A program made the translations under genes and the position numbers. The notes beneath the pieces are model-generated. The model saw only the letters and a list, made by a program, of their open reading frames with translations. It was not told where the DNA came from and made no database searches. A stretch of DNA of 64,000 nucleotides from an uncultured Dehalococcoidia bacterium (GTDB lineage Bacteria; Chloroflexota; Dehalococcoidia; Lucifugimonadales; GCA-2712585), in contig OY282371.1 of the NCBI GenBank assembly GCA_958295715.1, positions 1,907,697-1,971,696 of the forward strand, given 5' to 3'. Below are positions 1 through 64,000 of this stretch, piece after piece (within the stretch, counting starts at the first letter, position 1; every line of letters begins with the position of its first letter).

Positions 1-630
1 ATCCGAAACGTCGGCCACGGCCAGCCCCACCTTGCCGCCCTCCAGGCGCAGCACGTCAAAGAAGTCCCCGCCCACGTTGCGGGCCGGCTCCATGTCGCCA
101 AAGATGTCGAAGCCGTCGCCCCTGGGGAATAGGGTGGGAAGGATGGACCGCTGCATCTGGCTGGCCACGTCCAACTCGTTTTGCAGGGCCACCAGCTTAT
201 CCCGGGAGGACAGGGCCTCGCGCCACTCCACCAGATGCCTCAGGGTCCGGTCGATGGTCACCTGGAGGTCTTCAAAGTCCAAGGGCTTGGTGACGAAGTC
301 GAAGGCGCCCCGGTTCATGGCCGTCCTGATGTTCTTCATGTCCCCGTAGGCCGAAATAATCACGGAGCGGATGTTGGGGTCGACCTTGGGTATCTGGTCC
401 AGCAGGGTGAGGCCGTCCATCTGGGGCATGTTAATGTCCGAGAGGACCATGTCGATCTCGTCGTCCTCGCTCAGCTTGGCGAGGGCCTCGACGCCGTTGT
501 GGGCGAAGACAAAGCTGTACATGCCGGAGCGTATCTTCCGCCGCATCCGTTGAAGCATGAGCGGCTCCAAGTCCACCTCGTCGTCCACCACCAGTATCTT
601 GTACGGCTTTTCGCCGGACAAGCTTTTCAT
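1..630 (-). CDS. Response regulator fused to SpoIIE/PP2C-type phosphatase (RsbU-like), 3' end cut by window edge
   Basis: The gene runs off the window; 210 codons are visible. Residues 10-125 form a receiver domain: acidic pair DD16-17, phosphoacceptor D65 in LSDINMPQMDG, and K115 in TKPLDF. A linker with the signature of the PP2C-type SpoIIE domain follows (QMQRSILPTLFP near 158, then NVGGDFFDV near 186). Proteins of this family dephosphorylate STAS anti-sigma antagonists in response to a phosphorelay, and a STAS gene lies just upstream, its stop codon 54 bases from this ATG. A TTG at 670-672, about 8 bases after an AGGGGG stretch, is an alternative start that would add 14 residues. The C-terminal part of the phosphatase domain is not visible. 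Confidence 0.92.
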   Translation of the reverse strand, partial: MKSLSGEKPYKILVVDDEVDLEPLMLQRMRRKIRSGMYSFVFAHNGVEALAKLSEDDEIDMVLSDINMPQMDGLTLLDQIPKVDPNIRSVIISAYGDMKNIRTAMNRGAFDFVTKPLDFEDLQVTIDRTLRHLVEWREALSSRDKLVALQNELDVASQMQRSILPTLFPRGDGFDIFGDMEPARNVGGDFFDVLRLEGGKVGLAVADVSD

Positions 631-684
631 TTCCGGGGTTTCTTCTCTTCGCCGCCCGGCTCCGGTTTCCAAAACGCCAACCCC

Positions 685-1026
685 CTAAGAGTCTTTGAAC
701 GCGCTGATGGCCTCTTCCTGAGAGGCGTTCACCGAAATAATCCTGTCGAATCCGCTGATCTCGAACACCTCGCGGATGGAGGTCGACAGGGAGCAGACGG
801 CGAACTTGGCCCCCTGCCTCTGAAGGGTCTTGGCGACCATCAGAATGACCCGGAGGCCCGCGCTGCTGATGTACGAGAGCTGCTCCAAGTCCAAGACCAC
901 AATGCGGTCGCCCGAGTCGATAGAGGATTCCAGAGCAGTTTGGAACTCCCGAGCGTTGGAGCCGTCCACGCGGCCATCCACCCGCGCGATTAGGGTTCCG
1001 TTCTGCCTTTCGCTGTTAACTGCCAT
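685..1026 (-). CDS. STAS-domain anti-sigma factor antagonist (RsbV/SpoIIAA-like)
   Basis: This 113-residue protein has the single STAS domain typical of SpoIIAA/RsbV. The core is RIVVLDLEQLSYISSAGLRV, residues 41-60, with the phosphorylatable serine pair at 54-55. Such proteins bind a serine-kinase anti-sigma factor when unphosphorylated and are reactivated by an RsbU-type PP2C phosphatase. The phosphatase-like gene immediately downstream on the same strand makes a partner-switching pair. The start is supported by AAGGAGG about 8 bases upstream. No RsbW-like kinase or sigma factor is visible here. Confidence 0.93.
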   Translation of the reverse strand: MAVNSERQNGTLIARVDGRVDGSNAREFQTALESSIDSGDRIVVLDLEQLSYISSAGLRVILMVAKTLQRQGAKFAVCSLSTSIREVFEISGFDRIISVNASQEEAISAFKDS

Positions 1027-1267
1027 TAAGACCGCCTCCTTACTGTCACTGTCGCTCCTCGGTTCCTGCGAAGCCCCTTGCGCTTGCTGCCCTTAGCGCT
1101 TGCCGTAGGAATTATACACGGGAAACCCGGTTCTGTGGACTACCGCCCCGCTTCCCCCAAAGACAGCCCCGCCGGGGGAAGCCGGCCGCCGCGCCGCGAC
1201 CACCGGTATCGACGCGCCCAAAGGGAGTTCATCATCTTGGACCCAGCGCCTGCTCAGCGTCCCAAAG

Positions 1268-1585
1268 CTACGGCGTCGATTCAGAGACCTCCGCCACCGT
1301 CACGTCGGCTATCCATATCCTGAAGAGCAGGGCGCCGGCGGCTCCCGTGCGACGGATGGCTTCCACAACGCTATCCACCTTATCGTCCGCCACCGTCACC
1401 TCTAGCTTCACCATAGGCATGAAGCCCACCTTGTACGCCGTGCCTCTGTGAATCTCCGAGTGGCCCATTTCCTGGCCGAAAACCCTCACCTCCGTGGCGG
1501 TAAGGGTCACCACCTCCAACTCCACCATCGCCTCGCGCACCGGGTCCAGCCTGTGGGGTTGAATTCTCGCCGTTATGTGTTTCAT
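1268..1585 (-). CDS. P-II family nitrogen regulatory protein (GlnB/GlnK-like) with an atypical B-loop
   Basis: This 105-residue protein follows the ammonium transporter gene by 21 bases on the same strand, the usual amt-PII arrangement. The T-loop is recognisable (GQEMGHSEIHRGTAYKVGF, about residues 37-55) and keeps the tyrosine that is uridylylated in enterobacterial PII. The family B-loop normally reads TGxIGDGKIFV; here the corresponding stretch is TGAAGALLFRIWI, without the GDGK residues that contact ATP phosphates. The protein is slightly shorter than the usual 112 residues. A role in gating Amt is inferred from position; altered nucleotide sensing is possible. Confidence 0.85.
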   Translation of the reverse strand: MKHITARIQPHRLDPVREAMVELEVVTLTATEVRVFGQEMGHSEIHRGTAYKVGFMPMVKLEVTVADDKVDSVVEAIRRTGAAGALLFRIWIADVTVAEVSESTP

Positions 1586-1606
1586 CGCATCCCACCCCCT
1601 ATAGGG

Positions 1607-2824
1607 CTAGAGGTCGTATCCCCGTTCTCCGTGGGTCGCCAAGTCCAGACCCACCAACTCATCCTCCTCGTCAACCCGAGAACTCCTAGTCAAGAAGGAG
1701 CTTACCATCACTATAGCGAAGGTGGCCACAGCCGCCCAACCCGCCGCCGCCGCTACGCCGATGGCCTGCGCGCCCAGCTGAGCGCCGATGCCACCGCTGT
1801 CCACCGAAAGCCCCGAGCCGCCCATGGCGGTGGTGGCAAGAAAGGCCACCAGCAGCGTTCCCAGCATACCGCCCACGCCGTGGACCGCGAAAACGTCCAG
1901 CGAGTCATCTATGTTCAGCATGTCCTTTATCAGACCGACGGCGTAGAAGCAAATCAGCCCCGCCGCGGCGCCGAGTATGAGGCCGCCTATGGGCCCAATG
2001 AAGCCCGATGCCGGGGTGACGGTGGCCAACCCGGCTATGATTCCCGTAACCGTGCCCACCAGCGACGGCTTCCCAAACTTTATCCACTCAATGGCCGACC
2101 AGACTATGGCGGCTGCGGCTGCGGCCAAGTGAGTGACCACTATGGCCATGCCTGCGACGCCGTCGGCCTTCAACTGGCTGCCGCCGTTGAATCCAAACCA
2201 GCCGACCCAGAGCATACCCGCGCCCGCCGCCGTCATGCCGGGGTTGTGGGGCGGCGGGAGTTGGTTGGGAAAGCCCCGCCTCCTGCCCAGCACGGCGGCC
2301 ACCACGAGGGCGGACACCCCGGCGCTGGCGTGGACCACGAGGCCGCCGGCGAAGTCCATAGTTCCCATGTCGCTAAGCCATCCCCCCCCCCAGACCCAGT
2401 GGCAGATGGGCGCGTAAACCAGCAGCACCCAGGCGCTGCTCACAATCATAACCGACGAAAACTTTATCCGTTCGGCGTATGCGCCAACTATCAAAGCCGG
2501 GGTGATTATGGCGAAGGTCATCTGGAACATCGCGAACACTATCTCAGGGATGTCCCCGCTGAGGGCGCTCGTGGTTATGTCGGCAAAGAACACCTTTTGC
2601 AGGCCGCCCACAACCCCGCCCACAGTGTCGCCGAAGGCCAGGCTGTAGCCTATGACAAGCCACAGAACGCTGGCCACCGCCGCGATGGAGAAGCACTGCA
2701 TTATGACCGACAGGACGGACTTGGAACGCACCAGCCCGCCGTAGAACAGGGCCAGGCCCGGAAGGGTCATAAACAGAACCAGGGCCGTGGCTACCAGGAC
2801 CCAAGCAGTATCGCCGGAATTCAA
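1607..2824 (-). CDS. amt: Ammonium transporter (Amt family)
   Basis: This 405-residue polytopic membrane protein would carry ammonium/ammonia across the cytoplasmic membrane. Visible family features include the N-terminal GLALFYGGLVR segment, the first pore histidine in GGLVVHASAGVSALV, the second in FAVHGVGGMLGTL, and the conserved cytoplasmic tail DEEDELVGLDLATHGERGY that interacts with PII. The start is a TTG preceded by AAGGGGG; it places NSGDTAWVLVATA exactly where family members begin their first helix. No signal peptide is visible, as in many non-enterobacterial Amt proteins. A strong promoter lies about 115 bases upstream and the PII gene follows as the next cistron. Confidence 0.96.
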   Translation of the reverse strand: MNSGDTAWVLVATALVLFMTLPGLALFYGGLVRSKSVLSVIMQCFSIAAVASVLWLVIGYSLAFGDTVGGVVGGLQKVFFADITTSALSGDIPEIVFAMFQMTFAIITPALIVGAYAERIKFSSVMIVSSAWVLLVYAPICHWVWGGGWLSDMGTMDFAGGLVVHASAGVSALVVAAVLGRRRGFPNQLPPPHNPGMTAAGAGMLWVGWFGFNGGSQLKADGVAGMAIVVTHLAAAAAAIVWSAIEWIKFGKPSLVGTVTGIIAGLATVTPASGFIGPIGGLILGAAAGLICFYAVGLIKDMLNIDDSLDVFAVHGVGGMLGTLLVAFLATTAMGGSGLSVDSGGIGAQLGAQAIGVAAAAGWAAVATFAIVMVSSFLTRSSRVDEEDELVGLDLATHGERGYDL

Positions 2825-2937
2825 CGCTTGCCCCCTTGTCCCGCGCAGGGCGTCAGAGCAACGGCCCCGGCGAGCGGTATTTCAATGAAACCTTTCTTCA
2901 TTGGCAATGTGGATAACGGCTCGAAAATAACAGCCGT

Positions 2938-2966
2938 ATTCTATTCCCCTTTTTTGGCGGTGTCAA
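2938..2966 (-). promoter_or_regulatory. Sigma-70-type promoter of the amt-PII operon
   Basis: On the minus strand a perfect -35 TTGACA (2961-2966) is separated by exactly 17 bases from a -10 TAGAAT (2938-2943). The predicted transcription start is near 2931, giving a leader of about 105 bases before the amt TTG start. This is one of the closest matches to the sigma-70 consensus in the window. Confidence 0.75.
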
Positions 2967-3159
2967 GCATAGAAATCACCGCCACAAAACCCGTTTTTCG
3001 TCCCCTCCCAAGGAATCGCAGGTCCCTCAGCGCGGGGCCTTTCAAAGGCCCTCTTAAGGAGGGATGGCCCAGGGCGGACGGCGGCTGCCGGCTGCTGGGA
3101 ACCTCCCAGGAGGGCAATGGCGCAGGGCGGACGGCGGCAACCTTGGCGTCAAGAAGGGG

Positions 3160-3690
3160 ATGGATGACCGACTGCCCCCAATCCATCATTCCCTATTTCC
3201 CCTCCCGTCATTCCCGCCCCCTCCCTTTCGTCATTCCCGTGAAAACGGGAATCCAGGAACGATTCATTCCAAAACGGGCTGCGTAAGGGCAGCCCTTAGA
3301 GACGCATGGGAGCGCGTCCTTGTGCGGGTTGTCCCGGCGCAAAGGGGGCGGAGGGATGACGGGAGGGGGAGGCGGGGGGTGGGGAGAGGCCGGCGGGACG
3401 GCGCCTAGCAAGAACTCCTCACGGAGGGGATGGATTCCCGCCTGCGCGGGAATGACGGATAGGGGGGGTCTTGGGGATGACGGACGGGGGGCGGGGGGTG
3501 GGGAGAGGCCGGCGGGACGGCGCCTAGCAAGAACTCCTCACGGAGGGGATGGATTCCCGCCTGCGCGGGAATGACGGAAAGGGGGGCGGGGGGTGGGGAG
3601 AGGCCGGCGGGACGGCGCCTAGCAAGAACTCCTCACGGAGGGGATGGATTCCCGCTTTCGCGGGAATGACGGAAAGGGGGACGGGGTTAC
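3160..3690. repeat. Intergenic hairpin-repeat cluster with an imperfect tandem unit
   Basis: The region between the amt promoter and the IS30 tail carries no gene. It holds a GAAA-loop hairpin near 3231-3251 and three copies of a block starting at 3381, 3500 and 3595 (spacing 119 and 95). Each block reads GGGGAGAGGCCGGCGGGACG and ends in a hairpin of the ATTCCCGC-loop-GCGGGAAT type. Small G-rich insertions account for the unequal spacing. Confidence 0.85.
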
Positions 3691-3839
3691 GGCGGCGGGC
3701 CCTACCCCGCAAGACCGACCTGGCGGCGGTGTCCCAGGAGCGCTTCACCCAACTGGTCCAAGCCTACAACAACACCCCCCGCAAGTGTGTGGACTACCGG
3801 ACCCCAGCCGAAACTTTCCGGAACAAGGCGCTGCACTTG
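3691..3839 (+). pseudogene. 3' remnant of an IS30-family transposase gene
   Basis: Read on the plus strand this segment encodes the last ~49 residues of the same transposase found intact at 27874-28884: LPRKTDLAAVSQERFTQLVQ, then PRKCVDYRTPAETFRN. It ends in TGCACTTGA, the outer end of that element. Upstream it is directly fused to a hairpin repeat, so the catalytic part is gone. Its outer end lies exactly where the carbonic anhydrase reading frame, on the opposite strand, loses family similarity. Confidence 0.85.
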
Positions 3840-4599
3840 AGTAGACCGTTATCCCGCGACCGTTCAGGGGCTGGAGCGGGCGGTTGGTGGGGCCGCCGCT
3901 CAAAGCCTGGAGGCCGTCCACCTGCTCCGGCGACACTGTCAGCGCCTCTTTCATCACGTACCAGACGACGGGTTCGGAGCATGGCGGCGTTGTCTTGGAG
4001 CCTTCGTACCGGTAGTAGCCGCCCTCATCCGGAACGTAGGAGACGGCGGCAAGGGCATTTCCACCAGCCACAGAACCGCCGGGCTCCGGGGCGGCGTCCA
4101 GGACCGCCTGGACCACGGGATTGGGCGCGCCCAGATTGTACATCAGCCCCACAACGGCCAAGCCGCCCTCGTCATCTTCGTGGACCAGGTGCATCTCAGC
4201 CGCAAAGCTCAGTCCGTCTATCCGGTGCTCCGAGGGGGCATGAAGGTGGGCAGACTTCAGTTGGAAGCTGCGCTGGCCATCGGTGAACACGTTGCCCGGC
4301 GCGTATTCAACGTGGGTGAAGGCGGCATCCCTACGAACCGATGGGGCGGCGCTGCCGTAGGCGAAGGAAAGAGGCCCGGCGGCGCCCGCCCGGTATCCGA
4401 CGATATCCACCGGCGACTGGCGGCGGCCCTCGGCGCAGGCCGCGTACTCCTCCGACAGGGAGGCCCAGTTCTCCGGCGCGCCCGGCCCGGAGTACCCCCA
4501 CTCCACCGCCACTGCGGCGCTAGACCCCTGACCGCCGCATCCGCCAACGGCGAGGGCCGCGCCGGCCAGTCCCACGAGAAGGGCCGCGGCTAACTTCAT
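3745..4599 (-). CDS. Alpha-class carbonic anhydrase lipoprotein with IS30-derived C-terminus
   Basis: This 284-residue exported protein would interconvert CO2 and bicarbonate at the outer face of the membrane. Residues 1-21 form a lipoprotein signal ending in AVGGC21. The alpha-CA fold is marked by EWGYSGPGAPENW near 33-45, QSPVDI at 61-66, zinc histidines H118, H120 and H137 (SAHLHAPSEH and EMHLVH), and KTTPPCSEPVVW later. The ATG at 4597-4599 is preferred over a TTG ten codons upstream because it begins the signal peptide. The last ~31 codons are read antisense through the IS30 remnant, so the natural stop was lost and the frame now ends in a Cys-rich tail with no family counterpart. Confidence 0.9.
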   Translation of the reverse strand: MKLAAALLVGLAGAALAVGGCGGQGSSAAVAVEWGYSGPGAPENWASLSEEYAACAEGRRQSPVDIVGYRAGAAGPLSFAYGSAAPSVRRDAAFTHVEYAPGNVFTDGQRSFQLKSAHLHAPSEHRIDGLSFAAEMHLVHEDDEGGLAVVGLMYNLGAPNPVVQAVLDAAPEPGGSVAGGNALAAVSYVPDEGGYYRYEGSKTTPPCSEPVVWYVMKEALTVSPEQVDGLQALSGGPTNRPLQPLNGRGITVYSSAAPCSGKFRLGSGSPHTCGGCCCRLGPVG

Positions 4600-4689
4600 G
4601 TTCAGCCCATCTATAAAGTTCAACCACAAACCGACGCTTCATCAGAAAGGAATTGGATGAGTCTTGCCCTCATAACCGCGCTGCCTTTC

Positions 4690-5000
4690 GCCACTCCCGC
4701 CCTCTTATGCTACGTCATTCCCACGAAGGCGGGAAGGGCGCGTGCGCCCACTTTGTTTTGAAGAGCGTCGGTACGGCGGCGGGGGCAAGAAGGATGGATT
4801 CCTGCCTCCCCCTTTCCGTCATTCCCGCGCAGGCGGGAATCCATCTTTCCCTATTCCCTCCAACGCTATCGTCCTTTTTTGACAGAACTCCGGATTAAGG
4901 CGGCAGGCTGAGCCGGGGGAGTGAGAGCAACACATTGGCCGCTTTGCCATGGGGTCTTCCTGGATTCCCGCTTTCGCGGGAATGACGGATAAGAGGGCGG
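4690..5000. repeat. Hairpin repeats between carbonic anhydrase and amidase genes
   Basis: The 470-base gap holds no gene. It contains a composite element (a GGGCGC-GT-GCGCCC palindrome at about 4739-4752 next to a degenerate ATTCCC hairpin) and two good hairpins near 4820 and 4965-4985, the second with loop TTTC. Confidence 0.8.
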
Positions 5001-5072
5001 GGGATGCCGGAAAGGGAGGTGGGCATGGAGGGGGGGGCAGCAAATGCCGCAGCGCGGGGAGTTTGGGGAGGT

Positions 5073-6485
5073 TCACCCAAGGAAGCCCAGCTCCGGGCGC
5101 ATGGCGTGCCACGTCGTGCTCTCCTGGTAGTGGCGGCCCACCCGCAGGACGAGGTCTTCCCTGAAGTGGGAGGCCATGACTTGCAGTCCGATGGGCATAT
5201 CGTCCGAACTGAAGCCGCAGGGCAGCGACATGGCCGGGGAGCCGGCCCAAGCCGCCGGGAAGGTGGCCGACTTCCCGCCGCCGAACCGCCGCTCCGCCTC
5301 GGCGCGGCCGGTCACCCCCTCCACGTACTCAATCCTTCCCGCCACCGAGGGCGACGTGGGGCTAATCAGCACGTCGAACCGCTCAAACAGTTTTAGCCAC
5401 TCCCGCCTGAACAGGGCGCGCATCCGGGCCGCCTTGTGGACGACCTGAGACGGCAGCAGGCTGGCGGCCAGCAGGCGGCGGCGTATGTTGGCGCCGTACT
5501 CCTCGGGCCGGTCGTTGAGCCACTGGCGATGGGCCGCGGCCCCGTCGCTCTCCGAGATTATGGCCGGCGCCGTGCCCAGTTCCTCCAGCATCGGCAGCGA
5601 CGCCTCCCCCACGTCGGCCCCAAGCTCCCCCATCTGGGACGCCGCCGCGCGCACGGCCGCCAAGACCTCCCCGTCGGCGTCGGACGGGTCCATGAACTCC
5701 CGCAGCAGCCCGACCCGAACTCCCTCCAAGCCGTCCTTCAACCCGTGGAGATAGTCCGGCGTTGGCAGGCGGGAGGTCTGCGGGTCCTTGGGGTCGTGCC
5801 CCGCGATGACGCCCAGGACCAGGGCCGCGTCCTCCACCGTGCGCGTCATAGGGCCGCCGGCGTCTAGGGACCAGGAGAAGGGAAACATCCCGTGGCGGCT
5901 GACGCGGCCCCAGGTGGGCCTCAGGCCCGTGATGCCGTTGAGGGCGGCGGGGCCTCGGATGGAGCCGCCCGTGTCCTCTCCCAAGGCTATGGAGCACAGG
6001 GACGCGGCGATGGCTATCCCGGAGCCGCTGCTGGATGCCCCGGGGCTGCGCTCCAAGTTCCACGGGTTCTTGGCGGCGCCGCTATACTTGTACCGGTCGC
6101 CCATCCCCGCGGCGAACTCGGTCATGTTGAGCTTGCCCAGCAGGATGGCCCCGGCCTCCTTGGCCCTGGCCACCGCCGTGGCGTCTGTGGTGGGCACGTA
6201 ACCCTCCAATATAGTCGACCCGCAGGTAGTGAGAACGCCCGCCGTGTCGAACTGGTCCTTAACGGCTAGGGGCAGGCCGTGAAGGGGGCCAAGACTCTCC
6301 CCCCGCAGGACGGCCCGCTCAGCCTCCCGGGCGCCCGCCAGGGCCTCCTCGCGGCACACGGTGATGTATGCGTGGAGTTGCGGGTCCAGCCGGTCGATGC
6401 GGTCGAGATAGCCGGTCACGACCTCAAGGGGGGAAACGGCTTTGGCGGCTATCAACCGCGCCAACTCCGACCCGCTCAGGTCCAC
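5073..6485 (-). CDS. Amidase signature family hydrolase (GatA/AtzF-like)
   Basis: This 470-residue enzyme would hydrolyse a small amide substrate in the cytoplasm. The Ser-cisSer-Lys machinery of the amidase signature family is visible: K76 in LAVKDQFD, the serine run GASSSGSG at 149-156, and the nucleophile S175 in DTGGSIRGPA. Overall layout matches GatA-type proteins, but the small subunit upstream is a short GatC/AtzG-like protein and no gatB lies nearby. A dedicated amidohydrolase is therefore more likely than the tRNA amidotransferase. The GTG start lies 10 bases after the upstream stop. Substrate is not inferable. Confidence 0.88.
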   Translation of the reverse strand: MDLSGSELARLIAAKAVSPLEVVTGYLDRIDRLDPQLHAYITVCREEALAGAREAERAVLRGESLGPLHGLPLAVKDQFDTAGVLTTCGSTILEGYVPTTDATAVARAKEAGAILLGKLNMTEFAAGMGDRYKYSGAAKNPWNLERSPGASSSGSGIAIAASLCSIALGEDTGGSIRGPAALNGITGLRPTWGRVSRHGMFPFSWSLDAGGPMTRTVEDAALVLGVIAGHDPKDPQTSRLPTPDYLHGLKDGLEGVRVGLLREFMDPSDADGEVLAAVRAAASQMGELGADVGEASLPMLEELGTAPAIISESDGAAAHRQWLNDRPEEYGANIRRRLLAASLLPSQVVHKAARMRALFRREWLKLFERFDVLISPTSPSVAGRIEYVEGVTGRAEAERRFGGGKSATFPAAWAGSPAMSLPCGFSSDDMPIGLQVMASHFREDLVLRVGRHYQESTTWHAMRPELGFLG

Positions 6486-6495
6486 CAGCCGGTCG

Positions 6496-6690
6496 CTAAC
6501 TATCGTCCACCTCCTCTAGGGGGCGGAAGGGCAAGGGATTCACCGAGTCCAGGTCCGGATGGGAAAACTCCTCCACGCCCGTTATGGTCACGTTAAGCCT
6601 GTGGGTAACCTCTTCCAGGTCGTCCTCGCTGACGACGACGCCCGACGCCTTGGCCAAGGCCGCCACCTCTTGGAAGGTAAGGTCAGACAT
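6496..6690 (-). CDS. Small GatC/AtzG-like amidase partner protein
   Basis: This 64-residue protein is encoded immediately upstream of the amidase with a 10-base gap. Its composition (MSDLTFQEVAALAKASGVVV then DDLEEVTHRLN) resembles the short helical subunits GatC and AtzG that wrap around amidase-signature enzymes and stabilise them. The start has AGGAGG 7 bases upstream. Assignment rests on size, position and helical pattern; sequence identity to GatC is weak. Confidence 0.7.
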   Translation of the reverse strand: MSDLTFQEVAALAKASGVVVSEDDLEEVTHRLNVTITGVEEFSHPDLDSVNPLPFRPLEEVDDS

Positions 6691-6735
6691 ATACTTTCCT
6701 CCTATCGCTATTCTGGTCTTTTACCCGTTGAGTCG

Positions 6736-8154
6736 TCAGCGCACGGGGCCGCCGAGGGGAGCCCGGGGGCCGCCGCACCGGAGGAAGGACCCGTAGCCGG
6801 GCTTCTGCCTCAACACGCCGCGGTCCAGCAGCACCTGACCCCTCAACAGGCTCATCCACGGCTTGCCCTGAAGTTGCCAACCCTCAAACAGGCTGTATCC
6901 CGTGTTGCTGTGATGGTCCTCGGCCCTGATTACCATGTCATCGTCAGGGTTGATTATCGTCAGGTCCGCGTCGGACCCCACCTGTATCACACCCTTCCTC
7001 GGGTACAACCCAAAGATGCGCGCCGGGTTCTCCGACATGCTCCGCGCCATCCAGCTTACCGGCAATCCCCCCTTCGCCACCCCCTCGCTGTACACCAACG
7101 GCGCCAACGTCTCTATACCGGGCGCCCCGAAAGGCACCGGGCTACCCTCCGGCGTCACGAATATGTTGTCCCAGCCCGGTTCCTTGGACCCCGGCGGGCT
7201 TGGCGAGTGGTCGCTGCCAATGGCGGAGATGTAGCCCAACTCCAACCCCTTCCACAGCGCCGACCGGTCAGGCCCGTCCTTCGGACGCAACGGCGGCCCT
7301 ATCTTCGCCAACGGCCCCACCTTCGCCATCTCCTCATCAGTCAGCAACAGATACTGGGGACACGTCTCCGTCCATACTCGCTGCCCCTCTCCCTGGGCCG
7401 CCTTTATCCGCTCCAAACCCACCCGGCTGCTCAGATGCACCACGTACACCGGGCAGTTGGTCACGCCGCCCATCTTCACCGCCCGGTTTATCGCCTCCTC
7501 CTCCGCCCAGTCGGGACACGCCGACGGGAAGTCCGTGGGGTGGATGCAGCCGTCCTCTATCAGCTTGTTCTCCAGGTAGTCGATGATGTTGCCGCTCTCG
7601 CAGTGCAGCTGCACTATCCCGCCGCCCTTGGACACCATCTCCATGGCCTCGCAGATGTAGTCATCGTCGCACATGGCCCCGCCTCCCCGCTTGTAGGTCA
7701 TAAACATCTTGTAGGAGGTGACGCCCATCTCAAGGGCCTGGGGCAGGCTCTTAAGGATGTAGGGCCGGTTCTTGAGTATGAAGTGGAAGCCAAAGTCCAG
7801 GACTGAGGTGGAGTTAATCTCCTCGCGGTGGTTGTTGATGGCCGTTGGGAGGGTCTGCTCAGCCGCGTCGTCATACACGCCAAAGGGAATCAGCGTCGTG
7901 ATTCCCGAATGGGCGGCGCCGATGGAACCGAGCTGGTAGGTGTCCACGCGGTCCAGGTGGACGTGGCAGTCGATGAGGCCCGGCAGCACGTACTTGCCGG
8001 AGGCGTCTATGTGCCGGTCGGCAGGCGGCAGCAACTCCTCCGGGCCAATGGCCGCTATCTTCTCCCCCACGATGGCCACCGACGCCTCAAAGACCTCCGA
8101 CGACGTCACCACCTTGCCACCCGCGACTATCGTGTCCACTCTCGTATCCGCCAT
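6736..8154 (-). CDS. Dihydropyrimidinase / D-hydantoinase family cyclic amidohydrolase
   Basis: This 472-residue metallohydrolase would open cyclic amides such as hydantoins or dihydropyrimidines. The full binuclear metal site is visible: H64 and H66 in DCHVHLD, carboxylated lysine K149 in GVTSYKMFMTYK, H184 in VQLHCESG, H240 in VYVVHLSS and D315 in IGSDHSPSP. The ATG at 8152-8154 is chosen because AAGGAGGG lies 8 bases upstream; the frame is open further upstream but lacks family similarity there. The amidase and its partner lie immediately downstream on the same strand, so the three may form an amide-degrading operon. Confidence 0.93.
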   Translation of the reverse strand: MADTRVDTIVAGGKVVTSSEVFEASVAIVGEKIAAIGPEELLPPADRHIDASGKYVLPGLIDCHVHLDRVDTYQLGSIGAAHSGITTLIPFGVYDDAAEQTLPTAINNHREEINSTSVLDFGFHFILKNRPYILKSLPQALEMGVTSYKMFMTYKRGGGAMCDDDYICEAMEMVSKGGGIVQLHCESGNIIDYLENKLIEDGCIHPTDFPSACPDWAEEEAINRAVKMGGVTNCPVYVVHLSSRVGLERIKAAQGEGQRVWTETCPQYLLLTDEEMAKVGPLAKIGPPLRPKDGPDRSALWKGLELGYISAIGSDHSPSPPGSKEPGWDNIFVTPEGSPVPFGAPGIETLAPLVYSEGVAKGGLPVSWMARSMSENPARIFGLYPRKGVIQVGSDADLTIINPDDDMVIRAEDHHSNTGYSLFEGWQLQGKPWMSLLRGQVLLDRGVLRQKPGYGSFLRCGGPRAPLGGPVR

Positions 8155-8398
8155 GCCGTCCCTCCTTCGCCGGTGGGAGCGCGCGACTCTTCCTCCCCCG
8201 GCTACGGCCATTATAGGGGTGAAAGGACAAAAAAACACCTCTCTTATGGACCGCCGCCCCAGACGGATGGGGGGCGGGAGTGATGCGAGGGGGAGGCGGG
8301 AAGGGCGCGCGCCCTCGTTTGACTTCCACCCATCTCAATGGTAGGTTTCAGCCGATACCCCGGATCCCCTTGCATACTCTCCAACGGAGGTTGAGAAG

Positions 8399-8824
8399 GT
8401 GTACACCAAGAGAATGTTGGGCTTGGAGCAGAGCCAGGCCGCCATAGCCGCCATGATAGCCGAGTTCAAGAAGAACCCCGACAATGACCCCGTCGCCATG
8501 GCCGTGGTCGACGACGTGGGACATCTCCTCGCCTACGCCCGGACCGACGGCTCCCGTCCCATCATCTCCCGGAACGCCATCAAGAAGGCCTATACCGCGG
8601 CCCTGCGGGGAATGACCAGCGAGGCCTTCTTCGAGGAGCTTCAGAGGCGGGACTGGCGGGTGGGCGACATGGGCGACCCCATGTTGATAGCCGTTCCGGG
8701 AGGCGTGCCCGTCATTGACCCCGCCACCGGGGACGTTCTCGGAGGCGTGGGCGTCGCCGGACTGCCCGAGGGACCCGGCGACGACGACATCGCCGAGGCG
8801 GGGCGCGCGGCAATAGAGCTCTAG
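8399..8824 (+). CDS. GlcG/HbpS family protein
   Basis: This 141-residue soluble protein carries the GlcG/HbpS fold: AMAVVDDVGHLLAYARTDG near residues 32-50, a helix starting SRNAIKKAYTAA, and a C-terminal GDVLGGVGVAGLPEGPGDDD ending in an AGRAA helix. Family members bind haem or small ligands, or are encoded beside catabolic enzymes; their biochemical role is mostly unknown. It starts at GTG with GGAGG about 8 bases upstream. It is transcribed divergently from the hydantoinase. A second member of the family lies at 23102-23512. Confidence 0.88.
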   Translation: MYTKRMLGLEQSQAAIAAMIAEFKKNPDNDPVAMAVVDDVGHLLAYARTDGSRPIISRNAIKKAYTAALRGMTSEAFFEELQRRDWRVGDMGDPMLIAVPGGVPVIDPATGDVLGGVGVAGLPEGPGDDDIAEAGRAAIEL

Positions 8825-8942
8825 CCCCGCGCCAAGGGATATCCATCCATCGGGGGGCCGCCGGTGGGCCACCGGTGGGCGCGTGGATTCCGGAGCCCGG
8901 CGCCCATCCCCTATAACCGCATAAACGTGAAAGGCAGCAGTC

Positions 8943-9749
8943 ATGGCCGAGTTCTTCGGGCAGCTTGAACGCCTCGCCGCAGACCTCTACCCCTTCCGGT
9001 GGCCGATACTGGCCGCGTCCTTGGTCGTCCTTTTCGCCGCAGCCGAATTTGGCCGCCGCATGGGCTGGCACCGGTTCATATGGCGTCATCGCGTGCGCCT
9101 GGCAATCCCCGGCGTTCCCGTCCTGGCCCTTCTCATCTTCATCGCCTACGACCTCGGCTCACCCCTATTCATCAACAGGACTGTTGAGGAGGAGTTCCCC
9201 TTCGCCTTCTCCGCCGCCATCCCCCAGGAGATGGCCATGGAGGAGGTGGAGAGCATAATGGAGGGCATGTCAAAGGTCGTCCAGAACGTCGACGAGGCCA
9301 TGCCCGCCTCCATGACCGTGCCCACCATCGGCAGGACGACGATAACGCGCCCTTCCCTGTCGCCCTCGCCGACGCCGTCCGAGCCGGACGCCGCGCCCAC
9401 GGCCATTAAGTCGGGGGAGTTCCGCGACCGGGACGCCATCCACAGGGGGAGCGGCCAGGCGATTATCTACCGCGGCTCCGACGGTTCCCACCTGCTCCGG
9501 CTGGAGAATCTGAACGTGACCAACGGGCCGGACCTGCACGTTATCCTTACGCCCCGCCGGGACCCGGACAACCGGGCCGAGGTTATGGCCCCGGGGCACG
9601 TTAACCTGGGCCAACTGAAGGGAAACCGCGGGAACCAGAACTACCCCATCCCCGACTCCGTGGACGCGGAGGCCCAGTGGAGCGCGGTTATCTACTGTAT
9701 GCCCTTCCACGTAATCTTCAGCGTGGCCGCGTTGCAGGACGGGGGTTAA
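8943..9749 (+). CDS. Membrane-anchored DM13 domain protein
   Basis: This 268-residue protein has two hydrophobic segments, about residues 20-36 and 53-71, then a low-complexity linker rich in Ser/Pro/Thr (SPSPTPSEPDAAP). The C-terminal DM13 domain begins near residue 158, with EFRDRDAIHRGSGQAIIYR and LLRLENLNVTNGPDLHVILT. DM13 domains are thought to take part in extracytoplasmic electron transfer; a cysteine near the C-terminus (VIYCMPF) matches the conserved cysteine of the family. Topology suggests the domain sits outside the membrane. It converges with the iron-binding protein gene downstream. Confidence 0.85.
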   Translation: MAEFFGQLERLAADLYPFRWPILAASLVVLFAAAEFGRRMGWHRFIWRHRVRLAIPGVPVLALLIFIAYDLGSPLFINRTVEEEFPFAFSAAIPQEMAMEEVESIMEGMSKVVQNVDEAMPASMTVPTIGRTTITRPSLSPSPTPSEPDAAPTAIKSGEFRDRDAIHRGSGQAIIYRGSDGSHLLRLENLNVTNGPDLHVILTPRRDPDNRAEVMAPGHVNLGQLKGNRGNQNYPIPDSVDAEAQWSAVIYCMPFHVIFSVAALQDGG

Positions 9750-9786
9750 GCTCCCCTTCAGCAAGGGCCTAGGGCAAGGCGTTTAT

Positions 9787-9808
9787 GTCAACTCCCCTTG
9801 GGGTTGAC
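9787..9808. terminator. Hairpin between convergent genes
   Basis: The palindrome GTCAACTCCCC-TT-GGGGTTGAC lies in the 92-base gap between the DM13 gene and the convergent iron-binding protein gene. There is no T-run, so intrinsic termination is uncertain. Related 22-base blocks (GCTCCC...AAGGGCCTA) flank it at about 9750 and 9822. Confidence 0.5.
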
Positions 9809-9841
9809 GGATACCCGGTTGAGCTCCCTTTCAAGAAGGGC

Positions 9842-10870
9842 CTATGGAATCACGCCCACGTCCCTAAGCATGACGAGGGTTCCCCGCAGGTCTCCAAGGT
9901 CGTCCATGTTCACGGCGGGCCTGTTGACGGCGGACAGAGGGGTTAGGGCTTCGTTGACGGCCACTCCCTCAACCACCGGGTACTCGAAGGTCTGGGATGA
10001 GAAGTATTCCTGGGCAGGCGCGGCGAGCATGAACCGCAGGAAGGCCTCGGCGTTTCGCGGGTTCTTGGCCGTGGCGAGAACGCCCGCCCCCGACACCATC
10101 GCCAGGTTGCCCGGCCCGCCGTCCCTGAAGTAGTAGTTCTCCACGGGAACGTCCCCGCCCCGCTCCTGGCGGAACCTGTGGGCGTAGTAGTGGTTAACCA
10201 GACCCGCGTCCACCTCGCCGGCGCTCACCGCGGCCACAACGGAGATGTGGTTCCCGTAGCCAACGGCGCCGTTTCGCTCCATCGCCTCAAGCCATTGCAG
10301 CGTCCTTTCCTCGCCCCAGACCAGGCGCATGGCGGTTATCATGGTTTGGGTGGGACTGCTGGTGGGCGACCACCCGACGCGGCCCCGCCACAAGGGGTCT
10401 GTCAATCCCCAAAGGGAACCGGGCAGATTCTCCGTGGATACCCGCTCGGGGTTGTAAACCAACGCCCTGACGCGGGCCGATATCCCCACCCAGTCGCCAT
10501 CCCGCGACCGGGCCCAGGGGGGAACGCGGTCCAGGATGCCCTGGGGCAGGGGGGCCAGCAGGGGAGACGCCGCGCCGAGGCCGCCGGGGTCCCGCGTCCA
10601 GAACAGGTCGGCGGGGCTGCCCTCCCCCTCCTCCAGGAGGGCGGCCACTATCTGGGTGGCGCCGCCGTACTTGACCCGCACCCGTATGCCAGTGTCCTCC
10701 TGGAACCGGGCGACGATGGGGCCTACCAACTCCTCCTCGCGGGCGGCGTACACCACCAACTCCCCCGGCCCACCGGGAGACGCGGCGGCGCAGGCCTGGA
10801 CCGCCAAGGCGGGAAGGAGCAGGGCCAAGACCAGGCCAAGGTCCCGCGCCGCCCTCACCGCTAGGCCCAA
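9842..10870 (-). CDS. Iron(III) ABC transporter substrate-binding lipoprotein (FbpA/FutA-like)
   Basis: This 342-residue protein begins with a lipoprotein-type signal (LALLLPALAVQACAA), then a class II periplasmic-binding fold. LVVYAAREEELVGPIVARF starts the mature domain and GGATQIVAALLEEGEGSPAD follows. The NHYYAHRF segment supplies the adjacent tyrosines that coordinate ferric iron in the FbpA family. No permease or ATPase gene is beside it, so it may work with components encoded elsewhere. The start is TTG at 10868-10870 or GTG at 10856-10858; neither has a strong ribosome-binding site. Ferric iron is inferred from family features. Confidence 0.88.
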   Translation of the reverse strand: MGLAVRAARDLGLVLALLLPALAVQACAAASPGGPGELVVYAAREEELVGPIVARFQEDTGIRVRVKYGGATQIVAALLEEGEGSPADLFWTRDPGGLGAASPLLAPLPQGILDRVPPWARSRDGDWVGISARVRALVYNPERVSTENLPGSLWGLTDPLWRGRVGWSPTSSPTQTMITAMRLVWGEERTLQWLEAMERNGAVGYGNHISVVAAVSAGEVDAGLVNHYYAHRFRQERGGDVPVENYYFRDGGPGNLAMVSGAGVLATAKNPRNAEAFLRFMLAAPAQEYFSSQTFEYPVVEGVAVNEALTPLSAVNRPAVNMDDLGDLRGTLVMLRDVGVIP

Positions 10871-10940
10871 GGGTCCACCGCAACGCCGCCGTGGAGGACT
10901 CGCCCAGTGACAGGGGTACGGAACGCGCAGGCGAGGGGCC

Positions 10941-13541
10941 TCAAGCCCGGGCGGCGAACCACTCCTCTATCGCTTCTCCGTTTATCTCAAGCCACTTGGC
11001 GTTAAGGCGTATGCGCTCGAGGGACTGCTGTATGGTGCGTTGAGCGGCGGGCGTTGGGTTCCGTCCAAAGAACTCCTCCACGTCCTCGGCCTTATCCAAG
11101 CTCGTGAAGCGCCCGACGATGCTGACCAGCCGCATGAGGGCGAAGCCGCCGCCGCCGTACCGACGCTGGAATTCGGGCCAGTTCTCCTTTACGAACTCCC
11201 ACGCCATCTCCCCGCCGCGGCGGTTGGAGGCCACGGATATCACCAGCGACACCGTGTCTTGGGAGCGGACGACGGGTCCCAAGGAGAGGTCAAGGGCCTT
11301 GCGCAGCAGATGGTCCCGCTGAAACCGCGAAATGGCCCGCAGCAGCCGCAGCTTCTCCTCGTGGAGTTGGGCCTCTCTCTCCAACCGGAGCAGGGTATCG
11401 AAGACGCCGTCGTCCCCCTGCTGGGCCGTCAGGCTGAACACCACGTCCCGGAGGTCGGCGGGCAGGGAGGACGGCTCCTCCAAAAACCGGTCAAAGCGGC
11501 GGCGGGCCTCCTCAAGGGTCTCGCGGTCCCCGTAGGAGCCTATCTGCCCCAGGAGGGTTGAGCGGAGGAGGGTGTCCAAGTGCCCCTCGCCATCCTTGGC
11601 GTCCCAGCCCACCCCACGCGCGGCCTTCCGGTAGACGCCCTGGGCGAAGAACTGGAATTTGGGATGGCTGGGCCGGCCCAAAATCAGGTTCTCAAAGCTG
11701 GCCAGATTCACCGACAGGTCGCTCCACACCGAGGCGTGGGTCTCGCTGCGATAGCCGTCTATCAGGGAGAGAAAGAGGGTCGGTGAGAGAGCGCCCGCCC
11801 GCATGAGGGCGAAGGCGTCGTTTTGGAGGCCCAGCCGGTCGGTGGCGGGCAGCTCTTGGGACTCCACGGCTCCACCCAGGGCCTCCCACTGGGCGGGGGC
11901 GTAGTTCACCCGGTAGAAACCCGTCTGCCCGGCGTTCACCTTCACCCACCGGGGCGCCGGCGAGTCGTCAGGAGCGTCTAGGGACACCTGCGCTTCCTCC
12001 CCCTCCATGAGAACCGAGGTCTTTGAGCCGCCGGCTTGGGCGACGCTGACGGGGACCTGCCACCTGACGGGTTCGGGCTGGTCGTCGCCCAGAAGCAGGT
12101 CGTAGAGGAACCGCCGCTGGGACAGGGAGAGGATGACCCGTCCATCGTGGCTGGACGTGGCGGCGTTCAAGGCCGGGTATCCCGTCTGCTTTATCCAGGT
12201 GTTCATAATGGCGGTGACGGGCTTGCCGGAGGCCTCTTCCAGGCTGGCCCACAGGTCCTCGGTGCGGGCGTTGCCGTACTGGTTGGCCGTGAGGTAGGCG
12301 TTGACGCCCCGGCGAAAGGTCTCCTCCCCAAGGAAGTCCTCCAGCATACGGAGGACGGCGCCGCCCTTGTTGTAGCTTATGGCGTCGAACAGTTCGCCGA
12401 TTTCGGCGGGATTGGTGACCTCCACCTCGATGGGGTGGGAGTTCTTGAGACCGTCCAGGCTCAGGCCGCCGTTGGTGTCCTGGTAAACGAACTGGGTCCA
12501 CATGTCCCACTGGGGATAGAGGGCGTCCACGGCCTTGTTGCCCATCCAGGAGGCGAAACTCTCGTTGAGCCAGAGGTCGTCCCACCACTCCATAGTGACC
12601 AGGTCGCCGAACCACATGTGGGCCATCTCGTGGGCGATAATCTCCGCGATGCGCTGGCGGGCGCTGGCGGCGGAGCTTTGCGGGTCGAACAGCAGGGCCA
12701 CCTCCCGGTAGGTGACGGCTCCCCAGTTCTCCATGGCCCCCGCCGCAAAGTCCGGCAGGGCGATATGGTCCAGCTTTTCGAGGGGATAGGGTATTCCGAA
12801 GTAGTCGTTGAAGTACCCCAGCAGGTCCACGGCGGTGTCCAGGGCGAACCGGCCCTGCCCCTCCTTGCCGCGAGTCGTCCACACCCGCACCATGGTGCCG
12901 TCCGGGGCCTCCCGTTCCACGGAGGCCATGTCCCCCACCAAGAAGGCCAGCAGGTAGGTGGACATCCGGGGCGTCTCGGCGAACCGCACCAGCTTGGCGT
13001 CGCCGCGGGCCGTCTCCTCCTCAACGGGGGTGTTGGATATGCCGGTCATGTTGGACGGTATCTCCAGGGTCACTTGGAAGGACGCCTTCACGTCCGGGTC
13101 GTCCCAGCAGGGGAAGGCGCGCCGGGCGTCGGTGGCCTCAAACTGGGTGACGGCCAGGTGGGCCTCTTCGCCCTCCGGCGTGACGTACAAGCAGCGATAG
13201 AACCCTCTCAACTGGTCGTTGAGGGTCCCGGTGAACCGGACGTCCAGGGTGGCGGCGCCGGCGGGAAGGTTCCCGTCAAAGCCCAGCGAGACCGTCTCCG
13301 CCTCCTCGTCGAGGTCTATCTCCCACGCCTCCATGACGCAGCCATCCTGGAGGATGGCCTTGGCGCCGGTTACGTTAAGCTCGGCGGCGTTGAGCAGCGC
13401 GCGGGGGGTGGGTTCCCTCACCTCCACGTCGATGGAGACGCGGCCGGAGAAGGTGAACCGGTCGAGGTCGGGGGTGAGTTCAAGCCTGTACCTGCGGGGG
13501 GCAATGTTGGAGGGGAGGCGGTAGGACGGCGTTGCGGTCAT
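10941..13541 (-). CDS. pepN: M1 family aminopeptidase N
   Basis: This 866-residue zinc aminopeptidase removes N-terminal residues from peptides in the cytoplasm. The substrate-binding GAMEN motif is at 268-272 and the HEXXH-18x-E zinc site is complete: H304, E305, H308 and E327 (IIAHEMAHMW and LWLNES). The C-terminal half is the long helical ERAP1-like domain. The ATG at 13539-13541 has AGGAG 5 bases upstream; a TTG 23 codons further upstream is less likely. The coding strand and length fit complete family members. Confidence 0.96.
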   Translation of the reverse strand: MTATPSYRLPSNIAPRRYRLELTPDLDRFTFSGRVSIDVEVREPTPRALLNAAELNVTGAKAILQDGCVMEAWEIDLDEEAETVSLGFDGNLPAGAATLDVRFTGTLNDQLRGFYRCLYVTPEGEEAHLAVTQFEATDARRAFPCWDDPDVKASFQVTLEIPSNMTGISNTPVEEETARGDAKLVRFAETPRMSTYLLAFLVGDMASVEREAPDGTMVRVWTTRGKEGQGRFALDTAVDLLGYFNDYFGIPYPLEKLDHIALPDFAAGAMENWGAVTYREVALLFDPQSSAASARQRIAEIIAHEMAHMWFGDLVTMEWWDDLWLNESFASWMGNKAVDALYPQWDMWTQFVYQDTNGGLSLDGLKNSHPIEVEVTNPAEIGELFDAISYNKGGAVLRMLEDFLGEETFRRGVNAYLTANQYGNARTEDLWASLEEASGKPVTAIMNTWIKQTGYPALNAATSSHDGRVILSLSQRRFLYDLLLGDDQPEPVRWQVPVSVAQAGGSKTSVLMEGEEAQVSLDAPDDSPAPRWVKVNAGQTGFYRVNYAPAQWEALGGAVESQELPATDRLGLQNDAFALMRAGALSPTLFLSLIDGYRSETHASVWSDLSVNLASFENLILGRPSHPKFQFFAQGVYRKAARGVGWDAKDGEGHLDTLLRSTLLGQIGSYGDRETLEEARRRFDRFLEEPSSLPADLRDVVFSLTAQQGDDGVFDTLLRLEREAQLHEEKLRLLRAISRFQRDHLLRKALDLSLGPVVRSQDTVSLVISVASNRRGGEMAWEFVKENWPEFQRRYGGGGFALMRLVSIVGRFTSLDKAEDVEEFFGRNPTPAAQRTIQQSLERIRLNAKWLEINGEAIEEWFAARA

Positions 13542-13702
13542 GTTGACTCCTAGTTGACGTGGCGGCGCCGCGCGAATCCGGGAGGCGCCTACGCTGAGCG
13601 GCGCTTCCAAAACTACAATTTTTTTGGCCCCGTGTCCAGAGCGGGGCCGCGGGCTGAGGGCCTATACGTAGGGCCGGACACGCCGGCCGCCGGTCAACGG
13701 CG

Positions 13703-13882
13703 TCAACAACCCGGCTCGCGGTAGTTGCCGCAGCAGTTGCGCGCGGACCGCAGCTTGAGCCAGTTGTTGGCCGCCACCCGGGCCAGCAGACGGCGCCAGG
13801 GCAGGCCCGTGCCCCGCAGATTCGCGATTGCCGAGCGGGGGTTCGGCCTCTTGTCTCTGACCTCTCCATCAGGCGCGCACAT
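13703..13882 (-). CDS. Small protein with C-terminal CCGNYxxPGC motif
   Basis: This 59-codon reading frame starts at ATG 13880-13882, with GGAGG about 13 bases upstream, and lies in the gap after the sulfotransferase on the same strand. It is basic and ends in NNWLKLRSARNCCGNYREPG plus a final Cys, giving three cysteines in the last eleven residues. I recall similar Cys-rich tails on tiny proteins of related bacteria but cannot name a family. Coding bias is like its neighbours. Function unknown; metal binding by the three cysteines is only a guess. Confidence 0.55.
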   Translation of the reverse strand: MCAPDGEVRDKRPNPRSAIANLRGTGLPWRRLLARVAANNWLKLRSARNCCGNYREPGC

Positions 13883-13985
13883 AACTAGTTCGAGACCTCC
13901 ACGTCATACCGGCTCAAGCCGCCCCACGTCTCAAACCGGGGCAGCCCCGGCCGTGTTCGCCGCCCCGCTTTCCGCGCTCCTCCAC

Positions 13986-15026
13986 TCACAGGGGATAACC
14001 CAGCCGCTCCATACCCGGACGGCACGCCTCGGCGAGCTCCGCCTGCTCGTCCGGCCCAAGGCTGTCGAACTTTGAGGACGCCGGTCTCGGAACCGCCGCC
14101 GCCGCCCGGACCCACGCCTCGTCCTCCAACCCCGGATCGATGAAGCGAATCAGCCGCCGGACGTGCTTCTCCGGCTGCGCTTGGACGTCCTCGAACCGCA
14201 CGTTCAGCAGGCGTTCCGGCGGGAAATGGCCGAACATCGTATGCCCCCTCTCGATCATCCCGCTCCAGAACGTCCCGAAGTCCCTGAGGGTCAACTTGTG
14301 GTAAGGCAGCTTGTCGGGATTGAAGAACTTGCTCGTGAACAGTTCCATCCACAGGCTGACGCGGTCCCAGAGCCTTCCCCTAGACATTAGCGACATGGCG
14401 TTTATCCCCCACGACCGCATCCTCCGCATGGTGGCCACTATCATACGGAAGAGGTAGTGGCGGCTCATGGAGATGGCCGTATCCCGCCCGTCGCGGTAGA
14501 CGTGAATAACCCGCGCGTCGGGGAATTCCCGCAGCAGCCTCGCCCCGTAGAGCAGAGACCCGCCGGAACGCTCGACCCAGACGCTCCGGCCCAGCCGGCC
14601 GCACAGCCCCTCGAACAGATGCCGGAAATGGGCGGCGGGAGGCTGCTTGGGCTGGCTCCGGACAACCGGCTCTAGCTCGTCGAACAGCGCGTCGGGCCGG
14701 TCCGTCAGGTGGGGGAGGGTGGCGCACAGGATGGGCGGCAGGTCCTCCAGGGTGAAGCGGTATTCGGGGTCGTCAACGGGATACACCAACTCCGAGTACC
14801 GCCCCCGCAGCATGAGCCGGGTCCGGTTCTGCTGCCGGCTATAGAGGCCCCACATCTTGTCGCTTGTCGCGCGGCGCCGGCGAAAGGACCCCATCCCGAT
14901 GAAACTGAAGAACTCGGAGAGGCTGAGAACGCGGGGGTGAAGGTTGAGGATGTCCGACACCATCGTCGACCCGCAGCGCCCCGTGCTCAGGACAAATACG
15001 GGCGGGATGGCGGCGGGCGCAGTCAC
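13986..15026 (-). CDS. Sulfotransferase family protein
   Basis: This 346-residue protein would transfer sulfate from PAPS to an unknown acceptor. The 5'-phosphosulfate loop is FVLSTGRCGSTMVSDILNLH at residues 11-30, and the 3'-phosphate segment is ARVIHVYRDGRDTAISMSR further on. Its GTG start overlaps the TGA of the upstream MpaB-like gene in a GTGA junction, so the two are probably translationally coupled. The same frame is open far upstream (to 15491), but that part is antisense-quality sequence over the MpaB gene and lacks similarity. The acceptor cannot be inferred. Confidence 0.9.
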   Translation of the reverse strand: MTAPAAIPPVFVLSTGRCGSTMVSDILNLHPRVLSLSEFFSFIGMGSFRRRRATSDKMWGLYSRQQNRTRLMLRGRYSELVYPVDDPEYRFTLEDLPPILCATLPHLTDRPDALFDELEPVVRSQPKQPPAAHFRHLFEGLCGRLGRSVWVERSGGSLLYGARLLREFPDARVIHVYRDGRDTAISMSRHYLFRMIVATMRRMRSWGINAMSLMSRGRLWDRVSLWMELFTSKFFNPDKLPYHKLTLRDFGTFWSGMIERGHTMFGHFPPERLLNVRFEDVQAQPEKHVRRLIRFIDPGLEDEAWVRAAAAVPRPASSKFDSLGPDEQAELAEACRPGMERLGYPL

Positions 15027-16192
15027 CACGGGCTCGCGCTCTCCGCCCGCAGGTGGTCGGGCAGCCGGTAGCTCAGGTCTTCGAGCATTGACGCGTCGAG
15101 CAGGAAGACGAAGTTCCTCCCGCGCCACCTGCGGGCCAGTCTCGGCGACAGATGGTGGAGGACGCCGTAGGCTTGCCGGCTCAGACGCAGCCACCTGAGC
15201 AACCCAACCGTCTGCTGCTTCGGAAATCCAAGCCGGTCGGCGACTTCGTTGCCCAAGAGGGCGCGAGACACCCTGTACACGTGGCCGGCCATCTTTTGCT
15301 GAGCGGCCGGGTCGGTAAGGCCCGCCATCACAGGCACCGCCCCGACCAAGGCGTTGGCGATGGTGGCCGACTCCTCGCCGGGGGGAGGCTCGCAGGCCGT
15401 GCCCACACGGTGAAGCTCGTTCGTCCTGCCCTCGTCTCCCTCGAACAGAAGCTCCTCCGGCGACCCGATGAGCCACGACGCGTACCGCCATATCTGCATG
15501 AAACCGGCCCGCTCGTCGGCGGTCAGCCGCGCGCCAAGCCTCTCAGACTGCCGGATCATCGTCGCGGAGAAGTTCGCCGACGACAACGCCAGGTGAGCCG
15601 CGCTGATGGGGACGCCGTTGACCGACTCGTCCCAGTTCCCGGAGTCCCGCAGCAGACGCCGCACTTGGGCGTGAACCAGCCGGATGCGCACCGACAGCTT
15701 CCAACCCTCGCCTTGACGGTCCAAGGCCCCGGGCAGCATTATCTCGATGAAGTGCCGCGTGTTCTGACGGATGCGCCGCAGGCCGTGAGCCGTCCTGACC
15801 CGACCCGTCATGAAGAAGGCCTTGCTGATTAGCGTCGCCGCGTTCTGAAGGGTGACCACGAAAAAGGCGGGGATGAACAGGTCCGAATACCGGTGGAAGG
15901 CGCGACGGCCGCCAATTACCGCGTCGGGATTAAACCACTCGGGGGCGGCCTCAATCCGGTCGAAGAAGTCCCGCAGCTGACGCGGCGCGGCGGCCAGGAC
16001 CGCCGAGTCCCCCTCCATGCCCGCGTTGATGAATCGATGCACCTCTCCCTGGTCGTAGGGAGCCAGCGCCTCGATAACGGCGTCGGCCGCCGGGTCCCCG
16101 ACGACTGTCTGCTCGACGTATTTCGTGGCGAGAGTAGGATTGAGAGACCGCGCTCTTTCGTACCCGGCCGTGTATGCCGAAGGTATCTGCAT
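15023..16192 (-). CDS. Oxygenase MpaB / DUF2236 family protein
   Basis: This 389-residue protein resembles the DUF2236 family typified by latex-clearing protein and MpaB. Visible features are the N-terminal helical segment ending GMEGDSAVLAA, the arginine-rich stretch TGRVRTAHGLRRIRQNTRHF near residues 129-148, the VRLVHAQVRRLLR-like helix (here RIRLVHAQVRRLL) and VNGVPISAAHLALSSANFS. In characterised members these histidines and arginines hold a b-type haem. The ATG at 16190-16192 has AGGAG only 2-3 bases upstream. It forms a two-gene unit with the downstream sulfotransferase. Substrate unknown. Confidence 0.82.
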   Translation of the reverse strand: MQIPSAYTAGYERARSLNPTLATKYVEQTVVGDPAADAVIEALAPYDQGEVHRFINAGMEGDSAVLAAAPRQLRDFFDRIEAAPEWFNPDAVIGGRRAFHRYSDLFIPAFFVVTLQNAATLISKAFFMTGRVRTAHGLRRIRQNTRHFIEIMLPGALDRQGEGWKLSVRIRLVHAQVRRLLRDSGNWDESVNGVPISAAHLALSSANFSATMIRQSERLGARLTADERAGFMQIWRYASWLIGSPEELLFEGDEGRTNELHRVGTACEPPPGEESATIANALVGAVPVMAGLTDPAAQQKMAGHVYRVSRALLGNEVADRLGFPKQQTVGLLRWLRLSRQAYGVLHHLSPRLARRWRGRNFVFLLDASMLEDLSYRLPDHLRAESASPW

Positions 16193-16264
16193 GTCTCCTG
16201 ATGAACCTCAGGCGAATCCGTAGACATCATCCTAACAGACGCCAAGGGCAGCGTCCACAAGAAG

Positions 16265-16280
16265 GGCCGTTAGAACGGCC
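16265..16280. promoter_or_regulatory. Palindrome between divergent MpaB and MFS genes
   Basis: A perfect 7-base inverted repeat, GGCCGTT-AG-AACGGCC, sits in the 173-base divergent spacer. It could be an operator controlling one or both genes or a transcribed hairpin; nothing else distinguishes these. Confidence 0.35.
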
Positions 16281-16365
16281 CCGCCCCGGCCTAGACCTAT
16301 GAATTGGCCCCGACAACCTCTACAGTAGTTGACCGCATCCTCCCTTGACCGTGATGAACGCCTAA

Positions 16366-17571
16366 GTGCAGCAACAGCGACAACGAAGCCGGTTTGTAAT
16401 CGCCGGGTTCCTATTCCTCTTCAACCTGGCCTACGGCGTCAACTTCGCGGCGGTGGCCCCCATCTTCACCCTGGTCATGAATGAGTACGGCGTCAGCCGC
16501 GGCGAGGCCAGCCTCCTGGTGTCCGCCGTCATCATCATCCACGCCGTCTTCATCATACCGGGGGGAATGATAGTGGCCCGCTCATCCCTCAAGCCCATCT
16601 TCACCGTGGGCTGGGCCTTGGCCGGGGCCATGACCTTGACGTTCTTGGCCGACAACTTCCTGGTCCTGCTGCTCCTCCGCATGATCTACGGACTGGCCTT
16701 TGTGGTGGTGATGCCGGCCACGGCGTCCGTGGTTATGCGGAGCTTCAACCGCTCCGAGTTCCCCCTGATGAACAGCCTGAACATGACCCTGTTCACCCTG
16801 GGGATAGGCGTGGGAACCTTCATCACGGCGCCCCTCTCTCTGTGGATAGGATGGCAGCTCACCCTCTCACTCTTTGGGACGGTCTTGATGGCGGGAGGAC
16901 TGGGCTGGGCCCTCTTCGCGCGGGTTCCCGACGCCAGCGAGGGGGTGGTGAAGCGGGTCTCTTTTAGGGACATGTGGGGCCTCATGCGTTCCAAGACCAT
17001 CCTTCTTCTGGGGCTGGCCGACGGCGCCGCCTTTGCCCAGTACGTGGCCCTGACCACGTGGCTCCCCACCTACTACAACGAGGTCCTGGGCATGTCGCTC
17101 ACCAAGGCGGGGGCCACGGTGGGACTGATACCCATCGTTGGGGTCTTCGCGGGCATGGCCGGCGGGACCCTCAGCGCGAGGACGGGGACGCGCCGTCCCT
17201 TCATCATCATCCCCGGCGCGATGGTGGGACTGGCCGGGCTGGGCAGCTTCCTGTTCAGCAGCGAACCGGCCATCTACGCGTCAATGGTCGCCCTGGGAAT
17301 CGCCAGCTTCTTCTACCTGCCGGTCCTCTTGACCATACCCATGGAGTTGAAGGGGGCCACGGAGATGAACGTGGCCGTGGCCTGGTCGACGGTTATGGCC
17401 ATAGCCAGTTCGCTGGCCATAATTTCGCCCGTGACGGTGGGGTTTATGACCGACGCCTTGGGCGTCTACACTCCCGGGTTCGCCCTCTGGGCCGTCCTCT
17501 CGTTCGGACTGCTCATCGCCGGGCTGATGCTGCCGGAGACGGGGCCGGGCCGCCGTAGACGGCGCGGCTAG
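16366..17571 (+). CDS. Major facilitator superfamily transporter
   Basis: This 401-residue protein has about twelve hydrophobic segments in the two-times-six MFS layout. The loop between helices 2 and 3 region carries GGMIVARSSLKPIF, and GIGVGTFITAPLSLWIGWQL marks helix 5. It most resembles CynX/NimT- or NarK-like exporters and importers of small organic anions. The GTG start has no clear ribosome-binding site. Its stop codon lies at the first unit of a 76-bp tandem array copied from the convergent amidohydrolase gene, so its last residues (GRRRRRG) may not be original. Confidence 0.88.
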   Translation: MQQQRQRSRFVIAGFLFLFNLAYGVNFAAVAPIFTLVMNEYGVSRGEASLLVSAVIIIHAVFIIPGGMIVARSSLKPIFTVGWALAGAMTLTFLADNFLVLLLLRMIYGLAFVVVMPATASVVMRSFNRSEFPLMNSLNMTLFTLGIGVGTFITAPLSLWIGWQLTLSLFGTVLMAGGLGWALFARVPDASEGVVKRVSFRDMWGLMRSKTILLLGLADGAAFAQYVALTTWLPTYYNEVLGMSLTKAGATVGLIPIVGVFAGMAGGTLSARTGTRRPFIIIPGAMVGLAGLGSFLFSSEPAIYASMVALGIASFFYLPVLLTIPMELKGATEMNVAVAWSTVMAIASSLAIISPVTVGFMTDALGVYTPGFALWAVLSFGLLIAGLMLPETGPGRRRRRG

Positions 17572-17828
17572 AGTATCCGCTCCCCGGCCCGCATTATCAT
17601 TATTTATTCGCCGGTCGGCCGGCGAGGAGCCCCATCCCGGCGGCTAGAGTATCCGCTCCCCGGTCCGCATTGCCGTTATCTATTCGCCGGTCGGCCGGCG
17701 AGGAGCCCCATCCCGGCGGCTAGAGTATCCGCTCCCCGGCCCGCATTGCCGCTATCTATTCGCCCGTCGGCCGGCGAGGAGTCCCATCCCGGCGGCTAGA
17801 GTATCCGCTCCCCGGCCCGCATTATCAT
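17571..17828. repeat. 76-bp tandem array (three full units plus partial) at a convergent gene junction
   Basis: Units begin at 17571, 17647, 17723 and 17799, exactly 76 bases apart. The last partial unit is the 3' end of the amidohydrolase gene (stop codon and the preceding ~30 bases); the first touches the MFS stop codon. Each unit holds the hairpin CGCCGG-TCGG-CCGGCG, which may end transcription from either side. Units differ by a few substitutions. Confidence 0.95.
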
Positions 17829-19040
17829 GGCCATGGAACGAAGGGCCCTGATGTCCTGTAGCGGGTCCTCGTTGACGACGATGAGGTCGGCGCCCTTCCC
17901 CGGCTCCACGGAGCCGAAGAGGTCCCCGGCGCCGATGGACTTGGCGGCGACGCTGGTGGACGCCCTGATGACCTCCATGTTGCTCATGCCCGCCTGGGAC
18001 ATGAGCTCAAGGCCCAAGCAGTAGTCGCCGAATATCTGGATGGCGTCGGTGCCGGAGATGATGCTGATGTCCCACTCGTTCCACATGCGGCCCAAGAAGT
18101 CCAACTGGCTCTCGCACTTGGCCTTGAGGCCGTCCAACCGGGTCTGCTCCTCGGCGGTCAGGGGCCGCTCCAGTTCCCTGGCAAGCAGCACCTCCCGTTG
18201 GCGGTATCCGGTCTGCACGGTGGGGCTAACGTAGACCCCCTGCTCGGCGATGCGCTCGGCGACGTGGGGTTGGAACTTGAATGAGCCATCGGTCTCTATG
18301 AAGCCGGCGTGCTCTATCATGTCCACCCCCGCGTCGAGGGCGTGCACCAGGCTCTCGGTAGCCAGGCAGTGGGCGGTGGTGAGCTTGCCGAAGTTGTGGG
18401 CCTCCCGGACAATGGCCTGAAGCTCCTCAACGCTGTAGGACGGTATGCGGTTGTCGGTTATGGCGGTGCCGCCGCCGGAGGCCATTATCTTGATGTGGTC
18501 GGCGCCGTCCTTGATGAGCTCCCGCACGGCGGCCCGCACCCCCTCGACGCCGTCGGCCTCCTGGTTGCACCAGAAGAAATGGCCGCCCGTAACGGTCACG
18601 GGGCGGCCGCAGAGGTAGAGGCGCGGCGTGGTGACGTAGCCCCGCCTGGCCCCCTCCCGCAGGTCGAAGGTGACGCGGTTGCGGGCGCCGTTCTCCCTCA
18701 TGGTGGTGACGCCAGACTTGAGATGGGCAAGGGCGTTCCTGGCGGCCCGCAGGAGCATTATCTCGTCGGAGTCGTTGTTCATCACCTCCTCGTAGGAGGA
18801 GCCGTAGGCGCCGAACACCAGATGCGTGTGGGCGTCCACCAGGCCGGGAAGAAGGTGTCCGTCCGGGAAGTCAAGGGTGCGCACGTTGGGGCCTTGGGGC
18901 AGGGTGGACGGGTCCTGCTGGGTCACGGCCTTAATGGTGGAGCCCTCCACGATAACGGCGGCGTTCTCCAGGGGCTTGGCTCCGACGCCGTCTATTAGGG
19001 TCTTGGCCTTGATTACGGTAATGCCGTCGGGTCCAGTCAT
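17796..19040 (-). CDS. Amidohydrolase family protein (imidazolonepropionase/Xaa-Pro dipeptidase-like)
   Basis: This 414-residue metal-dependent hydrolase shows the subtype-I site: H71 and H73 in VDAHTHLVF, lysine in GADHIKIMASGG, histidines in TTAHCLA and MIEHAGF, and aspartate in IISGTDAIQ. The C-terminal strand GSVEPGKGADLIVVNEDPLQ is typical of the superfamily. The ATG start has GAGGTG 5 bases upstream. Related enzymes cleave cyclic amides or dipeptides; the exact substrate is unknown. Its 3' end has been copied three times downstream. Confidence 0.9.
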   Translation of the reverse strand: MTGPDGITVIKAKTLIDGVGAKPLENAAVIVEGSTIKAVTQQDPSTLPQGPNVRTLDFPDGHLLPGLVDAHTHLVFGAYGSSYEEVMNNDSDEIMLLRAARNALAHLKSGVTTMRENGARNRVTFDLREGARRGYVTTPRLYLCGRPVTVTGGHFFWCNQEADGVEGVRAAVRELIKDGADHIKIMASGGGTAITDNRIPSYSVEELQAIVREAHNFGKLTTAHCLATESLVHALDAGVDMIEHAGFIETDGSFKFQPHVAERIAEQGVYVSPTVQTGYRQREVLLARELERPLTAEEQTRLDGLKAKCESQLDFLGRMWNEWDISIISGTDAIQIFGDYCLGLELMSQAGMSNMEVIRASTSVAAKSIGAGDLFGSVEPGKGADLIVVNEDPLQDIRALRSMAMIMRAGERIL

Positions 19041-19138
19041 CTCTCACCTCTCTAGTTGTTGTAGCCGCGCGGCGCCCGTTCTTGGTCGCCGGCCATTGAA
19101 ATCAGCCTTCCATCAGCGATAAGCCACCACTCCGCGCC

Positions 19139-19456
19139 TCAATCTTGGGGCGCCGTCTCCGGCTCCCGGACGAGGCTCTTGACGGTTAGTTGAAAACCCA
19201 AGGCGTTGGCTATCTTTAGCGCCGTCTCAAGGCGGGGCTTGCTCCGGTTGGCCAGCGCGTCGTACAAGGACCGGCGGGTTATCCCAGCGTCACGGGCCAA
19301 CTGGGTCATGGACACCCTGCGGGCTTCAGCGATAAATCCCAAGGCGGTCATAATCACCCTGGCGTCGGGGGACTCAAGGCAAGCCTCAAGGTACAGCCGT
19401 TCATCCTCCCCGGTGGGCAGGTAGGGCTTCCACTCTGTCCACGTCGTCCGCGCCAT
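19139..19456 (-). CDS. HigA-like antitoxin / HTH regulator without visible toxin
   Basis: This 105-residue protein matches the layout of 'probable addiction module antidote' proteins: an acidic N-terminal segment (EDERLYLEACLESPD), VIMTALGFIAEAR, then a helix-turn-helix with MTQLARDAGITRRSLYDALA and KPRLETALKIANALGFQLTV. The ATG at 19454-19456 has AAGGAGG upstream. A partner RelE/HigB-type toxin normally precedes such genes; the 117 bases upstream contain none and the next gene is unrelated. It is an orphan antitoxin or a repurposed regulator. Confidence 0.8.
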   Translation of the reverse strand: MARTTWTEWKPYLPTGEDERLYLEACLESPDARVIMTALGFIAEARRVSMTQLARDAGITRRSLYDALANRSKPRLETALKIANALGFQLTVKSLVREPETAPQD

Positions 19457-19573
19457 CGTCACTCCTCCTTCCGCTCTTGAGCCAGCCGCTTGCTCCACCA
19501 AACAGCTTATCAAGGCCGCCGGGTCCGCCGTGGAGGACGCGGTTTCCTTTTAAGCAGTCCTTCCAGCCCCCTT

Positions 19574-20596
19574 CTAGGCAATGGCCAGGGCGTTGACCTC
19601 TTGCGCGCCCTCGGGCAGCGAGAAGTCCTGCCAGGACTCGCCACCGTCGTGGCTGCCGAGCACCTGGCCGTGGCGCGTGGCGCAGTACATCTGGCTGGGG
19701 TTCCCGCGGTTTATGGCGAACCCGAAGATGGTGGATGAAAGGGACACGCCCACATCCACCATCTGCCACGTTTCGCCGTAGTCGCGGCTGCGAAAGAGGG
19801 CGCCGGGGTCGCCCCGGAACTCCGGCCCTCCGCCCACGTACAGGACGCTGGGGTCGCCGGGGGCCTCGCGTATGACGCGGCAGTAGGAGCCTTTGGGGCC
19901 GAGACGCTGCACCCTTCCCCAAGACCAGTGGTCCCCGCCGTCGGCGCTGCGAAACAGCCCAACGCGGGATATGATGGACACGCGCCGGGGGTGGTCGCTG
20001 CTTACCAGAACGCCGTGGAGGTCCACGGGGTCGTCGTTCTGGTAGTGGCCCTCGCTCACCCCCTCCCACGTCTCGCCGCCGTCCCTGCTCCGGAGCAGCC
20101 CGCCCACCTCAATGGCGGCGTAGATCTCATCAGGCCGGTTGGCGTCCACGGCGAGGCCGATGACGCGCTTGGGCAGGGGCTGAGGGGTGGTGGTGACGGA
20201 GGGGAAGGTGGCCTCCACGGGCGTGATGTCCCAGCTATCGCCGCCATCCTTGCTGAGGAACAGCTTGGTGTCCTCGCCCCCCGCGTAGATGACCTGCGGG
20301 TCGTTGGGGTGGAAGGTGACGGACCATATGGTCACCGGCTCCCCGGGCAGGGGCATCCGCTCCCAACGGCCGCCCCGGTCGTCGCTGCGGTAGAGACCGT
20401 CCTGGGCGCCGGCGTAGATCTGAGCCGGGTTGCCGGGGGTCGTGGCGATGACGCGAATCTCCGGGCGTTCGGGCAGACCGTTGACGGCCAGTTCCCAAGA
20501 GCCGCCTTCAACGGCGCGCCGGTAGAGTCCGTAACCCTCCCGGCCTCCCTCGCTCCCAAGACCAACGTATACAAAGCTGTTATCGCAAGATGTCAT
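19574..20596 (-). CDS. BNR/Asp-box repeat beta-propeller protein
   Basis: This 340-residue protein is built of repeated Asp-box hairpins: GLYRSDDRGGRWERM, LFLSKDGGDSWDI, LLRSRDGGETWEG, LFRSADGGDHWSW, LFRSRDYGETWQM and VLGSHDGGESWQD. That spacing predicts a sialidase/photosystem-assembly-type beta propeller. No catalytic triad of sialidases and no signal peptide are visible, so a scaffold or binding role is likelier. The ATG at 20594-20596 has GGAGG 7 bases upstream; the open frame further upstream lacks similarity. Confidence 0.85.
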   Translation of the reverse strand: MTSCDNSFVYVGLGSEGGREGYGLYRRAVEGGSWELAVNGLPERPEIRVIATTPGNPAQIYAGAQDGLYRSDDRGGRWERMPLPGEPVTIWSVTFHPNDPQVIYAGGEDTKLFLSKDGGDSWDITPVEATFPSVTTTPQPLPKRVIGLAVDANRPDEIYAAIEVGGLLRSRDGGETWEGVSEGHYQNDDPVDLHGVLVSSDHPRRVSIISRVGLFRSADGGDHWSWGRVQRLGPKGSYCRVIREAPGDPSVLYVGGGPEFRGDPGALFRSRDYGETWQMVDVGVSLSSTIFGFAINRGNPSQMYCATRHGQVLGSHDGGESWQDFSLPEGAQEVNALAIA

Positions 20597-20697
20597 GGCG
20601 CTGCCTCCATGCTTCAAAGTTTTGGAAGGGGTAGGCCCTATTCCATCAGAATAGCTATGGGCTGTCAATGAAGGCGGCGGGAAGAACGCGCAGGCCC

Positions 20698-22278
20698 TCA
20701 GGCGCGGTTGCGCAGGACCGCCCCGGCGGTGACGCCGGTGAACCGGCCCTCGGACACGCTAATCCTGCCGTTGACCAGCACATGCTCTATGCCGACGGGA
20801 TACCGGTTGGGGTCGCGGAAGGTCCCGGTGTCGATGACGGCGTCGGGGTCGAACACCACGATATCGGCGTCGGCGCCGGGGCGCAGCAGGCCCTTGTCGT
20901 GGAGGCCCAACTTTTGCGCGGGAAAAGACGTCATCTTCCGCACCGCCTCCTCAAGGCTGATGAGACCGTCTTGGCGAACGTACCTGCCCAGGATTCGAGG
21001 GTAGGAGCCGTAGACCCGGGGATGGGGGTTCCCCACCTGGTAGAGGCCGTCGGTTCCTATCATGGTGTGAGGGCTGGCCATCACGGCGCGCACGTCCTCC
21101 TCGTCCATGGAGAAGACCACCATGCCCACGGCGCAGTTCTCCTCCACCAGCAGATCCAAGACCGTGTCCACCGGGGAGCGGTTGCGGAGGTCGCTTATCT
21201 CCCCGATAGTGAGGCCGGCCAACGCGCGGTTTTCCTCCGTTGCAAGGGAGGTTATAAGTATCTCCTCCAAGAGGCCGCCCATGCGAATCTCGCCGGCGTC
21301 GTTTTGGATTTCCCGTTGAATCCTGCCCCTGGTTCCGGCGTCCCGGAGCCGCCGCGTCACCTCCTCCACCCCGCCCTCCTGGGCCCAGGGCGGCAGGGCG
21401 GCTTGAAGGGTGGTGCTCCCGGCCGCGTAGGGATACTGGTCCACGGTGACGTCGACGCCCTCCTCGCGAGCGCGGCTTATCAGGTCTAGGGACTGGGCCA
21501 CCCGGCCATGGTTCCTCTCCCCCGTGGCCTTGTGGTGGGATATCTGGACGGGAAGGCCGGCCCTCCGTCCGATGTCTATGGCCTCGTTCAGGGACTCCAG
21601 CAGGGCGTCACCCTCATTGCGCATATGGGTGGCGTAGATTCCACCATATCTGGAGGCGACCTCGGCCAGGGCCACTATCTCGCCGGTCTCCGAGTAGGCG
21701 CCGGGAACGTAAACCAGGCCTGTGGAGAGGCCAAAGGCCCCGGCCTCCATGGCCTCCTGGGTCAGGGCCTTCATCTCATCCAGTTCTTGAGGCGTGGGGC
21801 CGCGACGCTCAAAGCCCATGACGGCTATCCGCACGGCGCCGTGTCCCACCAGCGGGGCCAGGTTGGTTGACGGCCTAGATGCTTCCACCGCCTCCAGGTA
21901 TTGGCCGAAGGTGCGCCAGTTCCAGTCGACGCCGTGGGGCGGGGTGATGAAGGCGCTGGACTTCTTGAGGGCGTCGGCGGTGGCGGGACTCAGGGGGGCG
22001 GCGGTGAAGCCGCAGTTGCCGCCCACCTCCGTGGTGACGCCCTGCCGCAGCTTGTAGTCCTCCACGTCCTTGTAGAACAGGGTGAGGTCCGGGTGGGCGT
22101 GCATGTCTATGAAGCCGGGGCAGACGCACAGGCCCTCGGCGTTGATGACCGTTGGCGCGTCCTCCCCGACGCGGCCCACGGCCTTGATGGAGCCGCCCTG
22201 TATGGCGACGTCGCCCCACCGCCAGGGATTCCCGGAGCCGTCTATAATCTTGCCCCCGCGAATTATCACGTCGGCCAT
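20698..22278 (-). CDS. N-acyl-D-amino-acid deacylase / D-aminoacylase family protein
   Basis: This 526-residue amidohydrolase-superfamily enzyme would release D-amino acids from N-acyl forms. Visible: MADVIIRGGKIIDGSGNPW, metal-binding FIDMHAHPD near residues 60-68, VGGNCGFTAAP with the conserved cysteine of the D-aminoacylases, LSTGLVYVPGAYS, IYATHMRNEGD, VQISHHKATG and MIGTDGLYQ. The C-terminal strand places GLHDKGLLRPGADADIVVFD as usual. The ATG at 22276-22278 follows an AAGGGTGG stretch; the frame is open for 29 more codons upstream without similarity. Confidence 0.92.
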   Translation of the reverse strand: MADVIIRGGKIIDGSGNPWRWGDVAIQGGSIKAVGRVGEDAPTVINAEGLCVCPGFIDMHAHPDLTLFYKDVEDYKLRQGVTTEVGGNCGFTAAPLSPATADALKKSSAFITPPHGVDWNWRTFGQYLEAVEASRPSTNLAPLVGHGAVRIAVMGFERRGPTPQELDEMKALTQEAMEAGAFGLSTGLVYVPGAYSETGEIVALAEVASRYGGIYATHMRNEGDALLESLNEAIDIGRRAGLPVQISHHKATGERNHGRVAQSLDLISRAREEGVDVTVDQYPYAAGSTTLQAALPPWAQEGGVEEVTRRLRDAGTRGRIQREIQNDAGEIRMGGLLEEILITSLATEENRALAGLTIGEISDLRNRSPVDTVLDLLVEENCAVGMVVFSMDEEDVRAVMASPHTMIGTDGLYQVGNPHPRVYGSYPRILGRYVRQDGLISLEEAVRKMTSFPAQKLGLHDKGLLRPGADADIVVFDPDAVIDTGTFRDPNRYPVGIEHVLVNGRISVSEGRFTGVTAGAVLRNRA

Positions 22279-22527
22279 GTGAGTCGCCACCCTTCTCAGT
22301 TTAGCCTCAAGGTACTTATGAAGGGCGGCCAAGTCAAGGTTTTTTCCGTTTGAGAGGGTAAGCATCCCCTCTCTAACGGCGCGTCAAAGGCCCCCGGAAC
22401 TGTGCTTGTAATTGCGGCGAGTAACCACCATCCTTTCGTTTCTATCTTCACATCATAGAATAATGAATGATTTTGTCCAAACAAGTTAGTTGTGGCAAGA
22501 GTCCTGCTACAATACAATATCAATCGT

Positions 22528-22600
22528 GCCCCTGTAGCTCAATGGATAGAGTGCCGTTGTGCCAAAGCGGAGGTTGGGGGTTCGAATCCCCCCGGGGGCA
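22528..22600 (+). tRNA. tRNA-Gly (anticodon GCC), CCA not encoded
   Basis: A complete 73-base cloverleaf folds: acceptor GCCCCTG with CGGGGGC, D-arm GCTC-AATGGATA-GAGT, anticodon stem CCGTT/AGCGG with loop GTGCCAA (anticodon GCC), variable AGGTT, and T-arm GGGGG-TTCGAAT-CCCCC. Two points are unusual: the D-loop resembles arginine tRNAs, and the discriminator base is A, whereas bacterial glycine tRNAs normally have U. CCA is not genome-encoded, unlike the tRNA at 58163. Upstream, TACAAT about 17 bases before the gene could be its -10 box. Confidence 0.85.
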
Positions 22601-22640
22601 CGCAGTTGACAGATTAGAATACTTGGAGTAACATACAAAT

Positions 22641-22678
22641 GCTTTGGCACAGCGGCTATGTCCATCCATTGGGCTAAG
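22641..22678 (-). other. Inverted, degenerate copy of the tRNA 5' half
   Basis: On the minus strand this stretch matches the D-arm and anticodon arm of the tRNA 40 bases upstream. GCTTTGGCACA-CGGC (one mismatch) and ATCCATTG-GCTA (one mismatch) are separated by 7 bases instead of 5. No acceptor or T-arm is present, so it is a tRNA fragment rather than a gene. In a read-through transcript it could pair with the tRNA's 5' half. Confidence 0.6.
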
Positions 22679-22688
22679 CCTTCGGGAG

Positions 22689-22732
22689 TGTCCCGCCTGA
22701 AGTATCTGACCTAAGTTAGGTAAGGCGGGACA
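22689..22732. terminator. Strong hairpin, probable terminator or IS end
   Basis: Arms TGTCCCGCCT (22689-22698) and AGGCGGGACA (22723-22732) enclose a loop that itself contains ACCTAA-G-TTAGGT. A T-rich stretch follows (TTCTCTTTTCTTG). It may terminate transcription from the tRNA; because IS1595 debris lies just downstream it could instead be an insertion-sequence end. The following bases to 22860 hold only a 34-codon plus-strand reading frame (from 22749) without a ribosome-binding site. Confidence 0.5.
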
Positions 22733-22863
22733 TTCTCTTTTCTTGACAATGAGTAAAAGAACTCGATCGGCTAGTAAGCAGGTTCAGGACAACGACAAAC
22801 CCAAGATAGACGTGAAGGCTTTCACGGCGATAACGCCAAAGGTCTTGGCGTAGCGGTCTCCGC

Positions 22864-22995
22864 CTAATTAGAAACCAGCTTCTGATAAGTACGGCTCTTC
22901 CTCAAAGCGCCCTGAACAAGACTCTCCAACCGCTTTAGCGCATGATTAGAGACGTTGCCTTCGTTTAAGCGGAAGGTGAACTCATTGACGTGCCA
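22864..22995 (-). pseudogene. C-terminal remnant of an IS1595/ISXO2-like transposase
   Basis: Read on the minus strand, 43 codons and a stop encode WHVNEFTFRLNEGN then HALKRLESLVQGALRKSRTY and QKLVSN. The HVNEF-FR-N pattern followed by a short helix and an R-x-TY-K-L end resembles the C-terminus of ISXO2-like transposases. The frame is cut at 22995, so the DDE domain is missing. Family assignment is from pattern memory only. Confidence 0.6.
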
Positions 22996-23101
22996 GAATT
23001 CCCCCCGAACGGCGCCTCAAAGGCCCCATCGCCCGCCGCGTTGACCACTTCTGCCGCGTGGGGTATTCTGGCGTGGAGCGACACGCACAGGGGGAGGGTT
23101 C

Positions 23102-23512
23102 ATGGCTGGCATAACGCTTGACGACGGCATGAGGGTTTTGAACGCGGCCTTTGCGAAGGCTAGGAGCTTGGACCTGGTTGTCGGGGTATCGGTGGTGGAC
23201 GCCCGCGGGGATCTCGTCGCGTCGGCCAGAATGGACGGGTCCCTGTGGTGGTGGACGGAGAGCAGCAGGGCCAAGGCCATGGCCACCGTGACCTACGGCG
23301 GCCTGCCCAGCGGCGAACTGCTGGAGCGGGCGTCTCGACCCGTGGCCCAGGCCCTCGTGCACATGCACCAGGGGCGCATGGCCCCCCAGCAGGGAGCCGT
23401 GCCCATCCGGAAGGGCGGCGTCTTGGTGGGGGCCGTCGGGACCGCCGGCGGGAGCGGCGAAGAGGACGAGGAGATATCCGCCGCCGGGGCCTCGGCGGTA
23501 GAGCAGGCGTAG
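23102..23512 (+). CDS. GlcG/HbpS family protein
   Basis: This 136-residue protein is a second GlcG/HbpS-like member: VVGVSVVDARGDLVASARMD near residues 25-44, a central helix SSRAKAMATVTY, and RKGGVLVGAVGTAGGSGEED followed by AGASAVEQA at the C-terminus. The start ATG has GGGAGGG just upstream. It is followed within 29 bases by the unknown gene at 23542 and then the selenoprotein, so the three look co-transcribed. Ligand unknown. Confidence 0.85.
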   Translation: MAGITLDDGMRVLNAAFAKARSLDLVVGVSVVDARGDLVASARMDGSLWWWTESSRAKAMATVTYGGLPSGELLERASRPVAQALVHMHQGRMAPQQGAVPIRKGGVLVGAVGTAGGSGEEDEEISAAGASAVEQA

Positions 23513-23541
23513 GCGGCATCGTGGCTTCCGGCATCGGAGAC

Positions 23542-24594
23542 ATGGTAGAGGTCCAGTGGGACGACCCCGTCGAGGCCATTGAGCGGTGTTACCGGTTGGG
23601 ATGGACCGACGGCCTGCCGGTCATCCCTCCAACGGTGGAGCGGGTGGAGGAGTTCCTGGCCTTTGCCCAACGGCCCGCGGGCCAGATTATCGGATCCCTC
23701 CCCGAGCGGCGGCGGGAGGTGTCCGTGGGCAAGGTGGCGGCCAACGCGGTGATGGCGGGCTGCCTGCCGGAGCACTTCCCCGTTGTGCTGGCGGCCGCCG
23801 AGGCGATGCTTGACCCCGCCTTCAATCTAATCGGCCCATCCTCCAGCATGGGGGGAGCGGCCATACTGGTTATCGTCAACGGCCCGGTGGCGCGGGAGCT
23901 TGGAATCAACAGCCGCAACAACCTGTTCGGGCCAGGAAACCGGGCCAACGCCACCATCGGGCGCGCGGTGCGCCTCATCCTGATGAACGCCTGCGCCGCG
24001 ACGCCGGGCCTCTTTGACAGGACGATTCTGGGCCACCCGGGCAAGTTCAGCTACTGCATAGCGGAGAATGAAGGGGCAACGTCTTGGACGCCCCTCCACG
24101 TGGAGCGCGGTTTCTCCCCGGAGGAGAGCGCCGTTACGGTGTTCGCCTGCGAGGGACCGCGGCAGGTCCGCGCGACCAAACGGCCCGAGGCCACCCTCTA
24201 CTCCACCGCCGACACCATCTCCAGCCTCGGCTCCTCCATGGCCTCCGCCGGTTCGGTGGGGGACACCTCCGCCGTCGTGCGGCAGGGGCAGGTCGCCCTC
24301 GTCTTCGCCGGGACCGCCGACTTCTGGGAGGGATGGACCAAGGAGCGGGTGCGACAGGACCTGTTTCCTCGAATCAAGCGGTCGGCGGCTGACCTGAAGC
24401 GGGGAGGCATCATGGACGGCCCCATTGAGGCGGGGGACGAGGAGCGTTTCCTCCGGCTAATCTCGTCGCCCGATGACATGCTGCTGGTGTTCGCGGGCGG
24501 CAGCGAAACGCCTCACGTGGCGGTCATTCCCAGTTGGGGGCCAACGGTGTCGTCGGAAGCGGTGACCAAGGCCGTGAAGCGTCCCAAGGGCTGA
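23542..24594 (+). CDS. Uncharacterised protein encoded with the UGSC selenoprotein
   Basis: This 350-residue cytoplasmic protein has no signal peptide or membrane segment. It begins VEVQWDDPVEAIERCYR then GWTDGLPVIPPTVERVEEFL, followed by VGKVAANAVMAGCLPEHFPV, a glycine-rich stretch SSSMGGAAILVIVNGPVARE, NSRNNLFGPGNRANATIGRA and LFDRTILGHPGKFSYCIAEN. I do not recognise a named family with certainty; the conserved-looking cysteines (AGC, NAC, YC) and its place 26 bases before the selenoprotein suggest a shared redox or reductase complex. ATG 23542 gives the best-looking N-terminus; GTG 23521 is an in-frame alternative. Confidence 0.75.
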   Translation: MVEVQWDDPVEAIERCYRLGWTDGLPVIPPTVERVEEFLAFAQRPAGQIIGSLPERRREVSVGKVAANAVMAGCLPEHFPVVLAAAEAMLDPAFNLIGPSSSMGGAAILVIVNGPVARELGINSRNNLFGPGNRANATIGRAVRLILMNACAATPGLFDRTILGHPGKFSYCIAENEGATSWTPLHVERGFSPEESAVTVFACEGPRQVRATKRPEATLYSTADTISSLGSSMASAGSVGDTSAVVRQGQVALVFAGTADFWEGWTKERVRQDLFPRIKRSAADLKRGGIMDGPIEAGDEERFLRLISSPDDMLLVFAGGSETPHVAVIPSWGPTVSSEAVTKAVKRPKG

Positions 24595-24620
24595 TTCACA
24601 ACGGGCAAAAGGAGTTAGCG

Positions 24621-25190
24621 ATGGCTAAGCGGACGAGCAGTTACAGGCTGATAGACCCGACGACCCAACCCATAACGGCGAGCTTCAGCTTTGCGCCCAG
24701 GCTTCTTGACCTGCGCGGCAAGAGGATTGGGTTGATAGACGACAGCAAGGCCAACGCCAAGGAGCTTTTGGACGACCTGGCCGCCCTTTTGGAGGACAGG
24801 TTTGAGACCACGGTGGCGTTGTACCACCGCAAGCCCTCGGCGTCGAAGCCCGCAGACCCGGAGATGGTGGAGCGGATGGCGCGGGAGTGCGACGGCGCCA
24901 TTGTGGCCGTAGGCGATTGAGGCTCTTGCAGCGCGTGCAGTGTGCACGACGGCATTCACCTTGAGAAGGCGGGAATACCCGCGGCGGTCATTTGCACCGA
25001 CCGGTTTGAGAGCACCGCCTCGGCCATGGCCGAGATGTGGGGCGCGCCGGGATTCCCGGTGGTCTACACCCTCCACCCCATGGGATCCCTCGACAGGCCG
25101 ACGGTGCGCGACAGGGCCGGGGAACTGGTCGACCCGGTGGTGGCGACGCTGACCGGCGTGGAGGTCTCGGAGCTTATCCCTAGGACTTAG
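24621..25190 (+). CDS. UGSC-family selenoprotein with in-frame UGA at codon 100
   Basis: The frame opens at ATG 24621 (AAGGAG 7 bases upstream) and meets TGA at 24918-24920 directly after GAIVAVGD. It then continues in the same frame as GSCSACSVHDGIHLEKAGIP to a TAG at 25188-25190. Read with selenocysteine at residue 100 the protein has 189 residues and the U-G-S-C motif that names this family, plus a further cysteine at 106. Both halves share composition and the second half has no start of its own with a ribosome-binding site. A small hairpin lies 13 bases after the UGA. Function is unknown; a redox role from the U/C motif is inference. Selenocysteine genes are not in this window. Confidence 0.85.
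24934..24948 (+). promoter_or_regulatory. Candidate bacterial SECIS hairpin
   Basis: CGTGCA-GTG-TGCACG forms a 6-bp stem with a 3-base loop beginning 13 bases after the UGA, inside the coding sequence. Bacterial SECIS elements lie just 3' of the UGA and present a small apical loop with G residues to SelB. Stem, distance and loop G fit loosely; the fold was judged by eye. Confidence 0.45.
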
Positions 25191-25650
25191 CCGCCGTGGG
25201 ACAGGGCCGGGGAACTGGTCGACCCGGTGGTGGCGACGCTGACCGGCGTGGAGGTCTCGGAGCTTATCCCTAGGACTTAGCCGCCGTGGGACAGGGCCGG
25301 GGAACTGGTCGACCCGGTGGTGGCGACGCTGACCGGCGTGGAGGTCTCGGAGCTTATCCCTAGGACTTAGCCGCCGTGGGACAGGGCCGGGGAACTGGTC
25401 GACCCGGTGGTCGCGACCCTGACCGGCGTGGAGGTCTCGGAGCTTATCCCTAGAACTTAGCCGCCGTGGGACAGGGCCGGGGAACTGGTCGACCCGGTGG
25501 TCGCGACCCTAACCGGCGTGGAGGTCTCGTAGCTAATCCCTAGGACTTAGCCGCCGTAGGACAGGGCTGCGGAACTGGTCGACCCGGTGGTCGCGACCCT
25601 AATCGGCGTGGAGGTCTCGGAGCTTATCCCTAGGACTTAGCCACCGTGGG
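25111..25650. repeat. 90-bp tandem array, six units, copied from the selenoprotein gene 3' end
   Basis: Units start at 25111, 25201, 25291, 25381, 25471 and 25561. The first is the last 80 bases of the selenoprotein gene including its stop codon; every unit keeps a TAG at the same place. The three units nearest the gene are nearly identical, the outer three carry progressively more substitutions. The last unit overlaps the stop codon of the convergent aldo/keto reductase gene. Confidence 0.97.
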
Positions 25651-26560
25651 ACAGGCCAACGGACCTCAGACGACTCTTGGCCTCGTCGTAAACCCCGGCT
25701 GAGAGGGGGCCTCTGGCCGCGGCGGCCAGGTTCTCGCTCAGGTGGTCCGGGTTCTGCGTGCCGACTATAATGGTGTGGGCGTGGGGGTGGGACATGGTGA
25801 ACCGCAGCAGAAAGGCGGTGCGAGACTCCCCCTCCTCGCGCAGCTCGTCCAGGTTGGCCTCATCAAAGGCGTCCCACTTCTTACCGCCGCCGCTGAACAC
25901 GCGCGCCTCGGCCCCGGGGCCGGACCCCGGCTCTCCCTTGGCGACACCGCCCCTTATAATCGTCCCGCCGCCCGCCTCGGATATCTTGGTTATAATGTCG
26001 TGGTGCTCAGGCTCCAGGGCCGAGTAGGGTATCTGGAAAACGTCGTAGGCCCCGGTCGCCAGGTGCTTTTCCAGGTGGGGCAGAACGCTGGAGACGCCGA
26101 TGAAACGGGTCAGCCCCTTGGCCTTTATCTCCTGGAGGGTTTCGATGCACCCGTTCTCCTCAACGTCTTCCGCCGTGGGATTGTGGAGTTGGAGGATGTC
26201 CACGTGATCGGTTCCCAGGTTGCGGAGGCTCTCCTCCAGGCAGTCCAGCATGTCCTTTCTGGTGTAGCCGGCGAACTTGTCGGCGCTGCAACGCCCGTGG
26301 CCCGCTTTGGCGGCGAGAACGTACTGGTCGCGCCGCTTTCCAATGTACCGGCCCATCATCTCCTCGCTCCTGCCGTAGCACCAAGCGGTGTCTATGAAGT
26401 TGATGCCGGAGTCCAAGACGGCGTTGAGGATGTGGTCGGCCCGCTCCACGTTGGGCATACGGCCCCTCGCGTCGTCCGTCGCGGCCCCGCGAACCTCCAA
26501 GGCGCCGTAGCCCAACTGAGTCACCTCATAGTTGGTCCGGCCAAGAGTCATCTTACGCAT
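25637..26560 (-). CDS. Aldo/keto reductase
   Basis: This 307-residue NAD(P)H-dependent oxidoreductase shows the aldo/keto reductase tetrad: D57 and Y62 in FIDTAWCYGRSEE, K85 in VLAAKAGHG, and H126 in DILQLHNP. The N-terminus MRKMTLGRTNYEVTQLGYGA is typical. The ATG at 26558-26560 has GGAGG 7 bases upstream. The last codons (RSVGLSHGG) lie in the final unit of the 90-bp array, so the stop has been shaped by that duplication. Substrate unknown. Confidence 0.92.
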   Translation of the reverse strand: MRKMTLGRTNYEVTQLGYGALEVRGAATDDARGRMPNVERADHILNAVLDSGINFIDTAWCYGRSEEMMGRYIGKRRDQYVLAAKAGHGRCSADKFAGYTRKDMLDCLEESLRNLGTDHVDILQLHNPTAEDVEENGCIETLQEIKAKGLTRFIGVSSVLPHLEKHLATGAYDVFQIPYSALEPEHHDIITKISEAGGGTIIRGGVAKGEPGSGPGAEARVFSGGGKKWDAFDEANLDELREEGESRTAFLLRFTMSHPHAHTIIVGTQNPDHLSENLAAAARGPLSAGVYDEAKSRLRSVGLSHGG

Positions 26561-26673
26561 CTGGCGGCCTCCGAATAGTTTGATGTAAGCCCCGGCTCCG
26601 GGGCGTCCGCAACCAGCCCCCGCGGGCAGGGCAGGATGAACGCGGGTCCCGGCAGGGCCGTTGGGACGGGAAT

Positions 26674-27588
26674 TTAGCTGCCGATACCCGCCTGGCTCTG
26701 CGCCTGGCCGACGATGTCCACCCCCACCTTTTCGCCCCAAGCGGCCAGCAGTTGCTTGACGATGGGGCCAGGGACGTCTCCGGCGATGGGGCGGTTATCC
26801 AGCTTGGAGACGGGGAGGAGGCAGTGGCTGGTCCCTGATACGAAGGCCTCGTCGGCGGTGTAGGCGTCGTAAAGCTGGATATCCTCCAAAATGACGGGTA
26901 TGCCGAGGTTTTCGGCCAGTTCCAGGATGGCCTTGCGGGACACGCCCTGAAGGATGGCGCGGTCGCCAGCGGTCCTGAGGGCGCCGTCGGTGACTATCCA
27001 GAAGTTGAAGCCCGTGCCCTCTGAGATGTTGCCGTCCAGGTCGAGGAGGACGGGCCAGGAGTTGGGGTCTACGTCGGAGGCCTCAAGCTCGGCTAGGACG
27101 AAGTTCATACGGCTCTGGTGCTTCACCTTGGGGTCAAGGGAGTCGGGGTGATAGGAGCGGGTGCGGGCAAAGACCACGTGGCAGCCCTCGTCGTACAGGG
27201 AAGCGTACCGGCTGAAGTTCATGGGGTAGGCCCCCACGAACACGGTGGCCTGGGCCTTTTCCGTGACGGAGACGCCGCGGCCCCTGGTGATGACCTGGCG
27301 AACGTTGAAGTCGCCGCCCGGCGGGGCCAGATGCTTGTTGCGCTGGACGGCCTCCAAGGTGATGGCGTTCAACTCCTCCCTGGTGAGGCCGGGGTCAATC
27401 CTGGTGTACTTTAGGGAGCGGAAGAGGCGGTCCATGTGGCCGTCTAGGTCAAAGATTGTGCCGTTAAAGGTGCGGTCCACCTCAAACACGGCGTCGCCAA
27501 CCCTAAAGCCGCGGTCATCCATGCTAATCTTGCAGTCTTCCATGGGGATCCAGTCGCCGTTAAAGTATGCCAAAGGCTGTTCCGCCAT
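26674..27588 (-). CDS. Class IV aminotransferase (branched-chain aminotransferase-like)
   Basis: This 304-residue PLP enzyme would move amino groups between branched-chain or related amino acids and keto acids. Visible: YFNGDWIPMEDCKISMDDRG at the N-terminus, GDAVFEVDRTFNG, the PLP lysine K156 in DPKVKHQSRMN, the phosphate-binding region NISEGTGFNFWIV and the late VSGTSHCLLPV motif. The ATG at 27586-27588 has GGAGG 7 bases upstream. A D-amino acid transaminase or aminodeoxychorismate lyase cannot be excluded within the fold family. Confidence 0.88.
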   Translation of the reverse strand: MAEQPLAYFNGDWIPMEDCKISMDDRGFRVGDAVFEVDRTFNGTIFDLDGHMDRLFRSLKYTRIDPGLTREELNAITLEAVQRNKHLAPPGGDFNVRQVITRGRGVSVTEKAQATVFVGAYPMNFSRYASLYDEGCHVVFARTRSYHPDSLDPKVKHQSRMNFVLAELEASDVDPNSWPVLLDLDGNISEGTGFNFWIVTDGALRTAGDRAILQGVSRKAILELAENLGIPVILEDIQLYDAYTADEAFVSGTSHCLLPVSKLDNRPIAGDVPGPIVKQLLAAWGEKVGVDIVGQAQSQAGIGS

Positions 27589-27719
27589 TGCGTGTCCTCC
27601 TAATCTCAAGCCGGATAGCGCATTATACGGCAGTTGCCATTAGGCTTGTCAACTTTTGCGTCTTGAGGACTGCGACGGTTGGAAGCGGCTGCCGGCCACC
27701 GGCGGGGAGCGGTTGCCCC

Positions 27720-27892
27720 GTCCATCCATCCGCCATTCCCGCCCTCTTTCCCGTCATTCCCGCCCCTCTTTTCCGTCATTCCCGCGCAGGCGGGAAGGGC
27801 ACGTGTGCCCATTTTTGTTTTGGGGAGCGTTGGTTCTGCGTTGGGAATTTCTAGCCTCCCGACCCCCATTCCGTCATTCCCGCGCAGGCGGG
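27720..27892. repeat. Hairpin-repeat cluster before the IS30 element
   Basis: Contains a composite element (degenerate ATTCCC hairpin, then GGGCAC-GT-GTGCCC near 27793) and a GCAG-loop hairpin at about 27875-27894 that abuts the insertion sequence. Confidence 0.8.
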
Positions 27893-28884
27893 AATGTGAA
27901 TTCACATTTCAAGTGCAACACCTTGTTCCGGAAAGTTTCGGCTGGGGTCCGGTAGTCCAGACACTTGCGAGGGGTGTGGTTGTAGGCTTGGACCAGTTGG
28001 GTGAAGCGCTCCTCGGACACCGCCGCCAGGTCGGTCTTGCGGGGCAGGGTCCGCCGCAGCCGGCCAATGGCGTTCTCCACGCCGCCCTTCTGCCAGGGGG
28101 AGCGGGTGTCGCAGAAGAAGGTCTGGATGCCGAGGGCGTGGAGAAGGTGGTGGCGGGCGAACTCCGTGCCGTTGTCGAAGGTGACCGTCTGACGCCACTC
28201 CTGGGGCAAGGGTCCCAGGGCCTCGGCTATGGCAGTGGCGATAGGTCCCGCGGCCTTCCCCGGGGGCCGTAGGGCTATGAGCAGGCGGGTGCAGCGCTCG
28301 TGGAGGATGAGGACAACTTGGCCGTAGGCGCTGAAGAGCATGGTGTCGGCCTCCCAGTGGCCCGGCTTCTGGCGGTCATCCGCATCCTGAGGACGCTCTT
28401 CCAAGGGAAGGCGGTCGGGGATGAAGGACACGGAACTGCCGCCCCGGCGCCCCCGCCAGCCTCGTCTGGACTTGCGCCGGGGCAGGTAGAGCCGCCAGGA
28501 GTAGTCCTTCCTGCGGGCTATCTGGGCGTAAATGAACCGGTAGATAGACTCATGGGAGATGACCGTCCTTCCCTTCTCCAGGGCCAGCCGGCCGGACACC
28601 TGCTCCGGGGACCAGCCTAGCTCGAGACGGGCGAGGACATCCTCCCGAAGGGTGGGGTCGCGGGTCAGCCGGTGACCGTGCCAACGGCGGGCGTGGGCCT
28701 GTTGGTCGGCGTACTTGGGCCGGTAGCCGCCATTGGCCGAAGGATTGCGCTTCAACTCCCGAGCAACCGTTGATGGCGAGCGATCCAGAGCTGCCGCGAT
28801 TTGGCGGAGGGAGTGTCCCGTGGCATGTAGTCGGGCAATTTCACACCGTTCCACAATGTCGAGCTGCGTGTAGTGGAGTCCCAT
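27874..28884 (-). CDS. IS30-family transposase
   Basis: This 336-residue transposase has an N-terminal helix-turn-helix (SLRQIAAALDRSPSTVAREL near residues 25-44), then IS30-type spacing through GWSPEQVSGRLA and ISHESIYRFIYAQ. The DDE residues are visible in HWEADTM, VTFDNGTEF and GGVENAIGRLRR. The ATG lies 28 bases inside the right inverted repeat. The final residues after HLK are read past the left inverted repeat into a hairpin repeat, giving EFTFPPARE, so the stop codon is supplied by flanking DNA. Otherwise it looks intact. Confidence 0.95.
   Translation of the reverse strand: MGLHYTQLDIVERCEIARLHATGHSLRQIAAALDRSPSTVARELKRNPSANGGYRPKYADQQAHARRWHGHRLTRDPTLREDVLARLELGWSPEQVSGRLALEKGRTVISHESIYRFIYAQIARRKDYSWRLYLPRRKSRRGWRGRRGGSSVSFIPDRLPLEERPQDADDRQKPGHWEADTMLFSAYGQVVLILHERCTRLLIALRPPGKAAGPIATAIAEALGPLPQEWRQTVTFDNGTEFARHHLLHALGIQTFFCDTRSPWQKGGVENAIGRLRRTLPRKTDLAAVSEERFTQLVQAYNHTPRKCLDYRTPAETFRNKVLHLKCEFTFPPARE
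27893..27908. other. 16-bp perfect palindrome at the IS30 boundary
   Basis: AATGTGAATTCACATT is its own reverse complement and lies two bases outside the IS inverted repeat. The opposite flank reads CGTTTGTGAGTTTAGC, partly similar in inverted orientation, so it may be an outer part of the element rather than target DNA. Confidence 0.5.
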
Positions 28885-28912
28885 GGCAACACCTCAATTA
28901 AGTGTTGCACTT
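27911..28912 (-). mobile_element. IS30-family insertion sequence, apparently complete
   Basis: The 1002-bp element is bounded by perfect 11-bp inverted repeats AAGTGCAACAC and GTGTTGCACTT and carries one transposase gene. A clear target duplication was not found. The 28 bases outside the right end recur beside a partial copy at 32443-32471, so the true boundary may lie further out or a larger segment was copied. A 3' remnant is at 3691-3839 and a 5' remnant at 32345-32442. Confidence 0.88.
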
Positions 28913-29480
28913 CGTTTGTGAGTTTAGCGAATCCATCTTCTCCCCTCCGTTACACCAAGGGAACAGCGCGAATCCCCGGTGAGAGCCGGCCCCTTGCGGC
29001 CAGACTGGTTTAAGGTCTCCATCCCTTATTAGAGGGAGAGGCGGGGGTGGCCCTCGTAGACGTCCCTACGGGTGGGCTTGGGGCCTTGGCTTTGGTGTAT
29101 AAGGGGGATGGATTCCCGCCTGCGCGGGAATGACGGAAAGCCGGAGGGCGGCCACCCGAAGCCTACAACGCATAACCAACGCTCCTCAAAACTAAGTGGG
29201 CACACGTGCCCTTCCCGCCTGCGCGGGAATGACGGAAAGGAGGACGCGGGCGGTGGTAGCGAGCGTGACCGGTGGCCCCGGGGCTTGGGGCGTTGGCTTT
29301 GGGGTGTAAGGTTCCTGGATTCCCGTTTTCACGGGAATGACGGAAAGGAGGACGCGGGCGGTGGTAGCGAGCGTGGCGGTGGCCCCGGGGCTTGGGGCCT
29401 TGGCTTTGGGGTGTAAGGTTCCTGGATTCCCGCCTGCGCGGGAATGACGGATAAGAGAAGATGGGAAGGCCAGGCGGCCG
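28913..29480. repeat. Gene-free region with four hairpin repeats between IS30 and recJ
   Basis: 28913-29085 has no recognisable gene or RNA. From 29100 there are hairpins at about 29113, 29218, 29322 (TTTC loop) and 29432, a GGGCAC-AC-GTGCCC palindrome near 29200, and a 110-bp imperfect direct repeat (GGACGCGGGCGGTGGTAGCG at about 29242 and 29348). Confidence 0.8.
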
Positions 29481-31151
29481 CTACTCCCCGGAGGGGCGAA
29501 AATCCACCACGCGGAGGTTAAGCGTCTTCTCGCCCCGCCACGAGCCGGTGGATAGGGTATAGGCCACGTCCAACTCCCGGCTCTCGGGCGTCCGGCCGTT
29601 GCCCTGCCGGAAGGCCATGGCCGTCCAAGAGGCCCCGCCGTCGTTGAGCCGCAGGCGCAGGTGCTGCCCATCGGCCCCCACCGTGGAGGCGTTGATGAGC
29701 CTCATGCCCTTGCCCAGGAACACGGGGGTGGGATTCCCGGCGCCGAAGGGTTCCAGGGACTCCAACGCCTTGTAGGTCTCTCCCATAAGATCGGAGGGAC
29801 GGGCCTCGGCGTCTATGGATAGGACGGGCGCCGGCCGGGAGTCTCCCACAACCCGGCGCGCTACGGCCGTCAACCGCTCCTCCAGCGACGCCAAGTCCTT
29901 CCTCGCCATCACAAACCCGGCGGCCATGGGGTGGCCTCCGAACCGCTGGAACAGGTCTTGGCACTCGTTGAAGGACGCTATGACGTTGAAGGTGGGTATG
30001 CTTCGGGCGCTGGCGCGGGCTAGGTTCCCGTCGAGAGCGACCACCACGGCGGGCTTGTGGAACCGCTCCACCAGCCGGCTGGCGACCAGGCCGGATATGC
30101 CGGGCGAAAAGCTCTCGTGGCTGATTATCAGGATCGGCTCCCCGGTCTCGGCTTGGAGGAGGGCTTCCTCAAAGGCCTTCTCCGTGTTCTGCCTTCGCTC
30201 AAGGTTGAAGCCCTCTATCTGCGCGGCCAGGGCCTCCGCGTCATCGTCGGAGGTGGTGGTTAGGAGGCGGTAGCTGGATATGGCGTGCTGAAGCCTGCCG
30301 GAGGCGTTCAGGCGGGGGGCGATGATGAAGGATATGGCCTCGGTGTTTATGATGTCCGGCCTCAGGTAGGCGCGGCGGTACAGGGCCAGGAGACCGGGCG
30401 TCCGGGCCCTTTGCAACTCTTTGACGCCCTCTTTCACGATGGACCTGTTCTCTCCCTGCAAGGGCGCAACGTCGGCGACGGTCCCCATGGCGGCCAGGGC
30501 CAGCAGTTCGCGGGGCCAGGGCCGCTTGAGGCGTTGGCACAGGCCTTGGACCAGCTTGAAGGCCAGCCCCGCTCCCGTGAGCTCCTGAAAGGGGTACTCT
30601 GCCCCGGGGACCTTGGGGTCGATGACGGCCAGGGCGGGAGGCAGGGTGGCGGCGGGGGTGTGGTGGTCGGTGATGATGACGTCCATGCCAAGGTCGGCCG
30701 CCAGGCTGACCTCGCGGTGGGAGGTGACGCCGCAATCCACGGTGACGATGACGGATACGCCGGACTCCTTGAGGGCCTGGACGGCCTCCGAGTTGAGGCC
30801 GTGGCCCTCCCGGACGCGGTGGGGGATGTAGGGGGCGACCTTGGCGCCGAGTGTCTGCAACCCCTGGGTCAGGATGGCCGTGGCCGTCACGCCGTCAACG
30901 TCGAAGTCTCCGAACACCCCGACGGTCTGCCCTGACCGGATGGCCTCATCCAGGCGCGGCACGGCGGCGTCCATGCCGGGCAGGAGGAAGGGGTCGTGAA
31001 GGGACGGCGCCGAGTCGTCGAGAAAGGAGGAGACGGCTTGGGGGGTGTCGACCCCGCGGTTGTAGAGGACCTGGGCCGCCACGGGGGGCAGGCCGGCGCC
31101 CCGGATGAACTCCGGCGGCGCGGGGGGATATAGTCGCCATGTCTTTTTCAT
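29481..31151 (-). CDS. recJ: Single-stranded-DNA-specific exonuclease RecJ
   Basis: This 556-residue DHH-family nuclease degrades single-stranded DNA 5' to 3' in recombination and mismatch repair. The catalytic motifs are in order: VGVFGDFDVDGVTATAIL near residues 77-94, VTVDCGVTSH, DVIITDHHTP, and the DHHA1 motif FGGHPMAAGF. The C-terminal OB-like domain ends HLRLRLNDGG-SWTAMAF. Length fits RecJ. The ATG at 31149-31151 has only a weak AGGA upstream. Confidence 0.97.
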   Translation of the reverse strand: MKKTWRLYPPAPPEFIRGAGLPPVAAQVLYNRGVDTPQAVSSFLDDSAPSLHDPFLLPGMDAAVPRLDEAIRSGQTVGVFGDFDVDGVTATAILTQGLQTLGAKVAPYIPHRVREGHGLNSEAVQALKESGVSVIVTVDCGVTSHREVSLAADLGMDVIITDHHTPAATLPPALAVIDPKVPGAEYPFQELTGAGLAFKLVQGLCQRLKRPWPRELLALAAMGTVADVAPLQGENRSIVKEGVKELQRARTPGLLALYRRAYLRPDIINTEAISFIIAPRLNASGRLQHAISSYRLLTTTSDDDAEALAAQIEGFNLERRQNTEKAFEEALLQAETGEPILIISHESFSPGISGLVASRLVERFHKPAVVVALDGNLARASARSIPTFNVIASFNECQDLFQRFGGHPMAAGFVMARKDLASLEERLTAVARRVVGDSRPAPVLSIDAEARPSDLMGETYKALESLEPFGAGNPTPVFLGKGMRLINASTVGADGQHLRLRLNDGGASWTAMAFRQGNGRTPESRELDVAYTLSTGSWRGEKTLNLRVVDFRPSGE

Positions 31152-31249
31152 ATGCTAGTCCTGCCTTTGCCGCGACGCTCACGGCGGTGGGGGCGGCCCC
31201 CCCGGATGCGTGTCAGCCATCGCCGCCAAGGATATCACGGCTCCCGGAT

Positions 31250-31965
31250 TCCCGCCCGCCTCCCTCCGTCATTCCCGCCCTCCTCACTCGTCATTCCCGC
31301 GCAGGCGGGAAGGGCGCGGGCGCCCACTCAAGTTTTGAGGAGGGCCGGCTCTGAATTGGCGGCTTCATCAATTCCCGCCCTCCATCCGTCATTACCGCCC
31401 TCTTATCCGTCATTCCCGCGCAGGCGGGAATCCATCTTCCCTACCACCGCTGCGATAAGCCAACGACGCCTTGGCGCGTAGCTAGTCCCGTCGGGGTCAA
31501 ACCCGGGTGAGGGTCGCCCTTACTGGTAACGCTGGGATTTGGGGCCTTGGTTTGTGACGCAGGCTTCCTGGATTCCCGCCTGCGCGGGAATGACGGATGG
31601 GGTAGGCGGGAATGTCAGCGTGACGAGGGGTGAGGCGGCAACGGGGCCGGGGATGGATTCCCGCCTACGCGGGAATGACGGATGGGGAGAGTCGGGCATG
31701 TCAGCGTGACGAGGGGTGAGGCGGCAACGGGGGCGGGGATGGATTCCCGCCTGCGCGGGAATGACGGATAGGGGAGAGGCGGCAAGCCGAAGCCCCCAAC
31801 CCAGAACCAGCCCTCCTCAAAACAAAGTGGGCGCTCGCGCCCTTCCCGCCTGCGCGGGAATGACGGATAGGGGAGAGGCGGGAATGACAGGAGGTGGCTG
31901 GGATGCCAGGCAAGATGGGATGGATTCCCGCCTACGCGGAAATGACGGATAGGGGAGAGGCGGGT
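31250..31965. repeat. Dense hairpin-repeat region, partly duplicated downstream
   Basis: No gene is present between recJ and the fabF fragment. Hairpins lie near 31290, 31418, 31575, 31660, 31745, 31848 and 31930, with GGGCGC palindromes near 31313 and 31826. The unique stretch 31441-31600 (starting TACCACCGCTGCGATAAGCC) recurs almost unchanged at 32474-32633. Confidence 0.85.
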
Positions 31966-32013
31966 AGGCTAACGTAACGGAGGCCGGGGTTGCGCGTTGG
32001 CGGCGAGTAGGGA

Positions 32014-32349
32014 CTAAAAATTCTCCGGCCGGGTGAAGACCAGCACCGAGTTGTGGCCTCCGAACCCAAAGGAGTTGCTCACCACGGTCCTGAGTTCCTT
32101 GGGCCGGGATGCCCCCGCCGTGTAGTCCAAGTCGCAGTCGGGGTCCGGGTTCTCGAGGTTGATGGTGGGCGGAACCACGCCATCCTTCATGGCCATGATG
32201 CAGATGGCGGCCTCCAGGGCGCCGCCCGCGCCGAGGAGGTGTCCCGTCATAGACTTGGTGGAGCTTATCGGGATGCGGTGAGCCTCCTCGCCCAGGGCCA
32301 GCTTCAGGGCCAGGGTCTCCCGGCTGTCGTTTAGCGGTGTGGAGGTCCC
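32014..32349 (-). pseudogene. Duplicated 3' fragment of fabF
   Basis: Read on the minus strand this encodes the last ~110 codons of the KAS II gene found intact at 32816-34069, nearly identical to the stop codon: STKSMTGHLLGAGGALEAAI through SFGFGGHNSVLVFTRPENF. It has no 5' part; upstream it is fused to the left part of an IS30 element. The catalytic Cys and first His are missing, so no function is expected. Confidence 0.93.
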
Positions 32350-32442
32350 GTGGCATGTAGTCGGGCAATTTCACACCGTTCCACAATGTCGAGCTGCGTG
32401 TAGTGGAGTCCCATGGCAACACCTCAATTAAGTGTTGCACTT
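32345..32442 (-). mobile_element. 5' remnant of an IS30 element fused to the fabF fragment
   Basis: About 98 bases match the right end of the IS30 copy at 28815-28912, including the first codons (MGLHYTQLDIVERCEIARLH) and the terminal GTGTTGCACTT. The join to fabF falls in the 9 bases GTCCCGTGG that both parents share at this point, which points to a microhomology or short-repeat recombination. Confidence 0.92.
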
Positions 32443-32815
32443 CGTTTGTGAGTTTAGCAAATCCATCTTCTTACCACCGCTGCGATAAGCCAACGACGCC
32501 TTGGCGCGTAGCTAGTCCCGTCGGGGTCAAACCCGGGTGAGGGTCGCCCTTACTGGTAACGCTGGGATTTGGGGCCTTGGTTTGTGACGCAGGCTTCCTG
32601 GATTCCCGCCTACGCGGGAATGACGGATAGGAAAGAGGCGGCAAGCCGAAACCCCCAACGCAGAACCAGCCCTCCTCAAAACAAAGTGGGCGCTCGCGCC
32701 CTTCCCGCCTGCGCGGGTATGCCAACGTGACGGGGGGAGGGCGGGGATGGCGGTGGGAGGTGAGGAAGGGGTTCCGGCGGGGAGGCCGGGGTTGCGCGTT
32801 GGCGGCGAGTAGGGA
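32443..32815. repeat. Second copy of the recJ-fabF spacer
   Basis: 32443-32471 repeats the IS30 right flank (28913-28941). From 32474 the sequence repeats 31441-31600, then a hairpin near 32606, the composite element near 32690, and the last 35 bases before the fabF stop repeat 31980-32013. No gene is present. Confidence 0.88.
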
Positions 32816-34069
32816 CTAAAAATTCTCCGGGCGGGTGAAGACCAGCACCGAGTTGTGGCCTCCGAACCCAAAGGAGTTACTCACCACGGTCCTGAGCTCC
32901 TTGGGCCGAGATGCCCCCGCCGTGTAGTCCAGGTCGCAGTCAGGGTCCGGGTTCTCGAGGTTGATGGTGGGCGGCACCACGCCATCCTTCATGGCCATGA
33001 TGCAGATGGCGGCCTCCAAGGCGCCCCCCGCGCCGAGGAGGTGTCCCGTCATAGACTTGGTGGAGCTTATCGGGATGCGGTGGGCCTCCTCGCCCAGGGC
33101 CAGCTTGAGGGCCAAGGTCTCCCGGCTGTCGTTGAGGGGGGTGGAGGTCCCGTGGGCGTTGACGTAGTCGACCTCGGAGGTCTCCACGCCTGCGCGCTCC
33201 AAGGCCAGCTTCACGGCATTGGCCGCGCTTTCGCCGGTGGCCGCCGGTTCGGTGACGTGGTAGGCGTCTGAGGTGGCGGCGTATCCGGCCAGTTCCGCCA
33301 AGGGCTTCGCGCCGCGCCGCAAAAGGCTGTCGTGGCTCTCCAACACGAGTATCCCGGCGCCCTCTCCCATGACGAACCCGTCCCTTTCGGCGTCGAAGGG
33401 CCGGCTGGCCCTCTGCGGGGCGTCGTTGCGTCTCGACAGGGCGTGCATGTTGCCGAACCCGGCCACGGCCACGGGGCAGATGGGGGCCTCGCTGCCGCCG
33501 GCCAAGACCAGGTCCAGGTCGCCGCGGGCTATCATCTCGGCGCCGCTGCCGATGGCGTCGGCCCCGCTGGAGCAGGAGGATACGGAGCAGAAGTTGGGGC
33601 CGAGAGCGCCGGTCATCATGGAAATGTGGGCCGCGGCCATGTCCCCCAGCATCATGGGTATCAGGAAGGGGGAGACCCGGCTAGGCCCCTTGGAGAAGAG
33701 GACCTGCTGCTGCTGCGACAGGGTGAGGATGCCGCCGACGCCGCTTCCCACCAGGGCCGCCATGCGTCTCTTGTCCACGTTGTCGTCGTTCAACTCGGCC
33801 TGGTCGAGGGCCTCGCGGGCGGCCACGGCGGCCAGTTGGGTGAACCGGTCGGTGCGGCGGGCCCGCTTCCGGCCCAGGTGGGCGTCCGGGTCGAACCCCT
33901 TCACCTCGGCGGCTATGCGAACGGCGAACTCCTGGGCGTCGAAGGCGGTGATGTGGTCTACGCCGGAGGCGCCGGCCCGTATGCCGCTCCAAGTCGTCGG
34001 GGCGTCCAACCCCTGAGGGCTTACAACGCCCATGCCGGTCACAAAGACGCGGTTTCTAAAATTCGCCAC
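32816..34069 (-). CDS. fabF: 3-oxoacyl-ACP synthase II (KAS II)
   Basis: This 417-residue enzyme elongates fatty acids by decarboxylative condensation of malonyl-ACP. The active-site cysteine is C166 in VSSCSSGADAIGSG; the two histidines are in VNAHGTSTPLND and STKSMTGHLLGAGG, with the conserved lysine beside the second. The C-terminal SFGFGGHNSVLVF is typical. The start is GTG with AGGA about 8 bases upstream. No acyl carrier protein or other fab gene is adjacent; the radical SAM gene 114 bases upstream may share its transcript. Its 3' third has been duplicated downstream. Confidence 0.96.
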   Translation of the reverse strand: MANFRNRVFVTGMGVVSPQGLDAPTTWSGIRAGASGVDHITAFDAQEFAVRIAAEVKGFDPDAHLGRKRARRTDRFTQLAAVAAREALDQAELNDDNVDKRRMAALVGSGVGGILTLSQQQQVLFSKGPSRVSPFLIPMMLGDMAAAHISMMTGALGPNFCSVSSCSSGADAIGSGAEMIARGDLDLVLAGGSEAPICPVAVAGFGNMHALSRRNDAPQRASRPFDAERDGFVMGEGAGILVLESHDSLLRRGAKPLAELAGYAATSDAYHVTEPAATGESAANAVKLALERAGVETSEVDYVNAHGTSTPLNDSRETLALKLALGEEAHRIPISSTKSMTGHLLGAGGALEAAICIMAMKDGVVPPTINLENPDPDCDLDYTAGASRPKELRTVVSNSFGFGGHNSVLVFTRPENF

Positions 34070-34183
34070 GCGTCACTTTCCTATATGGGAACGCGTCAGC
34101 CCTTGCCGCCGGGCTGCCTTGGCGCTTTGTTGACGCCGGCTGTTGGAACTGGGCTGTCACAGGCGCAGGGCCAAACTTCCCGC

Positions 34184-35806
34184 CTACTCGTGACTTGCGG
34201 GCTTGGGCTGGGCCATCTTGAAGTTGTCGCTGGTGAGGATGCGCTTCTTGGAGGAGTCCAAGCGGTCCTTGATGTTCTCCCCAAACTCGTTGACGCGGGT
34301 GGATATGGAGTCGGTCAACTCCCGGCCGGCGGCGGCAAGCTCCCGGCGGCGGCTGGATAAGACTTCCGACAACTCCTCGCCCTTGGCGGCCAGCCTAATG
34401 CGATACCGCTCGGTGAGCCGGAAGAGGCGCGCGTAGAGGTTGTCAACGGGGCTGAGCTTGGCGTGGAACCGGTTGAACAGGCGGCGGGACTCCTCCATGG
34501 ACCAGCGCTCGTCCTGGTGGACGAACTGCCTGCCGGTGTAGAGGTGATAGGGCCTCATTTCGCCATCCTCAAGGGGGTCGCCGTTGGCGTCCAGGGGCGC
34601 GAGATCCGTCCAGTTAGAGGTGGCGGGCAGGGGCGTGAGGAGGTTGGCCGTTTGGTACTTGCTAATCTTGGTCACCCACTCGGCCATCTCCATGATGTTC
34701 TCTTCGGTGTCGTAGGGCAGGCCGATAATGGTCATGGCCACAATGCTGAAGCCCATCTCGTTGAGGCGGGAAAGGTCCTTGTACACCTGGCCCGGGTCCT
34801 GGCGCTTGTTGACCAGTTCGAGGTTCTTGGCGTCGGAGGACTCCACGCCCACGTAGAGCATCTCCATGCCCATCTCCTGTAGGGCGTGGGAAAGTTCCGG
34901 GTCCTGGCCTATCTCGGCCCGGGTCTGGCATATCAGGTACATGTCGTCGGAGTGGCCCTTCCACCCCTTGGCGCGCTCCAGCCGCTCGTTGCGGTACTTG
35001 ACGGCCCTCAGCGGCGGCGGGTGGAGGTCGTCGGAGAGGAATACGCTGAACTTGCCCCGCTTGTTGGTCTGTATTAGGCCGTCGGCGGCCATCTGCCGCA
35101 ACTGGGCCAGGCGCTTGAGCTCCGTTTCCCGCTTAATCATGCGGTATCCCAGGAACTGCTGGATGACCTGGCAGTAGGTGCACTTTTCGGTGCAGCCCCG
35201 CACGGTCTCCATGACGCCGCCCATCAGGGGTTTTGAGGGCGTCAGGTCCTTGATGGCGTAGAAGTCGGGAAGCTCAACCAGGTCGGGCGATATGACGCCG
35301 GTGCGGCGGGTCTGAATCGTCCGGCCGTCGGTCTGGAAGGATATGCCCGGTATCTTGGACAGGTACTTGCTCCGTTGGGCGCCGCGGTGGGTCAGCAGAA
35401 CGTCCAAGAGCCGGCCGATGATGTCCTCACCCTCACGCTGGACGATGACGTCGAAGCCGCCCTCGCGGAAGGCTTCGTCGCAGAGGGGGCCCATGTGGGG
35501 GCCGCCGCCAACGGTGATGATGTCGGGGTAAAGCTCCTTGGCCATCCGGCCTATCTCGTAGCCCCGCGGGACCTCGTTGATGAGAGCGGAGACCATGAGG
35601 ACGTCGACGCCCTCCAGGTCCCTTTCCAAGTCCATCTTGCCGCTGCGGTCTTCAAACCATATTTCGCGGTCGTACAGGTAGGGCCCCTGCCATTGGGCAA
35701 GGGCGCCGGATAGGAAGAGCATCCCCTGCCTGGGTATGGCAACGTACTCAAAGTTTCCGCCCGGGGATCTGGGCTGAACCAAGACCACTCGCTTTGTTCG
35801 AGACAC
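34184..35806 (-). CDS. B12-binding domain radical SAM protein
   Basis: This 540-residue protein has the layout of cobalamin-dependent radical SAM enzymes. An N-terminal Rossmann-like B12-binding region (VVLVQPRSPGG, LMVSALINEVP, ITVGGGPHMGPL) is followed by the cluster motif RGCTEKCTYCQVIQQF near residues 205-220 and MEMLYVGVESSDAKNLELVN in the SAM barrel. The tail from about residue 455 is highly charged and helical (KGEELSEVLSSRRRELAAAG), unlike typical BchE/HpnP relatives. Start is GTG with GGAGG 8 bases upstream. Substrate unknown; fabF downstream hints at lipid modification. Confidence 0.88.
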   Translation of the reverse strand: MSRTKRVVLVQPRSPGGNFEYVAIPRQGMLFLSGALAQWQGPYLYDREIWFEDRSGKMDLERDLEGVDVLMVSALINEVPRGYEIGRMAKELYPDIITVGGGPHMGPLCDEAFREGGFDVIVQREGEDIIGRLLDVLLTHRGAQRSKYLSKIPGISFQTDGRTIQTRRTGVISPDLVELPDFYAIKDLTPSKPLMGGVMETVRGCTEKCTYCQVIQQFLGYRMIKRETELKRLAQLRQMAADGLIQTNKRGKFSVFLSDDLHPPPLRAVKYRNERLERAKGWKGHSDDMYLICQTRAEIGQDPELSHALQEMGMEMLYVGVESSDAKNLELVNKRQDPGQVYKDLSRLNEMGFSIVAMTIIGLPYDTEENIMEMAEWVTKISKYQTANLLTPLPATSNWTDLAPLDANGDPLEDGEMRPYHLYTGRQFVHQDERWSMEESRRLFNRFHAKLSPVDNLYARLFRLTERYRIRLAAKGEELSEVLSSRRRELAAAGRELTDSISTRVNEFGENIKDRLDSSKKRILTSDNFKMAQPKPASHE

Positions 35807-35896
35807 TAGAGGAACCTCCAGCTTTCCTTGGCCAGAATTGGGGGAATATGGATATTTCCGAAGGAGGAAATCACCGGTTTTTTAGCTAAGCGTTGT

Positions 35897-35902
35897 ATTA
35901 TA
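35897..35902 (-). promoter_or_regulatory. -10 box upstream of the radical SAM gene
   Basis: A perfect TATAAT on the minus strand lies 90 bases before the GTG start in an AT-rich patch. No good -35 is seen at 16-18 bases. The rest of 35807-36050 shows no gene. Confidence 0.45.
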
Positions 35903-36049
35903 CAGGTTGGGGCAAGTTAATGGAATAGGCGATTTGATGAGTTGGAGTGAAGTTGCGCGACATCTGCCTTGGACCTGGTGGCGCGGCGGCCGATTAGAGC
36001 AACGGTTATTTGATGCATAGCCTACCACATTCTGTCAATCGGCGCCACA

Positions 36050-36365
36050 CCGCCCGGTGGCCTCCTCCCGTCATTCCCGCCCTCCTTATCCGTCATTCCC
36101 GCCTCCTCCCTTTCCGTCATTCCCGTGAAAACGGGAATCCAGGAAGCCCCCAACGCAGAACAGACTCTCCTCAAAACAAAGTGGGCACGCGTGCCCTTCC
36201 CGCGCAGGCGGGAATCCAGAGATCCTACATCCTGTCATTAAGGCATGGCTATAATGGCCCTAGCCCTTCCGGGCGGATGGCAGCGCGCGCCGTTGGGCGG
36301 TTGGCGCCACCGGCGAAACGCCAACGGAGGGGATGGATTCCCGCCTGCGCGGGAATGACGAAGAA
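36050..36365. repeat. Hairpin-repeat cluster upstream of the DCC-family gene
   Basis: Contains a GAAA-loop hairpin near 36118, a composite element with GGGCAC-GC-GTGCCC near 36183, and a CTGC-loop hairpin near 36340 that ends ten bases before the next gene's ribosome-binding site. Confidence 0.8.
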
Positions 36366-36374
36366 GGAGCCGGA

Positions 36375-36941
36375 ATGACGGAAAGGAAAAGCGGACAGGC
36401 CGGCTCGCGTCCCACGGCGGACGGCGCGGCGAAGGCGTGGCTCATATATGACGGCCAGTGTCCTCTGTGCAGGAGATACGCCCATTCCCTAGACGTGCGC
36501 CGGGCCGTCGGCGCCCTCCGCCGCCCGTTTCGCCCGCAGGCCGGCTCGCGTCCCACGGCGGACGGCGCAGCGAAGGCATGGCTCATATATGACGGCCAGT
36601 GTCCTCTGTGCAGAAGATACGCCCACTCCTTGGACGTGCGCCGGGCCGTCGGCGAGTTGGTCCTGGTGGACGCGCGGGAAGGCGGCCCACTGGTGGAGGA
36701 ACTACGGCGTCTGCCCCACGACCTGAACGACGGCATGGCGTTGAAGATGAACGGGCGCTTCTATCTGGGCCGCGACGCCCTCCACGCCCTGGCCCGGATG
36801 CCGGCGAGGAGGGGCCTTTCCGGCGCCGCGAACCGCCTGCTGTTCGGCTCCCGGTGGGCGGCCTCGGCGGGATATCCGATGCTGAAGCTGGCCAGGCGCG
36901 GGCTGCTCAGGCTGAAAGGCGTCCCGCCCTTGGAGGATTAA
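36375..36941 (+). CDS. DCC-family (DUF393) thiol-disulfide oxidoreductase-like protein with duplicated N-terminus
   Basis: This 188-residue protein carries the DCC motif YDGQCPLCRRYAHSLD twice, at about residues 28-43 and 75-90, because a 118-base segment is repeated in frame with a 47-codon offset. The second copy continues into the normal domain (GELVLVDAREGG, then YLGRDALHALARM, then a hydrophobic C-terminal region). DUF393 proteins are thioredoxin-like and use the CPLC-type cysteines in thiol chemistry; many are membrane-associated. The ATG at 36375 has AAGGAG 6 bases upstream. Whether the extra copy is tolerated or replaces the original N-terminus is unknown. Confidence 0.85.
   Translation: MTERKSGQAGSRPTADGAAKAWLIYDGQCPLCRRYAHSLDVRRAVGALRRPFRPQAGSRPTADGAAKAWLIYDGQCPLCRRYAHSLDVRRAVGELVLVDAREGGPLVEELRRLPHDLNDGMALKMNGRFYLGRDALHALARMPARRGLSGAANRLLFGSRWAASAGYPMLKLARRGLLRLKGVPPLED
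36396..36654 (+). repeat. In-frame direct duplication inside the DCC-family gene
   Basis: A segment beginning CAGGCCGGCTCGCGTCCCAC occurs at 36396 and again at 36537 (offset 141 bases, 47 codons). Similarity covers about 118 bases with a handful of mainly synonymous differences, then a 23-base linker. Confidence 0.95.
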
Positions 36942-37365
36942 AGACGCTGAGGCTCCCGCCCGCCGCCCCTTTCCGTCATTCCCGCTTCCTCCCTTTCCGT
37001 CATTCCCGCGCAGGCGGGAAGGGCGCGTGCGCCCACTTTGTTTTGAAGAGCGTTGAGGGCTTTTGCATCCCGCCGCCCTCCCGTCATTCCCGTGAAAACG
37101 GAAATCCAGAAATCCTGCGTCCCTGTTATAGAGGCATCGAAAGAATGGCCCTGGCCCTTGCGAACGGATGGCAGCGCGGGCCGTGGCGCGGTTGGCCTGC
37201 CGCAACGGAGGGGATGGATTCCCGCCTGCGCGGGAATGACGGATGGACAGGGCGTGGTCCCCCCCCCCCATCCCCCTCACGCTAAAGGCTCCTGGGTCCC
37301 CGGCGGGGGGAACCCAGGAGCCGTCTGTGCAAAGCAGGGCCGCAGGCGGGGGGTCTCCGGCGCGT
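36942..37365. repeat. Hairpin repeats between convergent DCC-family and surface-protein genes
   Basis: Hairpins near 37000 (composite, with GGGCGC-GT-GCGCCC at about 37020), 37085 (GAAA loop) and 37220 (CTGC loop). At 37287-37323 CTCCTGGGT-CCCC and GGGG-ACCCAGGAG form a strong inverted repeat just after the end of the surface-protein gene, a plausible terminator for it. Confidence 0.75.
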
Positions 37366-40300
37366 TTAGGGCACCGGGACACCCGCGCGGTTCTTCAGGT
37401 AGCCGATCACCGCCGCGGTGGCGCCGCCGGAGCCGAGCACGACCAGCAGCCACCACCAGGATGACAAGTCCAAGCCGCCACTCTCGGGCGATGCGGGCTG
37501 CGCCGGCGCGGGGGCCGCCGTTGGCTCGGGGGTAGCGGGGTCGTCAACGGACTGGGACACGACCGGTTCCGCGTCATCGGCGACGCTCGTCGCGATGGCG
37601 ACGTAGGCGGGGGTGGAGACCACGGGCCGCGGCGTCGCCACTGGCCCCTGGCGCGGGGTGACGTCGGCGGGAGGCGCGTCCTCCTCCGGGACGACGGCCA
37701 TTGGCGTCACCGGGATGGTTATGGTCGGGATGTTGGGCACGGCGACGCGAGGCCCAACGCCGGGCGCGACCTCCGGCGTCGCCAGGTCCGGGCCGTTGGC
37801 GACGGGCGTGGCTGAGTTGTTGGGGTTGGCCGAATCGACGTTTGGCGGGTCGGGGAAGGTTGGAACTATGGGCGTTGCCGGCGGCGGCGTGCGCCGGGGC
37901 TGGGAAACCACCGTCACCCGCGGGTCCGGCTGGAGGGACGCCTTCACCTCTATGGTGAAGCTGATTGACGCTGAGTCGCCGTCGGCGTCGGTGGCCGTCC
38001 ACGTGTACTGTCCCTCCGTCATCTTCACCGTGGGGGAGCCGCTGACCCGGTGGTCGGTGAGACTGCGGGTCACGCCGTTGGGCAGGGCCGGGGTGAGGGC
38101 GTAGGTTACGGGAGCGTCGCCTCCGGTCGCCACGGGAAGGAGGAAGGAGGCTATCTGCTCCCGCTGGGTCCAGGTCTTGTTGGTGACTATCCGAGAGCCG
38201 AAAGAGGGCTCAAGGTCCTCGGCCACGGTCACGTAGAACTCCAGGCTGGCCGTGGAGCCGTCCGCGTCCGCCGCCGTCCAGGTGTACTTCTTGCGAGCGT
38301 GAAACTCGCCCGGGGCGCCCGACAGCCCATGGCCGTCGCTCTTAGTCACGCCGGCGGCCAGGTCGGGGCTGAGGCTGTAGGTGAGGGCGCCGTCGCCGCC
38401 GGTGGCCGTGGGCAGGTTGAAGGGGACTATCGGCTGGCGCTGGGTCCAGGCCTGTTCGCTGATGGTCTGGTCTCCAAAGGAGGGCACGCCGTTCACGCTG
38501 ACGTGGAAGGTCAGCGACGCCGCGTCGCCGTCCTGGTCCGTGGCCGTCCAAGTGTACTCCGTCACCGCCATCTTGACGGTGGGAGTTCCGGACACCACGT
38601 TGCTGACGTTCTTGGTTACGCCGGCGGGCAGGGCCGGGGAAAGGCTGTAGGTGAGGGCGCCGTCGCCGCCGGTGGCCGCGGGCAGGCTGAAGGCCGTTAT
38701 CTGCTGGCCCTGGGTCCAGGCCTGGTCGCCGCCGGTCTGGGCGCCGAAGGACGGCACGCCGTCAACCGCAATGTTAAAGGTCAGCGTCGCCGTGTCCCCG
38801 TCGCTGTCGGTGGCCGTCCACGTGTACTCCGTGTTGGCCTGACCCTCGCCGGGAGTCCCGGAGACCCGGTGGTTGGCGTTCTTGCTCACTCCCGCAGTCA
38901 GGGCGGGACTCAGGGCGTAGGTCAACGTCCCGTCGCCGCCGCTCGCCTGGGGCAGGTTGAATGCGGTGACCGCCTCGTACTGGGTCCACGACTGGTCGGC
39001 GACGGTCTGGGAGCCGAAGCTCGGCACGCCGTCAACCGAAATGTCGAAGGTCACCGAATCCGTGTCACCGTCCTCGTCCGTGGCCGTCCACGTGTACTCC
39101 GTGTTGGCCATCTTCACGCTGGGCGCCCCGGATACCCGGTGGCTGTCGCTCTTGCTGACGCCGGCGGGCAGGGATGGGCTGAGGCTGTAGGTCAACGTCC
39201 CGTCGCCCCCCGTCGCCTCCGGCAGGGTGAAGGCGTTTATCGACTGGCCCTGGGTCCAGGACTGGTCGGAAACGGTCTGGGAGCCGAAGCTAGGAATTGA
39301 GTTGCTTATCTCACGGATGTTTACCACCGACACCTCGACTCCAAAGGTCAGGAAGGCCGTGTCACCGTCCGCGTCCGTGACCGTCCACGTGTATGAGTTG
39401 GACCGCCTCACGGTGGGAGTTCCGGAGACCCGGTGGTTGGCGTCCTTGCTCACCCCCGCAACCAGGGCGGGACTCAGGGCGTAGGTGAGGGGAGCGTTGC
39501 CGCTCGTCGCCGATGGCAGGGTGAAGGCCGTTATCGCCCGGTTCTGCCTCCAATTCTTGTCTGAAATGGTCTGGGAACCGAAGGTCGGCACAAGGTCCGC
39601 CGCTACGGCTATGTTGAATGTCAGTGACGCCGTGTCGCCATCCGCGTCCGTGGCCGTCCACGTGTACTCAGCGCTGGCCATGGCCGCCGTCGGAGTCCCG
39701 GACACGCGGTGGGTCGCGCTCTTGCTCACTCCCGCAACCAAGGCGGGGCTGAGGCTGTAGGTCAACGTCCCGTCGCCGCCCGTAGCCGTCGGCAGGTCGA
39801 GGGCCGTTATCGCCGAGTTCTGCATCCAACTCTGGTCTGCGATGGTCGCGGAGCCGAAGCTCGGCTGAAGGTCAGGGGCTGCGGCCGCGGCTACGGTTAT
39901 GTCAAAGGTCAGCGACGCCGCGTCCCCGTCCGCATCCGTGGCCGTCCACGTGTACTCGGCGCTGGCCTGGGCCGCCGTCGGAGTCCCGGACACCTCGTGG
40001 CTGGCGCTCTTGCTCACGCCGGCGGGCAGGGTCGGACTCAGGCTGTAGGTGAGGGAGCCGTCGCCGCCCGTCGCAGACGGCAGGGTGAAGGTTGTTATCG
40101 CCGTGTTCTGCGTCCAACTCTGGTCTGCGATGGTCTGGGAGCCGAAGCTCGGCTGAAGGTCAGGGGCTGCGGCCGCGGCTACGGTTATGTCGAAGGTCAG
40201 CGACACCGCGTCCCCGTCCGAGTCCGTAGCCGTCCACGTGTACTCGGCGCTGGCCTGGGCCGCCGTCGGCGTCCCGGATACGCTGTGGCTGTCGCTCTTG

Positions 40301-42285
40301 CTCACCCCGGCGGGCAGGGATGGGCTGAGGCTGTAGGTGAGGGAGCCGTCGCCGCCCGTCGCAGACGGCAGGGTGAAGGCCGTTATCGCCTCGTTCTGCG
40401 TCCAACTCTTGTCCGAGATGGTCGCGGAGCCGAAGGTCGGCTGAAGGTCCTCGGCGGCTACGGTTATGTCGAAGGTCAACGACGCCGTGTCCCCGTCCGC
40501 GTCCGTGACCGTCCACGTGTACTCCGTGGTGGCCTTAGTCGCCGTCGGAGTCCCGGAGACCTGGTGGCTGTCGCTCTTGCTCACGCCGGCGGGCAGGGCA
40601 GGACTCAGGGCGTAGGTCAGCGACCCGTTGCCGCCCGTCGCAGACGGCAGGGTGAAGGTTGTTATCGCCGTGTTCTGCGTCCAACTCTTGTCCGCGATGG
40701 TCGCGGAGCCGAAGCTTGGCTCAGTGTCCTCGGTTACGGTTATGTCGAAGGTCAACGACGCCGTGTCCCCGTCCGAGTCCGTGACCGTCCACGTGTACTC
40801 CGTGGTGGTCTTAGTCGCAGTCGGAGTCCCGGAGACCTGGTCGGTGTCGCTCTTGCTCACCCCGGCAGGCAGGGCCGGGCTCAGGGCGTAGGTCAGCAAC
40901 CCGTTGCCGTCCTTAGCAGACGGCAGGGTGAAGGCCGTTATCGCCGTGTTCTGCGTCCAACTCTGGTCCGCGATGGTGTCGGAGCCGAAGCTAGGCGCAG
41001 TGTCCGCGGTTACTACTATATCGAAGGTCAGCGACACCGTGTCCCCGTCCGAGTCCGTGGCCGTCCACGTGTACTTGGCTCTGGCCTGGGCCGCCATCGG
41101 CGTCCCGGAAACCTCGTGGCTGTCGCTCTTGCTCACGCCGGTGGGCAGGGACGGACTCAGGCTGTAGGTCAGCGACCCGTCGCCCCCCGTCGCCGACGGC
41201 AGGGTGAAGGTTGTTATCGCCGTGTTCTGCGTCCAACTCTGGTCGTCAATGGCGCTGGAGCCGAAGCTAGGCTGAAGGTCAGAGGTTGGGGCCGCGGCTA
41301 TTGCTATGTCGAAGGTCAACGACGCCGTGTCCCCGTCCGAGTCTTCAACCGTCCACGTGTACTCCGTGCTGGACATTGTCCCCGTGGGCGTCCCGGAGAC
41401 CTGGTGGCTAGAGTTCTTGCTCACGCCGGCGGGCAAAGCCGGGCTGATGCTGTAGCTGAGGGGGGCGTCGCCCCCGTACCCCTCGGGCAGGGTGAAGGCC
41501 GTTATCGCCGAGTTCTGCGTCCAACTCTGGTCGTCAATCGTGCTGGAGAGATAAAAGCGGGGCTTTAGGTCCGTGGCTACGGTTACGTAGAAGGTCAGCG
41601 ACACCGAATCCCCGTCCGAGTCCGTGGCCGTCCACGTGTACTGGGTCCGGGCCTGGGCCAACGTAGGCGTCCCGGAGACCTGGTGGCTGGCGTTCTTGCT
41701 CACCCCGGTGGGCAGGGACGGGCTCAGGCTGTAGGTGAGGGAGCCATTGCCGCCCGTCGCCGTGGGCAGGTCAAGGGCCGTTATCGCCATGTTCTGCGTC
41801 CAACTCTGGTCCGAGATGGTCGTGGAGCCGAAGGTCGGCTCAGGGTCCGCGGTCGGCTGGGGGGTCGTCGCCTGCGCCGCCACCTCAATGTAGAAGGTCA
41901 GCGACACAGCGTCCGGGTGCCCGTCCGAGTCCGTGGACGACCACGTGTACTGGGTCCGGGCCTGGGCCACCGTAGGCGTCCCGCCGATCCGGTTATCATA
42001 GGGGTAGTAGATCGTGGGACTGAGCCTGATGACGCCGGCGGGCAGGGCAGGGCTCAGGCTGTAGCTGACGGGGCCGACATTGCCCGTCACCATGGGCAGG
42101 TTGATGGTGGATACCTCCGTGTTCTGCGTCCAACTCTGGTCCGAAATGGTCTGGGAACCGAAGGTGTGGGCGGCGGGCGCGGCTCCGACTGTGCCGAAGG
42201 TCAGGACCACCGAAATGCTGAAGGCCGCCAGGACCGCCAGAAGAAAGATCGGCCTCGCCGCTGATGCTGTAAGTTTTCTCGTCAT
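37366..42285 (-). CDS. Giant repeat-containing cell-surface protein (15 Ig/cadherin-like repeats)
   Basis: This 1639-residue protein has an export signal (residues 1 to about 38, ending VGAAPAAH), fifteen tandem domains of roughly 85-95 residues, a Pro/Thr/Val-rich stalk from about residue 1440, and a C-terminal membrane anchor LSSWWWLLVVLGSGGATAAV followed by KNRAG. Each domain has the pattern FGSxTIxDQSWTQNxAI, SLSPxLPAGVSKSxSHxVSG, and EYTWTATDSDGDxxSLTFDI, resembling putative-Ig/cadherin-like bacterial repeats. Acidic DSDGD motifs may bind calcium. The ATG at 42283-42285 has AGGAGG 9 bases upstream and overlaps the stop of the small gene before it. Adhesion or cell-envelope role is inferred. 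Confidence 0.9.
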   Translation of the reverse strand: MTRKLTASAARPIFLLAVLAAFSISVVLTFGTVGAAPAAHTFGSQTISDQSWTQNTEVSTINLPMVTGNVGPVSYSLSPALPAGVIRLSPTIYYPYDNRIGGTPTVAQARTQYTWSSTDSDGHPDAVSLTFYIEVAAQATTPQPTADPEPTFGSTTISDQSWTQNMAITALDLPTATGGNGSLTYSLSPSLPTGVSKNASHQVSGTPTLAQARTQYTWTATDSDGDSVSLTFYVTVATDLKPRFYLSSTIDDQSWTQNSAITAFTLPEGYGGDAPLSYSISPALPAGVSKNSSHQVSGTPTGTMSSTEYTWTVEDSDGDTASLTFDIAIAAAPTSDLQPSFGSSAIDDQSWTQNTAITTFTLPSATGGDGSLTYSLSPSLPTGVSKSDSHEVSGTPMAAQARAKYTWTATDSDGDTVSLTFDIVVTADTAPSFGSDTIADQSWTQNTAITAFTLPSAKDGNGLLTYALSPALPAGVSKSDTDQVSGTPTATKTTTEYTWTVTDSDGDTASLTFDITVTEDTEPSFGSATIADKSWTQNTAITTFTLPSATGGNGSLTYALSPALPAGVSKSDSHQVSGTPTATKATTEYTWTVTDADGDTASLTFDITVAAEDLQPTFGSATISDKSWTQNEAITAFTLPSATGGDGSLTYSLSPSLPAGVSKSDSHSVSGTPTAAQASAEYTWTATDSDGDAVSLTFDITVAAAAAPDLQPSFGSQTIADQSWTQNTAITTFTLPSATGGDGSLTYSLSPTLPAGVSKSASHEVSGTPTAAQASAEYTWTATDADGDAASLTFDITVAAAAAPDLQPSFGSATIADQSWMQNSAITALDLPTATGGDGTLTYSLSPALVAGVSKSATHRVSGTPTAAMASAEYTWTATDADGDTASLTFNIAVAADLVPTFGSQTISDKNWRQNRAITAFTLPSATSGNAPLTYALSPALVAGVSKDANHRVSGTPTVRRSNSYTWTVTDADGDTAFLTFGVEVSVVNIREISNSIPSFGSQTVSDQSWTQGQSINAFTLPEATGGDGTLTYSLSPSLPAGVSKSDSHRVSGAPSVKMANTEYTWTATDEDGDTDSVTFDISVDGVPSFGSQTVADQSWTQYEAVTAFNLPQASGGDGTLTYALSPALTAGVSKNANHRVSGTPGEGQANTEYTWTATDSDGDTATLTFNIAVDGVPSFGAQTGGDQAWTQGQQITAFSLPAATGGDGALTYSLSPALPAGVTKNVSNVVSGTPTVKMAVTEYTWTATDQDGDAASLTFHVSVNGVPSFGDQTISEQAWTQRQPIVPFNLPTATGGDGALTYSLSPDLAAGVTKSDGHGLSGAPGEFHARKKYTWTAADADGSTASLEFYVTVAEDLEPSFGSRIVTNKTWTQREQIASFLLPVATGGDAPVTYALTPALPNGVTRSLTDHRVSGSPTVKMTEGQYTWTATDADGDSASISFTIEVKASLQPDPRVTVVSQPRRTPPPATPIVPTFPDPPNVDSANPNNSATPVANGPDLATPEVAPGVGPRVAVPNIPTITIPVTPMAVVPEEDAPPADVTPRQGPVATPRPVVSTPAYVAIATSVADDAEPVVSQSVDDPATPEPTAAPAPAQPASPESGGLDLSSWWWLLVVLGSGGATAAVIGYLKNRAGVPVP

Positions 42286-42554
42286 TACGCCCAACCTCCT
42301 ACTAGTACGCGCCTCTGGGGATCTTCAGACATCTCCACTATGAATCTCGCGGCTTGGCGCTTCACGCCGCCGCGAGTGTGAGGGGAAGAAACCGGCGGTG
42401 GGCCGGGATCTCGGTAGGTTGGGGTAGATGCGACGCCGGGCAATCCAATAGCCCGGAGCCGCGCCGGGGTGGGGGCCTCTATCTCGGGGGGGCGACCCGC
42501 GACTGGGGCCGTCCCCCGGCTAAATATGCAGTCCATTAACTCGCACGTCTTCAT
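42285..42554 (-). CDS. Small Cys-containing protein, overlapping the surface-protein start
   Basis: This 89-residue frame starts at ATG with AAGGAG 6 bases upstream, one of the better ribosome-binding sites here, and its TAA overlaps the next ATG by one base (TAATG). The N-terminus KTCELMDCIFSRG resembles small proteins that begin with a CEL-x-x-C-IF motif, and the end VKRQAARFIVEMS is similarly placed to their C-terminal segment, but the middle is Pro/Gly-rich and unlike them. A hairpin (CCGGGC/GCCCGG arms) lies within it near 42435-42455. It may be a genuine small protein, a leader for coupling, or a decayed gene. Confidence 0.5.
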   Translation of the reverse strand: MKTCELMDCIFSRGTAPVAGRPPEIEAPTPARLRAIGLPGVASTPTYRDPGPPPVSSPHTRGGVKRQAARFIVEMSEDPQRRVLVGGWA

Positions 42555-42609
42555 TTCCGTCTCCTTACTTCTTGCCTGCCCGTGGGGGCAGGGACATCCG
42601 TCGCGCGGT

Positions 42610-43146
42610 TCATTCCGCCGCGGTCTCCGAGTTCACCACTTCCCAACCGCTCTTCACGTTCTCCAATATCTTGTGAGCGATGGCGATGAACATGGCCTGC
42701 TCTTCTACGCTAATGTCCTTGAGAATTTGGGCCTCGGCCTTATTCACCGTCTCAACCAACTCGGTCATCAGGTCGGAGCCCTTGGTGGTGAGGCCCAGCT
42801 TCACCACGCGCCGGTCGCTGCGGAGCCGGTTCCTGTGGATTAGGCCCTGCCGGTGGAGTCTCTCCACCCGCCGGCTGATGGCTGAGGGGTCCACGGGGAA
42901 GATCCGCGCCATCTCCGTAACGGTGTTGGCCTCGCCCCGCTGGCACCGGTTCAGCATCTCGTAGTCCATGGGTATCAGGTCGTAGGGGGCCAAGTCCGTC
43001 TCCAAAGCCTTGGCCACCGCCCCGATGAGGTTGGTGACGAGATAGATAACGTCGGTGAGAACGTCCGAGTCTTCCACGGACTGGGTCAAGGAACTTTTGA
43101 CGGAACTGTCTTGGGAAACTGGCTGTGATTTAACGTCGTTTTCCAT
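42610..43146 (-). CDS. MarR-family transcriptional regulator
   Basis: This 178-residue protein has the MarR winged-helix fold: an N-terminal helix TDVIYLVTNLIGAVAKALET, the recognition region EANTVTEMARIFPVDPSAIS then RRVERLHRQGLIHRNR, and the wing SDRRVVKLGLTTKGSDLM. A polar extension of ~28 residues precedes the domain. A promoter lies 50 bases upstream. It is 56 bases before the small Cys gene and the giant surface protein, so it may control them and itself. Ligand unknown. Confidence 0.92.
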   Translation of the reverse strand: MENDVKSQPVSQDSSVKSSLTQSVEDSDVLTDVIYLVTNLIGAVAKALETDLAPYDLIPMDYEMLNRCQRGEANTVTEMARIFPVDPSAISRRVERLHRQGLIHRNRLRSDRRVVKLGLTTKGSDLMTELVETVNKAEAQILKDISVEEQAMFIAIAHKILENVKSGWEVVNSETAAE

Positions 43147-43201
43147 ACGCCTTTATGTCAATAGAATGGATGCAACCTTTGCTAACTCAAGTGTTGCGCT
43201 G

Positions 43202-43231
43202 AATATACTAGTGTAAAAAGATAATTGTCAA
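43202..43231 (-). promoter_or_regulatory. Promoter of the marR gene
   Basis: Minus-strand TTGACA (43226-43231), 18-base spacer, TATATT (43202-43207). The leader to the ATG is about 50 bases and contains GCAAC...GTTGC arms (about 43172-43197) that could serve as an operator. The rest of 43232-43441 shows no gene. Confidence 0.7.
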
Positions 43232-43441
43232 CCCCATTTTTGACCAATTTATTTATTACTTCCGCAACATTTGAAGGCCAAAATGACCCCCGCGAGGCCG
43301 GATTTAGGGCAGGAAGGCGGAGTCCCGGCGGCGGCCGGCGGCCTCAACACATATACGCTCCCGCCCCCCAAACGGGTTGGCCCAATCGGTTTGGCCCAAC
43401 CCGTTTGGATGGAAGGGCAGGCGGCCGGCGGGGAGACGCGC

Positions 43442-44650
43442 TCAGCGGGCGGCGGCGCGGAGGGCGGCGATGACGCCGGCCAGGGCCTCAACCCGGCGGA
43501 GGACGCTTTCCAGGGAGCCGGAGATGTCCAGGGCGGCCACCCGCAGCAGGAGTCCGGAGCCTCGCACGCGGTGCTCGGCGGCCTTCGCCTCGCCCTCGGC
43601 GTAGATGAGCAGGCCGCCGGGCAGGTCTAGGGCGGTGGCGTAGGCCAGAAGTTGGTACAGGTCGGCGTTGGGCGCGCCCTCGTGTCTTATCCGCTTGTAC
43701 TTCACGTCCCCCACAAACCGGCAAACGGCGCCGTCCCACCAGGAGAGGTCGGGTTGAAGGGACACGCGTCCCCCGGTGTCCAGGGTGAGGATGCGGTTAA
43801 GGTTCGCGTCGGAGCGCAGGGTGGCCGGGGACACGCCCAGGGCCTCGCGCAGGGCCTGGGTGACGAACTCCTGGAAGAGGGCGCTCATGTCCACCAGGAA
43901 TCCCGACGCCGGGACCCCGCCGCGGCCGCCTTGAAGGGCCCCGTGGCGCAGGATGAGCCGGGCCAGGGTGACCACGCCCCGGCACCGCTCGTTGAGGCGG
44001 TCGAAGGCCACCTCCGGCACGGCCTTGGGAGCGAACTCCACGACGGAGACGTTGTCGAGGACGGCGGCGGTCCAGCCCAGGCCGGCGCGGGCCTTGGGGG
44101 AGCGCAGGCGCATCCCGCGGAGCCGGAGGGCCGCGGCCTTCACCAACCGGTTGGGCAGAATATCCTCGGTGAACTCGTCGTAGCGCGACTCGACGGGTAT
44201 CAAGGCTCCGAACCGGCGGCGCAGCTGCTCGTCGAACATGACGCGTCCCCGCACCGTCTGGAGGGCCTCTTCACGGGTCCGGTAGCCGTGGAGGAGTCCC
44301 TGGGCGAAGGCCTTGCGGGCCTGGGCGGCGAGGAGCAGGGCCAGAACGTCGGGGAGGGCGGAATCTTCAGGGAAGTCGAAGTCTCTCTCCTGGAACTTGA
44401 CCCGCCCTATGGCGTAGCAGGCCAGGGAGAGGAGTTGGGGGATGCCTATCTTGGGGTTGAGCAGCACCGGCAGGCCGTCGACCTCCACGGCGCCGGCGGT
44501 GGAGCCGGGGGTCAGGTGGTAGGCGTCTCGAGTCCCCGCGGCGGGCTCGATGGCCAAGGTCGGCAGGGCATCGCGGAGGGCGTCCCGCTGGGATACCGAA
44601 AGGACGTAGGGCCCGCTCCTCTGATGCTCCCTTAGGGTTATCTCACCCAT
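43442..44650 (-). CDS. mcrC: McrC-family restriction system subunit
   Basis: This 402-residue protein is the nuclease subunit of a two-gene modification-dependent restriction system. The C-terminal half holds the PD-(D/E)XK site: LQPDLSWWDG then FVGDVKYKRI, about residues 300-325. The central ILPNRLVKAAALRLRGM and FLVDMSALFQEFV segments are typical of McrC. The ATG overlaps the mcrB stop by 8 bases. McrC is activated by the McrB ring and cuts DNA carrying modified cytosines; the modification recognised here cannot be read from sequence. Confidence 0.93.
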   Translation of the reverse strand: MGEITLREHQRSGPYVLSVSQRDALRDALPTLAIEPAAGTRDAYHLTPGSTAGAVEVDGLPVLLNPKIGIPQLLSLACYAIGRVKFQERDFDFPEDSALPDVLALLLAAQARKAFAQGLLHGYRTREEALQTVRGRVMFDEQLRRRFGALIPVESRYDEFTEDILPNRLVKAAALRLRGMRLRSPKARAGLGWTAAVLDNVSVVEFAPKAVPEVAFDRLNERCRGVVTLARLILRHGALQGGRGGVPASGFLVDMSALFQEFVTQALREALGVSPATLRSDANLNRILTLDTGGRVSLQPDLSWWDGAVCRFVGDVKYKRIRHEGAPNADLYQLLAYATALDLPGGLLIYAEGEAKAAEHRVRGSGLLLRVAALDISGSLESVLRRVEALAGVIAALRAAAR

Positions 44651-46226
44651 CGTTGGCGGCGGCGTCTTCTGCCCGGAGTTCCCGGCGCAAGGCGTCGAAG
44701 TCGAACTGCCCTATGCGGTCCTGGTCGCCAAAGAGCCGCTCCTCCAGGTAGGGGAGGACGCCGTGCCGCCAGACGCGCTTGGCGTGGGCCGCGGTGAGGC
44801 CATCCTTCAGGAAGTGGCTGGGGCCTATAGCGGCGTGCCGGTCGTCCCGCAGCTTCTCGTTGGCCCTGTCCAACAAGTCGGCCATCCAAAGCATGTCGGG
44901 GGCCTTGGCCCTGAGCCACCGGCGGAGGAGTCCGCTGACGGGCGGCTCGTCCGGGTGAAACTCCACGAAGTAGAAGCGTCGCCGGAGGGCCAGGTCCACC
45001 AGGGCGATGGAGCGGTCGGCGGTGTTCATGGTGCCGATTATGTAGAGGTTTTTGGGCAGGGAGAAGGGGCGGTTGGAGTACTGGAGGAACAGGCTGTCCT
45101 CCCGGTACTCCAGGAGGAAGTACAGCTCGCCGAAGACCTTGGCCAGGTTGCCCCGGTTGATTTCGTCAATAATAAGGAAGTGGTTGGAGTCGGGGTTCCG
45201 CCGCGCCTGCTCAGCGGCCCGGAGGAGGGGGCCGTCGGTGAGCCTGAAGCCGGGCTGCCCCTTCCCCAAGTCCGCCGGTCGGAAGCCTTGTACGAAGTCC
45301 TCGTAGGCGTAGGAGGGGTGGAACTGGGCCAGGGTGACGCCGCCCTCGGAGCCGGCCAGGCAGCGGGCGAGCTTCTGCGCCACATAGGTCTTGCCGGAGC
45401 CCGGCGGCCCCTGGAAAATGACCTGCCGCTTCTCATCCAAGAGGGCGCGGATGTTGTCTAGAAACTCGAAGGTGAGGAAGAGTTCGTTGGCGAGGCCGCG
45501 GAGGTCCGACGCTGGGGTTGGGGCGGGTGGAGGGGGCGCGGCGGATGCGGCGGGCGCGGACGTGGGGGCGCGGTTATGCGCGATTACCCAGGTCAGCGAT
45601 TGAGCGTCGAGGCGGTGGCGCAGGGACGCCCCGCGGCGGGACGCCTCCACCATGAACCTATCGAGGAAGCCGAGGGCGTGCTCGTACAGGTCCGCCTCGT
45701 CAGGGTTGTGCTTCGGGAGGTCGTACTTGGCGCGCCGGTAGGCCTCTTTGAAGAAGTTGACCTTGAAGGGCGGGTGCTTCTCCACGTCTATCCCCATCAG
45801 CAGGACCGACGCGATGTTCGCGCGGCTTCCGAGACCGCCCTTCACCGAAGGGGGGAACAGGTCGATAAAGGCGCGGATGCGCCCGGCCACCGGGAGGTCT
45901 TCCTTCGTCCAAATCGCCCGCAGGGCCCGCAGCGCGTGGGCCGACTGGTCTTTAATCCACTGGCGGAGTTGGGCTAGCTGCACGTGGAATATCAGGTTCC
46001 CCGCGAGGCCGCCGCTGACCAGGGACGCCCAGTCGCCGGAGCCGGCAAGGACCGCTTCCCTGGCCGCCGCCAGCTTGCGGGCTATCTCAACCTTGTAATT
46101 CGTCTCCTCAGCGTCCAGCTTGCCGGTGGCGATGTAGTTCCGGGCCAGGTCTACAAAGCCGTCCCAGGGGTTGGCGCCTGTGGAATCCCCCATGAAATCC
46201 CCTGTGGAGTCCCCCGTGAAATCCAT
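44643..46226 (-). CDS. mcrB: McrB-family AAA+ GTPase
   Basis: This 527-residue protein is the motor subunit. Residues 1-215 form a divergent N-terminal domain presumably for target recognition, followed by a Pro/Ala linker (TSAPAASAAPPPPAPTP). The AAA+ core shows Walker A GPPGSGKT at 273-280, the McrB-specific FHPSYAYEDFVQGF, Walker B LIIDEINRGNLAKVFGEL, the GTPase signature MNTADRS and GPSHF near the end. The N-terminal domain does not resemble the DUF3578 5mC-binding domain of E. coli McrB. The first residues hold a small repeat (TGDSTGD-FMGDSTG). ATG with AGGAGG 8 bases upstream. Confidence 0.95.
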   Translation of the reverse strand: MDFTGDSTGDFMGDSTGANPWDGFVDLARNYIATGKLDAEETNYKVEIARKLAAAREAVLAGSGDWASLVSGGLAGNLIFHVQLAQLRQWIKDQSAHALRALRAIWTKEDLPVAGRIRAFIDLFPPSVKGGLGSRANIASVLLMGIDVEKHPPFKVNFFKEAYRRAKYDLPKHNPDEADLYEHALGFLDRFMVEASRRGASLRHRLDAQSLTWVIAHNRAPTSAPAASAAPPPPAPTPASDLRGLANELFLTFEFLDNIRALLDEKRQVIFQGPPGSGKTYVAQKLARCLAGSEGGVTLAQFHPSYAYEDFVQGFRPADLGKGQPGFRLTDGPLLRAAEQARRNPDSNHFLIIDEINRGNLAKVFGELYFLLEYREDSLFLQYSNRPFSLPKNLYIIGTMNTADRSIALVDLALRRRFYFVEFHPDEPPVSGLLRRWLRAKAPDMLWMADLLDRANEKLRDDRHAAIGPSHFLKDGLTAAHAKRVWRHGVLPYLEERLFGDQDRIGQFDFDALRRELRAEDAAANDG

Positions 46227-46298
46227 GAGATCAGCCTCCTGCCGTTGTGCCGGGGTTGCAGTATAGGAGGTTTGCGATGAGGCGTACAGGCCGGAAGG

Positions 46299-47450
46299 CT
46301 AACCCTCGTCGTCGGGGTCTTGGAGGGCGGCCAGGACTTCCGGGGCTACGTAGAGCCGGGCCCCGGTGGCGTTGAGGACACGCACCAGGGAGGCCTCGAC
46401 TAGACGGTCGAGGACCCTTCTGGCTCCCGCGATGGACATGCCCAGTTTCTCCGAGGCGCCTCGCACGGTCATAATGGGGTTGGCAAAGAATTCGTCCATC
46501 AGGAGAAGCGCGCTTGACGAGACGCGCCGGGCCTGTAGCCTATCCCTGTAGTCGCCTTGCATTTCACGGAGCCGCCTAATCCGGGCCAAGACGTCCTGGG
46601 ACTCCTGAAGGACGCCGGTAAGAAAGTAGTCGAGCCAGCGTTCCCAATCTCCCGTGGCGCTAACGTTGAACAGTTCGTCGTAGTACCGTTGACGGTCTCG
46701 CTCGAAGTAGGCGCTCAGGTAGAGGAGGGGGAAGGGCAGGACTTTGGCTGATATTAGGTACAGAATAATAAGCAGTCTGCCAATCCTTCCGTTGCCGTCC
46801 TCATAAGGGTGAATGGCCTCAATCTGGTAGTGCATAAGGGCGCACTTGACCAGGGGCGGCATCTCTAGGCGTTGGTTGGCGAAACTCTCCCAGTCATAGA
46901 AGAGTTCCCGCAGGCGCTCAGGCGGGGGCGGTATGAACCGCGCGTTTTTGATTGAGGAACCCGGAGAACCTATCCAAACCTGGGTGGAGCGAAACTCGCC
47001 GGGACGCTTTTCGCGGCCTCTTACGCCTGCGAGCAGGCATTCGTGGACCTGGTTGACCAGCCTTAGGGAGATGGGCAGTTCCTTTAGAAGCGCTATTCCC
47101 AGTTGGAGGGCTTCAACGTAGTTGATGACTTCTCGGATGTCTTCAGTAGCCGGTGGTTTACGCGCTGCTTGGTGGGAAAAGACGTCGGATAGGGAAGCTA
47201 TAGTCCCTTCAATGCGGGTAGACAGCACGGCCTCCCGGTGGATGAGGGGGTTGGCAATGAGCAGAGGGTTGGGAACGGTCTCCCCCACGCCACTCAGAGT
47301 GGCTGACGCTCTTGACGCCCGGTCGAGGAGCCATACAAGTCGAGAGCTTATCTCCAACTCCCGCGGGAGGGGATGGGGAACGAAGGCCTGCTGGTTCTCG
47401 ATGGTGGGAACCAGGCTCCCGTGGGGGTTGCTGCCCAGGCGCTGCCGCAT
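46299..47450 (-). CDS. Fic-family protein with C-terminal winged helix
   Basis: This 383-residue protein has a Fic/DOC N-terminal region and the full active motif HPYEDGNGRIGR at 214-225, so AMP transfer (or de-AMPylation) is expected. STRIEGT at 77-83 matches the inhibitory (S/T)xxxE(G/N) motif and places it in the class with an N-terminal inhibitory helix. Residues ~315-380 (PIMTVRGASEKLGMSIAGAR then VLDRLVEASLVRVL) form a winged helix, hence possible DNA binding. The ATG has GGAG 6 bases upstream and lies at the end of a tandem promoter array. mcrB follows after 72 bases, so fic-mcrB-mcrC is probably one operon. Confidence 0.93.
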   Translation of the reverse strand: MRQRLGSNPHGSLVPTIENQQAFVPHPLPRELEISSRLVWLLDRASRASATLSGVGETVPNPLLIANPLIHREAVLSTRIEGTIASLSDVFSHQAARKPPATEDIREVINYVEALQLGIALLKELPISLRLVNQVHECLLAGVRGREKRPGEFRSTQVWIGSPGSSIKNARFIPPPPERLRELFYDWESFANQRLEMPPLVKCALMHYQIEAIHPYEDGNGRIGRLLIILYLISAKVLPFPLLYLSAYFERDRQRYYDELFNVSATGDWERWLDYFLTGVLQESQDVLARIRRLREMQGDYRDRLQARRVSSSALLLMDEFFANPIMTVRGASEKLGMSIAGARRVLDRLVEASLVRVLNATGARLYVAPEVLAALQDPDDEG

Positions 47451-47965
47451 TTGAAACTCCGGTATTAAGTTGGCGGGAACTTGATACTTTTAGGGCATAT
47501 AGTATCAGGTTGCAGGCCAACTTGTAAGAAAGTATCAAGCGCCGGGCGCGGGGAGCAGCCGCGGCCCGGCGGCCCAAGCGTTGCCGCATTTGAAACTCCA
47601 CTGTCAAGTTAGCGGGAACTTGATACTTTTGGGGCATATAGTATCAGGTTGCAGGCCGACTTGTAAGAAAGTATCAAGGGCCGGGCGTGGGGAGCAGCCG
47701 CGGCCGGGCAGCCCAAGCGTTGCCGCATTTGAAACTCCAGCGTCAAGCTGCCGGCAGTTGATACTTTTAGGGCATATAGTATCAGGTTGCGGGCCGACTT
47801 GTAAGAAAGTATCAAGGGCCGGGCGCCGGGAGCAGCCGCGGCCGGGCAGCCCAAGCGTTGCCGCATTTGAAACTCCAATGTCAAGTTGGCCGGCAGTTGA
47901 TACTTTTAGGGCATATAGTATCAGGTTGCAGGCCGACTTGTAAGAAAGTATCAAGGGCCGGGCGC
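47450..47965. repeat. Tandem array of four promoter/operator units upstream of fic
   Basis: Units start at about 47450, 47590, 47728 and 47866 (140, 138 and 138 bases apart). Each includes the fic start region (GCCGCATTTGAAACTCC on the plus strand), arms TTGATACTTT and AAAGTATCAA 38 bases apart, an internal AGTATC, a sigma-70-like promoter, and a GC-rich block. Substitutions between units avoid the promoter and the GATACT/AGTATC half-sites. Confidence 0.95.
47499..47527 (-). promoter_or_regulatory. fic promoter, repeated four times
   Basis: On the minus strand TTACAA (47522-47527), 17 bases, TACTAT (47499-47504). The same arrangement with the same 17-base spacing recurs at 47638-47666, 47776-47804 and 47915-47943. 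All point toward fic-mcrBC. Each is flanked by the inverted TTGATACTTT/AAAGTATCAA arms, and the -10 overlaps a GATACT half-site, so a repressor could block it. Confidence 0.65.
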
Positions 47966-48155
47966 GGGGGCCGCCGCCCTCCGGCAGCCCTTTGCGGGTG
48001 AAGCCGGCCCAAGTTCCGCGTGTTGGGGGGCGGCCGCCCTCCGGCAGCCCTTTGCGGATGAAGCCGACCCAAGTCTCACGGGTACAGGGGGGTACGGGGG
48101 GCAGAAGGCAATCGGGCGGGTAGTCCGGGCCGGGGAGATGCCCCTCGCCGGCGGT
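47966..48155. repeat. 60-bp duplication and spacer downstream of the lipoprotein gene
   Basis: CCCTCCGGCAGCCCTTTGCGG followed by TGAAGCCG-CCCAAGT occurs at 47977 and 48037, 60 bases apart. The remaining bases up to the lipoprotein stop show a short GGGTACAGGGGGGTACGGGG direct repeat and no gene. Confidence 0.8.
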
Positions 48156-51089
48156 TTACTGCTCGGGCAGGAAGGCGGAGTCCCGGCGGATGATCCAGGG
48201 GATGTCTATTTGCACGCCGTACTCGCCCCGGGTGACCTCCACCGTGTAGCCGGAGCAGTAGGCGTCGGGGACGTCGAATTGCCAGTCCATCTTGTACTCC
48301 CGCATTTCGTAGGTCTCCTCATCCAGAACCATCTCAACGTCCAGGGCCTCGCCGTCGGACCAGTTGACCATGATGAAGGCGGCGTCCACGGCGACCTTCA
48401 GGGTGATGGTCCCGTCGCCGTTTCTTGAAACGATGAAGTCGTCCGGTTCCCCGAAGAAAAGGATGCTGGCCAGCATAATGTGCGGGCTGTTTAATCTGGA
48501 GCGCCAGATGATGTTTTGAAGACGGGCGTTGTCGGCGACTTTCAGCCAAGAACGGTCGGGCGACTGCACCCAGTACTCCGGGTCAAGGCTGGCGTCCGGC
48601 GACGATATCCCGTAGATATCTCTTATATCGTCTTGGAAGTGAATCAGACTTGAGCCGTAGGACGTGAAGCCGCTTATCGCGGCGTTGGACGGTCCAAACG
48701 TTTCGCCGCAGCCCTCCCCACTCCACGACCCCGACATAACGAACCGGAAGGAGTCGGCCTCTTGCAGGACGGCGAAGGCCCGCTCCGCCACGTGGTAGCC
48801 GTCGAGCTCCTCGGGAGGCGGCGGGTTCACCAGGTCGTCGTTGAAGACTATCAGGGCTTCGACCTCGTCCATAGTCATGCGCGGCTTGACGAGGGGGTGG
48901 GAGTGCAGGCGAATGAGGTCCTCGTCCATATGACTCAACCTCGGCACGTCCAGCGAGTTGTGAACGTTCATAACGCTGGAGGGGTGCAGCCGGTGCTGCA
49001 TTGGGACCAGGACGTGCAGGGCCTCGTGAATTATGGTGCGCTTTATTATGTCGTCCAGCAGGCCCAACTCCCTCCACTGCTGATTAGTGTTGGCCCACAC
49101 GCTGAACATGGCGCCCTTCACCTCGCCGTTGAAGCTGCGGGTTATCCGCGCGCATCCGAGGGTGTCTCCGCAGAGGCCGCTAAACCCTATGCTGGCGGCC
49201 TGGGAGGCGGGAACCCCAACGTAGGCCTTCAGGTTCGCCTCGTCCTCATCGTCGACGTACCGGAACCGCAGGTTCAGGAGGGGGGACAACTCGTTGAAGG
49301 AATCTTTCAGCCACCGGATGTAGACAGGGTCGCCGGTGGCCCAGACCACGACGGGCTCATCTTGGGACCACTTGCGGATGGTCTCACTTCCCCAGCTGGC
49401 GCATCCTCCCACGTGGTCTCCTTCGGACCGCACGACGCTGAGCCCCGGCCTGTCGGTGAAGCACTCCCACACCTCCGGGGTGACGCCTACGATGCGCGGG
49501 GGCACGTGGAAGTCCAACATAGTCGGTTCGACGCCGCCGAAGTTGAACTCAAAGGTCACGTCGCCCTGGGGCGCGGTGACGGTTAGGGTCTTGAATTCGG
49601 ACTGGAACCCGTCGGGCATGTCGAAGGTGGCCTCGGCGAGGCATCCGCTCACCAGACGGCCGTCCTGCCAGCAGGTGACTTCCACCAACTCGGCGTCCAA
49701 GAATAACGCCTCGCTGTCGTTGCTGAGGGCCAGGCTTATTTCAACGTCGGCCGTGCCGTCGGAACGGTAGCCCACCAGAGAGGCGTCGGCTTCGGACGAA
49801 ATGCTCAGGGGGGGACGCTTCGGCACGTTGACGGTGAGGGTGTCGATGTTCTGGTTGCCCCAGCGAAAGCCGTGCTCCATGGCCCCCGCGAAGATGGAGA
49901 CGTCGTTCTCACCCGACGTCAGGGACACGGTGACTGAGGCGTCGGCGACGCCGCCCGGGGGGATGGATTCCAAGGCCACGCTCTGCGAACACCCCTCCGC
50001 GGACCCGGGCGGGCAGGCCACCCCCGTTTCCAGGGGGCCGGTGGGGGCGAGGCCCTGGTTGGTCACCGTCAAGTCGAATATCATCTTGCTAGAGCCGGCG
50101 GGCTCAAAGCAAAGCTGTGTCACGGCGTTGGCGACCACCATCAGCTGCACGTAGTCCACCTCCACGGGAAGGGAGGCGTCGTTCTGGTCCGTTAAGACCT
50201 CGATGGTCTCCGTCTCGACGGCTATGGTGAAATCGTAGGAGCCCGTGGGGATTTCGACGGGAAGGGTCACGGTGGCGCTTTCCTCCGGCTCCAACCCCTC
50301 TATCGCCCCTATCCACTGGGACTCGCCGGGCGGAGCCCCGCCATCCTTGGGCGTCCACTGGGCGGAGAAGTCAACGCGGCCGGCGGCCATGTCGCCCTGG
50401 TTGGTGACCCTGGCCCGCAGGGCGATGAAGCCGTCGCCCGTGACGCTGTGTCCCAAAGGCTCCACAACGAGATCGGCCACGCTTACGACCATGTCTCTGG
50501 AGGCCGTGTAGTCCCCGACGTTGAGGGCGATCGTATGCTCCCCCGGGATGAGCCAACGCTTGAATAGGAAGAATATCTCCCCGCCGCCGGGCAGTTCTTC
50601 AAGCAGGTGGGCCACCTCCGGCTTCCCGCTATCCAACGTCACTTTGACAGCCTGGCCGACGGGACCCGGGGCCTCGCCCTCGTTTCTCACCATGGCGGAA
50701 AAGGCGGTCTCCACCAGCCCGTGCCTGGCCCTTCTGAAGTCCATGTCGAGGATTTCCAGGTGATACCGGGCGGGTTCGAGGACTTCAGTGGGGGTGGGCT
50801 GGGCCGTTGCGGTCGGCGACGCCGTGGCCGTGGGAGCCGCGGTCGGCTCCGACGTCATGGCGGGCGTGGGTGTCATAGCAGGCGCCGGCGGCGCGGTGGG
50901 CGCCTCGGTGGCCGTGGGAGCAGCGGCGGGCGTTGGTATCACAGTCGGCGTGGGCGTCCCGGTAGGCGCCGGCGGCGCAGTGGTGGGAGACGCGCCAGCG
51001 CATCCCGCCAGAAACGCCCAGGCAAGCGACAGCAATAACAGCGCAAGAAACCGCTCTCGAGTAATCAATAACGTTATCCTACGCAACAA
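48156..51089 (-). CDS. Large lipoprotein with CARDB-like domains and a putative HEXXH metalloprotease domain
   Basis: This 977-residue protein has a lipoprotein signal with lipobox FLAGC near residue 30, then a long Thr/Pro/Ala stalk of PTPT-type repeats to about residue 100. Several adhesion-type beta domains follow (AMVRNEGEAPGPVG, ARVTNQGDMAAGRVDF, LTVTNQGLAPTGPL) that resemble CARDB repeats. From about residue 560 a different domain starts; IIHEALHVLVPMQHRLHPSS near 685-704 gives an HEXXH zinc-binding motif as in extracytoplasmic zincins of the DUF2927 type. A C-terminal beta domain ends in FLPEQ. Start is TTG at 51087-51089 with AAGG upstream. Peptidase activity is inferred. Confidence 0.8.
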   Translation of the reverse strand: MLRRITLLITRERFLALLLLSLAWAFLAGCAGASPTTAPPAPTGTPTPTVIPTPAAAPTATEAPTAPPAPAMTPTPAMTSEPTAAPTATASPTATAQPTPTEVLEPARYHLEILDMDFRRARHGLVETAFSAMVRNEGEAPGPVGQAVKVTLDSGKPEVAHLLEELPGGGEIFFLFKRWLIPGEHTIALNVGDYTASRDMVVSVADLVVEPLGHSVTGDGFIALRARVTNQGDMAAGRVDFSAQWTPKDGGAPPGESQWIGAIEGLEPEESATVTLPVEIPTGSYDFTIAVETETIEVLTDQNDASLPVEVDYVQLMVVANAVTQLCFEPAGSSKMIFDLTVTNQGLAPTGPLETGVACPPGSAEGCSQSVALESIPPGGVADASVTVSLTSGENDVSIFAGAMEHGFRWGNQNIDTLTVNVPKRPPLSISSEADASLVGYRSDGTADVEISLALSNDSEALFLDAELVEVTCWQDGRLVSGCLAEATFDMPDGFQSEFKTLTVTAPQGDVTFEFNFGGVEPTMLDFHVPPRIVGVTPEVWECFTDRPGLSVVRSEGDHVGGCASWGSETIRKWSQDEPVVVWATGDPVYIRWLKDSFNELSPLLNLRFRYVDDEDEANLKAYVGVPASQAASIGFSGLCGDTLGCARITRSFNGEVKGAMFSVWANTNQQWRELGLLDDIIKRTIIHEALHVLVPMQHRLHPSSVMNVHNSLDVPRLSHMDEDLIRLHSHPLVKPRMTMDEVEALIVFNDDLVNPPPPEELDGYHVAERAFAVLQEADSFRFVMSGSWSGEGCGETFGPSNAAISGFTSYGSSLIHFQDDIRDIYGISSPDASLDPEYWVQSPDRSWLKVADNARLQNIIWRSRLNSPHIMLASILFFGEPDDFIVSRNGDGTITLKVAVDAAFIMVNWSDGEALDVEMVLDEETYEMREYKMDWQFDVPDAYCSGYTVEVTRGEYGVQIDIPWIIRRDSAFLPEQ

Positions 51090-51840
51090 TTACCTTACGC
51101 AATTATTATACACCCTCATCTTCCCACTGACAACGAATTTCACCCAAGGCTAGGGCTTAAGAGTCCGGCTCCGCAATCTGAACCAGACCTGGACGGGGGG
51201 AACCTGTTCCCGGCGGCTTTCGCCGTCTCCCATCCGTCATTCCCGGCTCCCTCTTTCCGTCATTCCCGCGCAGGCGGGAAGGGCACGCGTGCCCACTTTG
51301 TTTTGCGGAGCGTTGGTTCTGCGCCTGGGCAACGGCGCCACGCTCCCCTCTCCCGCCACTTCAATGAAAACGGGAATCCGGAAATTTCGTATCCCTGTCA
51401 TAGAGTCCGACCTCTACGAATGGATGCGGGCGCGCCTACGCGGAAATGGCGGGGGGGGGGGGGGGGGGGGGCAGGTTTTCATTGGGCCTTTCACTCTGGG
51501 GCAGAAGCAGTTGTCGTTGTGTCTTTCAGGTTGCGCTGTCGGTCGCCGCCGCCGAGGGCGGGTCTAACTATTATACGCTCCGGCGCGCCAAAAAGCCCTA
51601 TTTTCGGATGGGCTGAACTGACCGGGTTTCCACGAAGGACGCCTCTTTGGAGCCGGTTTGGGGATGACGGGTTCTTGGATTCCTGCTTCAACGCTTAACA
51701 TTTTGCCCCAGGGTGAGGCCACGAACGTTAACGGCATGTTAACGGATGGTTAATGCTGAATTAAGGAAGCGGGGCCTTGGCGCGCGCGCTCCTTTCTACC
51801 GCCCTCGCGCGTCCCAATCCGTTATTTCCGGCTCCCTCTT
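51090..51840. other. Gene-free region with a 21-base G run
   Basis: After the lipoprotein start the region holds a composite hairpin element near 51270 and then a homopolymer of 21 Gs at 51451-51471 preceded by a degenerate hairpin arm. The following 370 bases show no convincing reading frame; 51725-51760 has the repeated word GTTAAC/GTTAA (AACGTTAACGGCATGTTAAC) of unknown meaning. Confidence 0.7.
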
Positions 51841-52465
51841 TCCGTCATTCCCGCGCAGGCGGGAAGGGCGCGTGCGCCCACTTTGTCTTGAAGAGCGTTG
51901 GTTCTGCGTTGGCGGCTTCGGCTTCCCGCCCGCCGGTTCCGTCATTCCCGCGAAGGCGGGAATCCATCCCCTCTTGACCTTGCGCCGGGACAACCGCTCC
52001 ACGGCGCGCGCTCCCGTTTTAGCTTTGAAGAGCGTTGGTCCTGGGTTGTGGGCTTCCTGGATTCCCGTTTTCACGGGAATGACGGATTGGGGGCAGGCTG
52101 CGCCGTGTCGCGGCTCCCCAGGCGCATCGGGGCCGGGGATGGATTCCCGCCTGCGCGGGAATGACGAGGGGGAGGCGGGCGGGGAGGACGGAGGGGCGCG
52201 CGCCGTGTCGCGGCTCCCCAAGCGCATCGGGGCCGGGGATGGATTCCCGCCTGCGCGGGAATGACGAGGGGGAGGCGGGCGGGGAGGACGGAAAGGGGCG
52301 CGCCGTGTCGCGGTTCCCCAGGCGCATCGGGGCCGGGGATGGATTCCCGCCTGCGCGGGAATGACGGAAAGGGGCGAGAAGTCAAGCCTCCAACGCAGAA
52401 CCAACGCTCTTCAAAACTAAGTGGGCGCGCGCGCCCTTCCCGCCTTCGCGGGAATGACGGATTAG
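51840..52465. repeat. Hairpin cluster including a 100-bp tandem array (three units)
   Basis: Composite elements near 51850 and 52430 flank hairpins at 51945 and 52065. Between them a unit beginning CGCCGTGTCGCGG and ending in a CTGC-loop hairpin recurs at 52101, 52201 and 52301, exactly 100 bases apart. No coding content. Confidence 0.92.
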
Positions 52466-52477
52466 GAGCGGCGGGGG

Positions 52478-53422
52478 TTAGGGGGAGTACTTGAAGGTGA
52501 GGGCGTCATCCATCGAGTTCACCATATCCAGGCACTCCCGGGCGGTGTCCTCGACTGCGGAGTCGCCCTGCTTTATGCAGCGCCGCAGGGCCTTCTTGGC
52601 CAGGGGGCCGCCTATCAGGCCGATGGCTCGTATCGCCGACAACTGCACCTGGAGGTCGTCGTCCTGGGTGAGGGGTATCAGGTAGGGGATGGCCTCCTCC
52701 TCCTCTATCTCGCCGCAGGCGTTGGCGGCCTCGTAGCGCATGGCGGCGCTGGGGTTCCGCGTCTCCTTCACCAGGTCCGCCAGCCAACGGGCCTCGCCGG
52801 TCTTGCCCATGGCGTACAGGGCGCTGCACCGGAGGGCCGGGTTGTCGCTGCGATAGGCCCAGCGGATATACTCCGCCACGCTGCCGGTGTTGAACACGGC
52901 CACCGACTCCAAGGCCCGGCGCCGCGCCTCCAGGTCCTCATCCTCGTTTTCGAGGGTGGAAAGGAGGCTGGCCTCTATGCGCGCGCGGTCCTTTCTAAGG
53001 AGCTTGCCCTCCTGGGCCAGGTTGGCGAACTTGCCTAAGCCGGTGGCTGCGGCGGCCCTAACCGCCGGGGAGGGGTCGCCGCCCAGCAGGTTGCAGAGGG
53101 GCGATATTATCTGGCGCTCCTCGTGCTCCCACAGGCCCTCAATGGCCTTGCGCCGCGCCCCGGCGTCCTCGTCGGAGAGGCACCGGCGAAAGACGGCGCT
53201 GAAGTCAAGCTCAGGGCTGTCCTGGGTCAACTCCACCAGGTCGTTCAGAATCCCGCGCCTCCTCTCGGGGGCGAGGGTCTTCCAAACGCCCATGAAGGAG
53301 GACACCTCGGCGGGGGCCAGGTCGCTGAGGTCGTAGAGGAGGGAGCTGTTAAGGGAGGTCTCCCCCTCTCCAAGGGCTTGCAGCAGCTTGCTTAGGGACA
53401 CGGCGCTTCGCTCATCCTTCAA
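52478..53422 (-). CDS. HEAT-repeat protein
   Basis: This 314-residue soluble protein consists of helical repeats of the HEAT/PBS-lyase type: CLSDEDAGARRKAIEGLWEH, LLGGDPSPAVRAAAATGLGK, YRSDNPALRCSALYAMGKTG, TRNPSAAMRYEAANACGEIE and LTQDDDLQVQLSAIRAIGLI. Such proteins are scaffolds or tether enzymes. The start is uncertain: TTG 53420-53422 is the first possible, but it lacks a ribosome-binding site and follows the pmbA stop by 18 bases; a GTG seven codons later is an alternative. It is the last gene of a tldD-pmbA-HEAT unit. Confidence 0.85.
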   Translation of the reverse strand: MKDERSAVSLSKLLQALGEGETSLNSSLLYDLSDLAPAEVSSFMGVWKTLAPERRRGILNDLVELTQDSPELDFSAVFRRCLSDEDAGARRKAIEGLWEHEERQIISPLCNLLGGDPSPAVRAAAATGLGKFANLAQEGKLLRKDRARIEASLLSTLENEDEDLEARRRALESVAVFNTGSVAEYIRWAYRSDNPALRCSALYAMGKTGEARWLADLVKETRNPSAAMRYEAANACGEIEEEEAIPYLIPLTQDDDLQVQLSAIRAIGLIGGPLAKKALRRCIKQGDSAVEDTARECLDMVNSMDDALTFKYSP

Positions 53423-53440
53423 TCTAATTCAATCAATCTA

Positions 53441-54766
53441 TTAGTCCGTGGTGGCCACCGACACGTTGGCGCAGTAGACGCTGGGCGTTTTGAGGGAGCC
53501 GCCCAGCCATTGGGCGTCGCTGCCCAGCCCTTGCACGCTCTTCAAAACAGTATACACGTTGCCGTTGATGACGGTGTTCTTAAGCCTGCCGGTAATTTTA
53601 CCCTTTTCCACGCGATATCCCAACAAGACGTTGGCGTTGAACTCGCCGCCCAGGATGTTGCTCTGCCCGGCCCCGAGAAGCCGCTCAACCACGATGCCAT
53701 CCTTGATGTCGGCTATCATATCATTGAAGGAGACTTCCCCCTCGGACACCAGGGCGACGCTGACGCCGGGAGAGGGGAGGGAACCGAGGCCGCGGTGGGA
53801 GTTTCCGGCCTTGGCCGCGCCCGCCTGTCCCGCCGTCTGAAGGTCGTAGAGGAAGCCGGAGATGACGCCCTTGTCGACCAGGGGCATGGCCGCCGCCGGG
53901 ACGCCTTCGTCGTCGCAGGCGCGGCTGCCCGGAATCATGGGCAGGGTGGGGTTGTCCCACAGGCTGAACCGCTCGTCCAGGAGCCGCTCCCCCAGCTTTC
54001 CAACCAGGGGCGAGGAGCCTTGGAGAACGGCCTTGCCGTTGAAGCCGGCCAAGAGGGGCGGCAGCAGGGCCGCGGCCACGCCCCGGGGCGTGAAGACCAC
54101 GGGCAGGCTGCCGGAGGCCGGGGACGCCACCGTCCTGCCCCGCTCCAACTGGGTCAGGACCCCGTCGACCAAGGGGGCCGGGTCGGTGATGGGATGGCAG
54201 GAGGCGGCGCTGTCGCCCAGGAACAGCATGTCGGTGTCCTTGATGAGGGTCCCGCCGGCGTAGGCCGAGAAGACGCCCTTGGTGTACTGGGCGCGGCCTC
54301 CCCGGGAGTTGCGGAGGGTGACGATGGACACGCTGCGCGACACGGTGGCGTCGCACAGGAGGTCCGGCTCCGCGGCCCGCAGGCCGTCTATTATCCGGCG
54401 GCCCAGTTCTATCATATCCTCCAGGGGGTGGCCCTCAAGGGCGGGGTCGTAGACCTGCACCGGGGTGAAGTCCCGCCGGCCGGGGAACTCCATCATGGCC
54501 TTGGGGCCGAAGGGGGCGGTCTCCAGGGCATGGCTCACCAGGTCGCCGGCCCCCTGCCAGTGGGTGGTGGAGGCGAACCCAACGCGGCCATCCTTGATTA
54601 GGCGCAGGGCCATGCCGGAGGAGTCGGCCCCCTCCAGGGCCTTCAGCCGGTTGGCCTCAAAGGAGACGGGCCGGCGGCGGCGCGACAGGTGAAACACCTC
54701 GGCCTGCTCGGAGACACCCTCGGCCCTGTTCAGCACGTCATCCAACAGGGCGTCAACTGCCGCCAA
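53441..54766 (-). CDS. pmbA: Metalloprotease TldE/PmbA family
   Basis: This 441-residue protein is the PmbA (TldE) half of the TldD/TldE heterodimeric protease that trims peptides, such as microcin precursors and antitoxins. Family segments are visible: RRRPVSFEANRLKALEGADS, TVSRSVSIVTLRNSRGGRAQ, LFLGDSAASCHP, PLVDKGVISGFLYDLQTAGQ and GLGSLPSPGVSVAL. PmbA lacks the HEXXXH zinc site, as here. Its ATG overlaps the tldD 3' end by 14 bases. Confidence 0.94.
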   Translation of the reverse strand: MAAVDALLDDVLNRAEGVSEQAEVFHLSRRRRPVSFEANRLKALEGADSSGMALRLIKDGRVGFASTTHWQGAGDLVSHALETAPFGPKAMMEFPGRRDFTPVQVYDPALEGHPLEDMIELGRRIIDGLRAAEPDLLCDATVSRSVSIVTLRNSRGGRAQYTKGVFSAYAGGTLIKDTDMLFLGDSAASCHPITDPAPLVDGVLTQLERGRTVASPASGSLPVVFTPRGVAAALLPPLLAGFNGKAVLQGSSPLVGKLGERLLDERFSLWDNPTLPMIPGSRACDDEGVPAAAMPLVDKGVISGFLYDLQTAGQAGAAKAGNSHRGLGSLPSPGVSVALVSEGEVSFNDMIADIKDGIVVERLLGAGQSNILGGEFNANVLLGYRVEKGKITGRLKNTVINGNVYTVLKSVQGLGSDAQWLGGSLKTPSVYCANVSVATTD

Positions 54767-56123
54767 TGAGACACCTCCGGATGCGGATGTGGGGGCTGCC
54801 GTTGGAGACGGGCAGGGGTGACTGGCCGCCCTTGCCGCACCCGCCGCCCTGGTTCATGCTCAGGTCGTTGGCCACGGCGTCGATGCTTTCCAAGGTGGTG
54901 AAGAGGTTCCCCGTCAGCAGGACGGGGCGGCGCAGCTCCTCGACCCGCCCGTTGCGGATGAGCCACGCCTCGCCGGCCGAGAAGGTGAACTGCTCCATGC
55001 TGGTCATCCCCCCGTACCAGTTGCCGACGTATAGGCCGTCCTTCACGTCGGCGATAATGTCCTCGGGCGAGGGCGCGCCGTTCTCAATATAAGTGTTGGT
55101 CATGCGGACAATGGGCGGATGCTGGGGGCCTATGGCCCTGGCGTTGCCGGTGGGCGACTCCCCCATTTTGGCCGCCGTCTCCCGGGAGTGGAGGCGGCCC
55201 ACCAGCACGCCCTCGCGGAGGAGGGGGCTTAGGGTGGAAGGGACGCCCTCGTCGTCGTAGGCGTAGCTGCCCCGGAGCCGGGGAGCCGCGGCCCCGTCAA
55301 CCACGTTCAGGTGGCTGCCGCCGAAACGCCTGCCCAAGACCATTATCTCCTGCATACGCTTGTCTTCGTACACGTGGTCGGCCTCCGACAGGTGGCCGAA
55401 GGCCTCGTGGATGAAGACGCCGGCCAGGACCGGCTCGAGGACCACGGTGTACTCGCCACCCTTCACCTGGGGGGCCTTCAGGAGTTCGACGGCCCGCTGC
55501 CCCACCTCCCGCGCCTGCCGGTGAAGACCCTCTATCTCCGAGAAGTCGCCGGCGGCGCCGAGGCTAACGCCCGACTGCTGCACCTCCGGGCCGTCCCGCG
55601 CCACGGCGTTGAGACGCAGCACAACGTCCAAGGTCGTCTGGTCCACGTAGGAGCCTTCGGAGTTGGCGAAGACGCGGCGGCGGCGGGCGTCGCCATAGCC
55701 CACGGTGGAGGTCGAGATTCCGGGCGTCCTCCATATCTCCTCCACGTACTGGTCCAGGAGGAGCTTCTTGTCCCGCAGCGGGATGGCGGAGGGGTCCTTG
55801 TCCACCTGCGGCTCCACCGAGTCCACCACGGGGTCGGTGGGGGAGAGGGCCACCGGGTCGCCGCCCACCAGCCGGGCGTTGTGAACGGCGGACTTCACCT
55901 TGTCCCTCAGGCCGTCCAGGCTGTTGAAGGACACGAAGCCCCAGCCGCCGCCGGCCAAGGCCCTAACGCAACCGCCGCCGGCCGTCGAGCGGTTAACCTC
56001 CTCCAACTCGCGCCCACGGTATCTGACGTGGGAAGAGGCGCCCTCGTGGATGCGAAGCTCCACGTACTGGGCGCCGTGGCCCTTGAGGGCGTGGGTTATG
56101 AGATCTTGCAGGCTGTCGTTCAT
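54753..56123 (-). CDS. tldD: Metalloprotease TldD
   Basis: This ~456-residue subunit carries the zinc site of the TldD/TldE protease: VFIHEAFGHLSEADHVYEDK (HEXXXH). Other family features are GGGCVRALAGGGWGFVSFNS at the N-terminus, GSYAYDDEGVPSTLSPLLRE and NQGGGCGKGGQSPLPVSNGS at the C-terminus. ATG 56121-56123 fits the family's N-terminus; an ATG 11 codons upstream is also open, and neither has a Shine-Dalgarno sequence. It is transcribed divergently from nth and leads the tldD-pmbA-HEAT unit. Confidence 0.94.
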   Translation of the reverse strand: MNDSLQDLITHALKGHGAQYVELRIHEGASSHVRYRGRELEEVNRSTAGGGCVRALAGGGWGFVSFNSLDGLRDKVKSAVHNARLVGGDPVALSPTDPVVDSVEPQVDKDPSAIPLRDKKLLLDQYVEEIWRTPGISTSTVGYGDARRRRVFANSEGSYVDQTTLDVVLRLNAVARDGPEVQQSGVSLGAAGDFSEIEGLHRQAREVGQRAVELLKAPQVKGGEYTVVLEPVLAGVFIHEAFGHLSEADHVYEDKRMQEIMVLGRRFGGSHLNVVDGAAAPRLRGSYAYDDEGVPSTLSPLLREGVLVGRLHSRETAAKMGESPTGNARAIGPQHPPIVRMTNTYIENGAPSPEDIIADVKDGLYVGNWYGGMTSMEQFTFSAGEAWLIRNGRVEELRRPVLLTGNLFTTLESIDAVANDLSMNQGGGCGKGGQSPLPVSNGSPHIRIRRCLIGGS

Positions 56124-56220
56124 GGGAGGCGCGAGACCGGAGAGCCAATATACCATATTTGGGGAGAGCAGGCGCGAGGCAAGGCCATCGATTTGAGGCC
56201 CCTTGGCTTTCCCCCTGCCC

Positions 56221-56249
56221 TTGAGGGCCGCGGCCTATGATGCTAGAAT
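56221..56249 (+). promoter_or_regulatory. Promoter of nth, suggesting a leaderless transcript
   Basis: TTGAGG (56221-56226), 17-base spacer, TAGAAT (56244-56249). The ATG of nth is only 9 bases after the -10 box, and no ribosome-binding site precedes it, so transcription probably begins at or within a few bases of the start codon. Confidence 0.6.
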
Positions 56250-56258
56250 CGCCGCGCT

Positions 56259-56975
56259 ATGGCCAAGGCAAAGGCGACGCGGCGGCCCAGGAGCCGTCGC
56301 AAGAAGGGGCTGAGCGCCCGCGAGGTGATGGACCTGCTGGGGCCATCCTACGGCCCCTTTGAGCACGCCCGCCGCCTGGACCCCGCCGAGGAGATGGTCT
56401 TCACCATCCTGTCACAGCACACCTCCGACACCAACTCCGAGCGGGCCTTCCACCGCCTCATGGAGGAGTTCGGTTCCCTGGAGGCCGTGGCGCGGGGGGA
56501 GGTGGGCCGCATCGCCGAGGCGGTGAGCGTCGGCGGCCTGGCCAGGGTCAAGGCGCCGCGGATTAAGCAGGTCCTGAACATCGTCCTGGAAAAGCGCGGG
56601 AATCTGGACCTGAACTTCCTCGCGGAGATGCCCCTCCCGGAGGCCAAGGCGTGGCTGAGGGAGTTGCCGGGCATTGGGCCCAAGTCGGCGGCGGTGATAC
56701 TGTGCTTCTCCCTGGGGATGCCGGCCATGGCCGTTGACACCCACGTTCACCGGGTGTCCAAGCGTCTGGGCCTCATCGGGCCAAAGGTGAGCGCCGAGGA
56801 CGCCCACGACGTGCTGGAGGCCATGGTGACACCCCAAGAGGTATACCCCTTTCACGTAGCCCTGATTACCCACGGGCGCAGGGTGTGCAGGGCGCCCCGG
56901 CCCCGGTGCGGCGAGTGCCCCCTGGCCTTTGGGTGCCCCTCCAGCGACGGGTTCCCGGCCAAGGCCAAGGTCTAA
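56259..56975 (+). CDS. nth: Endonuclease III
   Basis: This 238-residue DNA glycosylase/AP lyase removes oxidised pyrimidines. The helix-hairpin-helix is LRELPGIGPKSAAVILCFSL with the catalytic lysine K142; the catalytic aspartate is D160 in MAVDTHVHRVSKRL. The C-terminal iron-sulfur cluster ligands C210, C217, C220 and C226 have the standard C-x6-C-x2-C-x5-C spacing. A basic N-terminal extension of about 18 residues precedes the domain. Confidence 0.96.
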   Translation: MAKAKATRRPRSRRKKGLSAREVMDLLGPSYGPFEHARRLDPAEEMVFTILSQHTSDTNSERAFHRLMEEFGSLEAVARGEVGRIAEAVSVGGLARVKAPRIKQVLNIVLEKRGNLDLNFLAEMPLPEAKAWLRELPGIGPKSAAVILCFSLGMPAMAVDTHVHRVSKRLGLIGPKVSAEDAHDVLEAMVTPQEVYPFHVALITHGRRVCRAPRPRCGECPLAFGCPSSDGFPAKAKV

Positions 56976-57065
56976 CGGCCGCGGTACGCCTTTACCCAAC
57001 CAAGGCCGCCCCTTATACTGATAGCCATCGTCTATCCATAATGGCATAACGTTTGGGGGGTTGAG

Positions 57066-58100
57066 TTGATACGGGCAGGAATCATCAACGTCACCGGCTA
57101 CGCGGGAGCGGAGTTGGCGCGGATTCTCCATCGCCACCCGGAGGCGGATATCGCCTGCGTGACGGGCCGCAGCGCGGCGGGTCGAAGGCTGGGCGAGGTG
57201 TTTCCCCACCTGTCCGACGTCGACGTGGTCATTGAGGAGGAGTTGTCCAACGGCGTGGACGTGGCCTTCTCCGCCCTTCCCCACAAGGCCAGCGCCGAGA
57301 AGCTGATTCCCCTGGTGGAGGCCGGCGTCAGGTCGGTGGACTTGAGCGCCGACTTCAGGCTGCGGGACCCGGCGGAGTTCCGGGAGTGGTACGGGGTGGA
57401 GCATCCGGGGCCGGAGCGCCTGGAGGATGCCGTGTACGGCCTGCCTGAACTCCACCGCGGCCAAGTGGCCGGGGCGCGCCTGGTCGGCAACCCGGGATGC
57501 TACCCCACGGGGGCCATTCTGGCCTTGGCCCCGGCCGTGAAGGAGGGGATTATAACGCCGGACATCATCATCGACGGCAAGTCGGGGGTCTCCGGGGCGG
57601 GCCGCGGCCTGAGCATGAACACCCACTTCTCCGAGGTCAACGAGAACTTCAAGGCCTACTCCCTCCAGGGGCACCGCCACCTGCCGGAGATAACCCAAGA
57701 GCTTGGGCTGTTGAGCAGCGCGGCTCCCAGGGTCACCTTCCTGACCCACCTGGCCCCCATGACCCGCGGAATCCTCAACTCCTGCTACGCCCCTTTGAAG
57801 GAGGACGCCTTCCCCTCCATGCGGCAGGCCCAGAACGCGATAACCGAGATGTACCGGGAGTTCTACCGGGATGAGCCTTTCGTCAAGGTGACGGCGGCCC
57901 CTCCCCAGACCAAGGAGACTTGGGGAAACAACCTGTGCCTCATCCACCCGGTGGTGGACGTGAGAACCGGCAGGCTGATGGTGATTAGCTGCCTGGACAA
58001 CCTGGTGAAGGGCGCGGCGGGTCAGGCCGTTCAGAACATGAACCTTATGATGGGCCTGCCTGAGACCCTCGGCTTAGAGTCGCTGGCCGTCTACCCCTAG
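57066..58100 (+). CDS. argC: N-acetyl-gamma-glutamyl-phosphate reductase
   Basis: This 344-residue enzyme catalyses the third step of arginine biosynthesis. Visible: NAD(P)-binding GIINVTGYAGAELARILHRH, SADFRLRD, catalytic cysteine C145 in LVGNPGCYPTGAI, and GKSGVSGAGRGLS. A histidine in QGHRHLPEI completes the site. The TTG start at 57066 follows a GGGGGG run by 5 bases. No other arg genes are adjacent in the window. Confidence 0.96.
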   Translation: MIRAGIINVTGYAGAELARILHRHPEADIACVTGRSAAGRRLGEVFPHLSDVDVVIEEELSNGVDVAFSALPHKASAEKLIPLVEAGVRSVDLSADFRLRDPAEFREWYGVEHPGPERLEDAVYGLPELHRGQVAGARLVGNPGCYPTGAILALAPAVKEGIITPDIIIDGKSGVSGAGRGLSMNTHFSEVNENFKAYSLQGHRHLPEITQELGLLSSAAPRVTFLTHLAPMTRGILNSCYAPLKEDAFPSMRQAQNAITEMYREFYRDEPFVKVTAAPPQTKETWGNNLCLIHPVVDVRTGRLMVISCLDNLVKGAAGQAVQNMNLMMGLPETLGLESLAVYP

Positions 58101-58162
58101 CCCGGCCCCGCCGTGGCTGCTGGCTATTTACGCCTAGCCAAGATATACTTACGGCTGAACCT

Positions 58163-58241
58163 GCCCCCATCGTCTAGCCAGGTCAAGGACGCCAGCCTTT
58201 CAAGCTGGAGATCAGGGGTTCGAAGCCCCTTGGGGGCACCA
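58163..58241 (+). tRNA. tRNA-Glu (anticodon TTC) with encoded CCA
   Basis: Acceptor GCCCCCA pairs with TGGGGGC, the anticodon arm is CCAGC-CTTTCAA-GCTGG (anticodon TTC), and the T-arm is AGGGG-TTCGAAG-CCCCT. The 3' CCA is genome-encoded (58239-58241). Confidence 0.95.
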
Positions 58242-58263
58242 CGCCACGGCCCATCGCCCGAGA

Positions 58264-59172
58264 TTAGGCCAGTTCCCTGAGGAAGGGGTCAATGGCCTCG
58301 AGGAAGCCCTTGGGGTTGTCTCCCGGGACCAGGTGCCCCGCGTCCTCCACCACCGCGCCCCTCGCGTTGGGTATGGTTTCCAAGGACTTCTCGAAGGCGT
58401 CCACGGACAGGACGTCGCTGTTGGCCCCCCTGACCACCAGGACGGGGCATCGCAGGCTTTTCAGACAGCCCCACAATGCCTCCTCCGGCCAGGTCTCCGG
58501 CTTGAAGCCGGGGCTGCGCAGGGCCTTGTCGTACTTCCACGTCCACCGGCCGTTGGGGAGTTGCTTGACGGTGTGTTGCAGGCTCCCGTGGACCAGCCAG
58601 AGGGGGCGGCCGGTGTAGGCCTGCACCCGCTGGGCGAACTCCTCGTAGGTGTCCAACTCGTCCGGCAGGGTGATGAAGCGTCGAATGCGCCGGCTGCCCG
58701 CCGCCACCTGCCCCGGGGCAGTGTCCACGATGACGAGGCCCCTGACGGACTCCGGTCTGCGGGAGGCGAAGACGTAGGCGTTCCTGCCCCCCATGGAGTG
58801 ACCAATAAGGATGAAGGAACCCAGCCCCAGGGCCGCCGTGAATCCGTCCAGGTCCCGTTGATGGGCGTCCAGGGAGTAGTCGGCGTCGGGGGCCCATTGG
58901 GTGTCGCCGTGGCCCCGCGCGTCGAGGGCGATGACGCGGAACCGGTGGCTGAGGGCCAGGGACACCAGGTCCCAGCTGTGGCATTGCTGGGCTACGCCGT
59001 GGAGGATCAGGATGGCGGGGTCGCCGGCTCTGCCCCATTCCAGGTAGTGAAAGCGGAGACCGCCGGCCTCCACGCTTCCATCCCGTGGGCGCGCCTCGGC
59101 GGCGAAGGGAACGCCGAAGCGCCGCGCCGCCTCGTAGAGGGATAGGCCTTTAGATGCGGGGCTATCTTTCAT
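58264..59172 (-). CDS. Alpha/beta hydrolase
   Basis: This 302-residue protein has the alpha/beta-hydrolase fold: oxyanion region ILILHGVAQQCHSWD, GHGDTQWAP, nucleophile S126 in LIGHSMGGRNAYVFAS, a likely acid in RGANSDVLSVD and histidine in VEDAGHLVPGDNP. It ends 22 bases after the tRNA-Glu gene on the opposite strand. Substrate not inferable. Confidence 0.9.
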   Translation of the reverse strand: MKDSPASKGLSLYEAARRFGVPFAAEARPRDGSVEAGGLRFHYLEWGRAGDPAILILHGVAQQCHSWDLVSLALSHRFRVIALDARGHGDTQWAPDADYSLDAHQRDLDGFTAALGLGSFILIGHSMGGRNAYVFASRRPESVRGLVIVDTAPGQVAAGSRRIRRFITLPDELDTYEEFAQRVQAYTGRPLWLVHGSLQHTVKQLPNGRWTWKYDKALRSPGFKPETWPEEALWGCLKSLRCPVLVVRGANSDVLSVDAFEKSLETIPNARGAVVEDAGHLVPGDNPKGFLEAIDPFLRELA

Positions 59173-59275
59173 ATTACAGGGCCTTCATGTGACCGGGCCT
59201 TCACGCCACCAGAAAATGATTCCCCACGGAGGAACGGCGTCGCCACGGGCGCGCTTCCCCCCGACTTTGGGACGG

Positions 59276-60220
59276 CTAGGAGTCCCCGTCCGGCGGCGCG
59301 TCCACGGTTCTGCCCCCGGGCCGCACCACCGACGGCCGCACCACCTGGGCCTTGGATATGAGCAGCGTAACGGTGACGGACAGGACCACCAAGGAGATGA
59401 TCTGCGCCTGGTCGAGTCCCACTATCCATATCTGGTCTTCCCGTATGAAGCTGATGAAGAACCGCCCCAGGGAATACATGGCCAGGAAGAGGGCGAAGAG
59501 CATCCCGTGGGGCCTCAGCCGGTTGCGGAACACGAACCACAGGAGGCCCAGAATGGCCATGTCCCATATCATTTCGTAGACCACCGCGGGATGGGACGGG
59601 GTGAGGGACGACCGGCCCCCGCCGATGCCGGCGTAAAGCTGTTGGGTCTTTTCGTGGGTGTACACGAAGCCCCAGGGCAGGTTGGTGATCCGGGCGATGT
59701 GCTCGCCGTTGATTACGTCTCCGATGCGGCCTATGGCCATGGTCAGTATGAGGGCCGGGGCGGTGATGTCCGCCAGCCTGCCCACCGACGGCAGTTTCAC
59801 CTTGTCGAGCCTGCCCAGCCAGGCGAGCCACCGGTTCCAAAAGCTGATGAGGCCGTCCCGGTTCCTCAGCCACACGTAGGATGCCCCGCCCAGGAATCCC
59901 CCCAAAACGGCCCCGTAGATGGCGATGCCGCCCTCCCAAACGTAGAAGACGCTCAGGGGGTCGTAGCGGTAGATTCGTCCCCAAAAGTCGATAACGTGAA
60001 TCACCCGGGCGCCGATGATGCCGCCCAGCACGGCGAAGAGGGCCACGGAGTAGACGTTGTCTGGCTGAATGCCCTCTTTCTTGGCCCAGTAGGCGACCAG
60101 GGCCACGGCCACGGCTATGCCCACAAAGGTGAAGAAGCCGTGCCAAGTGAGGGTGAAGCCCCCCGCCGAAAACATCTCCGGGTTAACGTGAATCCGTATG
60201 GCATACAGGATGCCGGTCAT
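59276..60220 (-). CDS. lgt: Prolipoprotein diacylglyceryl transferase
   Basis: This 314-residue membrane enzyme attaches diacylglycerol to the lipobox cysteine of exported lipoproteins, including the three predicted in this window. The Lgt signature is ILTMAIGRIGDVINGEH; HPAVVYEMIWDM and a C-terminal FISFIREDQIW segment also match. About seven membrane helices are visible. ATG 60218-60220 has GGAGGGG about 8 bases upstream and is preferred over a GTG nine codons earlier. Confidence 0.96.
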   Translation of the reverse strand: MTGILYAIRIHVNPEMFSAGGFTLTWHGFFTFVGIAVAVALVAYWAKKEGIQPDNVYSVALFAVLGGIIGARVIHVIDFWGRIYRYDPLSVFYVWEGGIAIYGAVLGGFLGGASYVWLRNRDGLISFWNRWLAWLGRLDKVKLPSVGRLADITAPALILTMAIGRIGDVINGEHIARITNLPWGFVYTHEKTQQLYAGIGGGRSSLTPSHPAVVYEMIWDMAILGLLWFVFRNRLRPHGMLFALFLAMYSLGRFFISFIREDQIWIVGLDQAQIISLVVLSVTVTLLISKAQVVRPSVVRPGGRTVDAPPDGDS

Positions 60221-60359
60221 ATGGGTCTCCCCTCCGGTTGGGTTCACGGCCCTTGGCGTCCGTCGTGAACCGGCTTTTGGGCCGTAGATAGTCTAGTTAG
60301 CTTTATGGCTGGTAGTCAAGTGAAGGGCAGGCCGCGTGCGCCCGCTTTGCCTTGAAGAA

Positions 60360-61085
60360 GGCCGGCTTTCAGACGCCGGGCGCCGGATTCCCGCCCTCTT
60401 GTCCGTCACGCCCGCTCCCCCCATCCGTCATCCCCGCCCCTCTTATCCGTCATTCCCGTGAAAACGGGAATCCAGGAAGGCCCGTCTAGAAGCGACGCCC
60501 CGAATCCCGGGGGCCGGGCCAACCGTAGAACAAGCCCCGCTCCCATCCGTCATTCCCGTGAAAACGGGAATCCAGGAAGGCCCCATCCCCAAACGGCGAA
60601 TGTGTCGCCCTCATGCCCCCACTCCCCGCTGTGCCGGAGCAACCGCGCAACAAGCCCCGCTCCCATCCGTCATTCCCGCCCCTCTTATCCGTCATTCCCG
60701 TGAAAACGGGAATCCAGGAACGCCACGTCTAAAAGCAACGCCCCGAATCCCGGGGGCCGACCGTGGGCCTCTTGGCGAGGGGAAGGGAAGGCGTGGCGCC
60801 GTGCGCCGTTAGCCCAGCGCACCGGGGCGGAGGGGATGGATTCCCGCCTGCGCGGGAATGACGGGCGGGTGGGTGGGCATGAAAGAGTAGTGCCGCAGTT
60901 ATGAGGCTGGCGGGGCTCCCCCTGCGGACGGCCTGCGATGAGGAGGGAATGGATTCCCGCCTGCGCGGGAATGACGGAAGGAGGGGGCGAGAATCCAGAA
61001 GCCCCCAACTCAGAACCAGCGCTCTTCAAAACTTAAGTGGGCGCACGCGCCCTTCCCGCCTGCGCGGGAATGACGGGCGGGGGGA
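60360..61085. repeat. Hairpin-repeat region between lgt and ispE
   Basis: The 900-base gap between lgt and ispE has no gene. GAAA-loop hairpins occur near 60450, 60555 and 60700 within a loose ~121-base direct repeat (CAAGCCCCGCTCCCATCCGTC at 60530 and 60651). CTGC-loop hairpins occur near 60842, 60957 and 61060, the last with a GGGCGC-AC-GCGCCC palindrome near 61040. Confidence 0.88.
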
Positions 61086-61137
61086 GGAGCGGGAAGGGGC
61101 AGATAGAAGGAAGAAGGCCGGCTGGGGGGAACCCCCC

Positions 61138-62010
61138 TCAGGCCCCGCCCATTAGCCCTGAAGCCCCCATCGTGCGCGCCAGGAAGGCCCTGTGTCCCCG
61201 CTGGGCCATAGCCCTCTGGATTCGTTCGCCCGTCTGCCGGCTGGACGCCACGGTGTACAAGGCGGGGCCGGCCCCCGACAGGCGCGTGAACTCAGCCCCG
61301 GCCTCCTCCATATCCTCCATCACGGCGGCCAAGCCCGGAAAGGCGTCGAGGGCCACCTCCTCGAAGACGTTGTACAGCAACTCCGTGGGAAAACAGCCCC
61401 GGTTGATGGCCTCCGACAGGGCGCGGGTCACCCGGCCACCGGTGTAGGAGTCGGGGCTTAGCATGGAGTAGAGCCGCAGCGTCTTACCGGCTATCCTTAT
61501 GTCCGGGCACACCAGGACAATCCACCGGGGCGTCAGAGGACGCAGTGCCTCGATAACGTCCCCCCTGCCGGTGGCGAGGGCCGTCCCGCCCCTCAGAAAG
61601 AAGGGGACGTCGGAACCCAGGCGCCGGGCCAACTCCTCCAGCGTGGCCGGCGGCGCGTCGACCCCCCACAGACGGTTGAGGGCGACCAGCGCGGCCGCGG
61701 CGTCGCTGCTGCCGCCGCCCAAGCCCATGGCCTCCGGTATCCCCTTATCCACCCGTATCAGGGCGCCGCCATCGTATCCCGCGGCCTCTTTAAGGGCCGC
61801 CGCCGCCCTCCACGCCAGATTTTCCCTGTTTGCGAGGGACGGTTCCGAGCACTCCATCCGTATCTCGGCGGCGGGCGCGAAGGTGAGGCGGTCCGACAAG
61901 TCCACCGTCTGGAGGACGGTATGGACGGTGTGATAACCGTCGGCGCGGCGGCCCAGGACCTCCAGGGACAGGTTTATCTTAGCGTAGGCCGCCGCGCGCA
62001 CCGGGGCCAC
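61138..62010 (-). CDS. ispE: 4-diphosphocytidyl-2-C-methyl-D-erythritol kinase
   Basis: This 290-residue GHMP kinase phosphorylates CDP-methylerythritol in the MEP isoprenoid pathway. Visible: AAYAKINLSLEVLGRRADGY at the N-terminus, ATP-binding GIPEAMGLGGGSSDAAAAL, GSDVPFFLRGGTALATGRGD and a late SGAGPALYTV. The GTG start lies inside the end of rsmA (32-base overlap), as often seen for ksgA-ispE pairs, so translation is probably coupled. Confidence 0.96.
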   Translation of the reverse strand: MAPVRAAAYAKINLSLEVLGRRADGYHTVHTVLQTVDLSDRLTFAPAAEIRMECSEPSLANRENLAWRAAAALKEAAGYDGGALIRVDKGIPEAMGLGGGSSDAAAALVALNRLWGVDAPPATLEELARRLGSDVPFFLRGGTALATGRGDVIEALRPLTPRWIVLVCPDIRIAGKTLRLYSMLSPDSYTGGRVTRALSEAINRGCFPTELLYNVFEEVALDAFPGLAAVMEDMEEAGAEFTRLSGAGPALYTVASSRQTGERIQRAMAQRGHRAFLARTMGASGLMGGA

Positions 62011-62782
62011 CGTCGCAGTAGACTAGGTACAGCTTCAACCACTCATCCACGCTCAGGGTTCCCGGCCGGCGGCTCGGCTCGATTCCCGCCCTGTCCAAAA
62101 GCCCTCCGGCCTCACCGGGCGGCGTCGACAGACCCAGGGCAAGCGAATTCCTAAGCTGCTTGCGCGGAGCGGCAAAGCCGGCCTGGGCCAGCTTAAAGAA
62201 CCGCGGCGCCTGGTCCGGCCCCAGCTTGGGGCTAGGGAACACGTCTATCCTCACCACGGCGGACTCCACCTTGGGCGGGGGCCGGAAGGCGCCGGGCGGC
62301 GCGACGCACACCACCGAGGGCGCGCCGTAGAGCTGCACCGCCACCGATAGGAGGGTCATCCTGCCCGGCGGGGCCGCCATGGCCTGGGCAACCTCCTTCT
62401 GCACCGTCACCACCATGAGGCGGGGCTTGACCGGCGCCTCCAAGAACCGCCGCACCAGGGGGTTGGCGGCGTAGTAGGGCAGGTTAGCCACCACCTTGTA
62501 GCCCGGTGGCAAGACTCCCAGGTCCGCCGTCCGAGCGTCGGCGTGGACTACGGTGAGGTTTGAGGGATTCCCCAGGATGGAAGGCAGGGCCGCGGCCAGG
62601 ATTGGGTCTATCTCCACGGCCGTCACGTGTCCGGCCCGCCGCGCCAGTTCCCGGGTGAGGACGCCGCGGCCCGGTCCCACCTCAACCACGGCGTCTCCGG
62701 GGGACAGGTCGGCAGCCTCGATGATGCGGCGCAGGACGCCCCGGTCCGCCAAAAAGTGCTGGGCTAGGGCCTGACGCGGCAT
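61979..62782 (-). CDS. rsmA: 16S rRNA dimethyladenosine transferase
   Basis: This 267-residue methyltransferase dimethylates two adenosines near the 3' end of 16S rRNA. Visible: ALAQHFLADRGVLRRIIEAA, SAM-binding VVEVGPGRGVLTRELARRA, VEIDPILAAAL, HADARTADL, and the catalytic NLPYYAANPLV. It precedes and overlaps ispE, and lies just downstream of the SRP RNA gene on the same strand. Confidence 0.97.
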   Translation of the reverse strand: MPRQALAQHFLADRGVLRRIIEAADLSPGDAVVEVGPGRGVLTRELARRAGHVTAVEIDPILAAALPSILGNPSNLTVVHADARTADLGVLPPGYKVVANLPYYAANPLVRRFLEAPVKPRLMVVTVQKEVAQAMAAPPGRMTLLSVAVQLYGAPSVVCVAPPGAFRPPPKVESAVVRIDVFPSPKLGPDQAPRFFKLAQAGFAAPRKQLRNSLALGLSTPPGEAGGLLDRAGIEPSRRPGTLSVDEWLKLYLVYCDGGPGARGGLR

Positions 62783-62864
62783 ATCGGCCCTGCGGAGGGG
62801 GTTGGTAGAGGCCGTGCACCTTCCTTCGACACAATCATCGGACTTATTCCACTGGTCAAGCTCA

Positions 62865-62961
62865 GGTCAGGCGCTCCCACGGCGCCCGAGGGTGTCTGCT
62901 TACCGTTGCTTCCTTCCGGACCTGGCGGGATTCACAGGCCCTCGCCGCGTGGGACCCAACC
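62865..62961 (-). ncRNA. ffs: Small bacterial signal recognition particle RNA (4.5S)
   Basis: The minus strand carries the conserved apical loop of domain IV, CCAGGTCCGGAAGGAAGCAA then CGGTAAGCAG. The long stem forms between GGTTGGGTCCCACG-CGGCGAGGG and CCCTCGGGCGCCGTGGG-GACC, giving a hairpin of about 97 bases. The ends are set by pairing and are approximate. No T-run follows. Confidence 0.93.
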
Positions 62962-63186
62962 ATCAACGCCCTTGCAGAGGAGCAGGGGTCCTCTAACCTA
63001 GCCTGGGGAAGGGGTTCAGCCCCGCTGTAGCGGATTGCGAGTACAGGGCACCGCTAGCTCCCCGCCTAGCACAGCCTCCCTTTAATGGTAGAGGGAAGGG
63101 CGGGATGGTGTCAAATAGGTTGGCCAATAGGTTGGATGGATGGACTGCCGTTAGAATCCCCAGGCCCGGCGGTGTAGAATAGGCCC

Positions 63187-63879
63187 ATGCCCACGGCAGA
63201 TGGGCGTGGAGGCGGGGACGACGTGACCAGACTTCGCGGTGGACCCTACGTGTGGATAACCTGGCTGTCTAAGCTGGCGGCCGGAGAGACCCAGTGCCAA
63301 TGGGCGCCCTGGTTCCGCACCCACCACGCCGACTACCAACGGGCGCCATCCGACTTCCAACTGGCCTCCTGGACGGCCCAGCACACCCGGATGGTGGACC
63401 TGCTGGCCCATGAGCGCGAGGCCGCCGGGGAGGGCGTGTTCAAGGAGGAGCAGAACCGGTTCCGCGTAAGACGGCCCTCGGGCCTGGTCATAGCCGGCAA
63501 GCCGGACCTGATAACCTTGGGCGAGGATGGCGCGGCCACGGTCTACGACGCCAAGACCGGGAAGCCCCGGCAGAGCGACGTTATTCAGGTGATGCTGTAC
63601 ATGATGTGCCTCCCCTACGCCTACCCCCTGTACAGGGACAAGCGGCTTCAGGGACGGGTGGTCTACAAGTCGGGGGATGCCGTCCCCATACCCGCCGGGG
63701 CCATAGACGAGGAGTTTCGAGGGGTGGTCACCTACTATCTCGACCTGTTGGAGTCAGAAAGCCCCCCGTCCAGGACCCCCAGCGCCGTGGAGTGCGGCTT
63801 TTGCGACCTCACCGCCCACGACTGCCCCGACAGGATGGACCCGGAGGAGTTGGCCGAGGCCCCGGAGATGCCAATCTAG
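63187..63879 (+). CDS. PD-(D/E)XK nuclease with Cas4/RecB-like four-cysteine pattern
   Basis: This 230-residue protein has the RecB-type nuclease core: D107 in GKPDLITL and D121-A-K123 in VYDAKTGKP, followed by DVIQVMLYMMCL as the usual QxxxY-like helix. One cysteine before the core (C37, TQCQWAPWF) and three after it (C203, C206, C213) match the iron-sulfur cluster arrangement of Cas4/AddB-like nucleases. There are no cas genes or CRISPR repeats nearby, so a DNA-repair role is likelier. The ATG has no strong ribosome-binding site. Confidence 0.87.
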   Translation: MPTADGRGGGDDVTRLRGGPYVWITWLSKLAAGETQCQWAPWFRTHHADYQRAPSDFQLASWTAQHTRMVDLLAHEREAAGEGVFKEEQNRFRVRRPSGLVIAGKPDLITLGEDGAATVYDAKTGKPRQSDVIQVMLYMMCLPYAYPLYRDKRLQGRVVYKSGDAVPIPAGAIDEEFRGVVTYYLDLLESESPPSRTPSAVECGFCDLTAHDCPDRMDPEELAEAPEMPI

Positions 63880-63934
63880 CCCCCGCCCCCCGCCGCCCAG
63901 CCGTTGCAGCCGTAACGCGCGCCGCGACCCCCAT

Positions 63935-64000
63935 CCACCCGTCACTCCCGCCTTCTTATCCGTCATTCCCGCCGACCCTCCCGTCATTCCCGTGAAAACG
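63935..64000. repeat. Hairpin repeats at the window edge
   Basis: Two degenerate copies and the left arm of a GAAA-loop hairpin (ATTCCCGTGAAAACG) are cut by the window end. Confidence 0.75.

Follow-up and report, generated by a model that had tools for sequence, protein, structure and literature searches.

A UGA-containing UGSC-family selenoprotein gene and its near-obligate partner in a Dehalococcoidia genome: a probable selenium-dependent reductase related to GrdB and PrdB

Introduction

UGSC proteins, which account for 8.2% of marine selenoprotein genes (PMC9402790), form one of the most common selenoprotein families of aquatic metagenomes, yet they have so far been without a function. The 2008 GOS survey suggested a thioredoxin-like fold for UGSC and described its fusion to a domain designated "Unknown_1" (PMC2398784). 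In the literature that we found, the function, fold class, partner and reductant of UGSC have not been worked out.

Among the closest described systems are two selenium-dependent reductases. Glycine reductase uses the thioredoxin dithiol as reductant; D-proline reductase also takes a dithiol which, as the enzyme is NADH-dependent, is probably not thioredoxin (PMC10298544). PrdB, the Sec subunit of the latter enzyme, carries Sec at residue 152 of 242 (PMC3091704). Genomic and transcriptomic evidence indicates that GrdB-type modules have been retargeted, even to fluoroacetate (PMC10838667). Published bacterial SECIS elements are hairpins located just 3' of the UGA, with a G within a small apical loop (PMC1088965).

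Here, we describe a UGSC gene in the window, i.e., the whole 64,000-nucleotide stretch of DNA that was analyzed, from an uncultured Dehalococcoidia bacterium. Considered as a whole, our reading is that a Sec-decoded UGSC and the product of the gene upstream, P, constitute a two-subunit reductase related to GrdB/PrdB, and we regard this as likely.

Results

The UGSC gene and its reading frame

A single UGSC-family selenoprotein gene, in which the UGA is read through, occupies positions 24621-25190 of the window (forward strand, TAG stop included). Its frame runs from an ATG at 24621, which is preceded by a ribosome-binding site (AAAGGAG, 24608-24614, forward strand), through an in-frame TGA at 24918-24920 (forward strand) to a TAG at 25188-25190, with no further stop. 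When the TGA is translated as Sec, the product has 189 residues and reads ...VAVGD-U-GSCSACSVHDG..., in which Sec is residue 100 and UGSCSAC represents a UxxCxxC motif. The first-pass annotation had proposed just such a frame, continuous over the TGA, in which Sec would be residue 100 of 189. This proposal was borne out by profile searches, in which the joined protein scored 193 bits against the Pfam UGSC family, PF24696 (profile positions 2-171; cut-off 25), and 149 bits against the NCBIfam model UGSC_fam, NF041046 (cut-off 125). The gene thus adds an ordinary new member to a selenoprotein family that is already known; no second UGSC gene is present in the 2.40-Mb genome from which the window comes.

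In a comparison with the closest relative (L061), dN/dS was 0.148 before the UGA and 0.150 after it, showing that selection persists beyond this codon. This result bears on the alternative that the TGA is an ordinary stop, with the downstream half of the gene being either unused or a decaying remnant. Such a reading could appeal to the program-made list of open reading frames, in which the first half of UGSC is closed at the TGA, as well as to the location of the 3' end of the gene within a young tandem array. Nevertheless, the frame is conserved and under purifying selection on both sides of the UGA, the U/C column is invariant, a hairpin is maintained at synonymous sites and the Sec machinery is complete; we therefore give the ordinary-stop alternative almost no credence.

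The tandem array in question (25110-25655, forward strand) comprises 6.1 copies of a 90-bp unit, with 96% matches, and repeats the UGSC 3' end and stop codon. Each unit corresponds to the last 26 codons of UGSC, the stop codon and approximately nine bases beyond. No other full copies of the unit were found in the genome, and the array seems to have arisen by recent expansion of the UGSC 3' end. Approximately 2.7 kb downstream of UGSC, at 27874-28884, lies a transposase-like gene (HTH_38 plus integrase core, IS30-like), near which dispersed short repeats occur, e.g., at 29212-29451.

It had also been claimed that any standard gene caller would split the gene. This was true of the open reading frame list and of the deposited UGA copies in Acidovorax sp. 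T1 and Paracoccus ferrooxidans, which are truncated or split, but is too sweeping as a general statement, since the existence of the dedicated model NF041046 means that NCBI annotation recognizes the family. In the P. ferrooxidans plasmid pFER4, UGSC is annotated as two hypothetical proteins with the break at the UGA (L184, 5977-6546); P adjoins this split gene and selB is situated approximately 4 kb downstream on the same plasmid.

Sec machinery and other selenoproteins of the genome

A search for selA, selB, selD and tRNA-Sec had been recommended as a check, and all four were present in the genome. The tRNA-Sec scored 73.7 bits and has the anticodon tca (ARAGORN), while selA (541 bits), selB (349 bits) and selD (368 bits) all exceeded their curated cut-offs. 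SelD is itself a Sec form, with an in-frame TGA in the context LANCAGUASKF (G000:C1:70120-71043, L017). The same genome encodes a PrdB-like selenoprotein, also with an in-frame TGA, in the context VPAUPICHQS (G000:C1:269347-269727, L172). Given these two proteins, UGA decoding rests on more than the UGSC gene. PrdB-type Sec proteins are numerous in the class and may perhaps be enzymes other than D-proline reductases.

A conserved hairpin downstream of the UGA

A SECIS-type hairpin, CGUGCA-GUG-UGCACG, with a 6-bp stem and a GUG loop, was identified at 24934-24948 (forward strand), i.e., 14-28 nt past the UGA, with 19 nt separating the UGA from the loop G. The folding energy of this hairpin taken alone was not exceptional (z 0.65), so that a comparative test across genes was needed. 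Across 81 Sec genes, the region directly after the UGA was more stably folded than in synonymous resamplings, with a mean z of -0.95 as compared with 0.00 for control stretches. The six stem pairs were formed in 479 of 486 cells (98.6%) in these genes, whereas 500 synonymous resamplings gave a mean of 333 (69%) and a maximum of 357. One stem pair exhibited covariation, being C-G in 64 genes and G-C in 17, and the loop began with GU in 80 of the 81 genes. Ser107, which forms the loop, was encoded by AGU in all 79 genes with a serine at this site, vs. 59 of 790 (7%) other serines; this pattern was kept in 31 of 31 Ser-bearing representatives sharing <60% identity. None of the seven Cys forms tested had AGU at the site, and these retained three to five of the six pairs.

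The strict SECIS pattern was unmatched in three genomes (G021, G045 and G046), in two of which (G021 and G046) inspection revealed the hairpin in variant spellings. In a gene of the last-mentioned genome (L196; G046:C127), Ser107 has been lost (SAVTADG) and all six pairs are retained with other bases, the loop being UUA, not GUN. Judged by sequence comparison, the UGA at 24918 is decoded as Sec via a conserved downstream hairpin.

Homologs and the Sec/Cys column

UGSC was found in 94 of the 294 genomes of the class, with exactly one in-frame TGA in each of the approximately 150 class matches listed. The expectation that homologs would have either U or C at the Sec column was confirmed by alignment: U100, together with G101, S102 and C103, was invariant among 29 aligned class relatives, and Cys was present at this column in an actinobacterium (L129) and in plasmid records from haloarchaea (Natrinema, Halalkalicoccus and Halorientalis) and from Arthrobacter, Roseovarius and Variovorax. 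In relatives, Trp, Ser or Gly frequently replaces the third Cys of UxxCxxC. Neorhizobium galegae has a divergent UGSC-P fusion (L185, 5746-7414), in which GHCSTC replaces UGSC; its annotation shows two hypothetical proteins that overlap but lie in different frames.

In a 5-Mb genome of the same class (G027), at least 25 SECIS-bearing UGSC sites were detected, with 0 for a reversed control pattern, and another genome (G028) contained at least five UGSC-type SECIS sites by the strict pattern. The extreme expansion of this selenoprotein family in the former fits many substrates better than a single housekeeping role. No UGSC was confirmed on viral contigs using a pattern that spelled Cys and was blind to Sec copies.

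The partner gene P

The gene upstream of UGSC, at 23542-24594 (forward strand), encodes P, a 350-aa protein of an unnamed family that is a near-obligate neighbor of UGSC and its predicted second subunit. An HbpS-like gene (23102-23512, forward strand; Pfam PF03928, E 3.3e-23), also found in L061, is the first in an apparent three-gene operon in the order HbpS-like, P, UGSC. P matched no Pfam or NCBIfam family and had no credible match in the PDB. The low E-values that it obtained in a PDB profile search were to designed TIM barrels, all matched along one short stretch, and were rejected.

Among the 294 genomes of the class, 88 had both genes, six had UGSC only and three had P only (Fisher p 2e-63). 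We also retrieved 80 loci with P as the sole query, irrespective of UGSC; these came from Chloroflexota, Rokubacteria, Proteobacteria, Binatia, Acidobacteriota, Nitrospinae and other groups. UGSC was nearby in 75 of these, with a median gap of 85 bp; the two genes were no more than 300 bp apart in 62 loci and shared a strand in 73. Three of the five loci lacking it were at contig ends. In each of the 12 plasmid loci examined, P either adjoined UGSC or was fused to it. Single-frame fusions were found in both orders, P-UGSC in one locus (L166) and UGSC-P in three (L168, L171 and L179). Gene content and gene order across these genomes establish that the P family is inherited together with UGSC as a two-gene module, which is occasionally fused. 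The "Unknown_1" domain of the GOS fusion may be P.

A structure model of P was obtained with a pLDDT of 93. Fold searches with this model yielded no reliable structural match and nothing over Z 6, the best matches, all weak, being to cyclic amide hydrolases (Foldseek E 5e-3, TM 0.2). P as a relative of GrdE, GrdB or PrdB was also considered and was not supported, as no similarity was detectable; a pyruvoyl-type substrate anchor is therefore unsupported. When the P profile was compared with genes flanking GrdB loci, the best E-value was 0.42, at which a distant tie is possible.

Thioredoxin genes and other neighbors

Linkage to trx genes was observed in four of nine Cys-type plasmid loci and in only one Sec-type genome locus (L090). 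Arthrobacter sp. ERGS1:01 has the gene order trxB-trxA-P-UGSC and Roseovarius sp. THAF8 the order P-UGSC-trxB. In Variovorax sp. SRS16, trxB lies three genes upstream of P-UGSC, and in Variovorax EBFNA2 a TrxR-like flavoprotein is encoded near a fused P/UGSC gene. Further neighbors of UGSC encode TctC/TRAP carboxylate uptake systems, CoA transferases, enoyl-CoA hydratases, dehydrogenases and PEP-mutase-type lyases, as well as SDRs, luciferase-like monooxygenases and amidohydrolases. We sought a single substrate from such neighbors (SDR, luciferase-like monooxygenase, amidohydrolase, TctC) and rejected this approach because the families were too mixed. The luciferase-like monooxygenases, CoA transferases, dehydrogenases and carboxylate uptake systems suggest small organic acids or xenobiotics as substrates, varying among paralogs.

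The presence of amidohydrolases and CoA enzymes in these neighborhoods, together with cyclic amide hydrolases as the best weak fold matches of P, would suit an alternative in which selenium or sulfur acts as a nucleophile in a non-redox step, such as the transfer of an acyl group, an alkyl group or a metal, and P is the catalytic partner. The fold matches of P are, however, under any reliable level, and redox cycling is indicated by both the invariant Cys three residues past Sec and the linked trx genes. We consider a non-redox role unlikely.

Relationship of UGSC to GrdB and PrdB

Weak NCBIfam matches of UGSC were to GrdH, GrdF, GrdB and PrdB, and all of these spanned the Sec. The scores were far below the curated Grd/Prd cut-offs (18 vs. 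775, 14 vs. 65 and, for PrdB, 12 vs. 300 bits). For profile comparison, full GrdB-type and PrdB-type selenoproteins were taken from the same class, among which GrdB sequences were few. Using hhalign, UGSC matched GrdB with a probability of 92 and a score of 53 over residues 78-178 (column-shuffled maximum 27), and the PrdB type with a probability of 82 and a score of 42 (column-shuffled maximum 22). The Sec columns were aligned in both matches, which persisted when these columns were masked. The part in common comprises the strand preceding Sec, the helix that follows it and an HPxG segment. Profile comparison thus identifies UGSC as a remote homolog of the Sec-bearing domain of GrdB/PrdB, i.e., a relative and not a member of these families.

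In an AlphaFold2 model of UGSC (pLDDT 93), strand and helix alternate five times and Sec starts the helix after the third strand. The model does not have the thioredoxin order beta-alpha-beta-alpha-beta-beta-alpha, there being no beta3-beta4 hairpin, and on this basis the thioredoxin-like fold suggested for UGSC is not supported. No credible match was found between the UGSC profile and PDB sequences. Fold searches returned generic alpha/beta matches only; no GrdB/PrdB entry was seen among them, an absence which is uninformative.

These data also bear on the possibility that UGSC, although a genuine selenoprotein, has a thioredoxin-like fold and acts as a peroxidase or a general thiol-disulfide oxidoreductase, for which P would be a substrate or helper. 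Although UxxC resembles CxxC redox motifs and trxB/trxA occur as neighbors, this explanation would have to accommodate a model of five strands alternating with helices, without the thioredoxin beta3-beta4 hairpin order, a profile match that goes to GrdB/PrdB and a strict pairing with a 350-aa partner that would be unusual for such a protein. A general oxidoreductase is, in our opinion, unlikely.

Discussion

At the level of sequence, the decoding of UGA as Sec, the pairing of UGSC with P and the kinship with GrdB/PrdB are established, and UGSC with P is probably a selenium-dependent reductase of a little-known type. We infer the assembly of a complex, the role of P in handling the substrate and the reaction itself as follows. 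UGSC and P would form one enzyme, in which P would bind the substrate, as GrdE and PrdA do in known enzymes, and the Sec100 selenolate of UGSC would attack it. Cys103 would then resolve the selenium, giving a selenenylsulfide that a thiol donor would reduce, this donor presumably being thioredoxin where trx genes are linked. The chemistry would likely be that of glycine and D-proline reductase, in which a carbon-heteroatom bond is cleaved reductively. A bolder proposal, which we put forward tentatively and see as possible rather than probable, is that UGSC and P represent an unrecognized class of selenoreductases with two subunits. In this view, a shortened descendant of the Sec subunit of glycine/proline reductase would have acquired a new partner and diversified to cleave many different carbon-heteroatom bonds.

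With a named partner, a kinship to GrdB/PrdB and a likely reductant, UGSC function becomes testable biochemistry. A family SECIS element backed by covariation also helps to annotate UGSC copies that deposited genomes currently break in two. In the open literature searched, we found neither the systematic association of UGSC with P nor its kinship to GrdB/PrdB, the linkage to thioredoxin genes or the SECIS statistics; earlier reports are possible in subscription papers and preprints outside this scope.

With regard to known systems, the protein described here belongs to the same family as the "UGSC-containing protein" of the GOS survey and PF24696/NF041046, sharing the UGSC motif, the occurrence of Sec forms with Cys variants and the size. 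Its hairpin shares with published bacterial SECIS elements both the position after the UGA and the loop G. GrdB, GrdH and GrdF, i.e., protein B of glycine, betaine and sarcosine reductase, have a homologous C-terminal Sec domain, in which Sec is aligned within UxxCxxC and HPxG is shared. GrdB moreover works with a second subunit and with thioredoxin as reductant, in likeness to the system proposed for UGSC. UGSC does not, however, have the large N-terminal portion found in GrdB, the tests used showed no relationship between P and GrdE, and the annotated UGSC loci examined had no GrdA or GrdC neighbors. PrdB of D-proline reductase is likewise a small Sec subunit of similar length with a UxxC motif, and carries out dithiol-driven reductive cleavage with PrdA, to which P has no detectable likeness. 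Finally, whereas FarB is a GrdB homolog predicted to feed the remaining Grd system, the FarE/FarB fluoroacetate reductase resembles the proposed UGSC-P enzyme in being a dedicated two-subunit module, in which a GrdB-type Sec subunit is reported to have been retargeted to xenobiotic C-X bonds (PMC10838667).
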